From NCBI RefSeq assembly GCF_023638055.1, contig NZ_JAKRVY010000003.1, positions 300,143-334,881 of the forward strand: a DNA stretch of 34,739 nucleotides, in the 5' to 3' direction. The notes beneath the pieces are model-generated. The model did no database searches, had not been told where the DNA came from, and was given only the letters and a program-made list of their open reading frames with translations. The position numbers and the translations under genes are program-made. Below are positions 1 to 34,739 of the stretch, piece after piece. The stretch is from Natranaeroarchaeum aerophilus. Its GTDB lineage: Archaea > Halobacteriota > Halobacteria > Halobacteriales > Natronoarchaeaceae. Position 1 is the first letter of the stretch. Every line of letters starts with the position of its first letter.

Positions 1-93
1 TTCAGCCCAAAATGCGGTCGAGCGGTGTGGGGGCGTTCGAGGAATCGGAACACCCCAAACGGTGAGCTCCCATCCGACCGTCGACAACCGGAT

Positions 94-303
94 TCACTCC
101 CCGAACGATTCGATCTCCGGCGAGAACAGCGCCTCGACCTCACAGTCGAAGAACATCGCCAGTTTGAACGCCAGTTCCAGCGAGGGGTCATACCGCTCGC
201 GCTCGATGGCGTTGATCGTCTGCCGGGAAACCCCGACCGCCGTGGCGAGTTCGCCCTGGCTCAGCCCTTCGCGTTCGCGATACGTATCGATCTCGTTGTT
301 CAT
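94..303 (-). CDS. Small XRE/Cro-type HTH transcriptional regulator
   Basis: A 69-residue protein that is almost entirely one Cro/C1-type helix-turn-helix. The core SQGELATAVGVSRQTINAIE spans about residues 15-34, followed by the usual stretch ending in FDCEVEALF. I chose the ATG at 303 because longer in-frame reading adds unrelated sequence that belongs to the upstream gene's other frame. The start overlaps the stop of the upstream membrane-protein gene by four bases (ATGA), so the two are probably translationally coupled. Family knowledge: short HTH proteins of this kind often accompany small membrane proteins and repress their own operon. Autoregulation is my inference from the tandem palindromes at 743-781. 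The DNA target and the signal are unknown. Confidence 0.9.
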   Translation of the reverse strand: MNNEIDTYREREGLSQGELATAVGVSRQTINAIERERYDPSLELAFKLAMFFDCEVEALFSPEIESFGE

Positions 304-737
304 TTGTACTGTCTCTTCGCGAGCCACTGGGCCCCGACATAGACGAGGATCAACAGCAGATACCCCCAGATCGCCCCCCGGAGCGCGGCGGGCGCGGTAT
401 AGATGCCAGTCGAGTTGAGCACGACTTCCGCCGGGAGACCGACGATGGTCACAACGACGACGACCGTCAGGGTCGTCGCACTCGCCTCCCGTTCGATCTG
501 CCGTTCGAGTTCGTCCTGGACGGCGACCGGCGAGCGCCAGTAGCCGACAGCCATCCCCAGACAGCCGAGCCAGTACAGCCCCAGCCCGGCGTAAAGCACC
601 AGCGGCTCGCCGGTGACCATCCACGCGGCTGTCGCAACGAAGATACTGGCAACGCCAGCCCCGACCGACCGGCTGATCCACTCGCTGTACTGTTCTCGGG
701 TCTCGACGAGTCCGTTCGCGGTGAGGTCTTCGGTCAT
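300..737 (-). CDS. Four-helix membrane protein partnered with an XRE regulator (DUF2178-like)
   Basis: A 145-residue protein with four predicted transmembrane stretches in two hairpins (about 26-44, 47-66, 88-108 and 120-138). A charged linker (VQDELERQIEREASA) lies between the hairpins, and the C-terminus is basic. The arrangement resembles the DUF2178 group of small archaeal membrane proteins found next to XRE regulators, but I cannot confirm the family without a profile search. It starts at an ATG with no clear Shine-Dalgarno sequence, which fits a leaderless or short-leader transcript. The gene overlaps the downstream HTH gene by four bases, so both are likely expressed from the promoter under the 743-781 palindromes. 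No catalytic residues are evident. A sensor or anti-regulator role for the HTH is conceivable but unproven. Confidence 0.8.
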   Translation of the reverse strand: MTEDLTANGLVETREQYSEWISRSVGAGVASIFVATAAWMVTGEPLVLYAGLGLYWLGCLGMAVGYWRSPVAVQDELERQIEREASATTLTVVVVVTIVGLPAEVVLNSTGIYTAPAALRGAIWGYLLLILVYVGAQWLAKRQYK

Positions 738-742
738 GCGTT

Positions 743-781
743 GGTGTAAAACACCCTTTACAGTAAAGAAGATTTTACACC
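743..781. promoter_or_regulatory. 39-bp nested dyad: two tandem GTAAA-N6-TTTAC operators
   Basis: A dyad centred on base 762. The outer arms ggtgtaaaa (743-751) and ttttacacc (773-781) are perfect complements. Inside them ctttac (756-761) and gtaaag (763-768) are also perfect complements about the same centre. It can equally be read as two head-to-tail GTAAA-N6-TTTAC palindromes (746-761 and 763-778) separated by one base. It lies 6-44 bases upstream of the start of the membrane protein/HTH operon, with a TATA-like ttttatc (minus strand) just beyond it at about 785-791. Inference: binding site for two regulator dimers, most simply the XRE protein encoded in the operon. Confidence 0.6.
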
Positions 782-849
782 CTGATAAAAATACCGATCA
801 GCTGGGGTCGATAGTGGGACTCGAAAAGCAATCGATCGCCACCCGAGGC

Positions 850-2361
850 TTACGACCGCCAGAACGAGGCCGTAAACAGCACGATGACAGGGATGATCTC
901 GATCCGGCCGACCCACATCCAGATCACCATCGCCGCCTTGGTCGTCATCGGGAACACGTCGTAGGTGCCGTAGGGACCGGCGGGGCCAAAGGCCGGGCCG
1001 ATGTTGAGGAAGGTCGAGGCCGCCGCACCAAGGGCGTCGAACTCGCCGAAGTTGCCGACGTCGTACAGGCCAGTCCGTGCGCCGTCAACGACGATAAAAA
1101 CGGTCGCAAAGAAGACGCCGACGATCGCGACCAGCGTGTACGAGTAGATGTCACGGATCGTCTCCTCGTCGATCGCGTTTCCGCTCAGGCGGATCGGCCG
1201 AACTGCGCCGGGGTGAACCGAGGTGAACAGGTCACGACGGAACGCCTTGAACACGACCAGCCAGCGCAGCGACTTGATCGAACAGGTGGTCGATCCGGCC
1301 ATGCCGCCGAGGAACATGCACATGAGCAGGAGATGTTTGGCGAACGGTGACCACTGGTTAAAATCTGCGTTCGCGTAGCCCGTCGTCGTGATGATCGAGA
1401 CGACGTTAAACATCGACTGGCGAAGCGTATCGTGAAGACCATTGCCGGTGGGGTTCTCTTTGACGCTCAAAACCGCAAACACCAGCGCCGAGAACAGCAG
1501 GACGGTCCCCAGATAGAAGCGAAACTCCTCGCTCTGGCGGAGCCGATCGACGTTCCCCTGGAGGACGAAGTACATCAGGACGAAGCTCGTCGATCCGAGG
1601 AACATGAACGGCATGATCACCCACTGGACGATCGGTTCGAACGCTTCGATACTGAGCGGCTCCGGCGAGAATCCGGCGGTCGCGACGCTGGTGAACGCGT
1701 GGGCGACCGCGTTGAACAGATCCATGTTCGGCGCGAGCCCGCTGAGGCCGAGCGTGTAGAGAACGACGATCGCCGTCACCGTGAGCCCGGCGTAGAGCTT
1801 CAGGATCAGACGAGCGGTGTCTTTGATGCGCGGCGTGAGCTTGTCGACGTTCTCGTACTGGGTCTCGGTCTCCATCAGCTGTGCCCCACCGACGGAGAGC
1901 CGGGAGAGAACCGCCGTTACCAGGATGAGGATGCCGAGCCCGCCGAGCCACTGGATGAGCTGTCGCCACATCATGATCGACCGGTCGTGAACACTGAAAT
2001 CCCGCAACACGGTCGCACCGGTCGTGGTGAGGCCGCTCATCGCCTCGAAGGCGGCGTTGATCGGATGGGCGATCGTCCCGTTGCCCGCAACCACGAAGGG
2101 GATCGCACCGACGAGCGCGACCAGTAGCCAGGAGAGCGACACCATGAGAAACGCCTCGCGAGGACCGAGATCGCCCTCGCTCTCGAAGTGCTCGAAGAGC
2201 ACTCCGACGAGCAACGTGATCGCGATCGTCACGACAAACGGCACTACCGGTTCGCGGTAGTAGACCGCGAGCACGAGCGGGAAACAGAGCGGCAGGGCGA
2301 GCCACTTGAGAACCGAACCGGTCAGGTTCAAGCTCTGACGCCAGTCGACCCGGACTCTCAT
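850..2361 (-). CDS. trkH: TrkH-family potassium uptake pore protein
   Basis: A 503-residue polytopic membrane protein of the TrkH/KtrB superfamily, which forms the K+ translocation pathway. The four pore repeats are visible as FEAMSGLTTTGATVL, AHAFTSVATAGFSPEP, VVSIITTTGYANADF and FLNIGPAFGPAGPYG. The length is typical. In place of the usual Gly-rich intramembrane gating loop (AGSTGGG in the second TrkH of this window) it has AGSTTCSIKSLRW, and the fourth repeat reads NIGPAFG where the paralogue has NIGPGFG. The ATG at 2361 gives an N-terminus (MRVRVDWRQSLNL) that aligns with the paralogue. It is the last gene of a probable minus-strand operon that begins with the Lrp/TrkA-C regulator at 4267. 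A separate promoter is possible, since a TATA-like ttaattatc (minus strand) lies near 2400-2408. Confidence 0.95.
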   Translation of the reverse strand: MRVRVDWRQSLNLTGSVLKWLALPLCFPLVLAVYYREPVVPFVVTIAITLLVGVLFEHFESEGDLGPREAFLMVSLSWLLVALVGAIPFVVAGNGTIAHPINAAFEAMSGLTTTGATVLRDFSVHDRSIMMWRQLIQWLGGLGILILVTAVLSRLSVGGAQLMETETQYENVDKLTPRIKDTARLILKLYAGLTVTAIVVLYTLGLSGLAPNMDLFNAVAHAFTSVATAGFSPEPLSIEAFEPIVQWVIMPFMFLGSTSFVLMYFVLQGNVDRLRQSEEFRFYLGTVLLFSALVFAVLSVKENPTGNGLHDTLRQSMFNVVSIITTTGYANADFNQWSPFAKHLLLMCMFLGGMAGSTTCSIKSLRWLVVFKAFRRDLFTSVHPGAVRPIRLSGNAIDEETIRDIYSYTLVAIVGVFFATVFIVVDGARTGLYDVGNFGEFDALGAAASTFLNIGPAFGPAGPYGTYDVFPMTTKAAMVIWMWVGRIEIIPVIVLFTASFWRS

Positions 2362-2451
2362 GGTCGTAATCGCTGCATACTGGTGGCCTTGACCTGCCGA
2401 TAATTAAGTCCGACTATTGAGAACGCGTCGACCATCTGTCCGGTTGACTTG

Positions 2452-2731
2452 CTAATTCACAGTCGGCACTGGTTCCATAAATCCATAGATGGGGGCAGTG
2501 ATGATCGTCGACATTGTTACGACCAAATTGTTATAATCCCTCTTCGAGGGTTTTGTGGACGCCCAGACAACCCACAGACCGTCGCTGCAAGCAGAATAAC
2601 GATTTCGTACCGAGTCACAGGATGATCGGAGAGTTGTACTCCAATCCACACGACCAGAATAACGACCACGACGACGGCAAAGAGGTCGCCAGACGAGCGA
2701 GGCGATCGGAGTCGTGGGACCGAACGTTCAT
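2452..2731 (-). pseudogene. Three-helix membrane protein interrupted by two apparent -1 frameshifts
   Basis: No single frame gives a good protein, but three consecutive frames join into a plausible one of about 93 residues. It starts at the ATG at 2731 (MNVRSHDSDRLARL). It switches frame near 2685-2692 into DLFAVVVVVILVVWIGVQLS and HPVTRYEIVILLAAT, then again near 2572-2583 into LWVVWASTKPSKRDYNN and LVVTMSTIITAPIYGFM, ending at the TAG at 2452-2454. Both shifts correspond to one missing base. The result has three hydrophobic helices and a natural start 20 bases after the uspA stop, between uspA and trkH. It may be a true pseudogene, a sequencing or assembly indel, or coincidence. The middle frame alone is open from a TTG at 2789 to 2517. 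Function unknown; the context suggests a small membrane partner of the Trk/Usp operon. Confidence 0.5.
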
Positions 2732-2751
2732 ATCTGTCTCTCGAAGTCCGG

Positions 2752-3201
2752 TTAGTCGTCCTCGTCGTCTGTCGGTTGCGGGAGTGCAATTACCGGCACT
2801 GGAGCGTCCGAAATGAGCCGAGTAGAAGCATTACCCGTGAGCAGCCGTGATAGTCGTCCCTGCGGTCGCGGAACGAACACCAGCGATGTCGCATCGATAT
2901 CTACCGCCACGTCGGATAGGACTTCTGCGACGTCGGTTCCGTACTCGAGACGGCTCTCCGTTTCGTACCCGGCGGCCTGCAAACGCTGTTCAACGAGTGA
3001 GAAAATTCGCTCCGCCTGATCTTCCCTCGCCGCCAGCGGTGCCTTGTCCGGTGTCCCACCCCCCTTTTCGATGACGTGGACGATGGTGAATTTTGAGGAA
3101 GCATCCTCGCTCGATAGGTGTTCGATAATCGCGTCACAGGTCCGTTCAGCGTCGTCTTCGTGTGCAATGGGGATAAGTACCCGAGTCGTTAGTTGTGTCA
3201 T
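2752..3201 (-). CDS. UspA-family universal stress protein, degenerate nucleotide motif
   Basis: A 149-residue single-domain Usp protein. It begins with the typical first strand (TTRVLIPIAHEDDAERTCDA) and ends with the usual ISDAPVPVIALP. The ATP-binding Usp signature G-2x-G-9x-G(S/T) is only partly kept: the region reads VPRPQGRLSRLLTGNASTRL, with Pro/Arg where the first glycine is expected. ATP binding is therefore uncertain. I chose the ATG at 3201, two bases after the stop of the zinc-ribbon gene, because upstream residues are not Usp-like. Tight spacing on both sides puts it in the operon with the Lrp/TrkA-C regulator and TrkH. Usp domains also occur in the divergent APC transporter, so this protein may act on transport, which is inference. 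Confidence 0.88.
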   Translation of the reverse strand: MTQLTTRVLIPIAHEDDAERTCDAIIEHLSSEDASSKFTIVHVIEKGGGTPDKAPLAAREDQAERIFSLVEQRLQAAGYETESRLEYGTDVAEVLSDVAVDIDATSLVFVPRPQGRLSRLLTGNASTRLISDAPVPVIALPQPTDDEDD

Positions 3202-3203
3202 GA

Positions 3204-3365
3204 TTATGATTGTTTGAGGTGGTACGTGGCGATTATATCGTTGCCACAGTGCGGGCAGTCGGTTTCCGGATTGTCGACCGTCGTCCCACAGTTTCGACAC
3301 TCGTAGATCGAATCGGTGCCGGCTGTCCAGTCGGTTCTGACTTTTCCGAGCAACTTACGGAACAT
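3204..3365 (-). CDS. 53-residue zinc-ribbon protein
   Basis: A short protein with a basic, amphipathic N-terminus (MFRKLLGKVRTDW) followed by one zinc ribbon: YECRNCGTTV and then DCPHCGND, giving CxxC-N11-CxxC. The start codon is well supported: GGAGGTG lies at 3373-3379 on the coding strand, seven bases before the ATG, a textbook Shine-Dalgarno sequence and unusual in this largely leaderless gene set. Its stop is two bases from the uspA start. Similar small zinc ribbons are common near Usp and transport genes in haloarchaea, as far as I know, without an assigned role. Nucleic-acid or protein binding are both possible. Confidence 0.8.
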   Translation of the reverse strand: MFRKLLGKVRTDWTAGTDSIYECRNCGTTVDNPETDCPHCGNDIIATYHLKQS

Positions 3366-3487
3366 TACGGTACACCTCCTTCGGAGGACGCACCGACAAC
3401 GGTATCAGTAACAGTAGGTTCGGTCACAGTCCTCGCACTCCCGCTTGTTCCCGGGCTCAGGGACTCACGAACGGAATAGTTGATCAT
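3365..3487 (-). CDS. Possible 40-residue ORF, or a frameshifted Cys-rich mini-protein
   Basis: An ATG at 3487, seven bases after the stop of the Lrp/TrkA-C gene, opens a 40-codon frame (MINYSVRESLSPGTSGSART and onward). Its TAA stop overlaps the zinc-ribbon ATG as TAATG. The second half is Ser/Thr/Val-rich and unconvincing. One base away, another frame reads NKRECEDCDRTYCY before a stop, a CxxC plus C pattern typical of zinc-binding tails. One extra G in the run near the Ser-Pro-Gly codons would join the first twelve residues to that tail, giving a 27-residue protein. Either reading is tentative. At minimum, translation here would couple to the downstream zinc-ribbon gene. Confidence 0.3.
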   Translation of the reverse strand: MINYSVRESLSPGTSGSARTVTEPTVTDTVVGASSEGGVP

Positions 3488-3493
3488 CGGAGA

Positions 3494-4267
3494 TCACATC
3501 TCGGACGGAGTAACGGGGTGGAACGCCTCGATAACGCCGTCGGGGTTCCCCTCTTTCGAGACGAGTGTGACGACGTCGTCACGTTGCACGATCGTCTCGC
3601 CACGTGGCGTTAGAACGCGCCCGTCCCGCTCGATTGCAACTACGAGCGCGCCATCGTCGAGAATGCCGCGTTCGGCGGCCTCAGCGAGCGAGAGATCCAC
3701 GATCGGTGCGTCACCGTCGACGGTCACCTCGACGATATCCGTTCCCCCGGCGAGCCTGAGAAAATCAGTCGGCTGCCAGGCTGGTGCTACGTCGTCGCCG
3801 CCATAGGGCGCGTACGGTTCGACTACCTCGTTCTGGACGAGGCTCCGATCGACCACGTCGATACCCAGCTCCGAAATCGAACGCGTGATGCGTTTGAAAT
3901 CCGCCGTCGTCTCACCGGCGGCGAGGACGTGGAGGTTTCGCGTTCCGCTCATCAGTTCTCGCACGTTCACGACGCCGCGAACGTTCCGAACCTCCTGGGC
4001 GAGCGATTCGAGATCCGCTGGCGAAACGGTACAGACGTACAGAGAGGTGAGCTTGTCGTCCGCCCGTTCGAGGTCGATACTCGCGTGATAGCCTCTGATG
4101 ATCCCCTGCGCTTCGAGCTGGTCGATCCGATTCCGGATCGTTGCGGGGGAGACGTTGACCTGTTCGGCGATCATCGGGGCCGACGTCTTTCGGGCGTCGG
4201 CCATGAGCGCGTGGATAATGCGGCGATCGATGTCGTCGATCCGATAGTTGGCCCTGTTGTTTGACAC
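3494..4267 (-). CDS. Lrp/AsnC-type regulator fused to a TrkA-C (RCK_C) domain
   Basis: A 257-residue, three-part protein. Residues about 8-57 form an AsnC-type winged helix (IDDIDRRIIHALMADARKTS, then the recognition region VSPATIRNRIDQLEAQGII). Residues about 62-135 are an Lrp-type RAM/ligand-binding domain (LYVCTVSPADLESLAQEVRN, ISELGIDVVDRSL). Residues about 165-250 are a TrkA-C domain (DIVEVTVDGDAPIVDLSLAE, RDGRVLTPRGETIVQRDDVV). Ordinary Lrp proteins are about 150 residues, so the RCK_C tail is an addition. RCK_C domains bind small ligands and regulate cation transport, so this protein plausibly couples amino-acid or ion status to transcription. The start is GTG at 4267, with a GAGGGTG stretch upstream. 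It heads the usp/trkH operon and is divergent from the APC-Usp transporter. Confidence 0.92.
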   Translation of the reverse strand: MSNNRANYRIDDIDRRIIHALMADARKTSAPMIAEQVNVSPATIRNRIDQLEAQGIIRGYHASIDLERADDKLTSLYVCTVSPADLESLAQEVRNVRGVVNVRELMSGTRNLHVLAAGETTADFKRITRSISELGIDVVDRSLVQNEVVEPYAPYGGDDVAPAWQPTDFLRLAGGTDIVEVTVDGDAPIVDLSLAEAAERGILDDGALVVAIERDGRVLTPRGETIVQRDDVVTLVSKEGNPDGVIEAFHPVTPSEM

Positions 4268-4291
4268 GGGATGACACCCTCGTAGAGAGTG

Positions 4292-4329
4292 AATTCATCT
4301 TCCAACAGTATAATACCATAGGATGAATT
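4292..4329. promoter_or_regulatory. 8-bp inverted repeat flanking the lrp-type gene promoter
   Basis: aattcatc (4292-4299) and gatgaatt (4322-4329) are perfect inverted repeats 22 bases apart, centred at 4310.5. Between them lies a TATA-like tattatac (minus strand, about 4308-4315), 41-48 bases upstream of the GTG at 4267. The element sits in the 211-base region shared with the divergent APC-Usp gene at 4479. A dyad with arms about three helical turns apart around a TATA box fits an Lrp-type autoregulatory site. That role is inference. Confidence 0.45.
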
Positions 4330-4478
4330 ATCCCTGATTTTTCTCCCCCTCTATTGCGGATTCGAGAATCGTACCGAGGAATTTATGAAAGGAGCACTGT
4401 GTGGGTACAGTATGGCTATCCGACTACTACATCGAGTCTTCTCGTGGATTACTGCGAAACCGGGGGGGTGGAGAGCCG

Positions 4479-6827
4479 ATGGCTGACCAGGAGTTAGCCC
4501 GCGATCTCGGCTTCCTCGAAGCGTACACGCTGGGACTGGGGACGATGATCGGTGCCGGGATCTTCGTGCTCCCGGGCATCGTCGCGGAGAGCGCAGGCCC
4601 GGCGAGTATGATCGCGTTCGCCATCGGCGGCGTCGTCGCCCTGCTTGCCGCACTCTCCCTTTCGGAGCTGGCGACAGGGATGCCCAAGGCGGGTGGAAGT
4701 TACTACTACGTGAACCACGCGCTCGGGAGTTTCTTCGGAACGATCATCGGCTTCGGGATGTGGGCCGGACTGATGTTCGCGACGGCGTTCTACATGCTCG
4801 GGTTCGGGCAGTACCTGCTGAATCAGCCATCGAGCGCACCGCTCGTGATTCTGGCGGGGCTCATCATGGCAACGCTCCTCGTCGCGCTCAACTACCGCGG
4901 TGTCAAAGAGACGGGGTCGCTCCAGAACGTCATCGTCATCTTTCTCGTTGGGCTGATTCTGACCTTCATCGCCGTGGGAGTGCTGGCAGTGAATTTCGGT
5001 CTCCTCGATCCGTTCGCGCCGCAGGGATGGCCGGCAGTCGGCGCGACCGCGGGAACAGTTTTCGTGACGTTCATTGGCTTCGAGGTGATCGCGACCAGTG
5101 CCGAAGAGATCAAAGATCCGGGTCGGAACCTTCCGCTGTCGATGATCGCGGCCGTCGTCACACCGACGATCCTCTACATTCTGGTGATGTTCGTCAGCAC
5201 GGGGACGCTCGAAATCAGTGCGCTGGCTGGCTCGGACGTCCCGGTCGCCGACGTCGCCGCGGAAGCCGCCGGACTGTTCGGAGCGTTGAGTCTCGCCGGA
5301 TACACGCTGGAGTTCGCCGCAGTCGGGTCCGGCATAATGATCGTCGGAGCCATTCTGGCGACGATTTCGTCGGCGAACGCGTCGATCCTCTCGGCCGCAC
5401 GCGTCAACTTTGCGATGGGCCGTGATCAGATCCTGACGAACTGGTTGAACCAGATTCACGAGCGATACCAGACGCCGTATCGCGCCATAATCGCAACCGG
5501 TGTCGTCATTCTCGCGCTCATCGCCAGTCCGTTGCCGATCGATACGCTCGCCGACGTCGCTAGCTTTATGTTCCTCATCACCTACGCGCTCGTCCACGTG
5601 GCCGTGGTCGTGCTACGTCGGGCGGACCCGGAAGCGTACGAGCCCGACTTCCGGATTCCCTCGGTGCTGTATCCCACCGTCCCGATTCTCGGGTTCCTGA
5701 CGTGTATCGCGATCATGCTCCAGATGGGAGAGGTCGATGCGGTCTTTTCGGTCGGGACGACCGAGATATCGCTCGCACCGATCTCGTGGGTCCAGCTGAT
5801 CGGCGTCGGCATCATCCTTGCGAGCATCGCCTGGTATCAGTTCTACGCGAAAGAGCAGGCGATTTCGACGACGCTCATCGGCGAAGCAGTCGCACCGCAG
5901 GAGACAGAAACGCCCGAGAACGACGTCTACCGGGTCGTCGTTCCGGTGGCAAACCCCGCGACGGGAGGCGCGCTTATCCGATACGCCGCGGCGAGTGCGG
6001 CAGGCCGTGACCGAACCGGTGAGGTCGTTGCAGTCAACGTGATCGAGGTACCGCCACAGACCTCGCCCTCGCAGATCGAGTTCGAAGAAGAGCGCGTCGA
6101 AAATCAGCGGACGCTGCTGGAAAATGCACGGGACGTCGCCGAGGACCTCGATATCGCCGTCAGAACGCGGGCGATCGTCGGCCGAAACGCGGGCGATACG
6201 CTCCTGTCCGTCGTCGACGAGGAGGATGCAGATCACATGCTGCTCGGCTGGGGGGGCGAGCGGCGGCGGCGGGACGTCCTCTTCGGTAGCACGATCGATC
6301 CAATCCTCGAACGCGCACCGTGTGAGCTGACGCTCGTCAAGGACCCGAGCGAGACGCCCGGACGCATCGTGACGCTTGCCGGTAGCGGCCCGAACGCTCC
6401 CGTTTCGACCCGACGTGCGGGCGAGCTACGACGGGCGTTCCCGGACAGCACGCTGACCCTCCTGAACGTGCAGCCGAAACCGGGCGCGGACGACGCCGAA
6501 ACGGACCCAACCGAGGTCGGCCAGGAAGCGATTTCGGCGGTCGCCAGCGCGGCCGGTCTTGACGCCGATGAGTACGAACCACGCGTTATCGTTAGCGACG
6601 ACGTCCGTGGGACGCTCCTCGACGCAGTCTCGGAGTACGAGACGGTCTGTGTCGGCGCGACAGGATCGAGTACCGTTGCACAGGCGCTCTACGGCTCGAT
6701 CCCACAGACCATCGTCGAGCAGAGTACCGGAACGGTACTGATGGCCCGCGGTGAGAATCGAACACCGCGAACGTTCCGTCGGGCGCTGATACAGCGACTG
6801 AGTAGCCAGGAAGAAGAATCCAGTTAA
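4479..6827 (+). CDS. APC-superfamily amino-acid/cation transporter with two C-terminal UspA domains
   Basis: A 782-residue protein. Residues about 8-465 are an APC permease with about twelve helices, opening with FLEAYTLGLGTMIGAGIFVL, the usual unwound first-helix motif. A second landmark is the substrate-site-like TFIGFEVIATSAEEIKDPGR. From about residue 482 come two Usp domains in tandem (VYRVVVPVANPATGGALIRY; then from about 627 GRIVTLAGSGPNAPVSTRRA). The first keeps a Usp-like LLGWGGERRRRDVLFGSTID. The ATG at 4479 is preferred to one 78 bases upstream because GGTGGAG precedes it and the upstream residues are not transporter-like. It is divergent from the Lrp/TrkA-C gene and its stop overlaps the trkA stop by four bases (TTAA). 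The substrate is unknown. Control by the adjacent regulator and by ligand binding to the Usp tail is inferred. Confidence 0.93.
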   Translation: MADQELARDLGFLEAYTLGLGTMIGAGIFVLPGIVAESAGPASMIAFAIGGVVALLAALSLSELATGMPKAGGSYYYVNHALGSFFGTIIGFGMWAGLMFATAFYMLGFGQYLLNQPSSAPLVILAGLIMATLLVALNYRGVKETGSLQNVIVIFLVGLILTFIAVGVLAVNFGLLDPFAPQGWPAVGATAGTVFVTFIGFEVIATSAEEIKDPGRNLPLSMIAAVVTPTILYILVMFVSTGTLEISALAGSDVPVADVAAEAAGLFGALSLAGYTLEFAAVGSGIMIVGAILATISSANASILSAARVNFAMGRDQILTNWLNQIHERYQTPYRAIIATGVVILALIASPLPIDTLADVASFMFLITYALVHVAVVVLRRADPEAYEPDFRIPSVLYPTVPILGFLTCIAIMLQMGEVDAVFSVGTTEISLAPISWVQLIGVGIILASIAWYQFYAKEQAISTTLIGEAVAPQETETPENDVYRVVVPVANPATGGALIRYAAASAAGRDRTGEVVAVNVIEVPPQTSPSQIEFEEERVENQRTLLENARDVAEDLDIAVRTRAIVGRNAGDTLLSVVDEEDADHMLLGWGGERRRRDVLFGSTIDPILERAPCELTLVKDPSETPGRIVTLAGSGPNAPVSTRRAGELRRAFPDSTLTLLNVQPKPGADDAETDPTEVGQEAISAVASAAGLDADEYEPRVIVSDDVRGTLLDAVSEYETVCVGATGSSTVAQALYGSIPQTIVEQSTGTVLMARGENRTPRTFRRALIQRLSSQEEESS

Positions 6828-8155
6828 ATCAGCGCAGTCAGCTCGTCGATCATCTGGGTTTCGGTGAACAGGACGACGTGGTCGTTCGCCTCGAACACCG
6901 TATCACCACGCGGAATCACGAGTTCTCCGTTTCGTGAGATCGCACCGATCACCACACACTCCGGAAGGCTGTCCATCGCGTCAGCGATTTTCCGCCCGAC
7001 GAGTTTACTGTCGTCGCTGATCTCGAGTTCGAGCACTTCCGCACGGTCGTGTTCCAGCATCGCGATCTTCTCCGTCTGATCGCCCCGGGTAAAGCGGATG
7101 ATCTCCTCGGCCGTCTCCTCCCGAGGGCTTATCGCGACGTCGATGCCGACTGCCTCGAACAGCTCCGCGTATTCGGTGTTCTCGATTATTGAAATCTTGC
7201 GCTCGACGCCGAGTTTCTGGGCGAGCATCGAGACGAGGAGGTTCTTGTCGTCGTGTTCGAGCGCCGCGACGACCATATCCGCCTTGTCGATGTGTTCACG
7301 TTTGAGAAACTCCATGTCCGTCGCGTCGTGCTCCCAGACGGACGTGTTCGGGAGCCACTCGGCGATGTCACGGGCCCGGTCGTGATCCTGTTCGATCAGG
7401 TCCGGGTGATAGCCGTGTTCCTCGAAGAGTCGCGCCGTGTGATAGCCGATCTCGCTCCCGCCGACGATCACGACCTCGTCGACGTCACTGCTCGACTGGA
7501 CGGTGTCCGTGGCGAACTGTTTCACCGAGCCCGGACTTCCGATGACGACGACTCGGTCGTGTTGCTCGATGACGGTGTCACCGCGAGGGATGATCAGTTC
7601 CTCGTCCCGGAAGACGGCGGCGAACGTGAGCGAATCCCATCGGTCCGCCTCGCGGACGGTGTGTCCGACGATAGGGCTGTTCGCCCCGATTTCGAACTCG
7701 GCCATCCGGACGAGCCCGCCGATAAACGAGTCGACATCGTGTGCACCGGGAAAGCCGGAGAGGCGGAAGATCGCTTCGGCGGTCAACAGATCGGAACTCG
7801 CCATGAAGTCGACGCCGAAGGCATCGTCCGCGTTCTGCCAGGTCTTCAGGAGGCTGTGACGCTTGACGCGCGCCATAGTGAAGATATCGCCGGTCGTCTT
7901 CGCTGCGCCACAGGCGACGATATTCACCTCGTCGATATCGGTCGAGGCGATCAGCATATCCGATTTCTCGATCCCGGCCTGCTGCAGGGTGGCGAGATCG
8001 GTGCCGTCGCCCTGAATCACCAGCGCGTCCAGATCGTAGGTCAGATCATCGACGAGCGCGTTGTCGCGTTCGATGACGACGACCTCGTGGGTCTCCGTGA
8101 GGTTTTCGGCGATCGATCGACCGACTTCACCGGCACCGACCACGATCACGCGCAT
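6824..8155 (-). CDS. trkA: TrkA: two-RCK-domain regulator of Trk potassium uptake
   Basis: A 443-residue cytosolic protein made of two RCK_N/RCK_C units. Each half has a Rossmann nucleotide-binding segment: GAGEVG at residues 7-12 with an acidic end of strand two (VVIERD), and VGGSEIG in the second half, where the GxGxxG motif is altered. Each half ends in a TrkA-C domain (SPIVGHTVREADRWDSLTFA; DSKLVGRKIADAMDSLPECV) with matching IPRGDTVIEQHDRVVV and IPRGDTVFEANDHVVL. Family knowledge: TrkA rings bind NAD(H) or adenine nucleotides and gate TrkH. It is divergent from the second trkH, its likely direct partner, and convergent with the APC-Usp gene. Confidence 0.95.
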   Translation of the reverse strand: MRVIVVGAGEVGRSIAENLTETHEVVVIERDNALVDDLTYDLDALVIQGDGTDLATLQQAGIEKSDMLIASTDIDEVNIVACGAAKTTGDIFTMARVKRHSLLKTWQNADDAFGVDFMASSDLLTAEAIFRLSGFPGAHDVDSFIGGLVRMAEFEIGANSPIVGHTVREADRWDSLTFAAVFRDEELIIPRGDTVIEQHDRVVVIGSPGSVKQFATDTVQSSSDVDEVVIVGGSEIGYHTARLFEEHGYHPDLIEQDHDRARDIAEWLPNTSVWEHDATDMEFLKREHIDKADMVVAALEHDDKNLLVSMLAQKLGVERKISIIENTEYAELFEAVGIDVAISPREETAEEIIRFTRGDQTEKIAMLEHDRAEVLELEISDDSKLVGRKIADAMDSLPECVVIGAISRNGELVIPRGDTVFEANDHVVLFTETQMIDELTALI

Positions 8156-8297
8156 GGGCTATCGTCCCCGTTCATTACTGTAGGAGTTGTGCAGGTGATG
8201 GTATGTGCCTTGCGGAGAGCCCCGGTCGCGTTTCGACGATTTCTTGACCCCTGAAAAGGTTGAATTCGGTAATGCACGTACTGGGAAGTGAGTATCC
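8156..8297. promoter_or_regulatory. Divergent trkA/trkH promoter region
   Basis: The 142 bases between the trkA start (8155, minus) and the trkH start (8298, plus) must hold both promoters. No strong TATA box or dyad stands out. AT-richer stretches occur near 8240-8270 (gatttcttgacc and ctgaaaaggttgaattc), about 30-55 bases before the trkH start. No additional ORF is supported here. Confidence 0.4.
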
Positions 8298-9830
8298 GTG
8301 AGATGGCAGATCGACTGGCGGGCGAGTCTCAGCCTCGTCGGAACGGTCGTGAAGTATCTCGCGCTCACGATGCTGATCCCGCTGACCGTCGCCGTCATCT
8401 ACTGGGAGGACGTCTGGGTGTTCGTCGCGTCCATGCTGATCGCTGTCACGATCGGGCTCTCGCTCGAACGGCTCGATCCCGATCCCGATCTCGGACCGGA
8501 AGAGGCGCTGTTGCTTGTTGCCATCTCGTGGTTTGCAGCGGCACTGATCGGTGCGATCCCATATCTGCTCGCCGGCTACGGCACCGCCTCGACGCTGGCA
8601 CATCCGGTGAACGCGCTGTTCGAGTCGACGAGCGGCTTTACGACGACCGGGGCGACCGTGCTGGGCGAGATCAGTTTCGAGCGACACTCCCACGCACTGT
8701 TGATCTGGCGACAGCTCACACAGTGGCTCGGCGGGATGGGAATTATCGTGCTGATGATCGCTATTCTCCCCGAGCTGGCGGTCAACGGCGCGCAGCTAAT
8801 GAGCTCGGAAGCACCCGGCCCGGAGTTACAGAAACTGACGCCGAAGATCGCCGAGACGGCGCGAGCGCTCTGGCTGGTCTACTTCGGCTTTACCATCCTG
8901 CTCATCTGCATCCTCTACGGGCTCCATCTGGCCGGACAGGCGCCGAACATGAACCTCTACAACGCCGTTGCACACGGCTTCACGACCCTCCCGACGGGCG
9001 GGTTCTCCCCGCAGGCCGACAGCATCGCGGCCTTTTCGGCGATCGTCCAGTGGGTAATCATCCCCTTCATGGTGATTGCGGGAGTGAACTTCGCGCTGTT
9101 CTGGCACCTGCTCCGCGGCGAGGCCCGTGAGATGCTCAACAACACCGAGTTCCGGGCGTACACCGGTGCGATCGCGATCTTCATCGCGATCCTGTCGTTC
9201 CTGCTCGCCCGCGGTGCCGCACCAGTCCTCGACCTCGGCGGCGCGACCGAGGGGCTTACCGAGAACACGGTCCGGCAGGCGGCGTTCCAGATCGGCTCGC
9301 TGATGAACTCGACCGGATACGCGACGAGCGACTTCGCACAGTGGGACGGCCACGCACAGATCTTCCTCCTCTTCGTGATGTTCGTCGGCGGCTCGGCCGG
9401 GTCGACAGGTGGTGGTGTCAAAGTCATTCGCTGGCTGGTCGTACTCAAAGCGGTTCGGCGTGAGCTGTTCGTCACCGCACATCCGGACGCAGTCCGTCCC
9501 GTCCGACTCGGCGGAAACATCGTTAGCGAGGATGCCGTCAGAGGGATCGTGGCGTTCACACTCCTGTATCTCCTCTTGTTTGCCGTCTCCGCGGTCCTCA
9601 TTTCGCTCGATTCCGCGCGGATCGGCTATCAGTTGACGGCGCTCGAAGCGATCAGTGCCTCGCTGGCGACGATCGGAAACATCGGACCGGGCTTTGGCTC
9701 GCTCGGCCCGTTCGGGAGTTATCTCCAGTTCTCCGACGCCTCGAAACTGCTGATGATCTTCCTGATGTGGGTCGGCAGACTGGAGATCGTCCCAGTTCTC
9801 GCACTGTTCGTCAGCGGCCTGGACCAGTGA
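8298..9830 (+). CDS. trkH: TrkH-family potassium uptake pore protein, second copy
   Basis: A 510-residue TrkH with all four pore repeats: FESTSGFTTTGATVLGE, AHGFTTLPTGGFSPQ, GSLMNSTGYATSDFAQW and ATIGNIGPGFGSLGPFG. The intramembrane gating loop is canonical (GGSAGSTGGGVKVIRW). The GTG at 8298 gives MRWQIDWRASLSLVGTV, aligning with the N-terminus of the copy at 850-2361, so I prefer it to later starts. Divergent arrangement with trkA suggests these two form the main TrkAH system, while the other TrkH sits in the Lrp/Usp operon. The two copies are clearly related but diverged, so this is not a recent tandem duplication. Confidence 0.95.
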   Translation: MRWQIDWRASLSLVGTVVKYLALTMLIPLTVAVIYWEDVWVFVASMLIAVTIGLSLERLDPDPDLGPEEALLLVAISWFAAALIGAIPYLLAGYGTASTLAHPVNALFESTSGFTTTGATVLGEISFERHSHALLIWRQLTQWLGGMGIIVLMIAILPELAVNGAQLMSSEAPGPELQKLTPKIAETARALWLVYFGFTILLICILYGLHLAGQAPNMNLYNAVAHGFTTLPTGGFSPQADSIAAFSAIVQWVIIPFMVIAGVNFALFWHLLRGEAREMLNNTEFRAYTGAIAIFIAILSFLLARGAAPVLDLGGATEGLTENTVRQAAFQIGSLMNSTGYATSDFAQWDGHAQIFLLFVMFVGGSAGSTGGGVKVIRWLVVLKAVRRELFVTAHPDAVRPVRLGGNIVSEDAVRGIVAFTLLYLLLFAVSAVLISLDSARIGYQLTALEAISASLATIGNIGPGFGSLGPFGSYLQFSDASKLLMIFLMWVGRLEIVPVLALFVSGLDQ

Positions 9831-10011
9831 TGAGATCACTGCCGTGACGTGTGCTCCGGCGGACCCTCTTGTTATCTAATCTACAATTTTGGAGAAAACC
9901 ACGGTACAAAACCCACATACTTCCTATCTCCTCAGTAATTAGGCGTATGTTTTTTATGACCAACTTCAGTACCAACGTAGAGAAGAAAAGATCGTGAATA
10001 ACTGATTCATC
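9831..10011. promoter_or_regulatory. Intergenic region upstream of the histidine kinase
   Basis: 181 bases without a supported ORF. The segment is AT-rich relative to its flanks. It contains gtatgttttttatgacc at about 9946-9962, about 50-65 bases before the kinase ATG, which could be a TATA element followed by a leader. No clear operator or hairpin was recognised. Confidence 0.35.
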
Positions 10012-11334
10012 ATGAGTACCAGCACCGGCGGGACCTCGACGACACTGCTGTTTGCAGGCCTCGGGAGCGCGCTGGGTATCGTTGCAGCGGGATCGGCGAT
10101 GATTGGTACAAGGCCCTTACTGCTCTCGGTAACTGGGTCCGTGCCGGGGAGTGTTGTCACCGTGCTGGTGGGAGTCGGTGCCCTCTGTGCCGGTTTCGTG
10201 CTGGGGATTACGCACGAGCGTCACATGACCGATGAATCGTCAGAAAGCCCGGCGACGGCAAGCTCGACTCCGGACCAGTTTCGGATGTTCTTCGAGCACG
10301 CCCCGATCCCAGCGGTTGGGGTCAGTATCGACGAGGAGGGGCAACCGGTCGTCGAACACGTCAATGCGAACTTCGAGGAAGTGTTCGGGTTCGACGCGGA
10401 GACCCTCAAAGACGAATCGCTCGCGGCGCATATCGTCCCGCCGGAAAAACGCGATACGTCGGCCGCTCTCGTCGGAGAACTGGATGACGGGTGCATCGTT
10501 GAGGGGGAAGTCCAGCGCGAGACGAACAGGGGCTTTCGCACATTCGCGTTCACGGGAGTCCCGGTCGGTATGGACGAGAGCGAAGTCGACGCCTACGCGA
10601 TTTACTCCGACGTCACGACCGAACAGGAGCAGCGCCAGCGGTTACAGGTCCTTTACCGCGTTCTCAGACACGACTTACGGAATCGTATGAACGTCGTGAA
10701 AGGGAATGCGGAGATCATCTGCGAGGAGATCACCGATCCCGAACTACGCGAGTGGGCCGAAGCACTCAGCGCCTCGGCGGACGAGTTGATCGAGCTCAGC
10801 AGCCAGACCAGACAGATCGAACGCTCGCTCGACGCGGGCGACTATGCCCGACACACCATTGATGCGGCAGACCTCGTAGAGGACGTGCTCGGGGAGGTCT
10901 CGACCCAGTATCCCGAGGTCGAGAGCCAGTACACCACGCCGGACGAGCTACACGTCGTCGCCAACGGCCTGATCGATACTGCGGTCAAGAACGCCATCAA
11001 GAACGCCTTCGAACACAACGTCGGTCCGGACCAGAACGTCGATGTTACCGTCCGCGCGGCATCTCGGAACTACGCCGAGATCAGTATCCGGGACGATGGG
11101 CCGGGGATCCCCGAGTCCGAACGCCGATTGTTCGACGGGGGAAGCGAGATCACCCAGCTCCAGCATGCGAGCGGGCTCGGGCTGTGGTTGCTCAACTGGA
11201 TCGTCACACAGTCCGGCGGCGAAATCGAACTCACAGATACGACGCCGACGGGAACGGACGTCCGGATCCGGCTTCCACTCGCCTACCGGGAGACGGAGCC
11301 TGCGGGGACAGCAGACGAAGTCGCAGGCGACTGA
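10012..11334 (+). CDS. PAS-domain sensor histidine kinase, orphan
   Basis: A 440-residue membrane kinase. Two N-terminal helices (about 11-32 and 46-66) are followed by one PAS domain (about 86-205, starting FRMFFEHAPIPAVGVSIDEE). The HisKA H-box is LYRVLRHDLRNRMNVVKGNA, with phospho-acceptor His220. The HATPase domain has an N-box AIKNAFEHN at about 328-336, a G1 box DDGPGIP at 361-367 and a G2 box SGLGLWLLNWIV at about 387-398. The H-box form is the one common in haloarchaeal kinases. There is very little extracellular sequence, so sensing is probably membrane or cytoplasmic through PAS. No response regulator is encoded in the window, so its partner is elsewhere. The downstream ABC genes start 144 bases later and need not be co-transcribed. 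Confidence 0.93.
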   Translation: MSTSTGGTSTTLLFAGLGSALGIVAAGSAMIGTRPLLLSVTGSVPGSVVTVLVGVGALCAGFVLGITHERHMTDESSESPATASSTPDQFRMFFEHAPIPAVGVSIDEEGQPVVEHVNANFEEVFGFDAETLKDESLAAHIVPPEKRDTSAALVGELDDGCIVEGEVQRETNRGFRTFAFTGVPVGMDESEVDAYAIYSDVTTEQEQRQRLQVLYRVLRHDLRNRMNVVKGNAEIICEEITDPELREWAEALSASADELIELSSQTRQIERSLDAGDYARHTIDAADLVEDVLGEVSTQYPEVESQYTTPDELHVVANGLIDTAVKNAIKNAFEHNVGPDQNVDVTVRAASRNYAEISIRDDGPGIPESERRLFDGGSEITQLQHASGLGLWLLNWIVTQSGGEIELTDTTPTGTDVRIRLPLAYRETEPAGTADEVAGD

Positions 11335-11478
11335 GTACCGGCACCGGTCCGACGCACTCAAAACCATATCCTACCGGCGATCAGGGATAGCACGCCGGCG
11401 CGGAATACGGAGGTTATCCATCCCCCCTCGAGAGTAAGCTGGGAGAAACAATGAGTAACTACCCTGTCCCATCGACGC

Positions 11479-12249
11479 GTGGGAATACTCGATCGGTCCC
11501 CAGCAACGACACGTTCGAGCGATACCGAGACGGAGGCAGGTGAGAACCGGCCACCAGCAGTCCGACTCGACGGCGTCAGCCACGAGTATCGACTTGCTGG
11601 CGGACGATTCCGGTCAGGCCAGACCCGCTCCCTGCAGGCGCTCCGGGACGTCTCACTCGACGTACAGCCGGGAACGATCGTCGGGATACGGGGGCCGAGC
11701 GGGAGCGGGAAGTCGACACTGCTTCATGCAGTCTCCGGACTACTCGTCCCGACGAGTGGCACGGTCTCGCTGCTCGGGATCGATCTCACCGAGCTCGGCG
11801 ACCGGCGGCGAGCACAGGTCCGTCGCCGTCACGTCGGGATCGTCTTCCAGGGCTTTCATCTGCTTCCCTCCCTGTCGGCCCGGGCGAACGTCGCGCTCCC
11901 GCTGGTTGGTGCCGGTGTCGGACGGACGGAGCGCCGAAAGCGAGCGAGCGAACTCCTCGACGCCGTCGGTCTCGGCGAACGCACGACGCACCTGCCGGGT
12001 GAACTCAGTGGCGGGGAGCGCCAGCGCGTCGCCATTGCGCGGGCGCTTGTGACCGACCCTGACGTGATCGTCGCCGACGAGCCGACCGGCGAGCTCGATA
12101 CGGAGACGGGAGAGACCGTCCTGGACCTGCTGACGGAACTCGGCCGGAACCGGGCGGTACTGGTCGCCTCGCATGACGCTACAACCCTTTCCGTCGCGGA
12201 CCGGGTTCTCTCCCTGCACGACGGGCAGGTGGTCGAGCGTGACCGATGA
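11479..12249 (+). CDS. ABC transporter ATPase, MacB/LolD type
   Basis: A 256-residue ATPase. The Walker A motif is GPSGSGKST (about 73-81), the Q-loop region is VGIVFQGFHLLPSLSARANV, the signature is LSGGERQRVAIARAL, Walker B is VIVADEPTGELD, and the H-loop is VASHDATTLSVADRVL. Most relatives have EPTGNLD, so Glu replaces Asn after Walker B. The first 25 residues are a polar extension. The GTG start at 11479 is adopted; an out-of-frame ATG at 11451 opens only a 30-codon ORF. The stop overlaps the GTG of the first permease by 11 bases, forming a three-gene exporter operon (ATPase plus two permeases). Relatives export lipids, lipoproteins or peptides; the substrate here is unknown. Confidence 0.92.
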   Translation: MGILDRSPATTRSSDTETEAGENRPPAVRLDGVSHEYRLAGGRFRSGQTRSLQALRDVSLDVQPGTIVGIRGPSGSGKSTLLHAVSGLLVPTSGTVSLLGIDLTELGDRRRAQVRRRHVGIVFQGFHLLPSLSARANVALPLVGAGVGRTERRKRASELLDAVGLGERTTHLPGELSGGERQRVAIARALVTDPDVIVADEPTGELDTETGETVLDLLTELGRNRAVLVASHDATTLSVADRVLSLHDGQVVERDR

Positions 12250-13459
12250 CGGCGGCCGCCGCGGCCGATTCAGCGGACTGGTCGGACTCGCCCTGACGCG
12301 CCTCTGGAAACAGGCGACCCGGACGACGTCGGGACGCCTCGTCGCCACGGTCGCGGGCGTCGCCCTGACGATTGCATTGCTCTTGCTCGTTACTGGTATC
12401 GCACTCGCACTTGCAGGCAACGGAATCGCGGCTGCAGACGACGCGGACGTCCGGATCGCCCCCACCGAGGAAACCGTCGTGGCGTCAGTAGACGGCGTCG
12501 AGGGGGTGAGGCTCGGGGCGACCAACGAAAACGCCGAATCGATCCGAGGACAGGAGGAGATCGATCATGCCTCGCCGGTACTCGTCGAATCTGCCCGCCT
12601 CGAACCGTCCGACGGCGACGAATCACAGATCGTACTGCTGGTCGGCGTCGTCCCCGACGACGAGCCTCGAACTGTCGCCGGGCTGTCGACTGCGGCGCTC
12701 GAACCGGGCGATCCCCACTACGCCGACGGCGCGTACGACGGCCCACGAGCGGAGGAACTCGTGCTCTCCGAGACGGCAGCCGAACGGTTCGAAGGCGACC
12801 CCGAGCGACTTGTTCGCGCCAGCGACCGAAGCGACCGGGATATTGGCTTCGACGTCACGGCGGTCGAAGCGACGGAGGAGAACCACTCAGTCGCGCTCGT
12901 TCACCTCGGCGACCTCCAGTCGCTGGCCGGGACGGAGAGCGACGGTCTCGCCGATCGAGTGCTGGTGTGGGGCAATAGCGATGCGGCCACCGCCGCGGGC
13001 GAAGATCGCTATCCTGATGCGACGGTCCAGCAAACGGCGGCGACGAACCCCGCGGCGCTGTTCGACGACGACCTCGCGTTCGCCACGAGCCTGATCGCGC
13101 TCGTGGTTGGAATCGGGATCTGTGCCTCCTTTATTACGACGACGATGGGGATGACCGTCGAGGAGGACCGGCAGGTGCTCGCAGTGCTCGAAGCCATCGG
13201 CTTTCCGGCGTACAGCCGACTCGCAGTCGTGGGCATTTCGACGCTCGCAACGACGCTTGCCGGAGCCGTGCTCGGGGTGGGACTGGGCTGGCTCGGCATC
13301 CTCGCCGTGAACCGCCTCGTCGAGGCGACCGTCGCCGTTGCCCATCCACTGTTCGTCCCCTACGCGGTCGGTATTGCACTCGTCTCGGGATTGCTTGCCG
13401 TTCCGTACCCGCTCGTCGTCGCCGCACGGACCACCGTCCTGGACGAGGTGGGACGATGA
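12239..13459 (+). CDS. FtsX/MacB-type ABC permease, first subunit
   Basis: A 406-residue permease with the MacB/LolC layout. One helix sits near residues 34-60 (LVATVAGVALTIALLLLVTG), then about 230 residues of extracellular domain, then three C-terminal helices from about residue 285 (FATSLIALVVGIGICASFIT, LAVVGISTLATTLAGAVLG, VPYAVGIALVSGLLAVPYPL). The cytosolic loop EEDRQVLAVLEAIGFPAYSR is the expected coupling element. Start chosen at the GTG at 12239, overlapping the ATPase end, since the residues before it read as the ATPase frame's shadow. It ends in a four-base ATGA overlap with the second permease. The extracellular domain is acidic, as expected for a halophile surface protein. Confidence 0.85.
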   Translation: MTDDGGRRGRFSGLVGLALTRLWKQATRTTSGRLVATVAGVALTIALLLLVTGIALALAGNGIAAADDADVRIAPTEETVVASVDGVEGVRLGATNENAESIRGQEEIDHASPVLVESARLEPSDGDESQIVLLVGVVPDDEPRTVAGLSTAALEPGDPHYADGAYDGPRAEELVLSETAAERFEGDPERLVRASDRSDRDIGFDVTAVEATEENHSVALVHLGDLQSLAGTESDGLADRVLVWGNSDAATAAGEDRYPDATVQQTAATNPAALFDDDLAFATSLIALVVGIGICASFITTTMGMTVEEDRQVLAVLEAIGFPAYSRLAVVGISTLATTLAGAVLGVGLGWLGILAVNRLVEATVAVAHPLFVPYAVGIALVSGLLAVPYPLVVAARTTVLDEVGR

Positions 13460-14670
13460 GCCGGAACAAAAACATCGTCCGGACGACCGCCATCTTCGGC
13501 ATCGCGGCGGCACAGCTCCGACGCTCGCCCGGTCGGACCGCCCTGACCGTGCTGGCTGTCGCGGTCGCCGTACTCTCCGTGACCCTACTGGCGAGCCTCG
13601 GTGTCGGCGTCGTCGACGTGGGCGAGGAGAGCCTCGGGGATGCCGACCGGGATCTCTGGCTCACGGCGGAGGGGTCGGAAACGGACAACGGAATCGTCGA
13701 CGCGAGCGAGGTCGCGGCATCGATAGACGACAGAGAGGACGTCCGAACCGCCGCACCGATCGCATTACACGACGTGTATCTGGGATCTGATGAGGGTGAA
13801 CTCCGGCGCGTTCCGGCGGTCGGCGTTCACGAGACCCACCGCGGCTACGGCTTCCAGGAGGGCGACGGTTTCGAACTCGAACCTGCGGATTATCGGGACG
13901 CGCCACGCTCGGACTCCGTGCGGAGCGAGATCGTCCTCGATCCGCGAACCGCCGCGGCGCTCGACGTCTCGGTCGGCGGCACCGTCCGGATCGGCGCGAG
14001 CAGGGAGCACGCCGACCGGGAGTTCACTGTCGTCGGCACGTCCGCCCACCACTCGACGCTACTCGGGGAACCCGCCGCGACCGTCCCGCTCGCCGACCTG
14101 CAGTATATTACCGGGACAAGCGGGACCGACCGGGCGACGTTCGTGATGGCAGATACCACGGACGACGCCGACGGCGCGGTCGTTCGCGACGAGATCCAGG
14201 AGGAGTATCCCGAGTACGCCGTCCGGACGAGCGACGAGCAGGTCGAGATGATGCTCACCGACAGGCCGGTCGTGATCGCAAGCGGGGCCACGCTGGTCGG
14301 TCTCGCAGTCGTCGGCAGTACCATTCTGCTGGTCAACCTGTTCGTCCTCGTCGCCTACCAGCAGCGTGACGAACTCGCCGCGCTGCGAGCAATTGGGCTT
14401 TCACAACGCCTGCTCGCCGCCACGATCGGCGCACAGGGGCTGTTCGTCGGGATCTTCGGCGGGCTGCTCGGGATCGCCGCGACGCCGCTGCTCAGAAACG
14501 TGTTGAACCGCGTGGCTGCGTCGACCGTGGGTATCGAAGGGTTGCTGATAACGCCGACCGAGGTGTACGTCGCCGGGTTCGCGCTCGCGCTCGCACTTGG
14601 CGGAATCGTCGCAGTCGTCACCGGCTGGCACGCGGGACGCTATGCACAACTTGAGCGGCTGAACGTATGA
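13456..14670 (+). CDS. FtsX/MacB-type ABC permease, second subunit
   Basis: A 404-residue permease of the same layout as the preceding one: first helix about 21-52 (TALTVLAVAVAVLSVTLLAS), a long extracellular domain, then three helices near the C-terminus (TLVGLAVVGSTILLVNLFVL, GLFVGIFGGLLGIAATPLL, GFALALALGGIVAVVTGW). The coupling loop QQRDELAALRAIGLSQRLLA is canonical for FtsX-like permeases. It overlaps the first permease by ATGA. Two distinct permeases with one ATPase suggest a LolCDE-like heterodimeric exporter rather than a MacB homodimer. It converges on the unrelated MacB-type permease on the other strand with a 37-base gap. Confidence 0.87.
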   Translation: MSRNKNIVRTTAIFGIAAAQLRRSPGRTALTVLAVAVAVLSVTLLASLGVGVVDVGEESLGDADRDLWLTAEGSETDNGIVDASEVAASIDDREDVRTAAPIALHDVYLGSDEGELRRVPAVGVHETHRGYGFQEGDGFELEPADYRDAPRSDSVRSEIVLDPRTAAALDVSVGGTVRIGASREHADREFTVVGTSAHHSTLLGEPAATVPLADLQYITGTSGTDRATFVMADTTDDADGAVVRDEIQEEYPEYAVRTSDEQVEMMLTDRPVVIASGATLVGLAVVGSTILLVNLFVLVAYQQRDELAALRAIGLSQRLLAATIGAQGLFVGIFGGLLGIAATPLLRNVLNRVAASTVGIEGLLITPTEVYVAGFALALALGGIVAVVTGWHAGRYAQLERLNV

Positions 14671-14707
14671 TCAAGCAGGCAGTGATACCGTACAGGTCAG
14701 ACGGCCA

Positions 14708-15964
14708 TCACTCGTATCTGAGCGCGTCGATCGGATCGATCCGTGCTGCTCGCCAGGCCGGGTACAGCCCCGAGATGATACCGACGGCGACCCCCACGAT
14801 GATCGCCAGGGCGACGTATTCGAGTGGATACACCAGCGGCAAGTCGATATACCACGTTGCTAGATACCCTGCTGCGAGCCCGAGTACCGTCCCCAGCACG
14901 GCACCGACCAGTCCAAGGACGACGGCTTCCGTCAGGAAAAGGCCGAGTACGTCGCGGTTCTGTGCCCCGACCGCCTTCATGATCCCGATCTCGCGCGTGC
15001 GTTCGGTCACCGAGACGAGCATGATGTTCGCGATCCCGATCGACGCGACGACGAGCGAGATCGCGGCGACGCTGACCACGAAGTTCTGTAACAGATCAAA
15101 GATCGCCTGTAGCTGCGCCAGTAACTCCCTGCTCGTCTCTAGGGAGACCCGAAGATCGTCACCCAGAAACTCGCTGGCGTCGGACTCGTTACTTTCGAGG
15201 TATGTAATCGCTGCGGCCCGCGCATCCGAAATCGCCGTCGGATCGGCCGATTCGGCCTCGACGATAATCAGAGTGAAACGGACGTCGTCGACCTCCTCGC
15301 CGTCCCCGCGACCGAGCTGTTCGGCATAGTACGGGTCCGTCGGGACGTAGATGCGGGGCGACTGCTCGAACCCCTCGAACGGACTCAACCCCTCCGACGT
15401 GTCGGTTCGCCCGACAACCTCGGCGTCGATCTCCTGGCCGCCCAGCAGCGTGATGGTGATCTCGTCACCGATCTCGACGTCCTCCTCGAAGCCCTCCGCG
15501 GCTGCAGGGTTGACCACCGCCTCCTGCGCACCTGGATCGAACTGACGGCCGTCCTCGAGAGAGCTCTCCCGCACGTAGGATGGGCCTGCCGCGATGACGC
15601 CGTCACCCAGCGGAACCCGTTCGCCACCGACTTCGACGGCCTGCGTCTGGAGCGGAGCGTACCCGTAGGCCTCGTCCACGTCGTCGAGGTCGCGGACGGC
15701 ATCGAGGTCCCGGTCGCTGAAGACCGGCTGGGCACCCGCACCGGGGCCCCCATCGACATCGGGATCCGCAGCCCACCCGTAGAGGTTTCGCTGGTCATCC
15801 GGGCTGATCTCTCCGAGAACACCCGCCTGCAGGCTCGCGCCGAGCGTGACGAACGCGACCACCGTCGCGACGCCGATGACGATGCCGAGAATCGTCAGTA
15901 CCGACCGGAGCCGATTGCCCCTGATCGTGCGTATCGACATCCGGAGGCTTTCGACTGGATCCAC
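14708..15964 (-). CDS. MacB-type ABC permease
   Basis: A 418-residue permease opening with SLRMSIRTIRGNRLRSVLTI and a first helix (GIVIGVATVVAFVTLGASLQ), the classic MacB N-terminus. Then come a periplasmic-core-like domain (about 45-290) and three C-terminal helices with the loop ERTREIGIMKAVGAQNRDVL. The start is GTG at 15964, two bases after the ATPase stop. An internal ATG eight codons later (MSIRTIRGN) is an alternative. It forms a two-gene operon with the upstream ATPase and would act as a homodimer. Family knowledge: MacB-like systems move peptides, lipids or hydrophobic drugs across or out of the membrane. Confidence 0.92.
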   Translation of the reverse strand: MDPVESLRMSIRTIRGNRLRSVLTILGIVIGVATVVAFVTLGASLQAGVLGEISPDDQRNLYGWAADPDVDGGPGAGAQPVFSDRDLDAVRDLDDVDEAYGYAPLQTQAVEVGGERVPLGDGVIAAGPSYVRESSLEDGRQFDPGAQEAVVNPAAAEGFEEDVEIGDEITITLLGGQEIDAEVVGRTDTSEGLSPFEGFEQSPRIYVPTDPYYAEQLGRGDGEEVDDVRFTLIIVEAESADPTAISDARAAAITYLESNESDASEFLGDDLRVSLETSRELLAQLQAIFDLLQNFVVSVAAISLVVASIGIANIMLVSVTERTREIGIMKAVGAQNRDVLGLFLTEAVVLGLVGAVLGTVLGLAAGYLATWYIDLPLVYPLEYVALAIIVGVAVGIISGLYPAWRAARIDPIDALRYE

Positions 15965-15966
15965 GA

Positions 15967-16707
15967 CTAGGTCCCCGCCCCTTGGTCCCGGTTATCGGAG
16001 ACTGACCGATCAGACGGCTCGACCGGTTCGATCCGCTGGATCGCCCCATCGAGCAGGTGGACGATCCGGTCGGCGCGTTCGGCGACGTGACGTTCGTGGG
16101 TGACCACGATCAGTGTGGTGCCGGCGTCGTGAAACTCGGCGAACAGATCGAGCACTTGTGCTTCGGTTTCGGTATCGAGATTACCCGAGGGCTCGTCGGC
16201 GAGGACGAGCACTGGATCGTTAACCAGTGCCCGTGCGAGCGCGACACGCTGGCGCTGCCCACCGGACAGTTCGTTGGGAAAGTGGTCGGCACGGTCGGCG
16301 ATGCCGACCCGCTCCAGCAGGTCACGCGCGCGCTTGCGCCGCTCTCGCCGGTCGATCCCCTGAAACACCTGCGGCAACGCGACGTTGCCGAGTGCTGTCA
16401 GTCGCGGCATGAGATTGAACGTCTGGAAGACGAAGCCGATCTCGGTGCCGCGAAGCCGCGTCCGCTCGCGACCGGAGAGCTGACTGACGTCTTTTCCGTC
16501 GACGATGACCGCGCCGCTGGTCGGCGTGTCGAGGCATCCAATGAGGTTCATCAACGTCGACTTCCCTGACCCACTCGGCCCCATGATCGCAGTGTAGGAA
16601 CCACGCGAGATATCGAGGGTCACTCCATCGAGTGCGTGGACCGGTTCACCCCGCTGGTACGTTTTTCGGACGGCATCGAGGGAAATCGCTGCATCCGTCC
16701 CTGACAT
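15967..16707 (-). CDS. MacB/LolD-type ABC transporter ATPase
   Basis: A 246-residue ATPase with Walker A GPSGSGKSTLMNLIGCLDTP, Q-loop GFVFQTFNLMPRLTALGNV, signature LSGGQRQRVALARAL, Walker B VLVLADEPSGNLD, and H-loop VVTHERHVAERADRIVHL. These are textbook MacB-class motifs. The last 25 residues form an acidic/polar tail. It is the first gene of a two-gene operon with the MacB permease and lies 96 bases downstream (same strand) of ftsY, so it may share or follow that transcript. The substrate is unknown. Confidence 0.93.
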   Translation of the reverse strand: MSGTDAAISLDAVRKTYQRGEPVHALDGVTLDISRGSYTAIMGPSGSGKSTLMNLIGCLDTPTSGAVIVDGKDVSQLSGRERTRLRGTEIGFVFQTFNLMPRLTALGNVALPQVFQGIDRRERRKRARDLLERVGIADRADHFPNELSGGQRQRVALARALVNDPVLVLADEPSGNLDTETEAQVLDLFAEFHDAGTTLIVVTHERHVAERADRIVHLLDGAIQRIEPVEPSDRSVSDNRDQGAGT

Positions 16708-16802
16708 ACGACGGATACGAAAGCTGCGATGAAAAAAGCAACACCCGGTACTGTGGGTGCTACGGGCAGTGTACTCGCCGGAAACGCAGGTCGAATAGCG
16801 AC

Positions 16803-17999
16803 TCAGCCGTCGAGGCCGAGCAGCCGGTCGACCAGACGTTCGGGCTCGAACTTCTCCAAGTCGTCGTAGCCCTGCCCGACGCCGAGGAAGAGGATCGGCT
16901 TCCCGGTGACGTGGGCGATCGAGATCGCTGCGCCGCCCTGGGAGTCGGCGTCCGCTTTCGTGAGGATCGTGCCGTCGATCTCCGCGGCATCGTTAAACTG
17001 CCGGGAGCGCTGGACGGCGTCCTGCCCGGCCACCGCCTCGTCGACGAACAGCGTCATGTCCGGATCGACGACGCGGTCGATCTTCTCTAGCTGCTCCATC
17101 AGGTCATTACTGGTGTGGAGCCGTCCTGCCGTATCGCCGAGGACGACGTCGACGTCGTTGGCCTCGGCGTACTCGACGCCGTCGTAGATCACCGCAGCGG
17201 GATCGCCGCCCTGCTGGTGGGTGATCAGCTTCTTGCCGAGCGCGTCGGCGTGCTCCTCGATCTGTTCGTTGGCACCCGCGCGGTAGGTGTCGCCGTTCGC
17301 CAGCACCGACGAGTGGCCTCGCTCTTCGAGATACTTCGCCATCTTCGCGATCGAGGTCGTCTTGCCGACGCCGTTCACACCCGTGAAGATGATCACGAGC
17401 GGCTTGTCGGCCGTCGCGACGCGCTCGTCGAAGTCGAACTGGCCCACGCTGATGACGTCGACCAGCGCTTTTCGGAGCGCGCGCTGGACCACGCCGGTCG
17501 TGCTCTTGGTAAAGCGGTGGGTCTCGCCGATCGTCTCCTCGCGGATCGTCGCCAGGATCTCGTCGACGACGGTCAGTTCGACGTCGCTCTGGAGCAGTGC
17601 CATCTCGAGCTCGTCAAGGGGTGCTTCGACGTCCTCTTCCTCGATGATGGTCTGGCCGGTCGCCACGGACTTCGCACGCTTGGCGAAGCCGGGACCATCC
17701 GACTCGTCGGCCGAGTCGGCGTCAGTACCGGCTGGTTCGGGAGTCGTCGATTCGGCTGCGTCTGGGGCTGTCGCGGTGCCGTCGGCGTCGGTCGCCGCAG
17801 TAGCAGCCTCGGCGTCCTGGGCTGCAACTGACGCATCGGCGTCTGCTGGTTCTGCCTCCGCATCGGCCGCGTCCGCGGTAGCCTCCACGTCAGCCGCGTC
17901 TTCGTCAGCCGCGTCAGCTTCCGCTTCGGCCTTTTCTTCCGCGGACTCCTCGACGTCCTCGCGGAAGCTCCCGAGTTTTTCCTTGAGACTGTCGAACAT
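16803..17999 (-). CDS. ftsY: FtsY, signal recognition particle receptor GTPase
   Basis: A 398-residue protein. The N-terminus (MFDSLKEKLGSFREDVEESA) leads into an Ala/Asp/Glu-rich low-complexity A domain to about residue 100, then the NG GTPase. Motifs: GVNGVGKTTSIAKMAKYLEE (G1), DTAGRLHTSNDLMEQL (G3), LTKADADSQGGAAIS (G4 region), and the closing GVGQGYDDLEKFEPERLVD. Role: docks ribosome-SRP complexes at the membrane for co-translational export. The start lies three bases after the prefoldin stop. The order L18Ae, prefoldin alpha, ftsY is the usual haloarchaeal arrangement. The acidic A domain is much richer in Ala-Asp repeats than the rest and is probably disordered. Confidence 0.97.
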   Translation of the reverse strand: MFDSLKEKLGSFREDVEESAEEKAEAEADAADEDAADVEATADAADAEAEPADADASVAAQDAEAATAATDADGTATAPDAAESTTPEPAGTDADSADESDGPGFAKRAKSVATGQTIIEEEDVEAPLDELEMALLQSDVELTVVDEILATIREETIGETHRFTKSTTGVVQRALRKALVDVISVGQFDFDERVATADKPLVIIFTGVNGVGKTTSIAKMAKYLEERGHSSVLANGDTYRAGANEQIEEHADALGKKLITHQQGGDPAAVIYDGVEYAEANDVDVVLGDTAGRLHTSNDLMEQLEKIDRVVDPDMTLFVDEAVAGQDAVQRSRQFNDAAEIDGTILTKADADSQGGAAISIAHVTGKPILFLGVGQGYDDLEKFEPERLVDRLLGLDG

Positions 18000-18002
18000 C
18001 CC

Positions 18003-18470
18003 TTACTCGTCGTCGCCTTCCTGCTCTTGCATCTGCGCCATCTGCTGTTGCATCTGCTGTTGCTGGAGCTGCTGGGCCTTCTCCTCGATCTGCGTACTCT
18101 CGTCTTCGAGCTCCTCGATCTGCGCTTCGACGCCCTCGATCTCCTCGCCGACCGTGTCCTGTTTGGCTTCGAGCGTCTCGATGGCGTCGCCCTGTTCCTG
18201 CTCGGCCGAGTAGCCGCCGCCGAGGCCGACGATCACTTCGTCAATGTCCTGTACCTCTGCGCGCAGGTAGGCGTCACCGCCGAGGGGAACCTGCACCGTC
18301 GAACCGGATTCGAGCGTCTCGATGGCCTCGATGGCCTCGTCGATCTCGTCGGACTCCGTTTCGAGTCCGTCGATCTCCTCTTCGAGCGCTTCGATCTGCT
18401 GTTGGATCTCCTGGAGCTGCTGGCTCAGTTCCTGCAGTTGCTGCTGTCCACCGCCGCCACCGCCCATCAT
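18003..18470 (-). CDS. pfdA: Prefoldin subunit alpha
   Basis: A 155-residue chaperone subunit. It starts MMGGGGGGQQQLQELSQQLQ and has a long coiled coil (about 8-50), a central beta-hairpin segment (STVQVPLGGDAYLRAEVQDI, VIVGLGGGYSAEQ) and a second coiled coil ending in a Gln/Met-rich tail. This is the alpha-class fold with two hairpins. Two beta-type subunits expected in the hexamer are not encoded here. The ATG at 18470 overlaps the stop of the L18Ae gene (ATGA), so translation is coupled. It delivers unfolded proteins to the thermosome (family knowledge). Confidence 0.95.
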   Translation of the reverse strand: MMGGGGGGQQQLQELSQQLQEIQQQIEALEEEIDGLETESDEIDEAIEAIETLESGSTVQVPLGGDAYLRAEVQDIDEVIVGLGGGYSAEQEQGDAIETLEAKQDTVGEEIEGVEAQIEELEDESTQIEEKAQQLQQQQMQQQMAQMQEQEGDDE

Positions 18471-18640
18471 TGTTCGACACCCTCGATTTCGATCTGGGGG
18501 CGCTTGAGGCCGTGCTGGCTCCCGATGTTGGCGTAGGTGTGTTCTTCCGCGACGTTCTCGTTCTCCGCGTCGACTGTGGATTCGAACTCCTGCCAGCCGT
18601 CGCGAGCCTGAAACTTGCCGGTAACCGTGTATTGGCTCAT
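18467..18640 (-). CDS. rpl18a: 50S ribosomal protein L18Ae (LX/L20a)
   Basis: A 57-residue archaeal-type protein: MSQYTVTGKFQARDGWQEFE at the start and HTYANIGSQHGLKRPQIEIE near the end, matching the short archaeal LX/L18Ae family. It sits in its expected place immediately upstream of prefoldin alpha, with a four-base ATGA overlap. The ATG at 18640 gives the typical N-terminus and there is no competing start. Confidence 0.92.
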   Translation of the reverse strand: MSQYTVTGKFQARDGWQEFESTVDAENENVAEEHTYANIGSQHGLKRPQIEIEGVEQ

Positions 18641-18702
18641 ACCATCGGATCCGCCCCGAAGTCGGAAGAACCTTGCTACTCGGGTCGACTGCAGAGGTCG
18701 GC

Positions 18703-19140
18703 TCAGCCTGCAACCTCGAAGTGCGTCTGTACGTTTTCCAGCGTCGTCCGGAGCTCTCGCTCGTTGTACCGCCGTGCAAACGGCGCTGCGACAGCCGAGA
18801 GCACATTCCCGGGGATCTCGTACGTCGCCGCGTACGTCAGCCGTGTCCCGCCGTCTTCGGCCTCGAACTGGAGGCCGATCTCGCCCTCGAGCCGTCCGCG
18901 CATCTCGAAGACCATCCGCTCGTCGGGCTCGTGGACGGTCTGGACCAGCTCGCCATCCAGTGCGACGCCCGCCATCCGGAAGGTGTGATCGAGGCGTTTG
19001 CCGCCGTTTTCTAGCCGCTCGACGTTGTCGATGTCGGCGATGCTGGGCGTCACTGCCATGTGGTTGTTCGGATCGTCGAGAAACGCGAAGACCTCATCGA
19101 CCGGTGCCGGGACATGGATCGTCTCGCTGACAGTGCTCAT
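18703..19140 (-). CDS. SRPBCC (START/Bet v 1-like) ligand-binding protein, CoxG-like
   Basis: A 145-residue single-domain protein. The opening VSETIHVPAPVDEVFAFLDD is the typical first strand and helix of SRPBCC domains. It is followed by FRMAGVALDGELVQTVHEPD, RLEGEIGLQFEAEDGGTRLT and a long C-terminal helix (VAAPFARRYNERELRTTLEN). Such folds bind hydrophobic ligands in a central cavity; the ligand here is unknown. The ATG at 19140 is preferred over one nine codons upstream because it begins the conserved strand. It lies between aIF-6 and L18Ae on the same strand, interrupting an otherwise translation/secretion gene row, with gaps of 53 and 62 bases. Confidence 0.85.
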   Translation of the reverse strand: MSTVSETIHVPAPVDEVFAFLDDPNNHMAVTPSIADIDNVERLENGGKRLDHTFRMAGVALDGELVQTVHEPDERMVFEMRGRLEGEIGLQFEAEDGGTRLTYAATYEIPGNVLSAVAAPFARRYNERELRTTLENVQTHFEVAG

Positions 19141-19193
19141 AGCTGTCTGTAGTTCGCGTGACGGCAAAAACGTGAGTGGGAACGAGCGACCGA

Positions 19194-19859
19194 TCAGTCG
19201 ATATAGCCGAGCGCGTCCTCGATCCGACCCAGTTCGGGACCGGTCGTGTCCTCACCGACGACGTAGCCGTGCTCGTTGGCGACCAGCCCGGAGCCGACCA
19301 GCGGGCCACCGTAGTTGATCGTCCCCACATCCGCACGGACGTCGAGCAGGTCTTCAAGATAGTCGAGCTCGGCATCCGTGGTCTTCGGATGACAGAGAAC
19401 GCCATCGGTGGTTGCGACCGCGGCGGTACCGACGGTGCGGACGCCAGCGAGTTCGCCCTGTTCGACCGGAACGTCGAGGGCGTCTTCGACGGTCGAAACA
19501 GCCTCCTCGGGGAGTTCGGGGTGGACGTACGCGCCGTAGTCGTTCGCGAGAACGACGTTTCCGGCGGCGTTGATCCGACCCGGAAGCTCGTAGACGTCAG
19601 TACCGGTCTCGTCCTCGAGCCGGTCGCGTTCGTGATCGGCGATCCGACTCGTGACCAACAGTCCGTTCTCGTTACCGGTGGCGAGCGCGCCGACCGTCCC
19701 GGAGCCGGCGACTGTCGTCGGAACGGCCGTGACCGACAGTTCGTCAGCCATGTCCTTGACGAGTTCCTCGTCGGCGTCGGGGCGGACCAGCAGATACTCG
19801 TCAGTAGCCGTCGCGAAGACACCGACGTACGCGGATCCGGTGAACGCGGCGCGGAGCAA
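19194..19859 (-). CDS. eif6: Translation initiation factor aIF-6
   Basis: A 221-residue anti-association factor of the eIF6 pentein fold, which binds the large subunit and blocks premature joining. Visible hallmarks: [40 protein letters not shown], the repeat-like [20 protein letters not shown] and [20 protein letters not shown], which reflect its internal pseudo-fivefold repeats. The start is a TTG at 19859 (Met-Leu-Arg-Ala), two bases after the L31e stop; no ATG fits better. It belongs to the L39e-L31e-aIF6 operon typical of archaea. Confidence 0.95.
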
Positions 19860-19861
19860 AG

Positions 19862-20140
19862 TTACGCTGCGTGCTCTGCTTCGACGATGCTTTCGCCCTC
19901 CTCCTCGAAGCGGGCGGCGCGCACGCGAAGCTTGCTCGGCGGTTTCTTGCGGCCGCGCGACCAGACTTCCTCGTTGATCGAGGGGTCGAGACGGATGTTC
20001 TCTTCCTCAACCGAGAAGTGCTGGGCGAGGTGCTCGCGGACGAGCTTCATCGCGCGGTCTGCGCGCTTGTGTTTGGGCTCTGCCTTGGCGTCTCGCAGGG
20101 GAACGGTCATGACGCGTTCCTCGAAATCACTTGCGCTCAT
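19862..20140 (-). CDS. rpl31e: 50S ribosomal protein L31e
   Basis: A 92-residue protein with L31e hallmarks: [40 protein letters not shown] and [20 protein letters not shown]. The C-terminus is acidic. The ATG shares one base with the L39e stop (TAATG), so re-initiation is likely. L31e sits near the peptide exit tunnel. Confidence 0.97.
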
Positions 20141-20292
20141 TATTCGTCAGTGCTCTGTCGCCGCCAGTTGCGTCGCTTCGGGTTGCGCGTCACGTCACGG
20201 TCGGTCTTGATCATCACCCACGCCGGAACACGACTATTCTGTCGCTCCAGTTTGGCGAGGCGCTTTTTCTTCGATTTCGATTTCTTACCCAT
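20140..20292 (-). CDS. rpl39e: 50S ribosomal protein L39e
   Basis: A 50-residue, very basic protein: [20 protein letters not shown], then [23 protein letters not shown] near the end. This is the archaeal L39e pattern lining the exit tunnel. The ATG at 20292 is fixed by the family's MGKKS start. It is the first gene of the cluster, behind a TATA element at 20318-20324. Confidence 0.96.
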
Positions 20293-20317
20293 AGTGGTGG
20301 GTCTTACCCGACCATCG

Positions 20318-20324
20318 TTTAAAA
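20318..20324 (-). promoter_or_regulatory. TATA element for the L39e-L31e-aIF6 operon
   Basis: The sequence ttttaaa on the minus strand is centred about 29 bases upstream of the L39e ATG (20292). With archaeal TATA-to-start spacing of about 25-30 bases, transcription would begin at or next to the ATG, giving a leaderless mRNA, which is common in haloarchaea. No Shine-Dalgarno sequence precedes the ATG. Confidence 0.6.
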
Positions 20325-20427
20325 TCTTGTTCTTTTCGGGGCGGGGAGCCATCTGTCTCGGTACAGTACCAGGGTCGTGGGATCGACAACCCCCACCGTT
20401 TTCGGTCCACCGATCCAATAGGTCTGC

Positions 20428-21039
20428 ATGGAGGTCATCAACGTCACCGCAGACGCGGAGTCGTTCACCTGCAACGCCTACCTCGTGCCCGGCGAGCGCA
20501 CGACACTGATCGACGCCGGTGCCATGCCGGGCGTCGAGGACGTCATCGCGGAGTACACGGACGAGCTAGACGCCGTCGTGCTAACCCACCAGCATGGCGA
20601 CCACGTCCAGCAACTCGACGCCGTCCTGGATCGGTTCGACGCGAACTGTTTCGCCTACGGCAGCCACCCGAGACGGACCAACGGGCTCGTCGACGGCGAG
20701 GAGATCTCCATCGGGGACGAGGCCTTCGAGGTCGTTCACACGCCCGGGCACGCGGACGATCACATCTCGCTGATCAGCGACACGACCATCTTCAGCGGCG
20801 ACGTCGTGGTCCACGACGACGGAGCCTTCGACTACGGGAGCTTCGGCCGGACGGATCGGCCCGGCCAGTCACGCGAGCAACTCATCGAAAGCATCGGGCG
20901 GATCCTCGACCGGCTCCCCGACGGCGTCGAACACATGTACGCGGGTCACGGCGACGAGTTCCACGGGGACGTTCGTGATGTCGTAGAGACGGCACTGGCG
21001 CGTGCGGAGAAACGAGAACCGAAATATCCGGAGGACTAG
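20428..21039 (+). CDS. Metallo-beta-lactamase-fold hydrolase (glyoxalase II-like)
   Basis: A 203-residue MBL-fold enzyme. Metal ligands are visible: LTHQHGDHV (HxHxDH, about 53-59), [11 protein letters not shown] (third His, about 108), [14 protein letters not shown] (Asp about 125) and the late [13 protein letters not shown] (His about 173). An Asn-Ala-Tyr-Leu opening (TCNAYLV) is also usual. These fit a two-metal hydrolase, possibly of thioesters such as S-lactoylglutathione analogues; the substrate is not identifiable. The stop overlaps that of L40e by four bases (CTAG), the two genes being convergent. Confidence 0.92.
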
Positions 21040-21185
21040 GCGGAACGTGCTTCCTTGGCTTTGGGCCGCAGTTTCCCGTAGCCACATTTGCGGCATCGGT
21101 CCGCTCCTTCGGCGTTGCGTGCGTTACATCGCATACAGATCATCTTGGTGAGGATCCGATCCTCCGCTTTCTCGAATGAAGCCAT
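21036..21185 (-). CDS. rpl40e: 50S ribosomal protein L40e
   Basis: A 49-residue zinc-binding ribosomal protein. The CxxC pairs are ICMRCNARN and [17 protein letters not shown] (C-x2-C-N10-C-x2-C). The ATG at 21185 gives [20 protein letters not shown], the usual archaeal start. A TATA-like aagcttaaacg (minus strand) lies about 25-35 bases upstream, suggesting a leaderless monocistronic transcript. Convergent with the MBL hydrolase through a shared CTAG. Confidence 0.93.
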
Positions 21186-21267
21186 ACCGGCCCGTTGGCC
21201 GCTCGCTCGTTTAAGCTTGGTGGTCCGTGCCGGCAGGAATGACGTGGGCGCCAATACTTCGATTACT

Positions 21268-21295
21268 GTAGTGTATCACTACAACTTTCGAAGTT
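21268..21295. promoter_or_regulatory. Two adjacent palindromes upstream of the DUF7522-like gene
   Basis: gtagtgtatcactac (21268-21282) is a perfect dyad with six-base arms plus a palindromic centre. It is immediately followed by aactttcgaagtt (21283-21295), five-base arms AACTT/AAGTT. The pair lies between the divergent rpl40e (start 21185) and the gene starting at 21356. A TATA-like ttacttaatc sits at about 21320-21330, nearer the right-hand gene, so these are probably operators for that gene. No regulator is assigned. Confidence 0.5.
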
Positions 21296-21355
21296 AGTGA
21301 CGGCAGACCGATCAGGGCCAGTTACTTAATCATTGACGATCAACGACAATGTGAT

Positions 21356-21739
21356 ATGGCGAGCCAGCTACTCGCGGACGAAGCGACCGACAACATCGTA
21401 CGAACGAGTCGGACAGCGCTCGGCGACAGCCTCCGCTCGGTGACATACTTTACGCGGGACGACTACGAACAGCTCTACCTCCGGGACGACCTGGAACGCG
21501 ACGCCGACCTCACCAGCTTCATCGGTCACGAGTGGCGTGGCTTCAAAACGGCACAGGCGGCCTACGAGGGCACCGAACTCGGTGATTACAACTACACGAT
21601 CCGCGTCTTCGACAACGGCTTTTTGCTACGGGTGACCGACGAACGCGAAGGCGTGTTCGTCACCACGGACAGTCTCACGATGGGCGATTTCAACACCGTT
21701 GCACAGGCGGTACAGTCGGTTCTCCGCGACGATCTATAG
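21356..21739 (+). CDS. Conserved haloarchaeal protein (DUF7522-like)
   Basis: A 127-residue soluble protein, mixed alpha/beta by appearance, with no transmembrane segments or cysteines. Recognisable blocks are SLRSVTYFTRDDYEQLYLRD, FIGHEWRGFKTAQAAYEGTE and DYNYTIRVFDNGFLLRV. I believe it belongs to a conserved haloarchaea-restricted family (DUF7522), which needs a profile search. No function is known to me. It has its own AT-rich promoter and palindromes (21268-21295), which suggests condition-dependent expression. The next gene begins 67 bases later on the same strand. Confidence 0.85.
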   Translation: MASQLLADEATDNIVRTSRTALGDSLRSVTYFTRDDYEQLYLRDDLERDADLTSFIGHEWRGFKTAQAAYEGTELGDYNYTIRVFDNGFLLRVTDEREGVFVTTDSLTMGDFNTVAQAVQSVLRDDL

Positions 21740-21806
21740 TGCTCTCACTGGGTGTTTGCTGTCGAGAGCGCAACGCCCATGTCCGACGAACCCCCAGAGA
21801 GTACCA

Positions 21807-22334
21807 ATGACAGCTGACGAGATCCCCGAGCCAGCACGTCGCGCGCTCGACCGCCACGACGCGTTCGAACAAATAGCGGACGGCTACGAGTGCACGACGA
21901 CGCCGTTCGACGCCACCGTTCGAGCACGTCCAGCCGAGGGCGAGCGAGACGCTGCCTTCGAGATTGCGGTTCGCGTCCCGACGCTCGATGCCGTTGTAAC
22001 CGACCAGACGGTCGGAGGCGCCGTTGCGACCGACTGGTTCGAGACCTTCGAGCGCCGGCTAGCGGACGCGTACCACGCCGCCGACGTGAGGGAGACGGAC
22101 GAGCCGGTACTCGACCGTGATGACGAAACGATCACGGCGACGTTTGGCCTCCGCGCCTGGAGCGCAAGCAGCGGCGTCGACGCCGCAAAAGCCGTCATCG
22201 ACTTTACCGAAGGAACCTACGTGCAGGGAGTCGTCCCCGGCTACGAGTACGGCGAGCCGGTCGCCGGGCTGCTGGAACGAGCACAACAGAACGGGAGTGC
22301 AGACGACGCGGCCCGCGGCGGTATGCCGCTCTAG
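21807..22334 (+). CDS. Conserved haloarchaeal protein (DUF5813-like)
   Basis: A 175-residue acidic soluble protein. The N-terminus (IPEPARRALDRHDAFEQIAD, YECTTTPFDATVRARP) and the centre (WFETFERRLADAYHAADVRE) look like the haloarchaeal DUF5813 family, but this is from memory and unverified. The ATG at 21807 follows a cagagagta stretch and begins at the conserved N-terminus; the 36 in-frame residues upstream look non-coding. No catalytic motif is apparent. Its stop interlocks with that of the RAM-domain gene on the other strand (CTAG). Confidence 0.82.
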   Translation: MTADEIPEPARRALDRHDAFEQIADGYECTTTPFDATVRARPAEGERDAAFEIAVRVPTLDAVVTDQTVGGAVATDWFETFERRLADAYHAADVRETDEPVLDRDDETITATFGLRAWSASSGVDAAKAVIDFTEGTYVQGVVPGYEYGEPVAGLLERAQQNGSADDAARGGMPL

Positions 22335-22561
22335 TCCATCGCGATATAGGTGTGCGTGTCCTCGACGCCGTCGACGTCCTGAATTGCCGTTGCAGCGATA
22401 TTTTTCACTTCGCCCGGCGTGTCGACGAGCACCTTGGCGATGATATCGACATCACCAGCGACGATATGGGCGTCCTCGACGCCATCGATTCCCGCGATCT
22501 CTGCACGTAGTCGATCCGCCTGTCCCGTGTTCGCCTTGATCATGACGTATGCAGTAACCAT
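22331..22561 (-). CDS. Stand-alone Lrp/AsnC ligand-binding (RAM) domain protein
   Basis: A 76-residue protein consisting only of the RAM effector domain of Lrp/AsnC regulators: VTAYVMIKANTGQADRLRAE, DGVEDAHIVAGDVDIIAKVL, DGVEDTHTYIAMD. There is no DNA-binding HTH. Family knowledge: stand-alone RAM proteins form oligomers that bind amino acids. It starts immediately after the TAG of the TrkA-family gene with no gap, so the two are translated together. This suggests the RAM protein partners the RCK protein. It has a paralogue at 24740-24970. Confidence 0.9.
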   Translation of the reverse strand: MVTAYVMIKANTGQADRLRAEIAGIDGVEDAHIVAGDVDIIAKVLVDTPGEVKNIAATAIQDVDGVEDTHTYIAMD

Positions 22562-23257
22562 CTATGTCCCTCCCGCGCTCGCCTGTGCGGCGGCGCGGCT
22601 GTTGTCGCCGACCAGTATCTGTCGCACGTCACCAAGCACGTCGAAGTCCGCGAGCACGACCAGTCGATCGCCCTCCTCCAGTGATTCGTCCGGGTCAGGA
22701 ATGTCAAGTGGTTCATTCTCCTTTCCGAACGCGAGCACGGTTGCGTCCGCGGGAAGCTGGAGTTCGCTAATTGTGTAGCCCCGCGTCGGCGCTTCTTCAG
22801 TCACCGTCAACTCGACGACCTGCAGGTTCTGGGCGATATCGGCGATCGCGCGAATATCGCCGCCGAGCAGGGCGTTTTTCGCGCCGATCGCGCCCAGCCG
22901 TTCGGGGTAGACGATCTCGTCGACCTCGGCCGCGTACTTCCGGTAAATATCCTCTCGGTAGTCCTCGTCGATGCGCAGGATCGTCCGACAGCCGTGGTGT
23001 TTGCCGATCAGACAGGCCGGGAAGTTGGTGTTGAGATCCCCCGAGAGCGCGCCGAGGGCGTCGGCTTCGTCGATTCCGGCGCGTTCGAGGACTTCCTCAC
23101 GGGAGCCATCGCCGCCGACGACATCGAATCCCTGATCGCGGGCTCGTTCCGCGACCGCCGCATCGCGTTCTACCAGCGTCACCTCGTGTCCCTCTTCCTG
23201 GAGTACGCGACCGGTCCGCAGTCCGACTCGGCCAGCGCCTATGATAACAAACCGCAT
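22562..23257 (-). CDS. Single-RCK TrkA-family regulator (KtrA/TrkA-like)
   Basis: A 231-residue protein with one RCK_N and one RCK_C domain. The nucleotide site is MRFVIIGAGRVGLRTGRVLQ with GAGRVG, an acidic VTLVERD end of strand two, then VVGGDGSREEVLERAGIDEA. The ion-channel-regulator region includes EIVYPERLGAIGAKNALLGG. RCK_C starts at about 150 (LQVVELTVTEEAPTRGYTI). It is half the size of the TrkA at 6824-8155. Start at the ATG at 23257, where the Rossmann strand begins. No channel gene is adjacent; instead it is fused in tandem with the RAM gene. It may gate one of the two TrkH proteins or another cation channel. Confidence 0.92.
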   Translation of the reverse strand: MRFVIIGAGRVGLRTGRVLQEEGHEVTLVERDAAVAERARDQGFDVVGGDGSREEVLERAGIDEADALGALSGDLNTNFPACLIGKHHGCRTILRIDEDYREDIYRKYAAEVDEIVYPERLGAIGAKNALLGGDIRAIADIAQNLQVVELTVTEEAPTRGYTISELQLPADATVLAFGKENEPLDIPDPDESLEEGDRLVVLADFDVLGDVRQILVGDNSRAAAQASAGGT

Positions 23258-23365
23258 ATCAGCGCATACGCTTGCCCCCTTCAATAATGTTACTCCTGTA
23301 GTCGTCGATTGGCGGTTCCCTGGGTGGGTTCACAGTACGGTGATCTACCGCGTTATTAGCGACCG

Positions 23366-24589
23366 CTACTCGAACGATCGGACAGCAGCTTGACGCGCCA
23401 CCAGATACGCTGTGACCGTCACGCCGAGTAGCCCAACGATCAATCCGAACCCTGGGACTTCATCAGCGTCGACAACCCCATCGTCCTCGTCGCCCGTATC
23501 GATGTCAAGCTCGATCTCACGCTCCGTGGCCTGGTCGAGGTCGAGTGATGTAGGTAGAGGGCCGTGTTCTATCCCCGACCGTACGTCCTCTGCAGTACTC
23601 GCATCAGGCGAGGTGATAACGAACACCGGATTATTGACCCACGTCCCATCGTTGATCTGTTCAGCAAGCCCCCCTGTCATACTCAGCCCAGAAATTTCTT
23701 CGTCATCAATCGTGATTAGCTGACAGTAGCCGTAGGGCGGTTCTCCGGCTTCGCTCCAGGCACAGTTGTTGACTCCTTCTGTTGTAATGCCGCTCTCTTG
23801 TAACTGATCCACATATTCGGGGGCAGAGCTATCGGTGATGACGAGCGGCACCCGATACTGATTCGATTGTTCGGGTTGTTCGACACTGCCGATAGAGGCG
23901 ACGTCCTCCCTGGTCAGCAAGACGTCTTCTTCGTAGCCAGCCTCGGTATCGCTCGGATGGTGAATCACGATTGCCACGTCGTTACGATCCGTGATCAGGC
24001 TCCGAAGCCGCTCGCGGTCCCGGGCAGGTGCTTCGACAACGATTTCAGTGGTACCATCAGCGTCGGTAGTATGAGAAACAGTCGCATTGTCGTACCCGGC
24101 ATCGGCAAGTCTGGAATCGACGATCTCGACGAACAGATCTCCTGTCTCGTCAGTGACACCGGACCGGATCTCCGTCTCATCACCGTTGAGCCCGACTTCG
24201 TCGAGTGCTGATTCGAATTGTTCCTCCGAGATGTCGTCACTACGCACTTCCAGTGTAGCCTCGCTTCGATCGTAGACAACCTGTCGATCATCGACCCCGA
24301 GGTGGTCGGCAACCATATCGACGACATCGGACGGCGGTTCCTCTGACTCTTCGACGTTCTCAGCGGTGATCCCCACGAGGGGGCCGCGGATCTCGACGCC
24401 ATCGATCATCTCGGCGTCCGTGTCTGCCGCCGTGTTAGTAGCGATTGACTCCTCGCCAACTGCGGTACCCGCCACCCCAACCGCAGAGACCACTACCAGA
24501 ACTGACCCCAGCATAGCTAGCACAACGAACAGCCACAGCCATCGACGGAACGACAGGAAACCCCCACGGTTCGTTGGTTGATTCGACAT
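23366..24589 (-). CDS. SecD-like periplasmic-head protein with PGF-CTERM anchor, lacking the SecD channel
   Basis: A 407-residue secreted protein. An N-terminal hydrophobic segment (about 18-40, LWLFVVLAMLGSVLVVVSAV) is followed by a domain that follows archaeal SecD P1: DGVEIRGPLVGITAENVEES, LEVRSDDISEEQFESALDEV, TREDVASIGSVEQP, GLAEQINDGTWVNNPVFVIT and IEHGPLPTSLDLD. In SecD the Gly-Ala-Leu-Pro element leads into six membrane helices. Here the protein instead runs through an acidic stretch to DEVPGFGLIVGLLGVTVTAY (Pro379 on) with a short basic tail, which matches PGF-CTERM archaeosortase signals. A Cys pair in NNCAWSEAGEPPYGYC may form a disulfide. So this looks like a surface-anchored SecD head without translocation helices. 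Start at the ATG at 24589, with a TAAAATTTTA promoter upstream. It is monocistronic. Confidence 0.85.
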   Translation of the reverse strand: MSNQPTNRGGFLSFRRWLWLFVVLAMLGSVLVVVSAVGVAGTAVGEESIATNTAADTDAEMIDGVEIRGPLVGITAENVEESEEPPSDVVDMVADHLGVDDRQVVYDRSEATLEVRSDDISEEQFESALDEVGLNGDETEIRSGVTDETGDLFVEIVDSRLADAGYDNATVSHTTDADGTTEIVVEAPARDRERLRSLITDRNDVAIVIHHPSDTEAGYEEDVLLTREDVASIGSVEQPEQSNQYRVPLVITDSSAPEYVDQLQESGITTEGVNNCAWSEAGEPPYGYCQLITIDDEEISGLSMTGGLAEQINDGTWVNNPVFVITSPDASTAEDVRSGIEHGPLPTSLDLDQATEREIELDIDTGDEDDGVVDADEVPGFGLIVGLLGVTVTAYLVARQAAVRSFE

Positions 24590-24615
24590 GAATGAACCAA
24601 AGAATAACATTACAA

Positions 24616-24625
24616 TAAAATTTTA
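24616..24625 (-). promoter_or_regulatory. Palindromic TATA element for the SecD-like gene
   Basis: taaaatttta is a perfect ten-base palindrome centred about 31 bases upstream of the ATG at 24589, the right distance for a leaderless promoter. The plus strand continues as ttttacac, the same octamer as one half-site of the operator at 773-780. With such AT-rich motifs this may be chance. Confidence 0.5.
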
Positions 24626-24739
24626 CACGGCTATCCGGTACTCGAATCGCCACCTACAATTCAACGACTTCTCGAAACGTGGTCGTGTGATGACCCTGTC
24701 GCAGAAAGGTTTTTGACGTGCCATAGAGTACCACACAGC

Positions 24740-24970
24740 ATGGTTCACGCGTTCGTCATGGTGAAGACGGCAGCCGGGAAGTCGGAGAGTTTGCTCGCCG
24801 AGGTCCGCGACGAACCACATGTCGTGGAGGCCCACATCGTGGCGGGCGAGTACGATATCATCGCGGAAGTCGAAGTCGACGAAGTGTATCAGGTACTGGA
24901 CGCTTCGTCGAGCGGTATCCAGGCGCTTTCGGGCGTTAACGACACGAAAACGTACATCTCGCTTGACTAG
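24740..24970 (+). CDS. Stand-alone Lrp/AsnC ligand-binding (RAM) domain protein, second copy
   Basis: A 76-residue RAM-only protein, paralogous to the one at 22331: MVHAFVMVKTAAGKSESLLA, PHVVEAHIVAGEYDIIAEVE, LSGVNDTKTYISLD. The conserved HIVAGEYDII strand-turn forms the effector pocket in Lrp proteins. There is no HTH. It is the only plus-strand gene in its immediate neighbourhood and appears monocistronic, with a TATA-like gtttttgac about 28 bases upstream, so a leaderless transcript is likely. The stop overlaps that of the DUF5518-like gene (CTAG). Confidence 0.9.
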   Translation: MVHAFVMVKTAAGKSESLLAEVRDEPHVVEAHIVAGEYDIIAEVEVDEVYQVLDASSSGIQALSGVNDTKTYISLD

Positions 24971-25341
24971 TTCTCCGAGAGGACGCCACCGATCGCACCG
25001 GCGAGGGCGCACTCGATCGCGACGATCATCGAGAAGAACACGATCGCGACAGCGAGGACGAACCCGCCGGTTGCACCGATCGCACTACCGACCGGCCCAC
25101 CGGCAGTCCCGACGATCGTCAGGCCGATCCACAACAGCACTCCCGCAACGATTCCGCCGAGACTACCTGCGAGGAGGCCGTGCCACGCGCCGCCAGTCAG
25201 TCCGCCACCTGCGAGATAGCCCGCGACGAGCCCGCCGATCAGTCCTGCCGTAAGCTGGCCAAGTCCCGGGACGGCGACGCCGAAGATACTCAGCACCGTC
25301 AGGACGAGAAAGCCGATCACGACCGCACGCCAGTTTGTCAT
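24967..25341 (-). CDS. Small Gly-rich membrane protein (DUF5518-like)
   Basis: A 124-residue protein that is nearly all hydrophobic, with about four helices: AVVIGFLVLTVLSIFGVAVP, LTAGLIGGLVAGYLAGGG, LLAGSLGGIVAGVLLWIGLT and a last pair around FVLAVAIVFFSMIVAIECAL. The Gly-rich paired helices resemble haloarchaeal DUF5518 proteins. Function unknown. A TATA-like cttatacgg (minus strand) lies about 25 bases before the ATG at 25341, fitting a leaderless mRNA. Convergent and interlocked with the second RAM gene. Confidence 0.82.
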   Translation of the reverse strand: MTNWRAVVIGFLVLTVLSIFGVAVPGLGQLTAGLIGGLVAGYLAGGGLTGGAWHGLLAGSLGGIVAGVLLWIGLTIVGTAGGPVGSAIGATGGFVLAVAIVFFSMIVAIECALAGAIGGVLSEN

Positions 25342-25402
25342 AGACCCGCTAGACCGGCGAGCCGTATAAGCGCATCAACACACGCGCGGCCCGAAGAACG
25401 GC

Positions 25403-25410
25403 CTTTTATA
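25403..25410 (+). promoter_or_regulatory. TATA element for the NOG1 gene
   Basis: cttttata is centred about 27 bases before the ATG at 25433, the spacing expected for a leaderless archaeal transcript. No Shine-Dalgarno sequence fits better. Confidence 0.55.
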
Positions 25411-25432
25411 GCCAGCTACCATATCCGGAGCT

Positions 25433-26473
25433 ATGATTTTCGAGGATCTTCCGACGACGCCACGGTCGGAGGAGCTCATCGACAAGGCGTTCTCTCGCGC
25501 GTCGCGGTCCGGCCGAGCGAAGCAGGGCCGAGAGGCCCAGGAGTCAATGGTACAGACCGCATCGAACATCCTCTCGGACAACCTGGAGAACGTCGTGACG
25601 GCGTGGCCCGATTTCGACGAGATCGATCCCTTCTACCGCGAACTCGCCGAAGCGATCGTCGAGACCCACGAGTACGACACGGAGGCCGACGGCGTCGACG
25701 CGCTCAGACAGAGCCTCTCGGAGGTGACCTGGGCGAGCCGACAGACCAAACAGATCGGCGACGAGGCGATGGGGAAGATGCGAAAGGCCAGCGACGATCT
25801 GGCCCGGAAACACCGCAAGCAGGCGTTCGCACGGATGGCCGACGTCGTCGAGCAGGTCGCGCCAAACCTGCTCCTGATCGGTGCCGCGCGGGACGCCCTC
25901 AAGACGCTGCCCGAGATCAACCCGGACGAACCGGCGATCGTCGTCGCGGGCTATCCGAACGTCGGAAAGTCCTCCTTTGTCAACACGGTCACCAGAGCGC
26001 GCCACGAGACTGCGGAATATCCCTTCACGACCAGAGGGATCGGCGTCGGTCACTTCCACGGGTCCGACGTGCCGAGCGAGCTTCGCGAGGACGAGCGTTC
26101 GGCCGCGGACGACCACGTGCGGTATCAGATCGTCGATACGCCGGGGCTGCTCGACCGCCCACCTGAGGAGCGAAACGACATCGAGTCACAGGCGGTCAGC
26201 GCACTCGAACATCTCGCCGACTGTGTGCTCGTCGTCGTCGACGCCAGCATGGACTGTGGCTACCCGATCGACGTCCAGCTCGAACTTCGCGACGCCTTGC
26301 AAGCGCAGTTCGAGGACGTCCCCGTGCTGACGATCTGCAACAAGATCGATCGGTCCCGCGATGTCGAGGCCGATCACTACATGAGCGTGACGGAAGACGA
26401 GAACGTTGAGGGTGTGCTGGCGGCGGCGGTCGACGCGATCGACTACGAGCCCGAGCTCCCCTTCGAGCAGTAG
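25433..26473 (+). CDS. NOG1-family GTPase
   Basis: A 346-residue Obg-class GTPase. The N-terminal helical domain (about 1-155) includes QTKQIGDEAMGKMRKASDDL. The G domain follows: VVAGYPNVGKSSFVNTVTRA (G1), TTRGIGVG (G2), IVDTPGLLDRPPEERNDIES (G3) and ICNKIDRS (G4). Family knowledge: eukaryotic NOG1 acts in 60S assembly; archaeal members are presumed ribosome-biogenesis factors. This length without a long C-terminal extension is usual for archaea. The possible gene remnant and EngB follow on the same strand. Confidence 0.94.
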   Translation: MIFEDLPTTPRSEELIDKAFSRASRSGRAKQGREAQESMVQTASNILSDNLENVVTAWPDFDEIDPFYRELAEAIVETHEYDTEADGVDALRQSLSEVTWASRQTKQIGDEAMGKMRKASDDLARKHRKQAFARMADVVEQVAPNLLLIGAARDALKTLPEINPDEPAIVVAGYPNVGKSSFVNTVTRARHETAEYPFTTRGIGVGHFHGSDVPSELREDERSAADDHVRYQIVDTPGLLDRPPEERNDIESQAVSALEHLADCVLVVVDASMDCGYPIDVQLELRDALQAQFEDVPVLTICNKIDRSRDVEADHYMSVTEDENVEGVLAAAVDAIDYEPELPFEQ

Positions 26474-26481
26474 GCAGGCCC

Positions 26482-26671
26482 TTGCCGTTTCAATGGCGAA
26501 CAGGCACCGCGGCAGTCACGACGCGGGTCGGTGCGCACCCGCTTGCCGCGCCGTGGTCGCTCGTCAGGTCATGCCGGGGCTGGCCGCGGGATCGGTTTTG
26601 AACCTGTGGACAGGCCGCCCGTCGAGTTCTCCGCCGAGTTGTTCCACGGGACACCATGGCACGTGACGTGA
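26482..26671 (+). pseudogene. Possible broken ORF between NOG1 and EngB
   Basis: This part of the 229-base gap has protein-like frames that do not join. Frame one (from a TTG at 26482) reads TGTAAVTTRVGAHPLAAPWS then LVRS. Another frame from about 26585 reads GIGFEPVDRPPVEFSAELFH then GTPWHVT and a TGA at 26669-26671. Removing one G from the GGGG run at 26576-26579 would join them into about 62 residues. I do not recognise the family, the start codon is weak, and chance open frames are common at this GC content. A perfect 6-bp hairpin (gcgggt 26523-26528 with acccgc 26537-26542) lies within it. The remainder before EngB holds nothing else I can support. Confidence 0.28.
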
Positions 26672-26702
26672 GCCTTTTGGCCGCCGCGCGTCAACGAGGC
26701 GT

Positions 26703-27320
26703 ATGTTCGATGACCGACCGAACCGCGCCGACGAGGTCGTCCTCGCCGGGCGGTCGAACGTGGGCAAGTCGACGCTGATGCGCGAGTTGACGGGCCACAG
26801 TTTCGAGACGGGCGGCAAGCCCGGCGTGACGCGCTCGCCGAACAGCTACGACTGGGCGAGCGACGACTTCATGATAACTGATCTGCCCGGCTTTGGCTTC
26901 ATGTCCGGCGTTCCCGAGGAGGTGCGCGAGGAGATCAAGACCGAGGTCGTCCAGTATATCGAGCGCCACGCCGACGACATTCTGGTGGCGATCCTCGTCG
27001 TCGACGGGAAAAGCGTCATCGACATCATCGATCGCCACTCCGGCGAGGGCGAGATTCCCCACGACGTCGAGATGTTTCACTTCCTTCAGGAGCTCGATAT
27101 TCCGACCGTCGTCGCGGTGAACAAGATGGACAAAGTCGACGACCGGGACGAGCGACTGAACGATCTCTGTGACCGGCTGGGGATCTACCCGCCGTGGAAG
27201 CAGTGGCAGGAGACGATCGCGCCGATCACCGCAAAGAAGGGGTCGATCGAGCCATTGAACGACGCGGTTCGCCACCACCTCGAAGCCCAGAAGCGTGACG
27301 ACCTGAAGAAGTTCTTCTGA
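26703..27320 (+). CDS. engB: EngB-type (YihA) GTP-binding protein
   Basis: A 205-residue TRAFAC GTPase: [20 protein letters not shown] (G1), [13 protein letters not shown] (G2), [15 protein letters not shown] (G3), [15 protein letters not shown] (G4) and [12 protein letters not shown] (G5). The length and motif spacing are normal for archaeal EngB, which is linked to large-subunit assembly in bacteria. The ATG at 26703 gives [20 protein letters not shown]. It converges on the lipoprotein gene with only five bases between stops. Confidence 0.95.
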
Positions 27321-27325
27321 GTTGC

Positions 27326-28123
27326 TCACTCGATCTCGATCGACCAGTTACCGTCGGCCTCGATATTAATCCAGAATGCACCTTCATCCGGACGAAAGAT
27401 GTTCGTTCCTTCATACTCGCCGATCTCGTTTATTAGCAGGCTTTGATTACCGCCCGCGTCGTGGGTCCAGGCGATGAAGTTACGCTCCCCATCGTGTGTC
27501 GCGTTGACCTCACTGACACCCTCCGCCCGGAACGGCCCTCGCCACGCCCAACCGCTGCCGGATGTCTCAAAGGGAGCCTCCTCGACGTCCTCGGTTAGTA
27601 TTTCGGGCTGGTCAATATCTATCGTCCAGTCGCCGTCGGCATTGATATCGACCCGATACAGCCCTCCATCGACCGCCATCATCGACGAACCATCCGTACC
27701 CCGAAACACGTTCAGCAGCTGGATATCCTCCCACGGCTCTCCCTCGATGTTGACCATTCTCGCTCGGAAGTTTCGCTCTCCATCGTGTGTGAACTCGACT
27801 GTCAGAACCCCCTGTCTGAGTTCGATCTCAGGAGTGACTTCCGGGCCGGATCCGTCGAACGAGTGAGAGTCCCCGCCCTCGACGAGAACACCATTCGCCT
27901 CTTCGTCTGTGTCGTCCTCGCCGTCCGCTGGTTCGCCCGGGTCTTCGGGCTCTTCATGCTCCTCATCAGGCTCTTCGCCCGGTTCCTCGTCGTCTCCGAT
28001 ACAGCCCGCCAACGCGGATAGCCCCCCAAGAACACATAGATGGAGCCAGCGCCGACGACTCGAACGCTGTTGTTTTATCCACTGTCCCCCACCTCCGTTT
28101 GGTGCGCCAGTTTGTTCGTGCAT
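27326..28123 (-). CDS. Tat-exported lipoprotein with a two-copy beta domain
   Basis: A 265-residue secreted lipoprotein. The signal has a twin-arginine motif (SSRRRWLHL, Arg23-Arg25) and lipobox LSALAGC with Cys41 as the lipidated residue. A Glu/Asp/Pro-rich linker (about 44-76) follows. Two related domains come next: about 100-172 with FTHDGERNFRARMVNIEGEP and YRVDINADGDWTIDID, and about 202-265 with ATHDGERNFIAWTHDAGGNQ and FWINIEADGNWSIEIE. The paired HDGERNF and DGxWxIxI motifs mark a duplication. The ATG at 28123 is chosen because GGAG precedes it by seven bases; an ATG seven codons earlier is possible. It probably acts at the outer membrane face, function unknown. Base composition seems less GC-rich than in neighbouring genes. 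Confidence 0.88.
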   Translation of the reverse strand: MHEQTGAPNGGGGQWIKQQRSSRRRWLHLCVLGGLSALAGCIGDDEEPGEEPDEEHEEPEDPGEPADGEDDTDEEANGVLVEGGDSHSFDGSGPEVTPEIELRQGVLTVEFTHDGERNFRARMVNIEGEPWEDIQLLNVFRGTDGSSMMAVDGGLYRVDINADGDWTIDIDQPEILTEDVEEAPFETSGSGWAWRGPFRAEGVSEVNATHDGERNFIAWTHDAGGNQSLLINEIGEYEGTNIFRPDEGAFWINIEADGNWSIEIE

Positions 28124-28365
28124 TGTCGGACTCCAGTGGTGCATTCGGCTAGCAAATATCGTCGACTTGTACGCAGCCTAATTCGCTGAACCGAGTACAG
28201 TAGCGACGTATCCACGTTTTTGATGACGACAACAGATGGTATAACGGTAGTTGCCACTACGGCATATTTATGCATCAGTAGTATGAAATTATGGAACCCA
28301 CAATTTCCTGGCATGCCGCGCAGTCGTCTTGCCACGCCTGTAGAGCGCTGGCGGCGAGTGACCGT
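28124..28365. other. Intergenic region between lipoprotein and ribB
   Basis: 242 AT-richer bases. For the minus-strand lipoprotein gene a TATA-like gatatttgc sits at about 28156-28164. A plus-strand TATA-like catatttatg lies at about 28262-28271, but the only ORF after it (from 28281, 44 codons) is Arg/Ser/Pro-rich and overlaps the ribB 3' end antisense, so I do not call it. No RNA gene or repeat was recognised. Confidence 0.4.
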
Positions 28366-29073
28366 TCACCCCAACCGCTCGACGAGTCCCTCACCGTCGA
28401 CGAAGGGGATTCCCTGAGTAGCGGCGTACTCGCGGGCCGCCGCGGTCGAAAGCGCCCGGCCAGTGTCGTCGTCGAGCATTTCACAGACGACTGCAGCGGG
28501 CGGCTGGTCGGCGGCCTGAGCTAGCGCGATCCCGAGTTCGGTGTGGCCCTGTCGCTCGTCGAGAAGTCCGTCGGCGGCCCGAAGCAGGTGAACGTGGCCA
28601 GGGGCGCGGAACTCGCTTGCGAAGTCCTCGGCGTCGAGCGGAGATCCGTTCTCGACTGCCGCCGCGAACTCGGCGACTTCGGTGATCGTCAGCGAACGGT
28701 CCTCGTCGGTGATGCCGGTGAACGTATCACGGTGGTTCACCGTCAGCGAAAACGACGAGCGGTCGCCGTAGGCGAGGTGGTCGGTCTCACTGGCTGGGTG
28801 GTCGATCGCATCCGAGAGGAACGGCAGCGACGCGGCATCGGCGACAGTCCCGGAGAGACCGACGCAGACCAGCCCACCCGCGTCGTTGCGCAGTTGCTCG
28901 ACCGCATCCACATCGACCGCGCCTGCGGGATAGATAATGTCGGTCTCGCCCTCGCGATCGTCGAAGTCGTGGACGCAGACGGGCTGGCCCTCGCGGAACG
29001 CCGCAATCGCTTCCTCGACCGGATCGACAGGCGGCGCATCGGCGACCTCCGCGTTGCTGGTGGTATCGACCAT
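28366..29073 (-). CDS. ribB: 3,4-dihydroxy-2-butanone 4-phosphate synthase
   Basis: A 235-residue RibB. Active-site blocks are visible: VHDFDDREGETDIIYPAGAV (acidic metal/substrate loop), GGLVCVGLSGTVADAASLPF, SFSLTVNHRDTFTGITDEDR, EFRAPGHVHLLRAADGLLDE and RQGHTELGIALAQ, plus VVCEMLDDDTGRALS. It converts ribulose 5-phosphate to the four-carbon precursor of riboflavin's xylene ring. There is no fused GTP cyclohydrolase II domain, as expected in archaea. The ATG at 29073 lies one base after the rbkR stop, so the two form an operon under RbkR. Confidence 0.96.
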   Translation of the reverse strand: MVDTTSNAEVADAPPVDPVEEAIAAFREGQPVCVHDFDDREGETDIIYPAGAVDVDAVEQLRNDAGGLVCVGLSGTVADAASLPFLSDAIDHPASETDHLAYGDRSSFSLTVNHRDTFTGITDEDRSLTITEVAEFAAAVENGSPLDAEDFASEFRAPGHVHLLRAADGLLDERQGHTELGIALAQAADQPPAAVVCEMLDDDTGRALSTAAAREYAATQGIPFVDGEGLVERLG

Positions 29074-29074
29074 G

Positions 29075-29779
29075 TTATCGATCCTCCACGAAGACAGTGA
29101 CCGTATGCTCGTCGTCGAGGTCGAGTTCGTCGCGAAGTCTGTCGGGCGCGATGAGTTCCAGCTGATCTTCGTCGTGGTGGGTGCGCTCGGGCGCGATGAC
29201 GTGGGCACCCTCGTAGCGCTCCCCGTCCGCGGCCTCGATGGTTGCCGGGTAACAGACTGCCGGGCCGTAGGTCCGATCCTCGTCCTCCCAGCCGTCGATA
29301 TGGACCGGTTCGAGCGCTTCCATTGCGGATCGCCGCCGGATGCTGGCGTCGGTGAGTTCGACGTTGAGCGTCCCCTCGAACGGTTCGTAGGCCAGTCGCT
29401 CGCGGAACTGCGCCATGTAGCCCGGCAGGGAGATGTAGTGTTTCCCCTCGCCCATCCCACCGGTGATGGTGCCGACGAGTTCGACCGTCGTCGCCCCCTC
29501 GAAAACACGTCGATAGTCCTCGTACTCGGCCCGCAGCGCCTGCTCTCCGTCGTCGGTGATCGAGAGCCACTGCCCGTCGGTCACCGTCTCACGGGTGAGA
29601 TACCCGGCGTCTTCGAGTCGCTGGAGCCGACGCGACGCCGTCTGTGTCGAGACGTCGAGTTGCTCTGCGAGGTCCGAACAGGAGGCCTTCATCTCCCCCG
29701 CAATCGCGCCGTCGAGCGCAAGCAGTTTCAGGACGGCGAGTTCGTCGTGTCCGACGGTCAGCGTCGGTGCATTTGACAT
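29075..29779 (-). CDS. rbkR: RbkR: winged-HTH regulator fused to CTP-dependent riboflavin kinase
   Basis: A 234-residue bifunctional protein. Residues about 10-95 form an MarR-like winged helix ([40 protein letters not shown]). Residues about 100-232 are the archaeal CTP-dependent riboflavin kinase ([78 protein letters not shown]). It phosphorylates riboflavin to FMN using CTP. Family knowledge: RbkR also represses or regulates riboflavin genes, and here it precedes ribB in one operon. A dyad next to its start (29780-29794) is a candidate autoregulatory site. Confidence 0.96.
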
Positions 29780-29794
29780 ACCAGAACGTTTGGT
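29780..29794. promoter_or_regulatory. Imperfect dyad at the rbkR start
   Basis: accagaacgtttggt has matching arms ACCA and TGGT plus one inner pair around a seven-base centre. It directly abuts the rbkR ATG (29777-29779). A TATA-like ttatgcttatg (minus strand) lies at about 29804-29815, so the dyad covers the likely transcription start. Position suggests autorepression by RbkR; the short arms make this tentative. Confidence 0.35.
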
Positions 29795-29913
29795 CTACCC
29801 GCTCATAAGCATAACGAATATGGAATGCATCACAGAAACTTGAATCAGATTGACCGTGTTATGGATTATTGGCACCGGGCGCAAATAAGCCCAGTGAGCT
29901 ATATGACGGGTCT

Positions 29914-30876
29914 TTATTTGTTATTCCAGAACTCGCTTCCCTTCTGGAGTTTCGGCACCCAGGTGTCGGCGTCTTTCGCCAGCAGCGCGACGCGGGAGTC
30001 GGGCACGTCCTTGATCGCGTCGTGGTCGGGCATGTGCTCGCGGATCGCCTCGGTGAACGCAACGACGTCCTCGTGGTCGGGCATCGAACTCCGGTCCAGT
30101 CGGCCCCGGGAATGGCCCACGTGCATGTACGCTTTCAGCTCGATGTAATCCGGGTTGGCACGGTCGTAAAAGGCAGCGTACCAGTCGGGATCGCGCATGT
30201 TCTCGCCGTCGACGAGCGTCGTCCGGAGGACAGTCCGGGTATCCTCCTTTTCTGCCAGCACATCCATCGTATCGACGAGGCGCTCCCAGGCGTCGTCATC
30301 GACGGGCTTGACGACCTCGTCGAAGGTCCACCGATCCGGCGCATCGACGCTGACGTACAGCTGCGTGGGATCACATCGCTCCAGCATCTCGGGGTTGGTG
30401 CCGTTGCTCACGAGGAAGGTGGTCATATCGCGGGCGTGGAACTCGTCGATCAACTCCGGAAGATAGGGGTAGAGGGAGGGCTCGCCATCCAGCGAAATCG
30501 CGACGTGACGGGGCTCCATCGACTCCTCGAACACCTCGCGGGGTACCTGCTCGTTCCCACCAAAGCCCGAGAGCAGCTTCTTTTGCAGGCGGATCGAGGC
30601 GTCGACAACGGCTTCGGGGTCATCCCATTCCACGTCATCGAGTTCGTACGCATGACCAGCATGATCCCGCCAGCAAAAGACACAGCGCTCGTTGCATTTG
30701 ACGACCGGCGTCATCTGGATACACCGGTGGGACTCGATGCCGTAGAAGGCGTATTTGTAACATTTGCCCTCGCCGCGCAGGGCATTGGCCGTCCACCCAC
30801 AGGTCTGGGCGGCAGTGTGGTTCTCGCTGTGGTATTCGGGGTCGCTGACCTGTTTTGCCCCGTCCGATTCGCTCAT
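29914..30876 (-). CDS. taw1: 4-demethylwyosine synthase (archaeal TYW1), radical SAM
   Basis: A 320-residue radical SAM enzyme. The SAM cluster is VVKCNERCVFCWRDHAGHAY (CxxxCxxC, about 60-75). Upstream Cys residues (TCGW, GKCYKY and SHRCIQM, about 26-53) fit the second iron-sulfur cluster known in TYW1. Other blocks are SLDGEPSLYPYLPELIDEFH and FLVSNGTNPEMLERCDP. It builds the tricyclic base imG-14 from m1G37 of tRNA-Phe, using pyruvate. It lacks the flavodoxin domain of eukaryotic TYW1, as expected in archaea. The ATG at 30876 has a TATA element about 26 bases upstream (30898-30906), so a leaderless, single-gene transcript is likely. Confidence 0.96.
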   Translation of the reverse strand: MSESDGAKQVSDPEYHSENHTAAQTCGWTANALRGEGKCYKYAFYGIESHRCIQMTPVVKCNERCVFCWRDHAGHAYELDDVEWDDPEAVVDASIRLQKKLLSGFGGNEQVPREVFEESMEPRHVAISLDGEPSLYPYLPELIDEFHARDMTTFLVSNGTNPEMLERCDPTQLYVSVDAPDRWTFDEVVKPVDDDAWERLVDTMDVLAEKEDTRTVLRTTLVDGENMRDPDWYAAFYDRANPDYIELKAYMHVGHSRGRLDRSSMPDHEDVVAFTEAIREHMPDHDAIKDVPDSRVALLAKDADTWVPKLQKGSEFWNNK

Positions 30877-30897
30877 TGTAGGGTGGATGGTCGCCAG

Positions 30898-30906
30898 GAT
30901 TAAAAC
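30898..30906 (-). promoter_or_regulatory. TATA element for taw1
   Basis: gttttaatc on the minus strand is centred about 26 bases upstream of the taw1 ATG, indicating a leaderless transcript. Confidence 0.55.
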
Positions 30907-31002
30907 GTCCTTCCTCTCTATCGCCCCTTACGGAAATACGAGGAGAAATCCCCGTCCGTTAGACATACGATAGCCCGGGACCCCGTCCCAGAGAGTGTAG
31001 GA

Positions 31003-31248
31003 CTACCATACCGCCACAATAATTGTCCAGACCACCAGTACATGCCACAGGATCGCAGCAAATGCTCGCTGGACATCGCTTTCCGGGAGCGGCGGGTTTC
31101 GAAAGATTGCATCATAGACGAATGGTGTAGCGAGCACAACCCCGGCGACCATGCCGTACTCTATTGGAACCACCGTAAGCACACCAATAATCCACCCACT
31201 GAGCAACGCTACCGGGATGGCCACCAGAATCCAATCATAGCGATACAC
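31003..31248 (-). CDS. Small three-helix membrane protein of unknown function
   Basis: An 81-residue hydrophobic protein with helices at about 6-27 (WILVAIPVALLSGWIIGVLT), 31-47 (YGMVAGVVLATPFVYDA) and 63-81 (AFAAILWHVLVVWTIIVAVW), joined by a polar loop with RNPPLPESDVQR. It starts at a GTG (31248) preceded by AGGTGA, a reasonable Shine-Dalgarno sequence. I recognise no family with certainty; similar short proteins are common in haloarchaea. It stands alone between taw1 and the HdeD-like gene. About 125 bases between its stop and taw1 hold only the taw1 promoter. Confidence 0.65.
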   Translation of the reverse strand: MYRYDWILVAIPVALLSGWIIGVLTVVPIEYGMVAGVVLATPFVYDAIFRNPPLPESDVQRAFAAILWHVLVVWTIIVAVW

Positions 31249-31469
31249 GACTTCTCACCTCAACTGCACAGACAACGTCTGACGTAATAGCCCTCATACA
31301 CATGTACTGTCAGGGAGCCTCGATTTACGATGACATTTTAGTCAGTTGTATGGGGAGTGTTTCACCTGTACTGACCACACGCCAGTCAGAGCCTGTTACT
31401 AAGAGATTCAACAGAGCCTATTCTCTGCATTTCAGAATTGATCGATTCGTCAGATGATCTGTAAAATCG

Positions 31470-31484
31470 TATATATTCTATATG
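31470..31484 (+). promoter_or_regulatory. TATA region for the HdeD-like gene, within an empty intergenic stretch
   Basis: tatatattctatatg lies 36-50 bases before the ATG at 31520, suggesting transcription start near 31497-31505 and a short leader. The rest of the 271-base gap (31249-31519) contains no ORF I can support. A short direct repeat, cagagcct(g/a)tt, occurs at 31387-31397 and 31412-31422. Confidence 0.5.
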
Positions 31485-31519
31485 CACTCGCTTGACGTAG
31501 TAGCTACTGGTGAACGAAA

Positions 31520-32113
31520 ATGAGCACTGTAACACCGACCCCTGAATCGTACTCCCTCGAGACGGGATGGAAAACGCTGGCAGTAGCAGGTGGCAGTATC
31601 GCCGTACTGGGCGTCCTCGCGATGATTCTCCCGCTTGCAGTGGGCGTAGCGGTCTCGTACATCGTCGGGGGACTCCTCATTGTGGGCGGTCTCGTCCACG
31701 GAGCGCATGTAGTGTCTGCAAAAGGATGGATGGGATCACTCTGGCAGCTAACACTCGCCATCGTGTCGCTCGTCGCTGGGATCGTCATCGTGGTGAATCC
31801 GATCATCGGTCTCCTGAGTCTCACACTCATGATCGTCGCATACCTGCTCGTCGACGGCATCGTCGAACTCGGGGTGAGCCTTCGGATGGAGCGTGGCTCT
31901 GGCCGTGGGTGGATCGCCGCTAGCGGGGGCCTCTCACTCGGCCTGGGAGTGTTGCTCTGGGCACAATTCCCCGAAGTTGCCGCATGGGTCGTCGGGTTCA
32001 TGATCGGAGCGAGCTTGTTCCTTACAGGACTCTCGATGGTCGCCGTGGCATATACCGGCCGCCAACCAGTCGAGGACATCACACCCCCAGCGGGTGAACC
32101 CCGCGGGATGTGA
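31520..32113 (+). CDS. HdeD/DUF308-family membrane protein
   Basis: A 197-residue protein with six predicted helices in three hairpins: TLAVAGGSIAVLGVLAMILP, VGVAVSYIVGGLLIVGGLVH, LTLAIVSLVAGIVIVVNPII, LTLMIVAYLLVDGIVELGVS, GLSLGLGVLLWAQFPEVAAW and VVGFMIGASLFLTGLSMVAV. This regular pattern and the Pro residue after each odd helix are typical of HdeD-like proteins, linked to acid stress in enterobacteria but of unknown role in archaea. The ATG at 31520 has its own TATA region. The acidic C-terminal tail is short. It appears monocistronic, with a 119-base gap to the HD gene. Confidence 0.88.
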   Translation: MSTVTPTPESYSLETGWKTLAVAGGSIAVLGVLAMILPLAVGVAVSYIVGGLLIVGGLVHGAHVVSAKGWMGSLWQLTLAIVSLVAGIVIVVNPIIGLLSLTLMIVAYLLVDGIVELGVSLRMERGSGRGWIAASGGLSLGLGVLLWAQFPEVAAWVVGFMIGASLFLTGLSMVAVAYTGRQPVEDITPPAGEPRGM

Positions 32114-32232
32114 CATAATTTTTTATCTGAAATACGGTTCAGCTGACCCGAATCGGCTCAAGGACAGGCCGGATTGTAACAATACGAACCCGAGCCGAAA
32201 GCGAATTGGGCGGGGGGGCCGTCTCCCCGATA

Positions 32233-33393
32233 ATGAAGCCGATCAAGGACAGCGTTCACGACTATATCGCGCTCGATCCGGTCGCCGAAGCCCTGATCGA
32301 CACGCCAACCGTCCAGCGGCTTCGCAACGTCAAACAGCTCTCGACCGTCAGGCTGGTCTATCCCGCTGCCAATCATACCCGGTTCGAGCACAGCCTCGGC
32401 GTCTACCATCTTGCTGACACTGCTGTCGGCCATCTCGACGTCGACGCAGACACGGCGGCACACCTCCGGGCCGCCGCACTCCTCCACGATGTCGGGCATG
32501 GGCCATATGGCCACCAGACCGAGGAGGTGATCCACAGGCGGACTGGCACCGATCACGACGAGGTCGACTGGCTGCTGACCGATCCCGACCGGCCAGTCTG
32601 TCAGGCCATAGAGCAGCTCGGACTCGACCCCGGGCGTGTCGCCGACCTCGTCGCAGGCGAGGGACGGCTCGGCGCGCTCGTCTCGGGCGAGCTCGATGTC
32701 GACCGGATGGACTATCTCACCCGCGACGCCCACCACACCGGCGTGCCGTATGGCGCGATCGATCACGGTCGGCTCGTCCGTGAACTTCGTCTGGAGAACG
32801 ACCGGCTCGTCCTCAGTGAAGGGAACGTCGCGACGGCGGAATCGATGCTGTTCTCACGCGCCCTGATGAACGCCGTCGTCTACCGGCACCACGTCTCTCG
32901 GATCGCCGGGGCGATGCTCGACCGCGCCTGCGAGCGATATCTGGACCGGACCGACGTGGATGTCGAGTCGTTCCGCCGGATGGCTGACCACGACCTGCTC
33001 GTTGCGCTGGCCGAGCACGTCCCTGCGCTCGGTCGCCGTCTGGAACACCGCGATCTGTACAAGCGTGCGGTCTGGACGGGGATCGAAAACGTCCCACCGG
33101 GCACTGTCGACGTAGGCTACGAGGAACAGCGGCGGGCGGAACGGGAGATCGCCAGCGCGGCGGAGGTCGATCCGACCGACGTGATCGTCGACATTCCGGA
33201 TCGGCCACGGCTCAAGGAGTCCTCGACCAGCGTCGTCGTCGACGGCGTCGTCCAGCGGCTGGAGGACGCCTCCGAGCTGGTGAGAGGGATCCGGCTGGCG
33301 GAACGTGCCCGCTGGCGACTCGGCGTCTACTGTCCCGGCGAACGGACCGAATCGGTCGGGCAGGCTGCCCGTGACGTGCTGGGGATCGCCTAG
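32233..33393 (+). CDS. HD-domain phosphohydrolase (dNTPase/SAMHD1-like family)
   Basis: A 386-residue enzyme. It opens with KDSVHDYIALDPVAEALIDT and TPTVQRLRNVKQLSTVRLVY, the standard start of this group. Metal ligands: His in TRFEHSLGVYHLA, the His-Asp pair in AALLHDVGHGPYGH and a later Asp in VDRMDYLTRDAHHTGVPYG. The family includes dNTP triphosphohydrolases, so nucleotide hydrolysis is likely; the exact substrate cannot be read. The ATG at 32233 is preferred over a start nine codons upstream because it begins the conserved region. It converges on the P-loop kinase gene with a shared CTAG. Confidence 0.92.
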   Translation: MKPIKDSVHDYIALDPVAEALIDTPTVQRLRNVKQLSTVRLVYPAANHTRFEHSLGVYHLADTAVGHLDVDADTAAHLRAAALLHDVGHGPYGHQTEEVIHRRTGTDHDEVDWLLTDPDRPVCQAIEQLGLDPGRVADLVAGEGRLGALVSGELDVDRMDYLTRDAHHTGVPYGAIDHGRLVRELRLENDRLVLSEGNVATAESMLFSRALMNAVVYRHHVSRIAGAMLDRACERYLDRTDVDVESFRRMADHDLLVALAEHVPALGRRLEHRDLYKRAVWTGIENVPPGTVDVGYEEQRRAEREIASAAEVDPTDVIVDIPDRPRLKESSTSVVVDGVVQRLEDASELVRGIRLAERARWRLGVYCPGERTESVGQAARDVLGIA

Positions 33394-33968
33394 CGATTCG
33401 GAAACGTCCGTGCGACCTGTTCGCGTGTTTCCGCCGTCGATCCGGAGTTGTCGATCGCGACGTGGTACATCTCGATCGGGTGGAACTCCTCGCGGAACTC
33501 ACGGTAGACCTCGACGTCAGCGTCGCTCATCCCGTCCCCTCGGTCGGCGATCCGAGCCTCTGCGACCGGACGCTCACAGACGACTTCGAGCAGACGAAAC
33601 TCCGCACCTGCACCCATGGCAATCTCTCGGACCGCGCGTCGCCGCTCCCGATCGGCGAAGGTGCCGTCGAGGACGACTGACTCGCCCGCTTCGAGCGCGG
33701 ATTCGGTGCGATCGAACAGTTCGCGGTAGACGCGTTCGATCTCCTCGTCGGTGTACTGCGGATCGTCGTATAGCTCCTTGCGGACCACGTCGGTTCGGAG
33801 CCGTTTCGCGCCCAGTCGCTCGGCGACGAACTCCGCGACGGTGGATTTTCCCACACCCGGGAGCCCACAGAGGACGACCAGCCGGGGATCGGTAGTTTTC
33901 GTGGCGTCCACCCGCTCGGTCGTGGACTGCTGGTCTCGCCTGTCGGTGTCGCCGTGATCTCCGGTCAT
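33390..33968 (-). CDS. P-loop nucleoside/small-molecule kinase (AAA_33 type)
   Basis: A 192-residue kinase-like ATPase. A polar N-terminal 27 residues precede LVVLCGLPGVGKSTVAEFVA (Walker A GLPGVGKST). Then come LRTDVVRKELYDDPQYTDEE, ALEAGESVVLDGTFADRERR (Walker B-like) and VCERPVAEARIADRG with lid-type arginines. The pattern matches gluconate-kinase/AAA_33 proteins, several of which are kinases of unknown substrate. The ATG at 33968 is chosen because the longer frame adds Arg/Cys-rich non-coding sequence. It lies between two HD-domain hydrolase genes. Confidence 0.86.
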   Translation of the reverse strand: MTGDHGDTDRRDQQSTTERVDATKTTDPRLVVLCGLPGVGKSTVAEFVAERLGAKRLRTDVVRKELYDDPQYTDEEIERVYRELFDRTESALEAGESVVLDGTFADRERRRAVREIAMGAGAEFRLLEVVCERPVAEARIADRGDGMSDADVEVYREFREEFHPIEMYHVAIDNSGSTAETREQVARTFPNR

Positions 33969-34084
33969 GCTCGGTTCCGCCCCGCTAGGGCCTGTCAGCA
34001 CGTCGGACCACCGGAAGCAAAATAGCTTCGACTGTAGAAGCCGACGTGGGCACGCTTTTGGTATTGCTCTCCCATCGGTTCTGT

Positions 34085-34630
34085 ATGGCCGATTTCGAGG
34101 GCACGAGTGCGATCGAGACCTACTCCGGACTCGCCGTCGATCCGCTCGATCCGGAGCCGTCGACGATCCGTGTCGAGGACATCGCACATGGGCTGGCTCA
34201 CACATGCCGATTCGCCGGGCAGTGCCAGTTCTATTACTCCGTCGCGACTCACGCCATCCACGTCAGCCAGGAACTGGCCGATAGTGAACCGATCGTACAG
34301 CTCTATGGGCTCTTTCACGACGCGAGTGAAGCCTACATCACCGACGTTCCACGCCCGGTAAAGCGAAAAATAGACGCGTACGATCGCATCGAGCATGACG
34401 TCCTTGCTGCTGTCTGGGACCGGCTGAATATCCCCCACCCCGACGACGAACAGTGGCAGGCCGTGATGGACGCCGACGACAGGATGCTCCGACACGAAGC
34501 AGAGACGCTGCTCTCGGAATACACCCCATCGCCAGTGCCGGACCTACCTTACGAGCTATCGCCGTGTCGCCCCGACGAGGCACGTCAGCAGTTTCTCGAT
34601 CGTGCGGCGCTCCTCCGCGAGCGAATCTGA
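34085..34630 (+). CDS. YfbR-like HD-domain hydrolase
   Basis: A 181-residue HD-superfamily protein of the 5'-nucleotidase YfbR type. Ligands: His in HTCRFAGQCQFYYSVATHAI, the His-Asp pair in LYGLFHDASEAYITDVPRPV and a late Asp in VMDADDRMLRHEAETLL. Pro-Arg-Pro-Val-Lys after the HD motif is characteristic. YfbR in E. coli removes phosphate from deoxyribonucleoside monophosphates; the same role here is inference. The ATG at 34085 begins MADFEGTSAIETYSGLAVDP; an earlier in-frame start is less likely. The remaining 109 bases to the window end hold nothing I can support. Confidence 0.9.
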   Translation: MADFEGTSAIETYSGLAVDPLDPEPSTIRVEDIAHGLAHTCRFAGQCQFYYSVATHAIHVSQELADSEPIVQLYGLFHDASEAYITDVPRPVKRKIDAYDRIEHDVLAAVWDRLNIPHPDDEQWQAVMDADDRMLRHEAETLLSEYTPSPVPDLPYELSPCRPDEARQQFLDRAALLRERI

Positions 34631-34739
34631 GTACGGAGTCAGTTCCCTCCGAACGTGTCCCATCACCGGCAAATCCCTTGGATCGGCTCTGGTGAATCAC
34701 TAGACAGCACCGGAACGAACCGTCAGAACTAGGAAGTTG

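Follow-up and report, generated by a model that had tools for sequence, protein, structure and literature searches.

A Channel-less SecD P1 Protein with a PGF-Type Tail in Natranaeroarchaeum aerophilus and the Recurrent Origin of Stand-Alone SecD Heads in Haloarchaea

Introduction

The window considered here, i.e., the whole stretch of 34,739 nucleotides of Natranaeroarchaeum aerophilus DNA that was analyzed, harbors a gene on the minus strand (23366-24589; 407 amino-acid residues and a stop codon) that is a diverged duplicate of a secD of this lineage, in which the P1 domain has been kept and a PGF-type tail replaces the motor and channel domain, as seen from the sequence, the predicted fold and the phylogenetic tree. 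The gene, which was delineated from the list of open reading frames and a match to a SecD model, almost certainly encodes a channel-less SecD-P1 protein, and the sequence, the predicted fold and the phylogeny all give good support to a re-anchoring of P1 (base and head) at the C-terminus. Both building blocks, the SecD head and the PGF-type anchor, are already known, and it is the recurrent origin of such proteins that is of interest.

Bacterial stand-alone SecDF P1-head proteins are found in database annotation and possibly represent the same domain outside the translocase. In the searchable literature, the coverage of which is incomplete, we found no description of stand-alone, channel-less and anchored SecD heads in archaea. 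For SecDF, it has been proposed that P1 binds the emerging chain and moves this chain off the pore under proton flow (PMC6028853), and that the P1 head docks or recruits an extracytoplasmic chaperone (PMC9987972).

Relation to SecD and Predicted Fold

Positions 10-356 of the NCBIfam model PRK08343 (haloarchaeal SecD, 522 positions) match residues 18-360 of the window protein (E 7.8e-64), i.e., the SecD profile is significant and the P1-type SecD segments are found in order, as had been stated in the initial annotation. With 216 bits, the score falls far short of the cut-off of 666 set for the full-length protein, because the window protein lacks the part covered by the last third of the model. 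A complete SecD of 541 residues, with the SecD_SecF_C membrane domain and a 4-base overlap of its gene with secF, is encoded elsewhere in the same genome and is 43% identical to the window protein; because this secD and secF are intact, the window gene is an addition and not a replacement. There is no secF adjoining or fused to the window gene, the neighbors of which are of TrkA type and Lrp/AsnC type. The Pfam model SecDF_P1_head gives 12.8 bits with the genome's own SecD (L002:1003-2628), below its cut-off of 27, and leaves that protein unrecognized. The silence of Pfam on the window protein therefore means little, and annotation probably underreports heads of this type. A sequence search of the PDB with the window protein returned no SecD relative.

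All parts of the protein are encoded on the minus strand. The N-terminal hydrophobic helix (residues 13-37; 24479-24553), seen both in the AlphaFold2 model and in the hydropathy, is either a signal peptide or a retained TM1. It is followed by the N-terminal part of P1, which is mostly base (residues 60-202; 23984-24412), and by the P1 head (residues 203-345; 23555-23983; boundaries approximate) with Cys276, Cys289 and a GYC core. The signature G-x-x-L-x-G-G near the P1 start, which in the form G-[LVIA]-x-L-x-G-G is found in 68 of 68 SecDs, is lost from the base. The final P1 strand (residues 346-362; 23504-23554) follows the Gly-x-Leu-Pro element that had been noted earlier; here, HGPLPTSL of the window protein aligns with EAGSLPTTL of SecD. 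The remainder of the chain is composed of an acidic linker (residues 363-377; 23459-23503), modeled with low confidence by AlphaFold2, and the PGF-type tail (residues 378-407; 23369-23458), the scores of which are below curated cut-offs (see below). Upstream of the gene, a TATA-like element, AATTTTATTG, was read from the sequence by eye about 29 nt 5' of the ATG start codon (24613-24624, minus strand). Of the earlier proposal of a stand-alone gene with its own promoter, the former part holds, while the promoter is plausible in view of this element.

The AlphaFold2 model, for which the window protein and 24 relatives were used as input, has a mean pLDDT of 85, with values mostly above 90 for residues 60-362, and displays one complete P1 domain as well as a first helix (13-37) and a last helix (382-406). 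In a Foldseek search against the PDB, all 8 matches with E under 0.001 were to Thermus SecDF. Alignment with VIA-align to the isolated Thermus P1 structure (3aqo_C) yields a Z score of 14.1 over 189 residues at an rmsd of 3.0 Å, to be compared with 8.1 for the best unrelated chains, which align mostly on the ferredoxin-like base. In the structural overlay that had been suggested as a check, SecDF P1 is thus the best match.

The protein gives no Pfam match to PF02355 (SecD_SecF_C) and its C-terminal helix is single; about 20 residues lie between the end of P1 (about residue 362) and this helix, which confirms the earlier statement that the six-helix domain is missing. A pseudogene or frameshifted secD was ruled out, as the frame is intact and no membrane-domain remnant is found downstream; only 34 bp separate the stop codon from DNA in common with a sister species.

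The C-Terminal Tail

In Haloferax volcanii, the archaeosortase A signal is composed of a PGF motif, a hydrophobic helix and a basic end (PMC7157517). The same tripartite end, i.e., PGF, a hydrophobic stretch and basic residues, is present in the window protein, where the tail reads VPGFG-helix-ARQAAVRSFE; the acidic linker, Pro-Gly-Phe-Gly helix and basic tail of the initial annotation are all found. When the last 45 residues were shuffled, PGF, helix and basic tail recurred in 24 of 200,000 shuffles. Archaeosortase A (ArtA) is encoded in the genome (TIGR04125, 340 bits; cut-off 75). The scores of the tail with the two curated PGF-CTERM models are 16.5 bits for PF18204 (cut-off 18.8) and 17.8 bits for TIGR04126 (cut-off 24.5). 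Because PGF-tailed relatives also score below the TIGR04126 cut-off (14.6-21 bits), this cut-off looks strict.

The assignment as a PGF-CTERM protein that is processed by archaeosortase, which had been made earlier, is therefore favored by the tripartite tail and the presence of ArtA and disfavored by both scores; the comparison with the curated model, which had been named as a possible refutation, does not come out cleanly. From its sequence, the window protein is probably anchored via the archaeosortase route, i.e., with processing and a lipid anchor. It is unlikely that archaeosortase A leaves the protein unprocessed and that the last helix is retained and anchors the C-terminus in the membrane, either by itself or together with the N-terminal helix. 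Such an arrangement would be consistent with the scores below both cut-offs and with the terminal nine residues, which are less basic than is typical, but a PGF motif directly in front of the helix seldom arises by chance, ArtA is found in the genome, and PGF or GPGF tails are present in independent relatives.

Local History of the Gene

In the nearest sister species (G001), the gene order is the same and the neighboring proteins are 86-99% identical, but the SecD-head gene is absent; the flanks nearly adjoin where a segment of 1367 bp (23332-24698) separates them in the window. The gene is therefore dispensable in that species. The insertion site (window 22562-24970) lies between the TrkA-type gene and a gene for an Lrp/AsnC ligand-binding domain, and in the sister species (L097:3783-5052) a second Lrp-type open reading frame is seen on the far side of the TrkA gene. 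Cargo of a mobile element was rejected as an explanation, because no target-site duplication or terminal inverted repeats are evident at the insertion edges and there is no plasmid or phage match. The GC3 value is 0.62 for the window gene and 0.73-0.87 for the neighbors and the genome's own secD. Two trees were built, one from the heads of 94 proteins and one from base plus head of 76 proteins; both place the window protein as the sister of the two SecDs from its genus (support 100/99). These data, in which two genomes are compared, fit a duplication in or near the genus, after which the copy was either lost from G001 or transferred into the genome of the window.

Stand-Alone Heads in Other Haloarchaea

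A search with a short-form profile of 392 genomes of the order, after which the sequences were fetched, uncovered stand-alone heads in a number of groups; all counts given below are minimum numbers. The proteins of Halobacterium (genus g25; at least 6 genomes including Halobacterium sp. KA-4) comprise about 210-240 residues and consist of the head and a PGF tail, and those of Haloarchaeobius (g81; at least 4 genomes including H. iranensis) are also head only, with a TPGFT tail. The predicted model of the H. iranensis protein matches SecDF best (VIA Z 9.3 compared with 4.8 for the next unrelated chain), and the top 8 Foldseek matches are all SecDF. In genus g42 of family f4 (at least 5 genomes), base and head are followed by a GPGF tail. 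One genome of this genus (G097, L040:3855-6311) holds two tandem copies, both with GPGF tails, flanked by genes for a VLRF1-type release factor and DUF1611. Another f4 protein (G344) combines base and head with an LAGC lipobox. The heads of genus g19 (family f17; at least 9) lack a base and mostly carry an SRR-type N-terminus with a lipobox-like Cys; their genes adjoin M32 carboxypeptidase genes or lie between them, and this gene order is conserved in the genus (L037:2554-6193, also L126). The heads of family f5 (at least 12 genomes) are also short, and most of them combine a lipobox Cys with an SRR-type N-terminus; they share about 35% identity with an f17 head and are connected only weakly to SecD itself. 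Outside the order, a phylum-wide search at E 1e-10 returned no short forms among the matches listed.

A full SecD, separate from the head, was fetched from most of the genomes or genera with short forms. The type of anchor is not set by an absence of archaeosortase, as ArtA is found in 25 of 26 genomes, including those that use a lipobox. The Cys pair and the GYC core are retained in most stand-alone forms; the f17 lipoproteins have lost the Cys pair along with several core positions of their heads.

A single origin of all stand-alone heads is rejected, because the log-likelihood drops by 159 (p-AU 1.1e-6) when 26 short forms are constrained to be a single clade. The g42 forms are placed within the g42 SecDs (support 95/85 and 100/98), the G344 form beside the SecD of its genus (100/94), and the heads of Halobacterium, Haloarchaeobius and f17 in one older clade (98/92). 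Together with the placement of the window protein, this support implies that SecDs have given rise to stand-alone heads on at least four occasions, where the long branches in the G344 and older-clade placements call for caution. An apparent extra origin for a stand-alone head in genome G252 (L049:3542-5650), seen in the head tree and gone in the tree of base and head, was not counted. This protein is 68% identical in the head and 29% identical in the base to its own SecD (L108), which suggests gene conversion of the head between the two genes.

Conservation of Head and Base

As a reference, we used 1286 SecD-SecD pairs of 38-55% overall identity, for which the identity of the head minus that of the base is on average -0.02 (sd 0.06, maximum 0.17), which shows similar evolution of the two parts in ordinary SecDs; because these pairs are not mutually independent, they provide a ranking and not a formal p-value. 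Compared with the SecD of the same genome, the window protein is 35% identical in the base and 56% in the head, a difference of +0.20 that is above all 1286 pairs. For the G344 form the difference is +0.20, and for the g42 forms it is +0.09 to +0.39; the L034 and L056 rows, artefacts of an upstream extension of the reading frame, were excluded. Every short form that keeps the base lacks G-[LVIA]-x-L-x-G-G, unlike the SecDs. In sequence, the base has thus drifted more than the head in each base-keeping lineage, and the remaining groups have dropped it, so that selection appears to keep the head.

The high identity of the head to the SecD head of the same genome, and the adjoining positions of the two in the trees, would be expected if the protein had to fit the same partners, i.e., if an extra head competed with SecD P1 or docked beside it at the translocon and thereby tuned the SecDF cycle or recruited chaperones. 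We consider this modulation to be quite improbable, because the base, which in SecDF joins the head to the membrane domain, has drifted or is missing, and because the proteins of the head-only groups have diverged very far from their own SecDs.

Pairwise dN/dS values of close relatives are about 0.3-0.6 as estimated with a crude, simple counting method, which argues for moderate purifying selection on the stand-alone heads of the relatives, as judged from these sequences. It is very improbable that the window gene is a functionless, decaying secD duplicate that ends in a hydrophobic helix by chance. Its absence from the sister species, low GC3 and long branch would agree with decay, but the frame is intact, the domain is complete and confidently predicted, a TATA-like element is present, the PGF tail is new, and relatives with the same architecture are under such selection.

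Genomic Context

No operon partner is shared across the lineages; the neighbors differ from one lineage to another, and the genomic context therefore points to no common partner. In two species of one f5 genus (g45), a gene for a Tat-type head lipoprotein follows tatC on the same strand at a distance of about 40-110 bp (L127:391-2253, L129:599-2001). A tatC neighbor is restricted to this genus, while elsewhere the neighbors are unrelated, and the adjacency of tatC to this distant f5 head gene is a hint, the sole contextual pointer to export.

The absence of an export-related neighbor common to the lineages could also mean that the P1 fold was freed for another task at the surface, such as that of an anchored protein that binds a ligand or a partner and has no link to export. 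The loss of G-[LVIA]-x-L-x-G-G and of the segment before TM2, the patchy distribution and the fast evolution are all in line with this possibility. On the other hand, it is the proposed polypeptide-binding head that is preferentially conserved in independent lineages, and the Cys pair and GYC core are retained in most forms; we regard such a task as somewhat unlikely.

Possible Function

Stand-alone heads were made at least four separate times, and the head therefore probably does a useful job by itself at the cell surface. In the window protein, the N-terminal helix would direct export, and archaeosortase A would probably trim the tail, which would leave the protein attached by a lipid to the outer side of the membrane, beneath the S-layer. 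Here, the head could bind unfolded stretches of exported polypeptides, as is thought for the SecD P1 head. In the absence of a motor any pulling function is lost; with neither proton-driven cycling nor SecF, the protein would be passive, diffuse freely and be uncoupled from the SecDF motor. A head that has no motor cannot cycle but is still able to bind polypeptides or a chaperone, which is the reason for proposing a passive, membrane-tethered holdase or receiver that may protect newly translocated proteins, or hand them on, in the narrow space below the S-layer.

The role as a holdase or receiver is assigned by analogy and is tentative. The explanation as a whole, i.e., a duplicate of the lineage's secD that is exported, anchored by archaeosortase and acts as a passive holdase or receiver, we consider to be slightly less than evenly probable. 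The initial annotation had raised an accessory to export that holds SecDF substrates; the protein may be such an accessory, a reading that is strengthened by the repeated origins and the retention of the head. More speculatively, haloarchaea may repeatedly make free, membrane-tethered extracytoplasmic chaperones from the SecD head and whichever lipid anchor is at hand, where the window protein would be a local, lineage-specific case.

A SecD head that has several times been split from its motor, conserved and tethered anew constitutes a natural experiment, which suggests that the head is of value without proton-driven cycling. It is also a small, soluble domain that poses a clear question, i.e., whether it binds unfolded secretory proteins, and some members of the group are amenable to genetics.

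Comparison with Known Systems

The window protein shares with SecD (PRK08343, TIGR01129) and with the P1 domain of SecDF (PDB 3aqo, 5xap, 5yhf) the base and head of P1, the order of the segments and the predicted fold, as well as the Cys pair and the GYC core. In contrast to SecD, it is devoid of the SecD_SecF_C six-helix domain, of an adjacent secF and of G-x-x-L-x-G-G, and a PGF-type tail has been added. With the PGF-CTERM proteins (TIGR04126, PF18204) it has in common the PGF motif, the hydrophobic helix, an Arg-containing end, the acidic linker and an ArtA in the genome; it differs from these in that the tail is below both curated cut-offs and that the extracellular part is a SecD head. 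The heads of Halobacterium, Haloarchaeobius, g42, g19, g63 and f5 likewise combine a SecD head that lacks the channel with a membrane anchor of its own, but they are of separate origins, many consist of the head only, and some are held by a twin-arginine-like N-terminus with a lipobox in place of a PGF tail.
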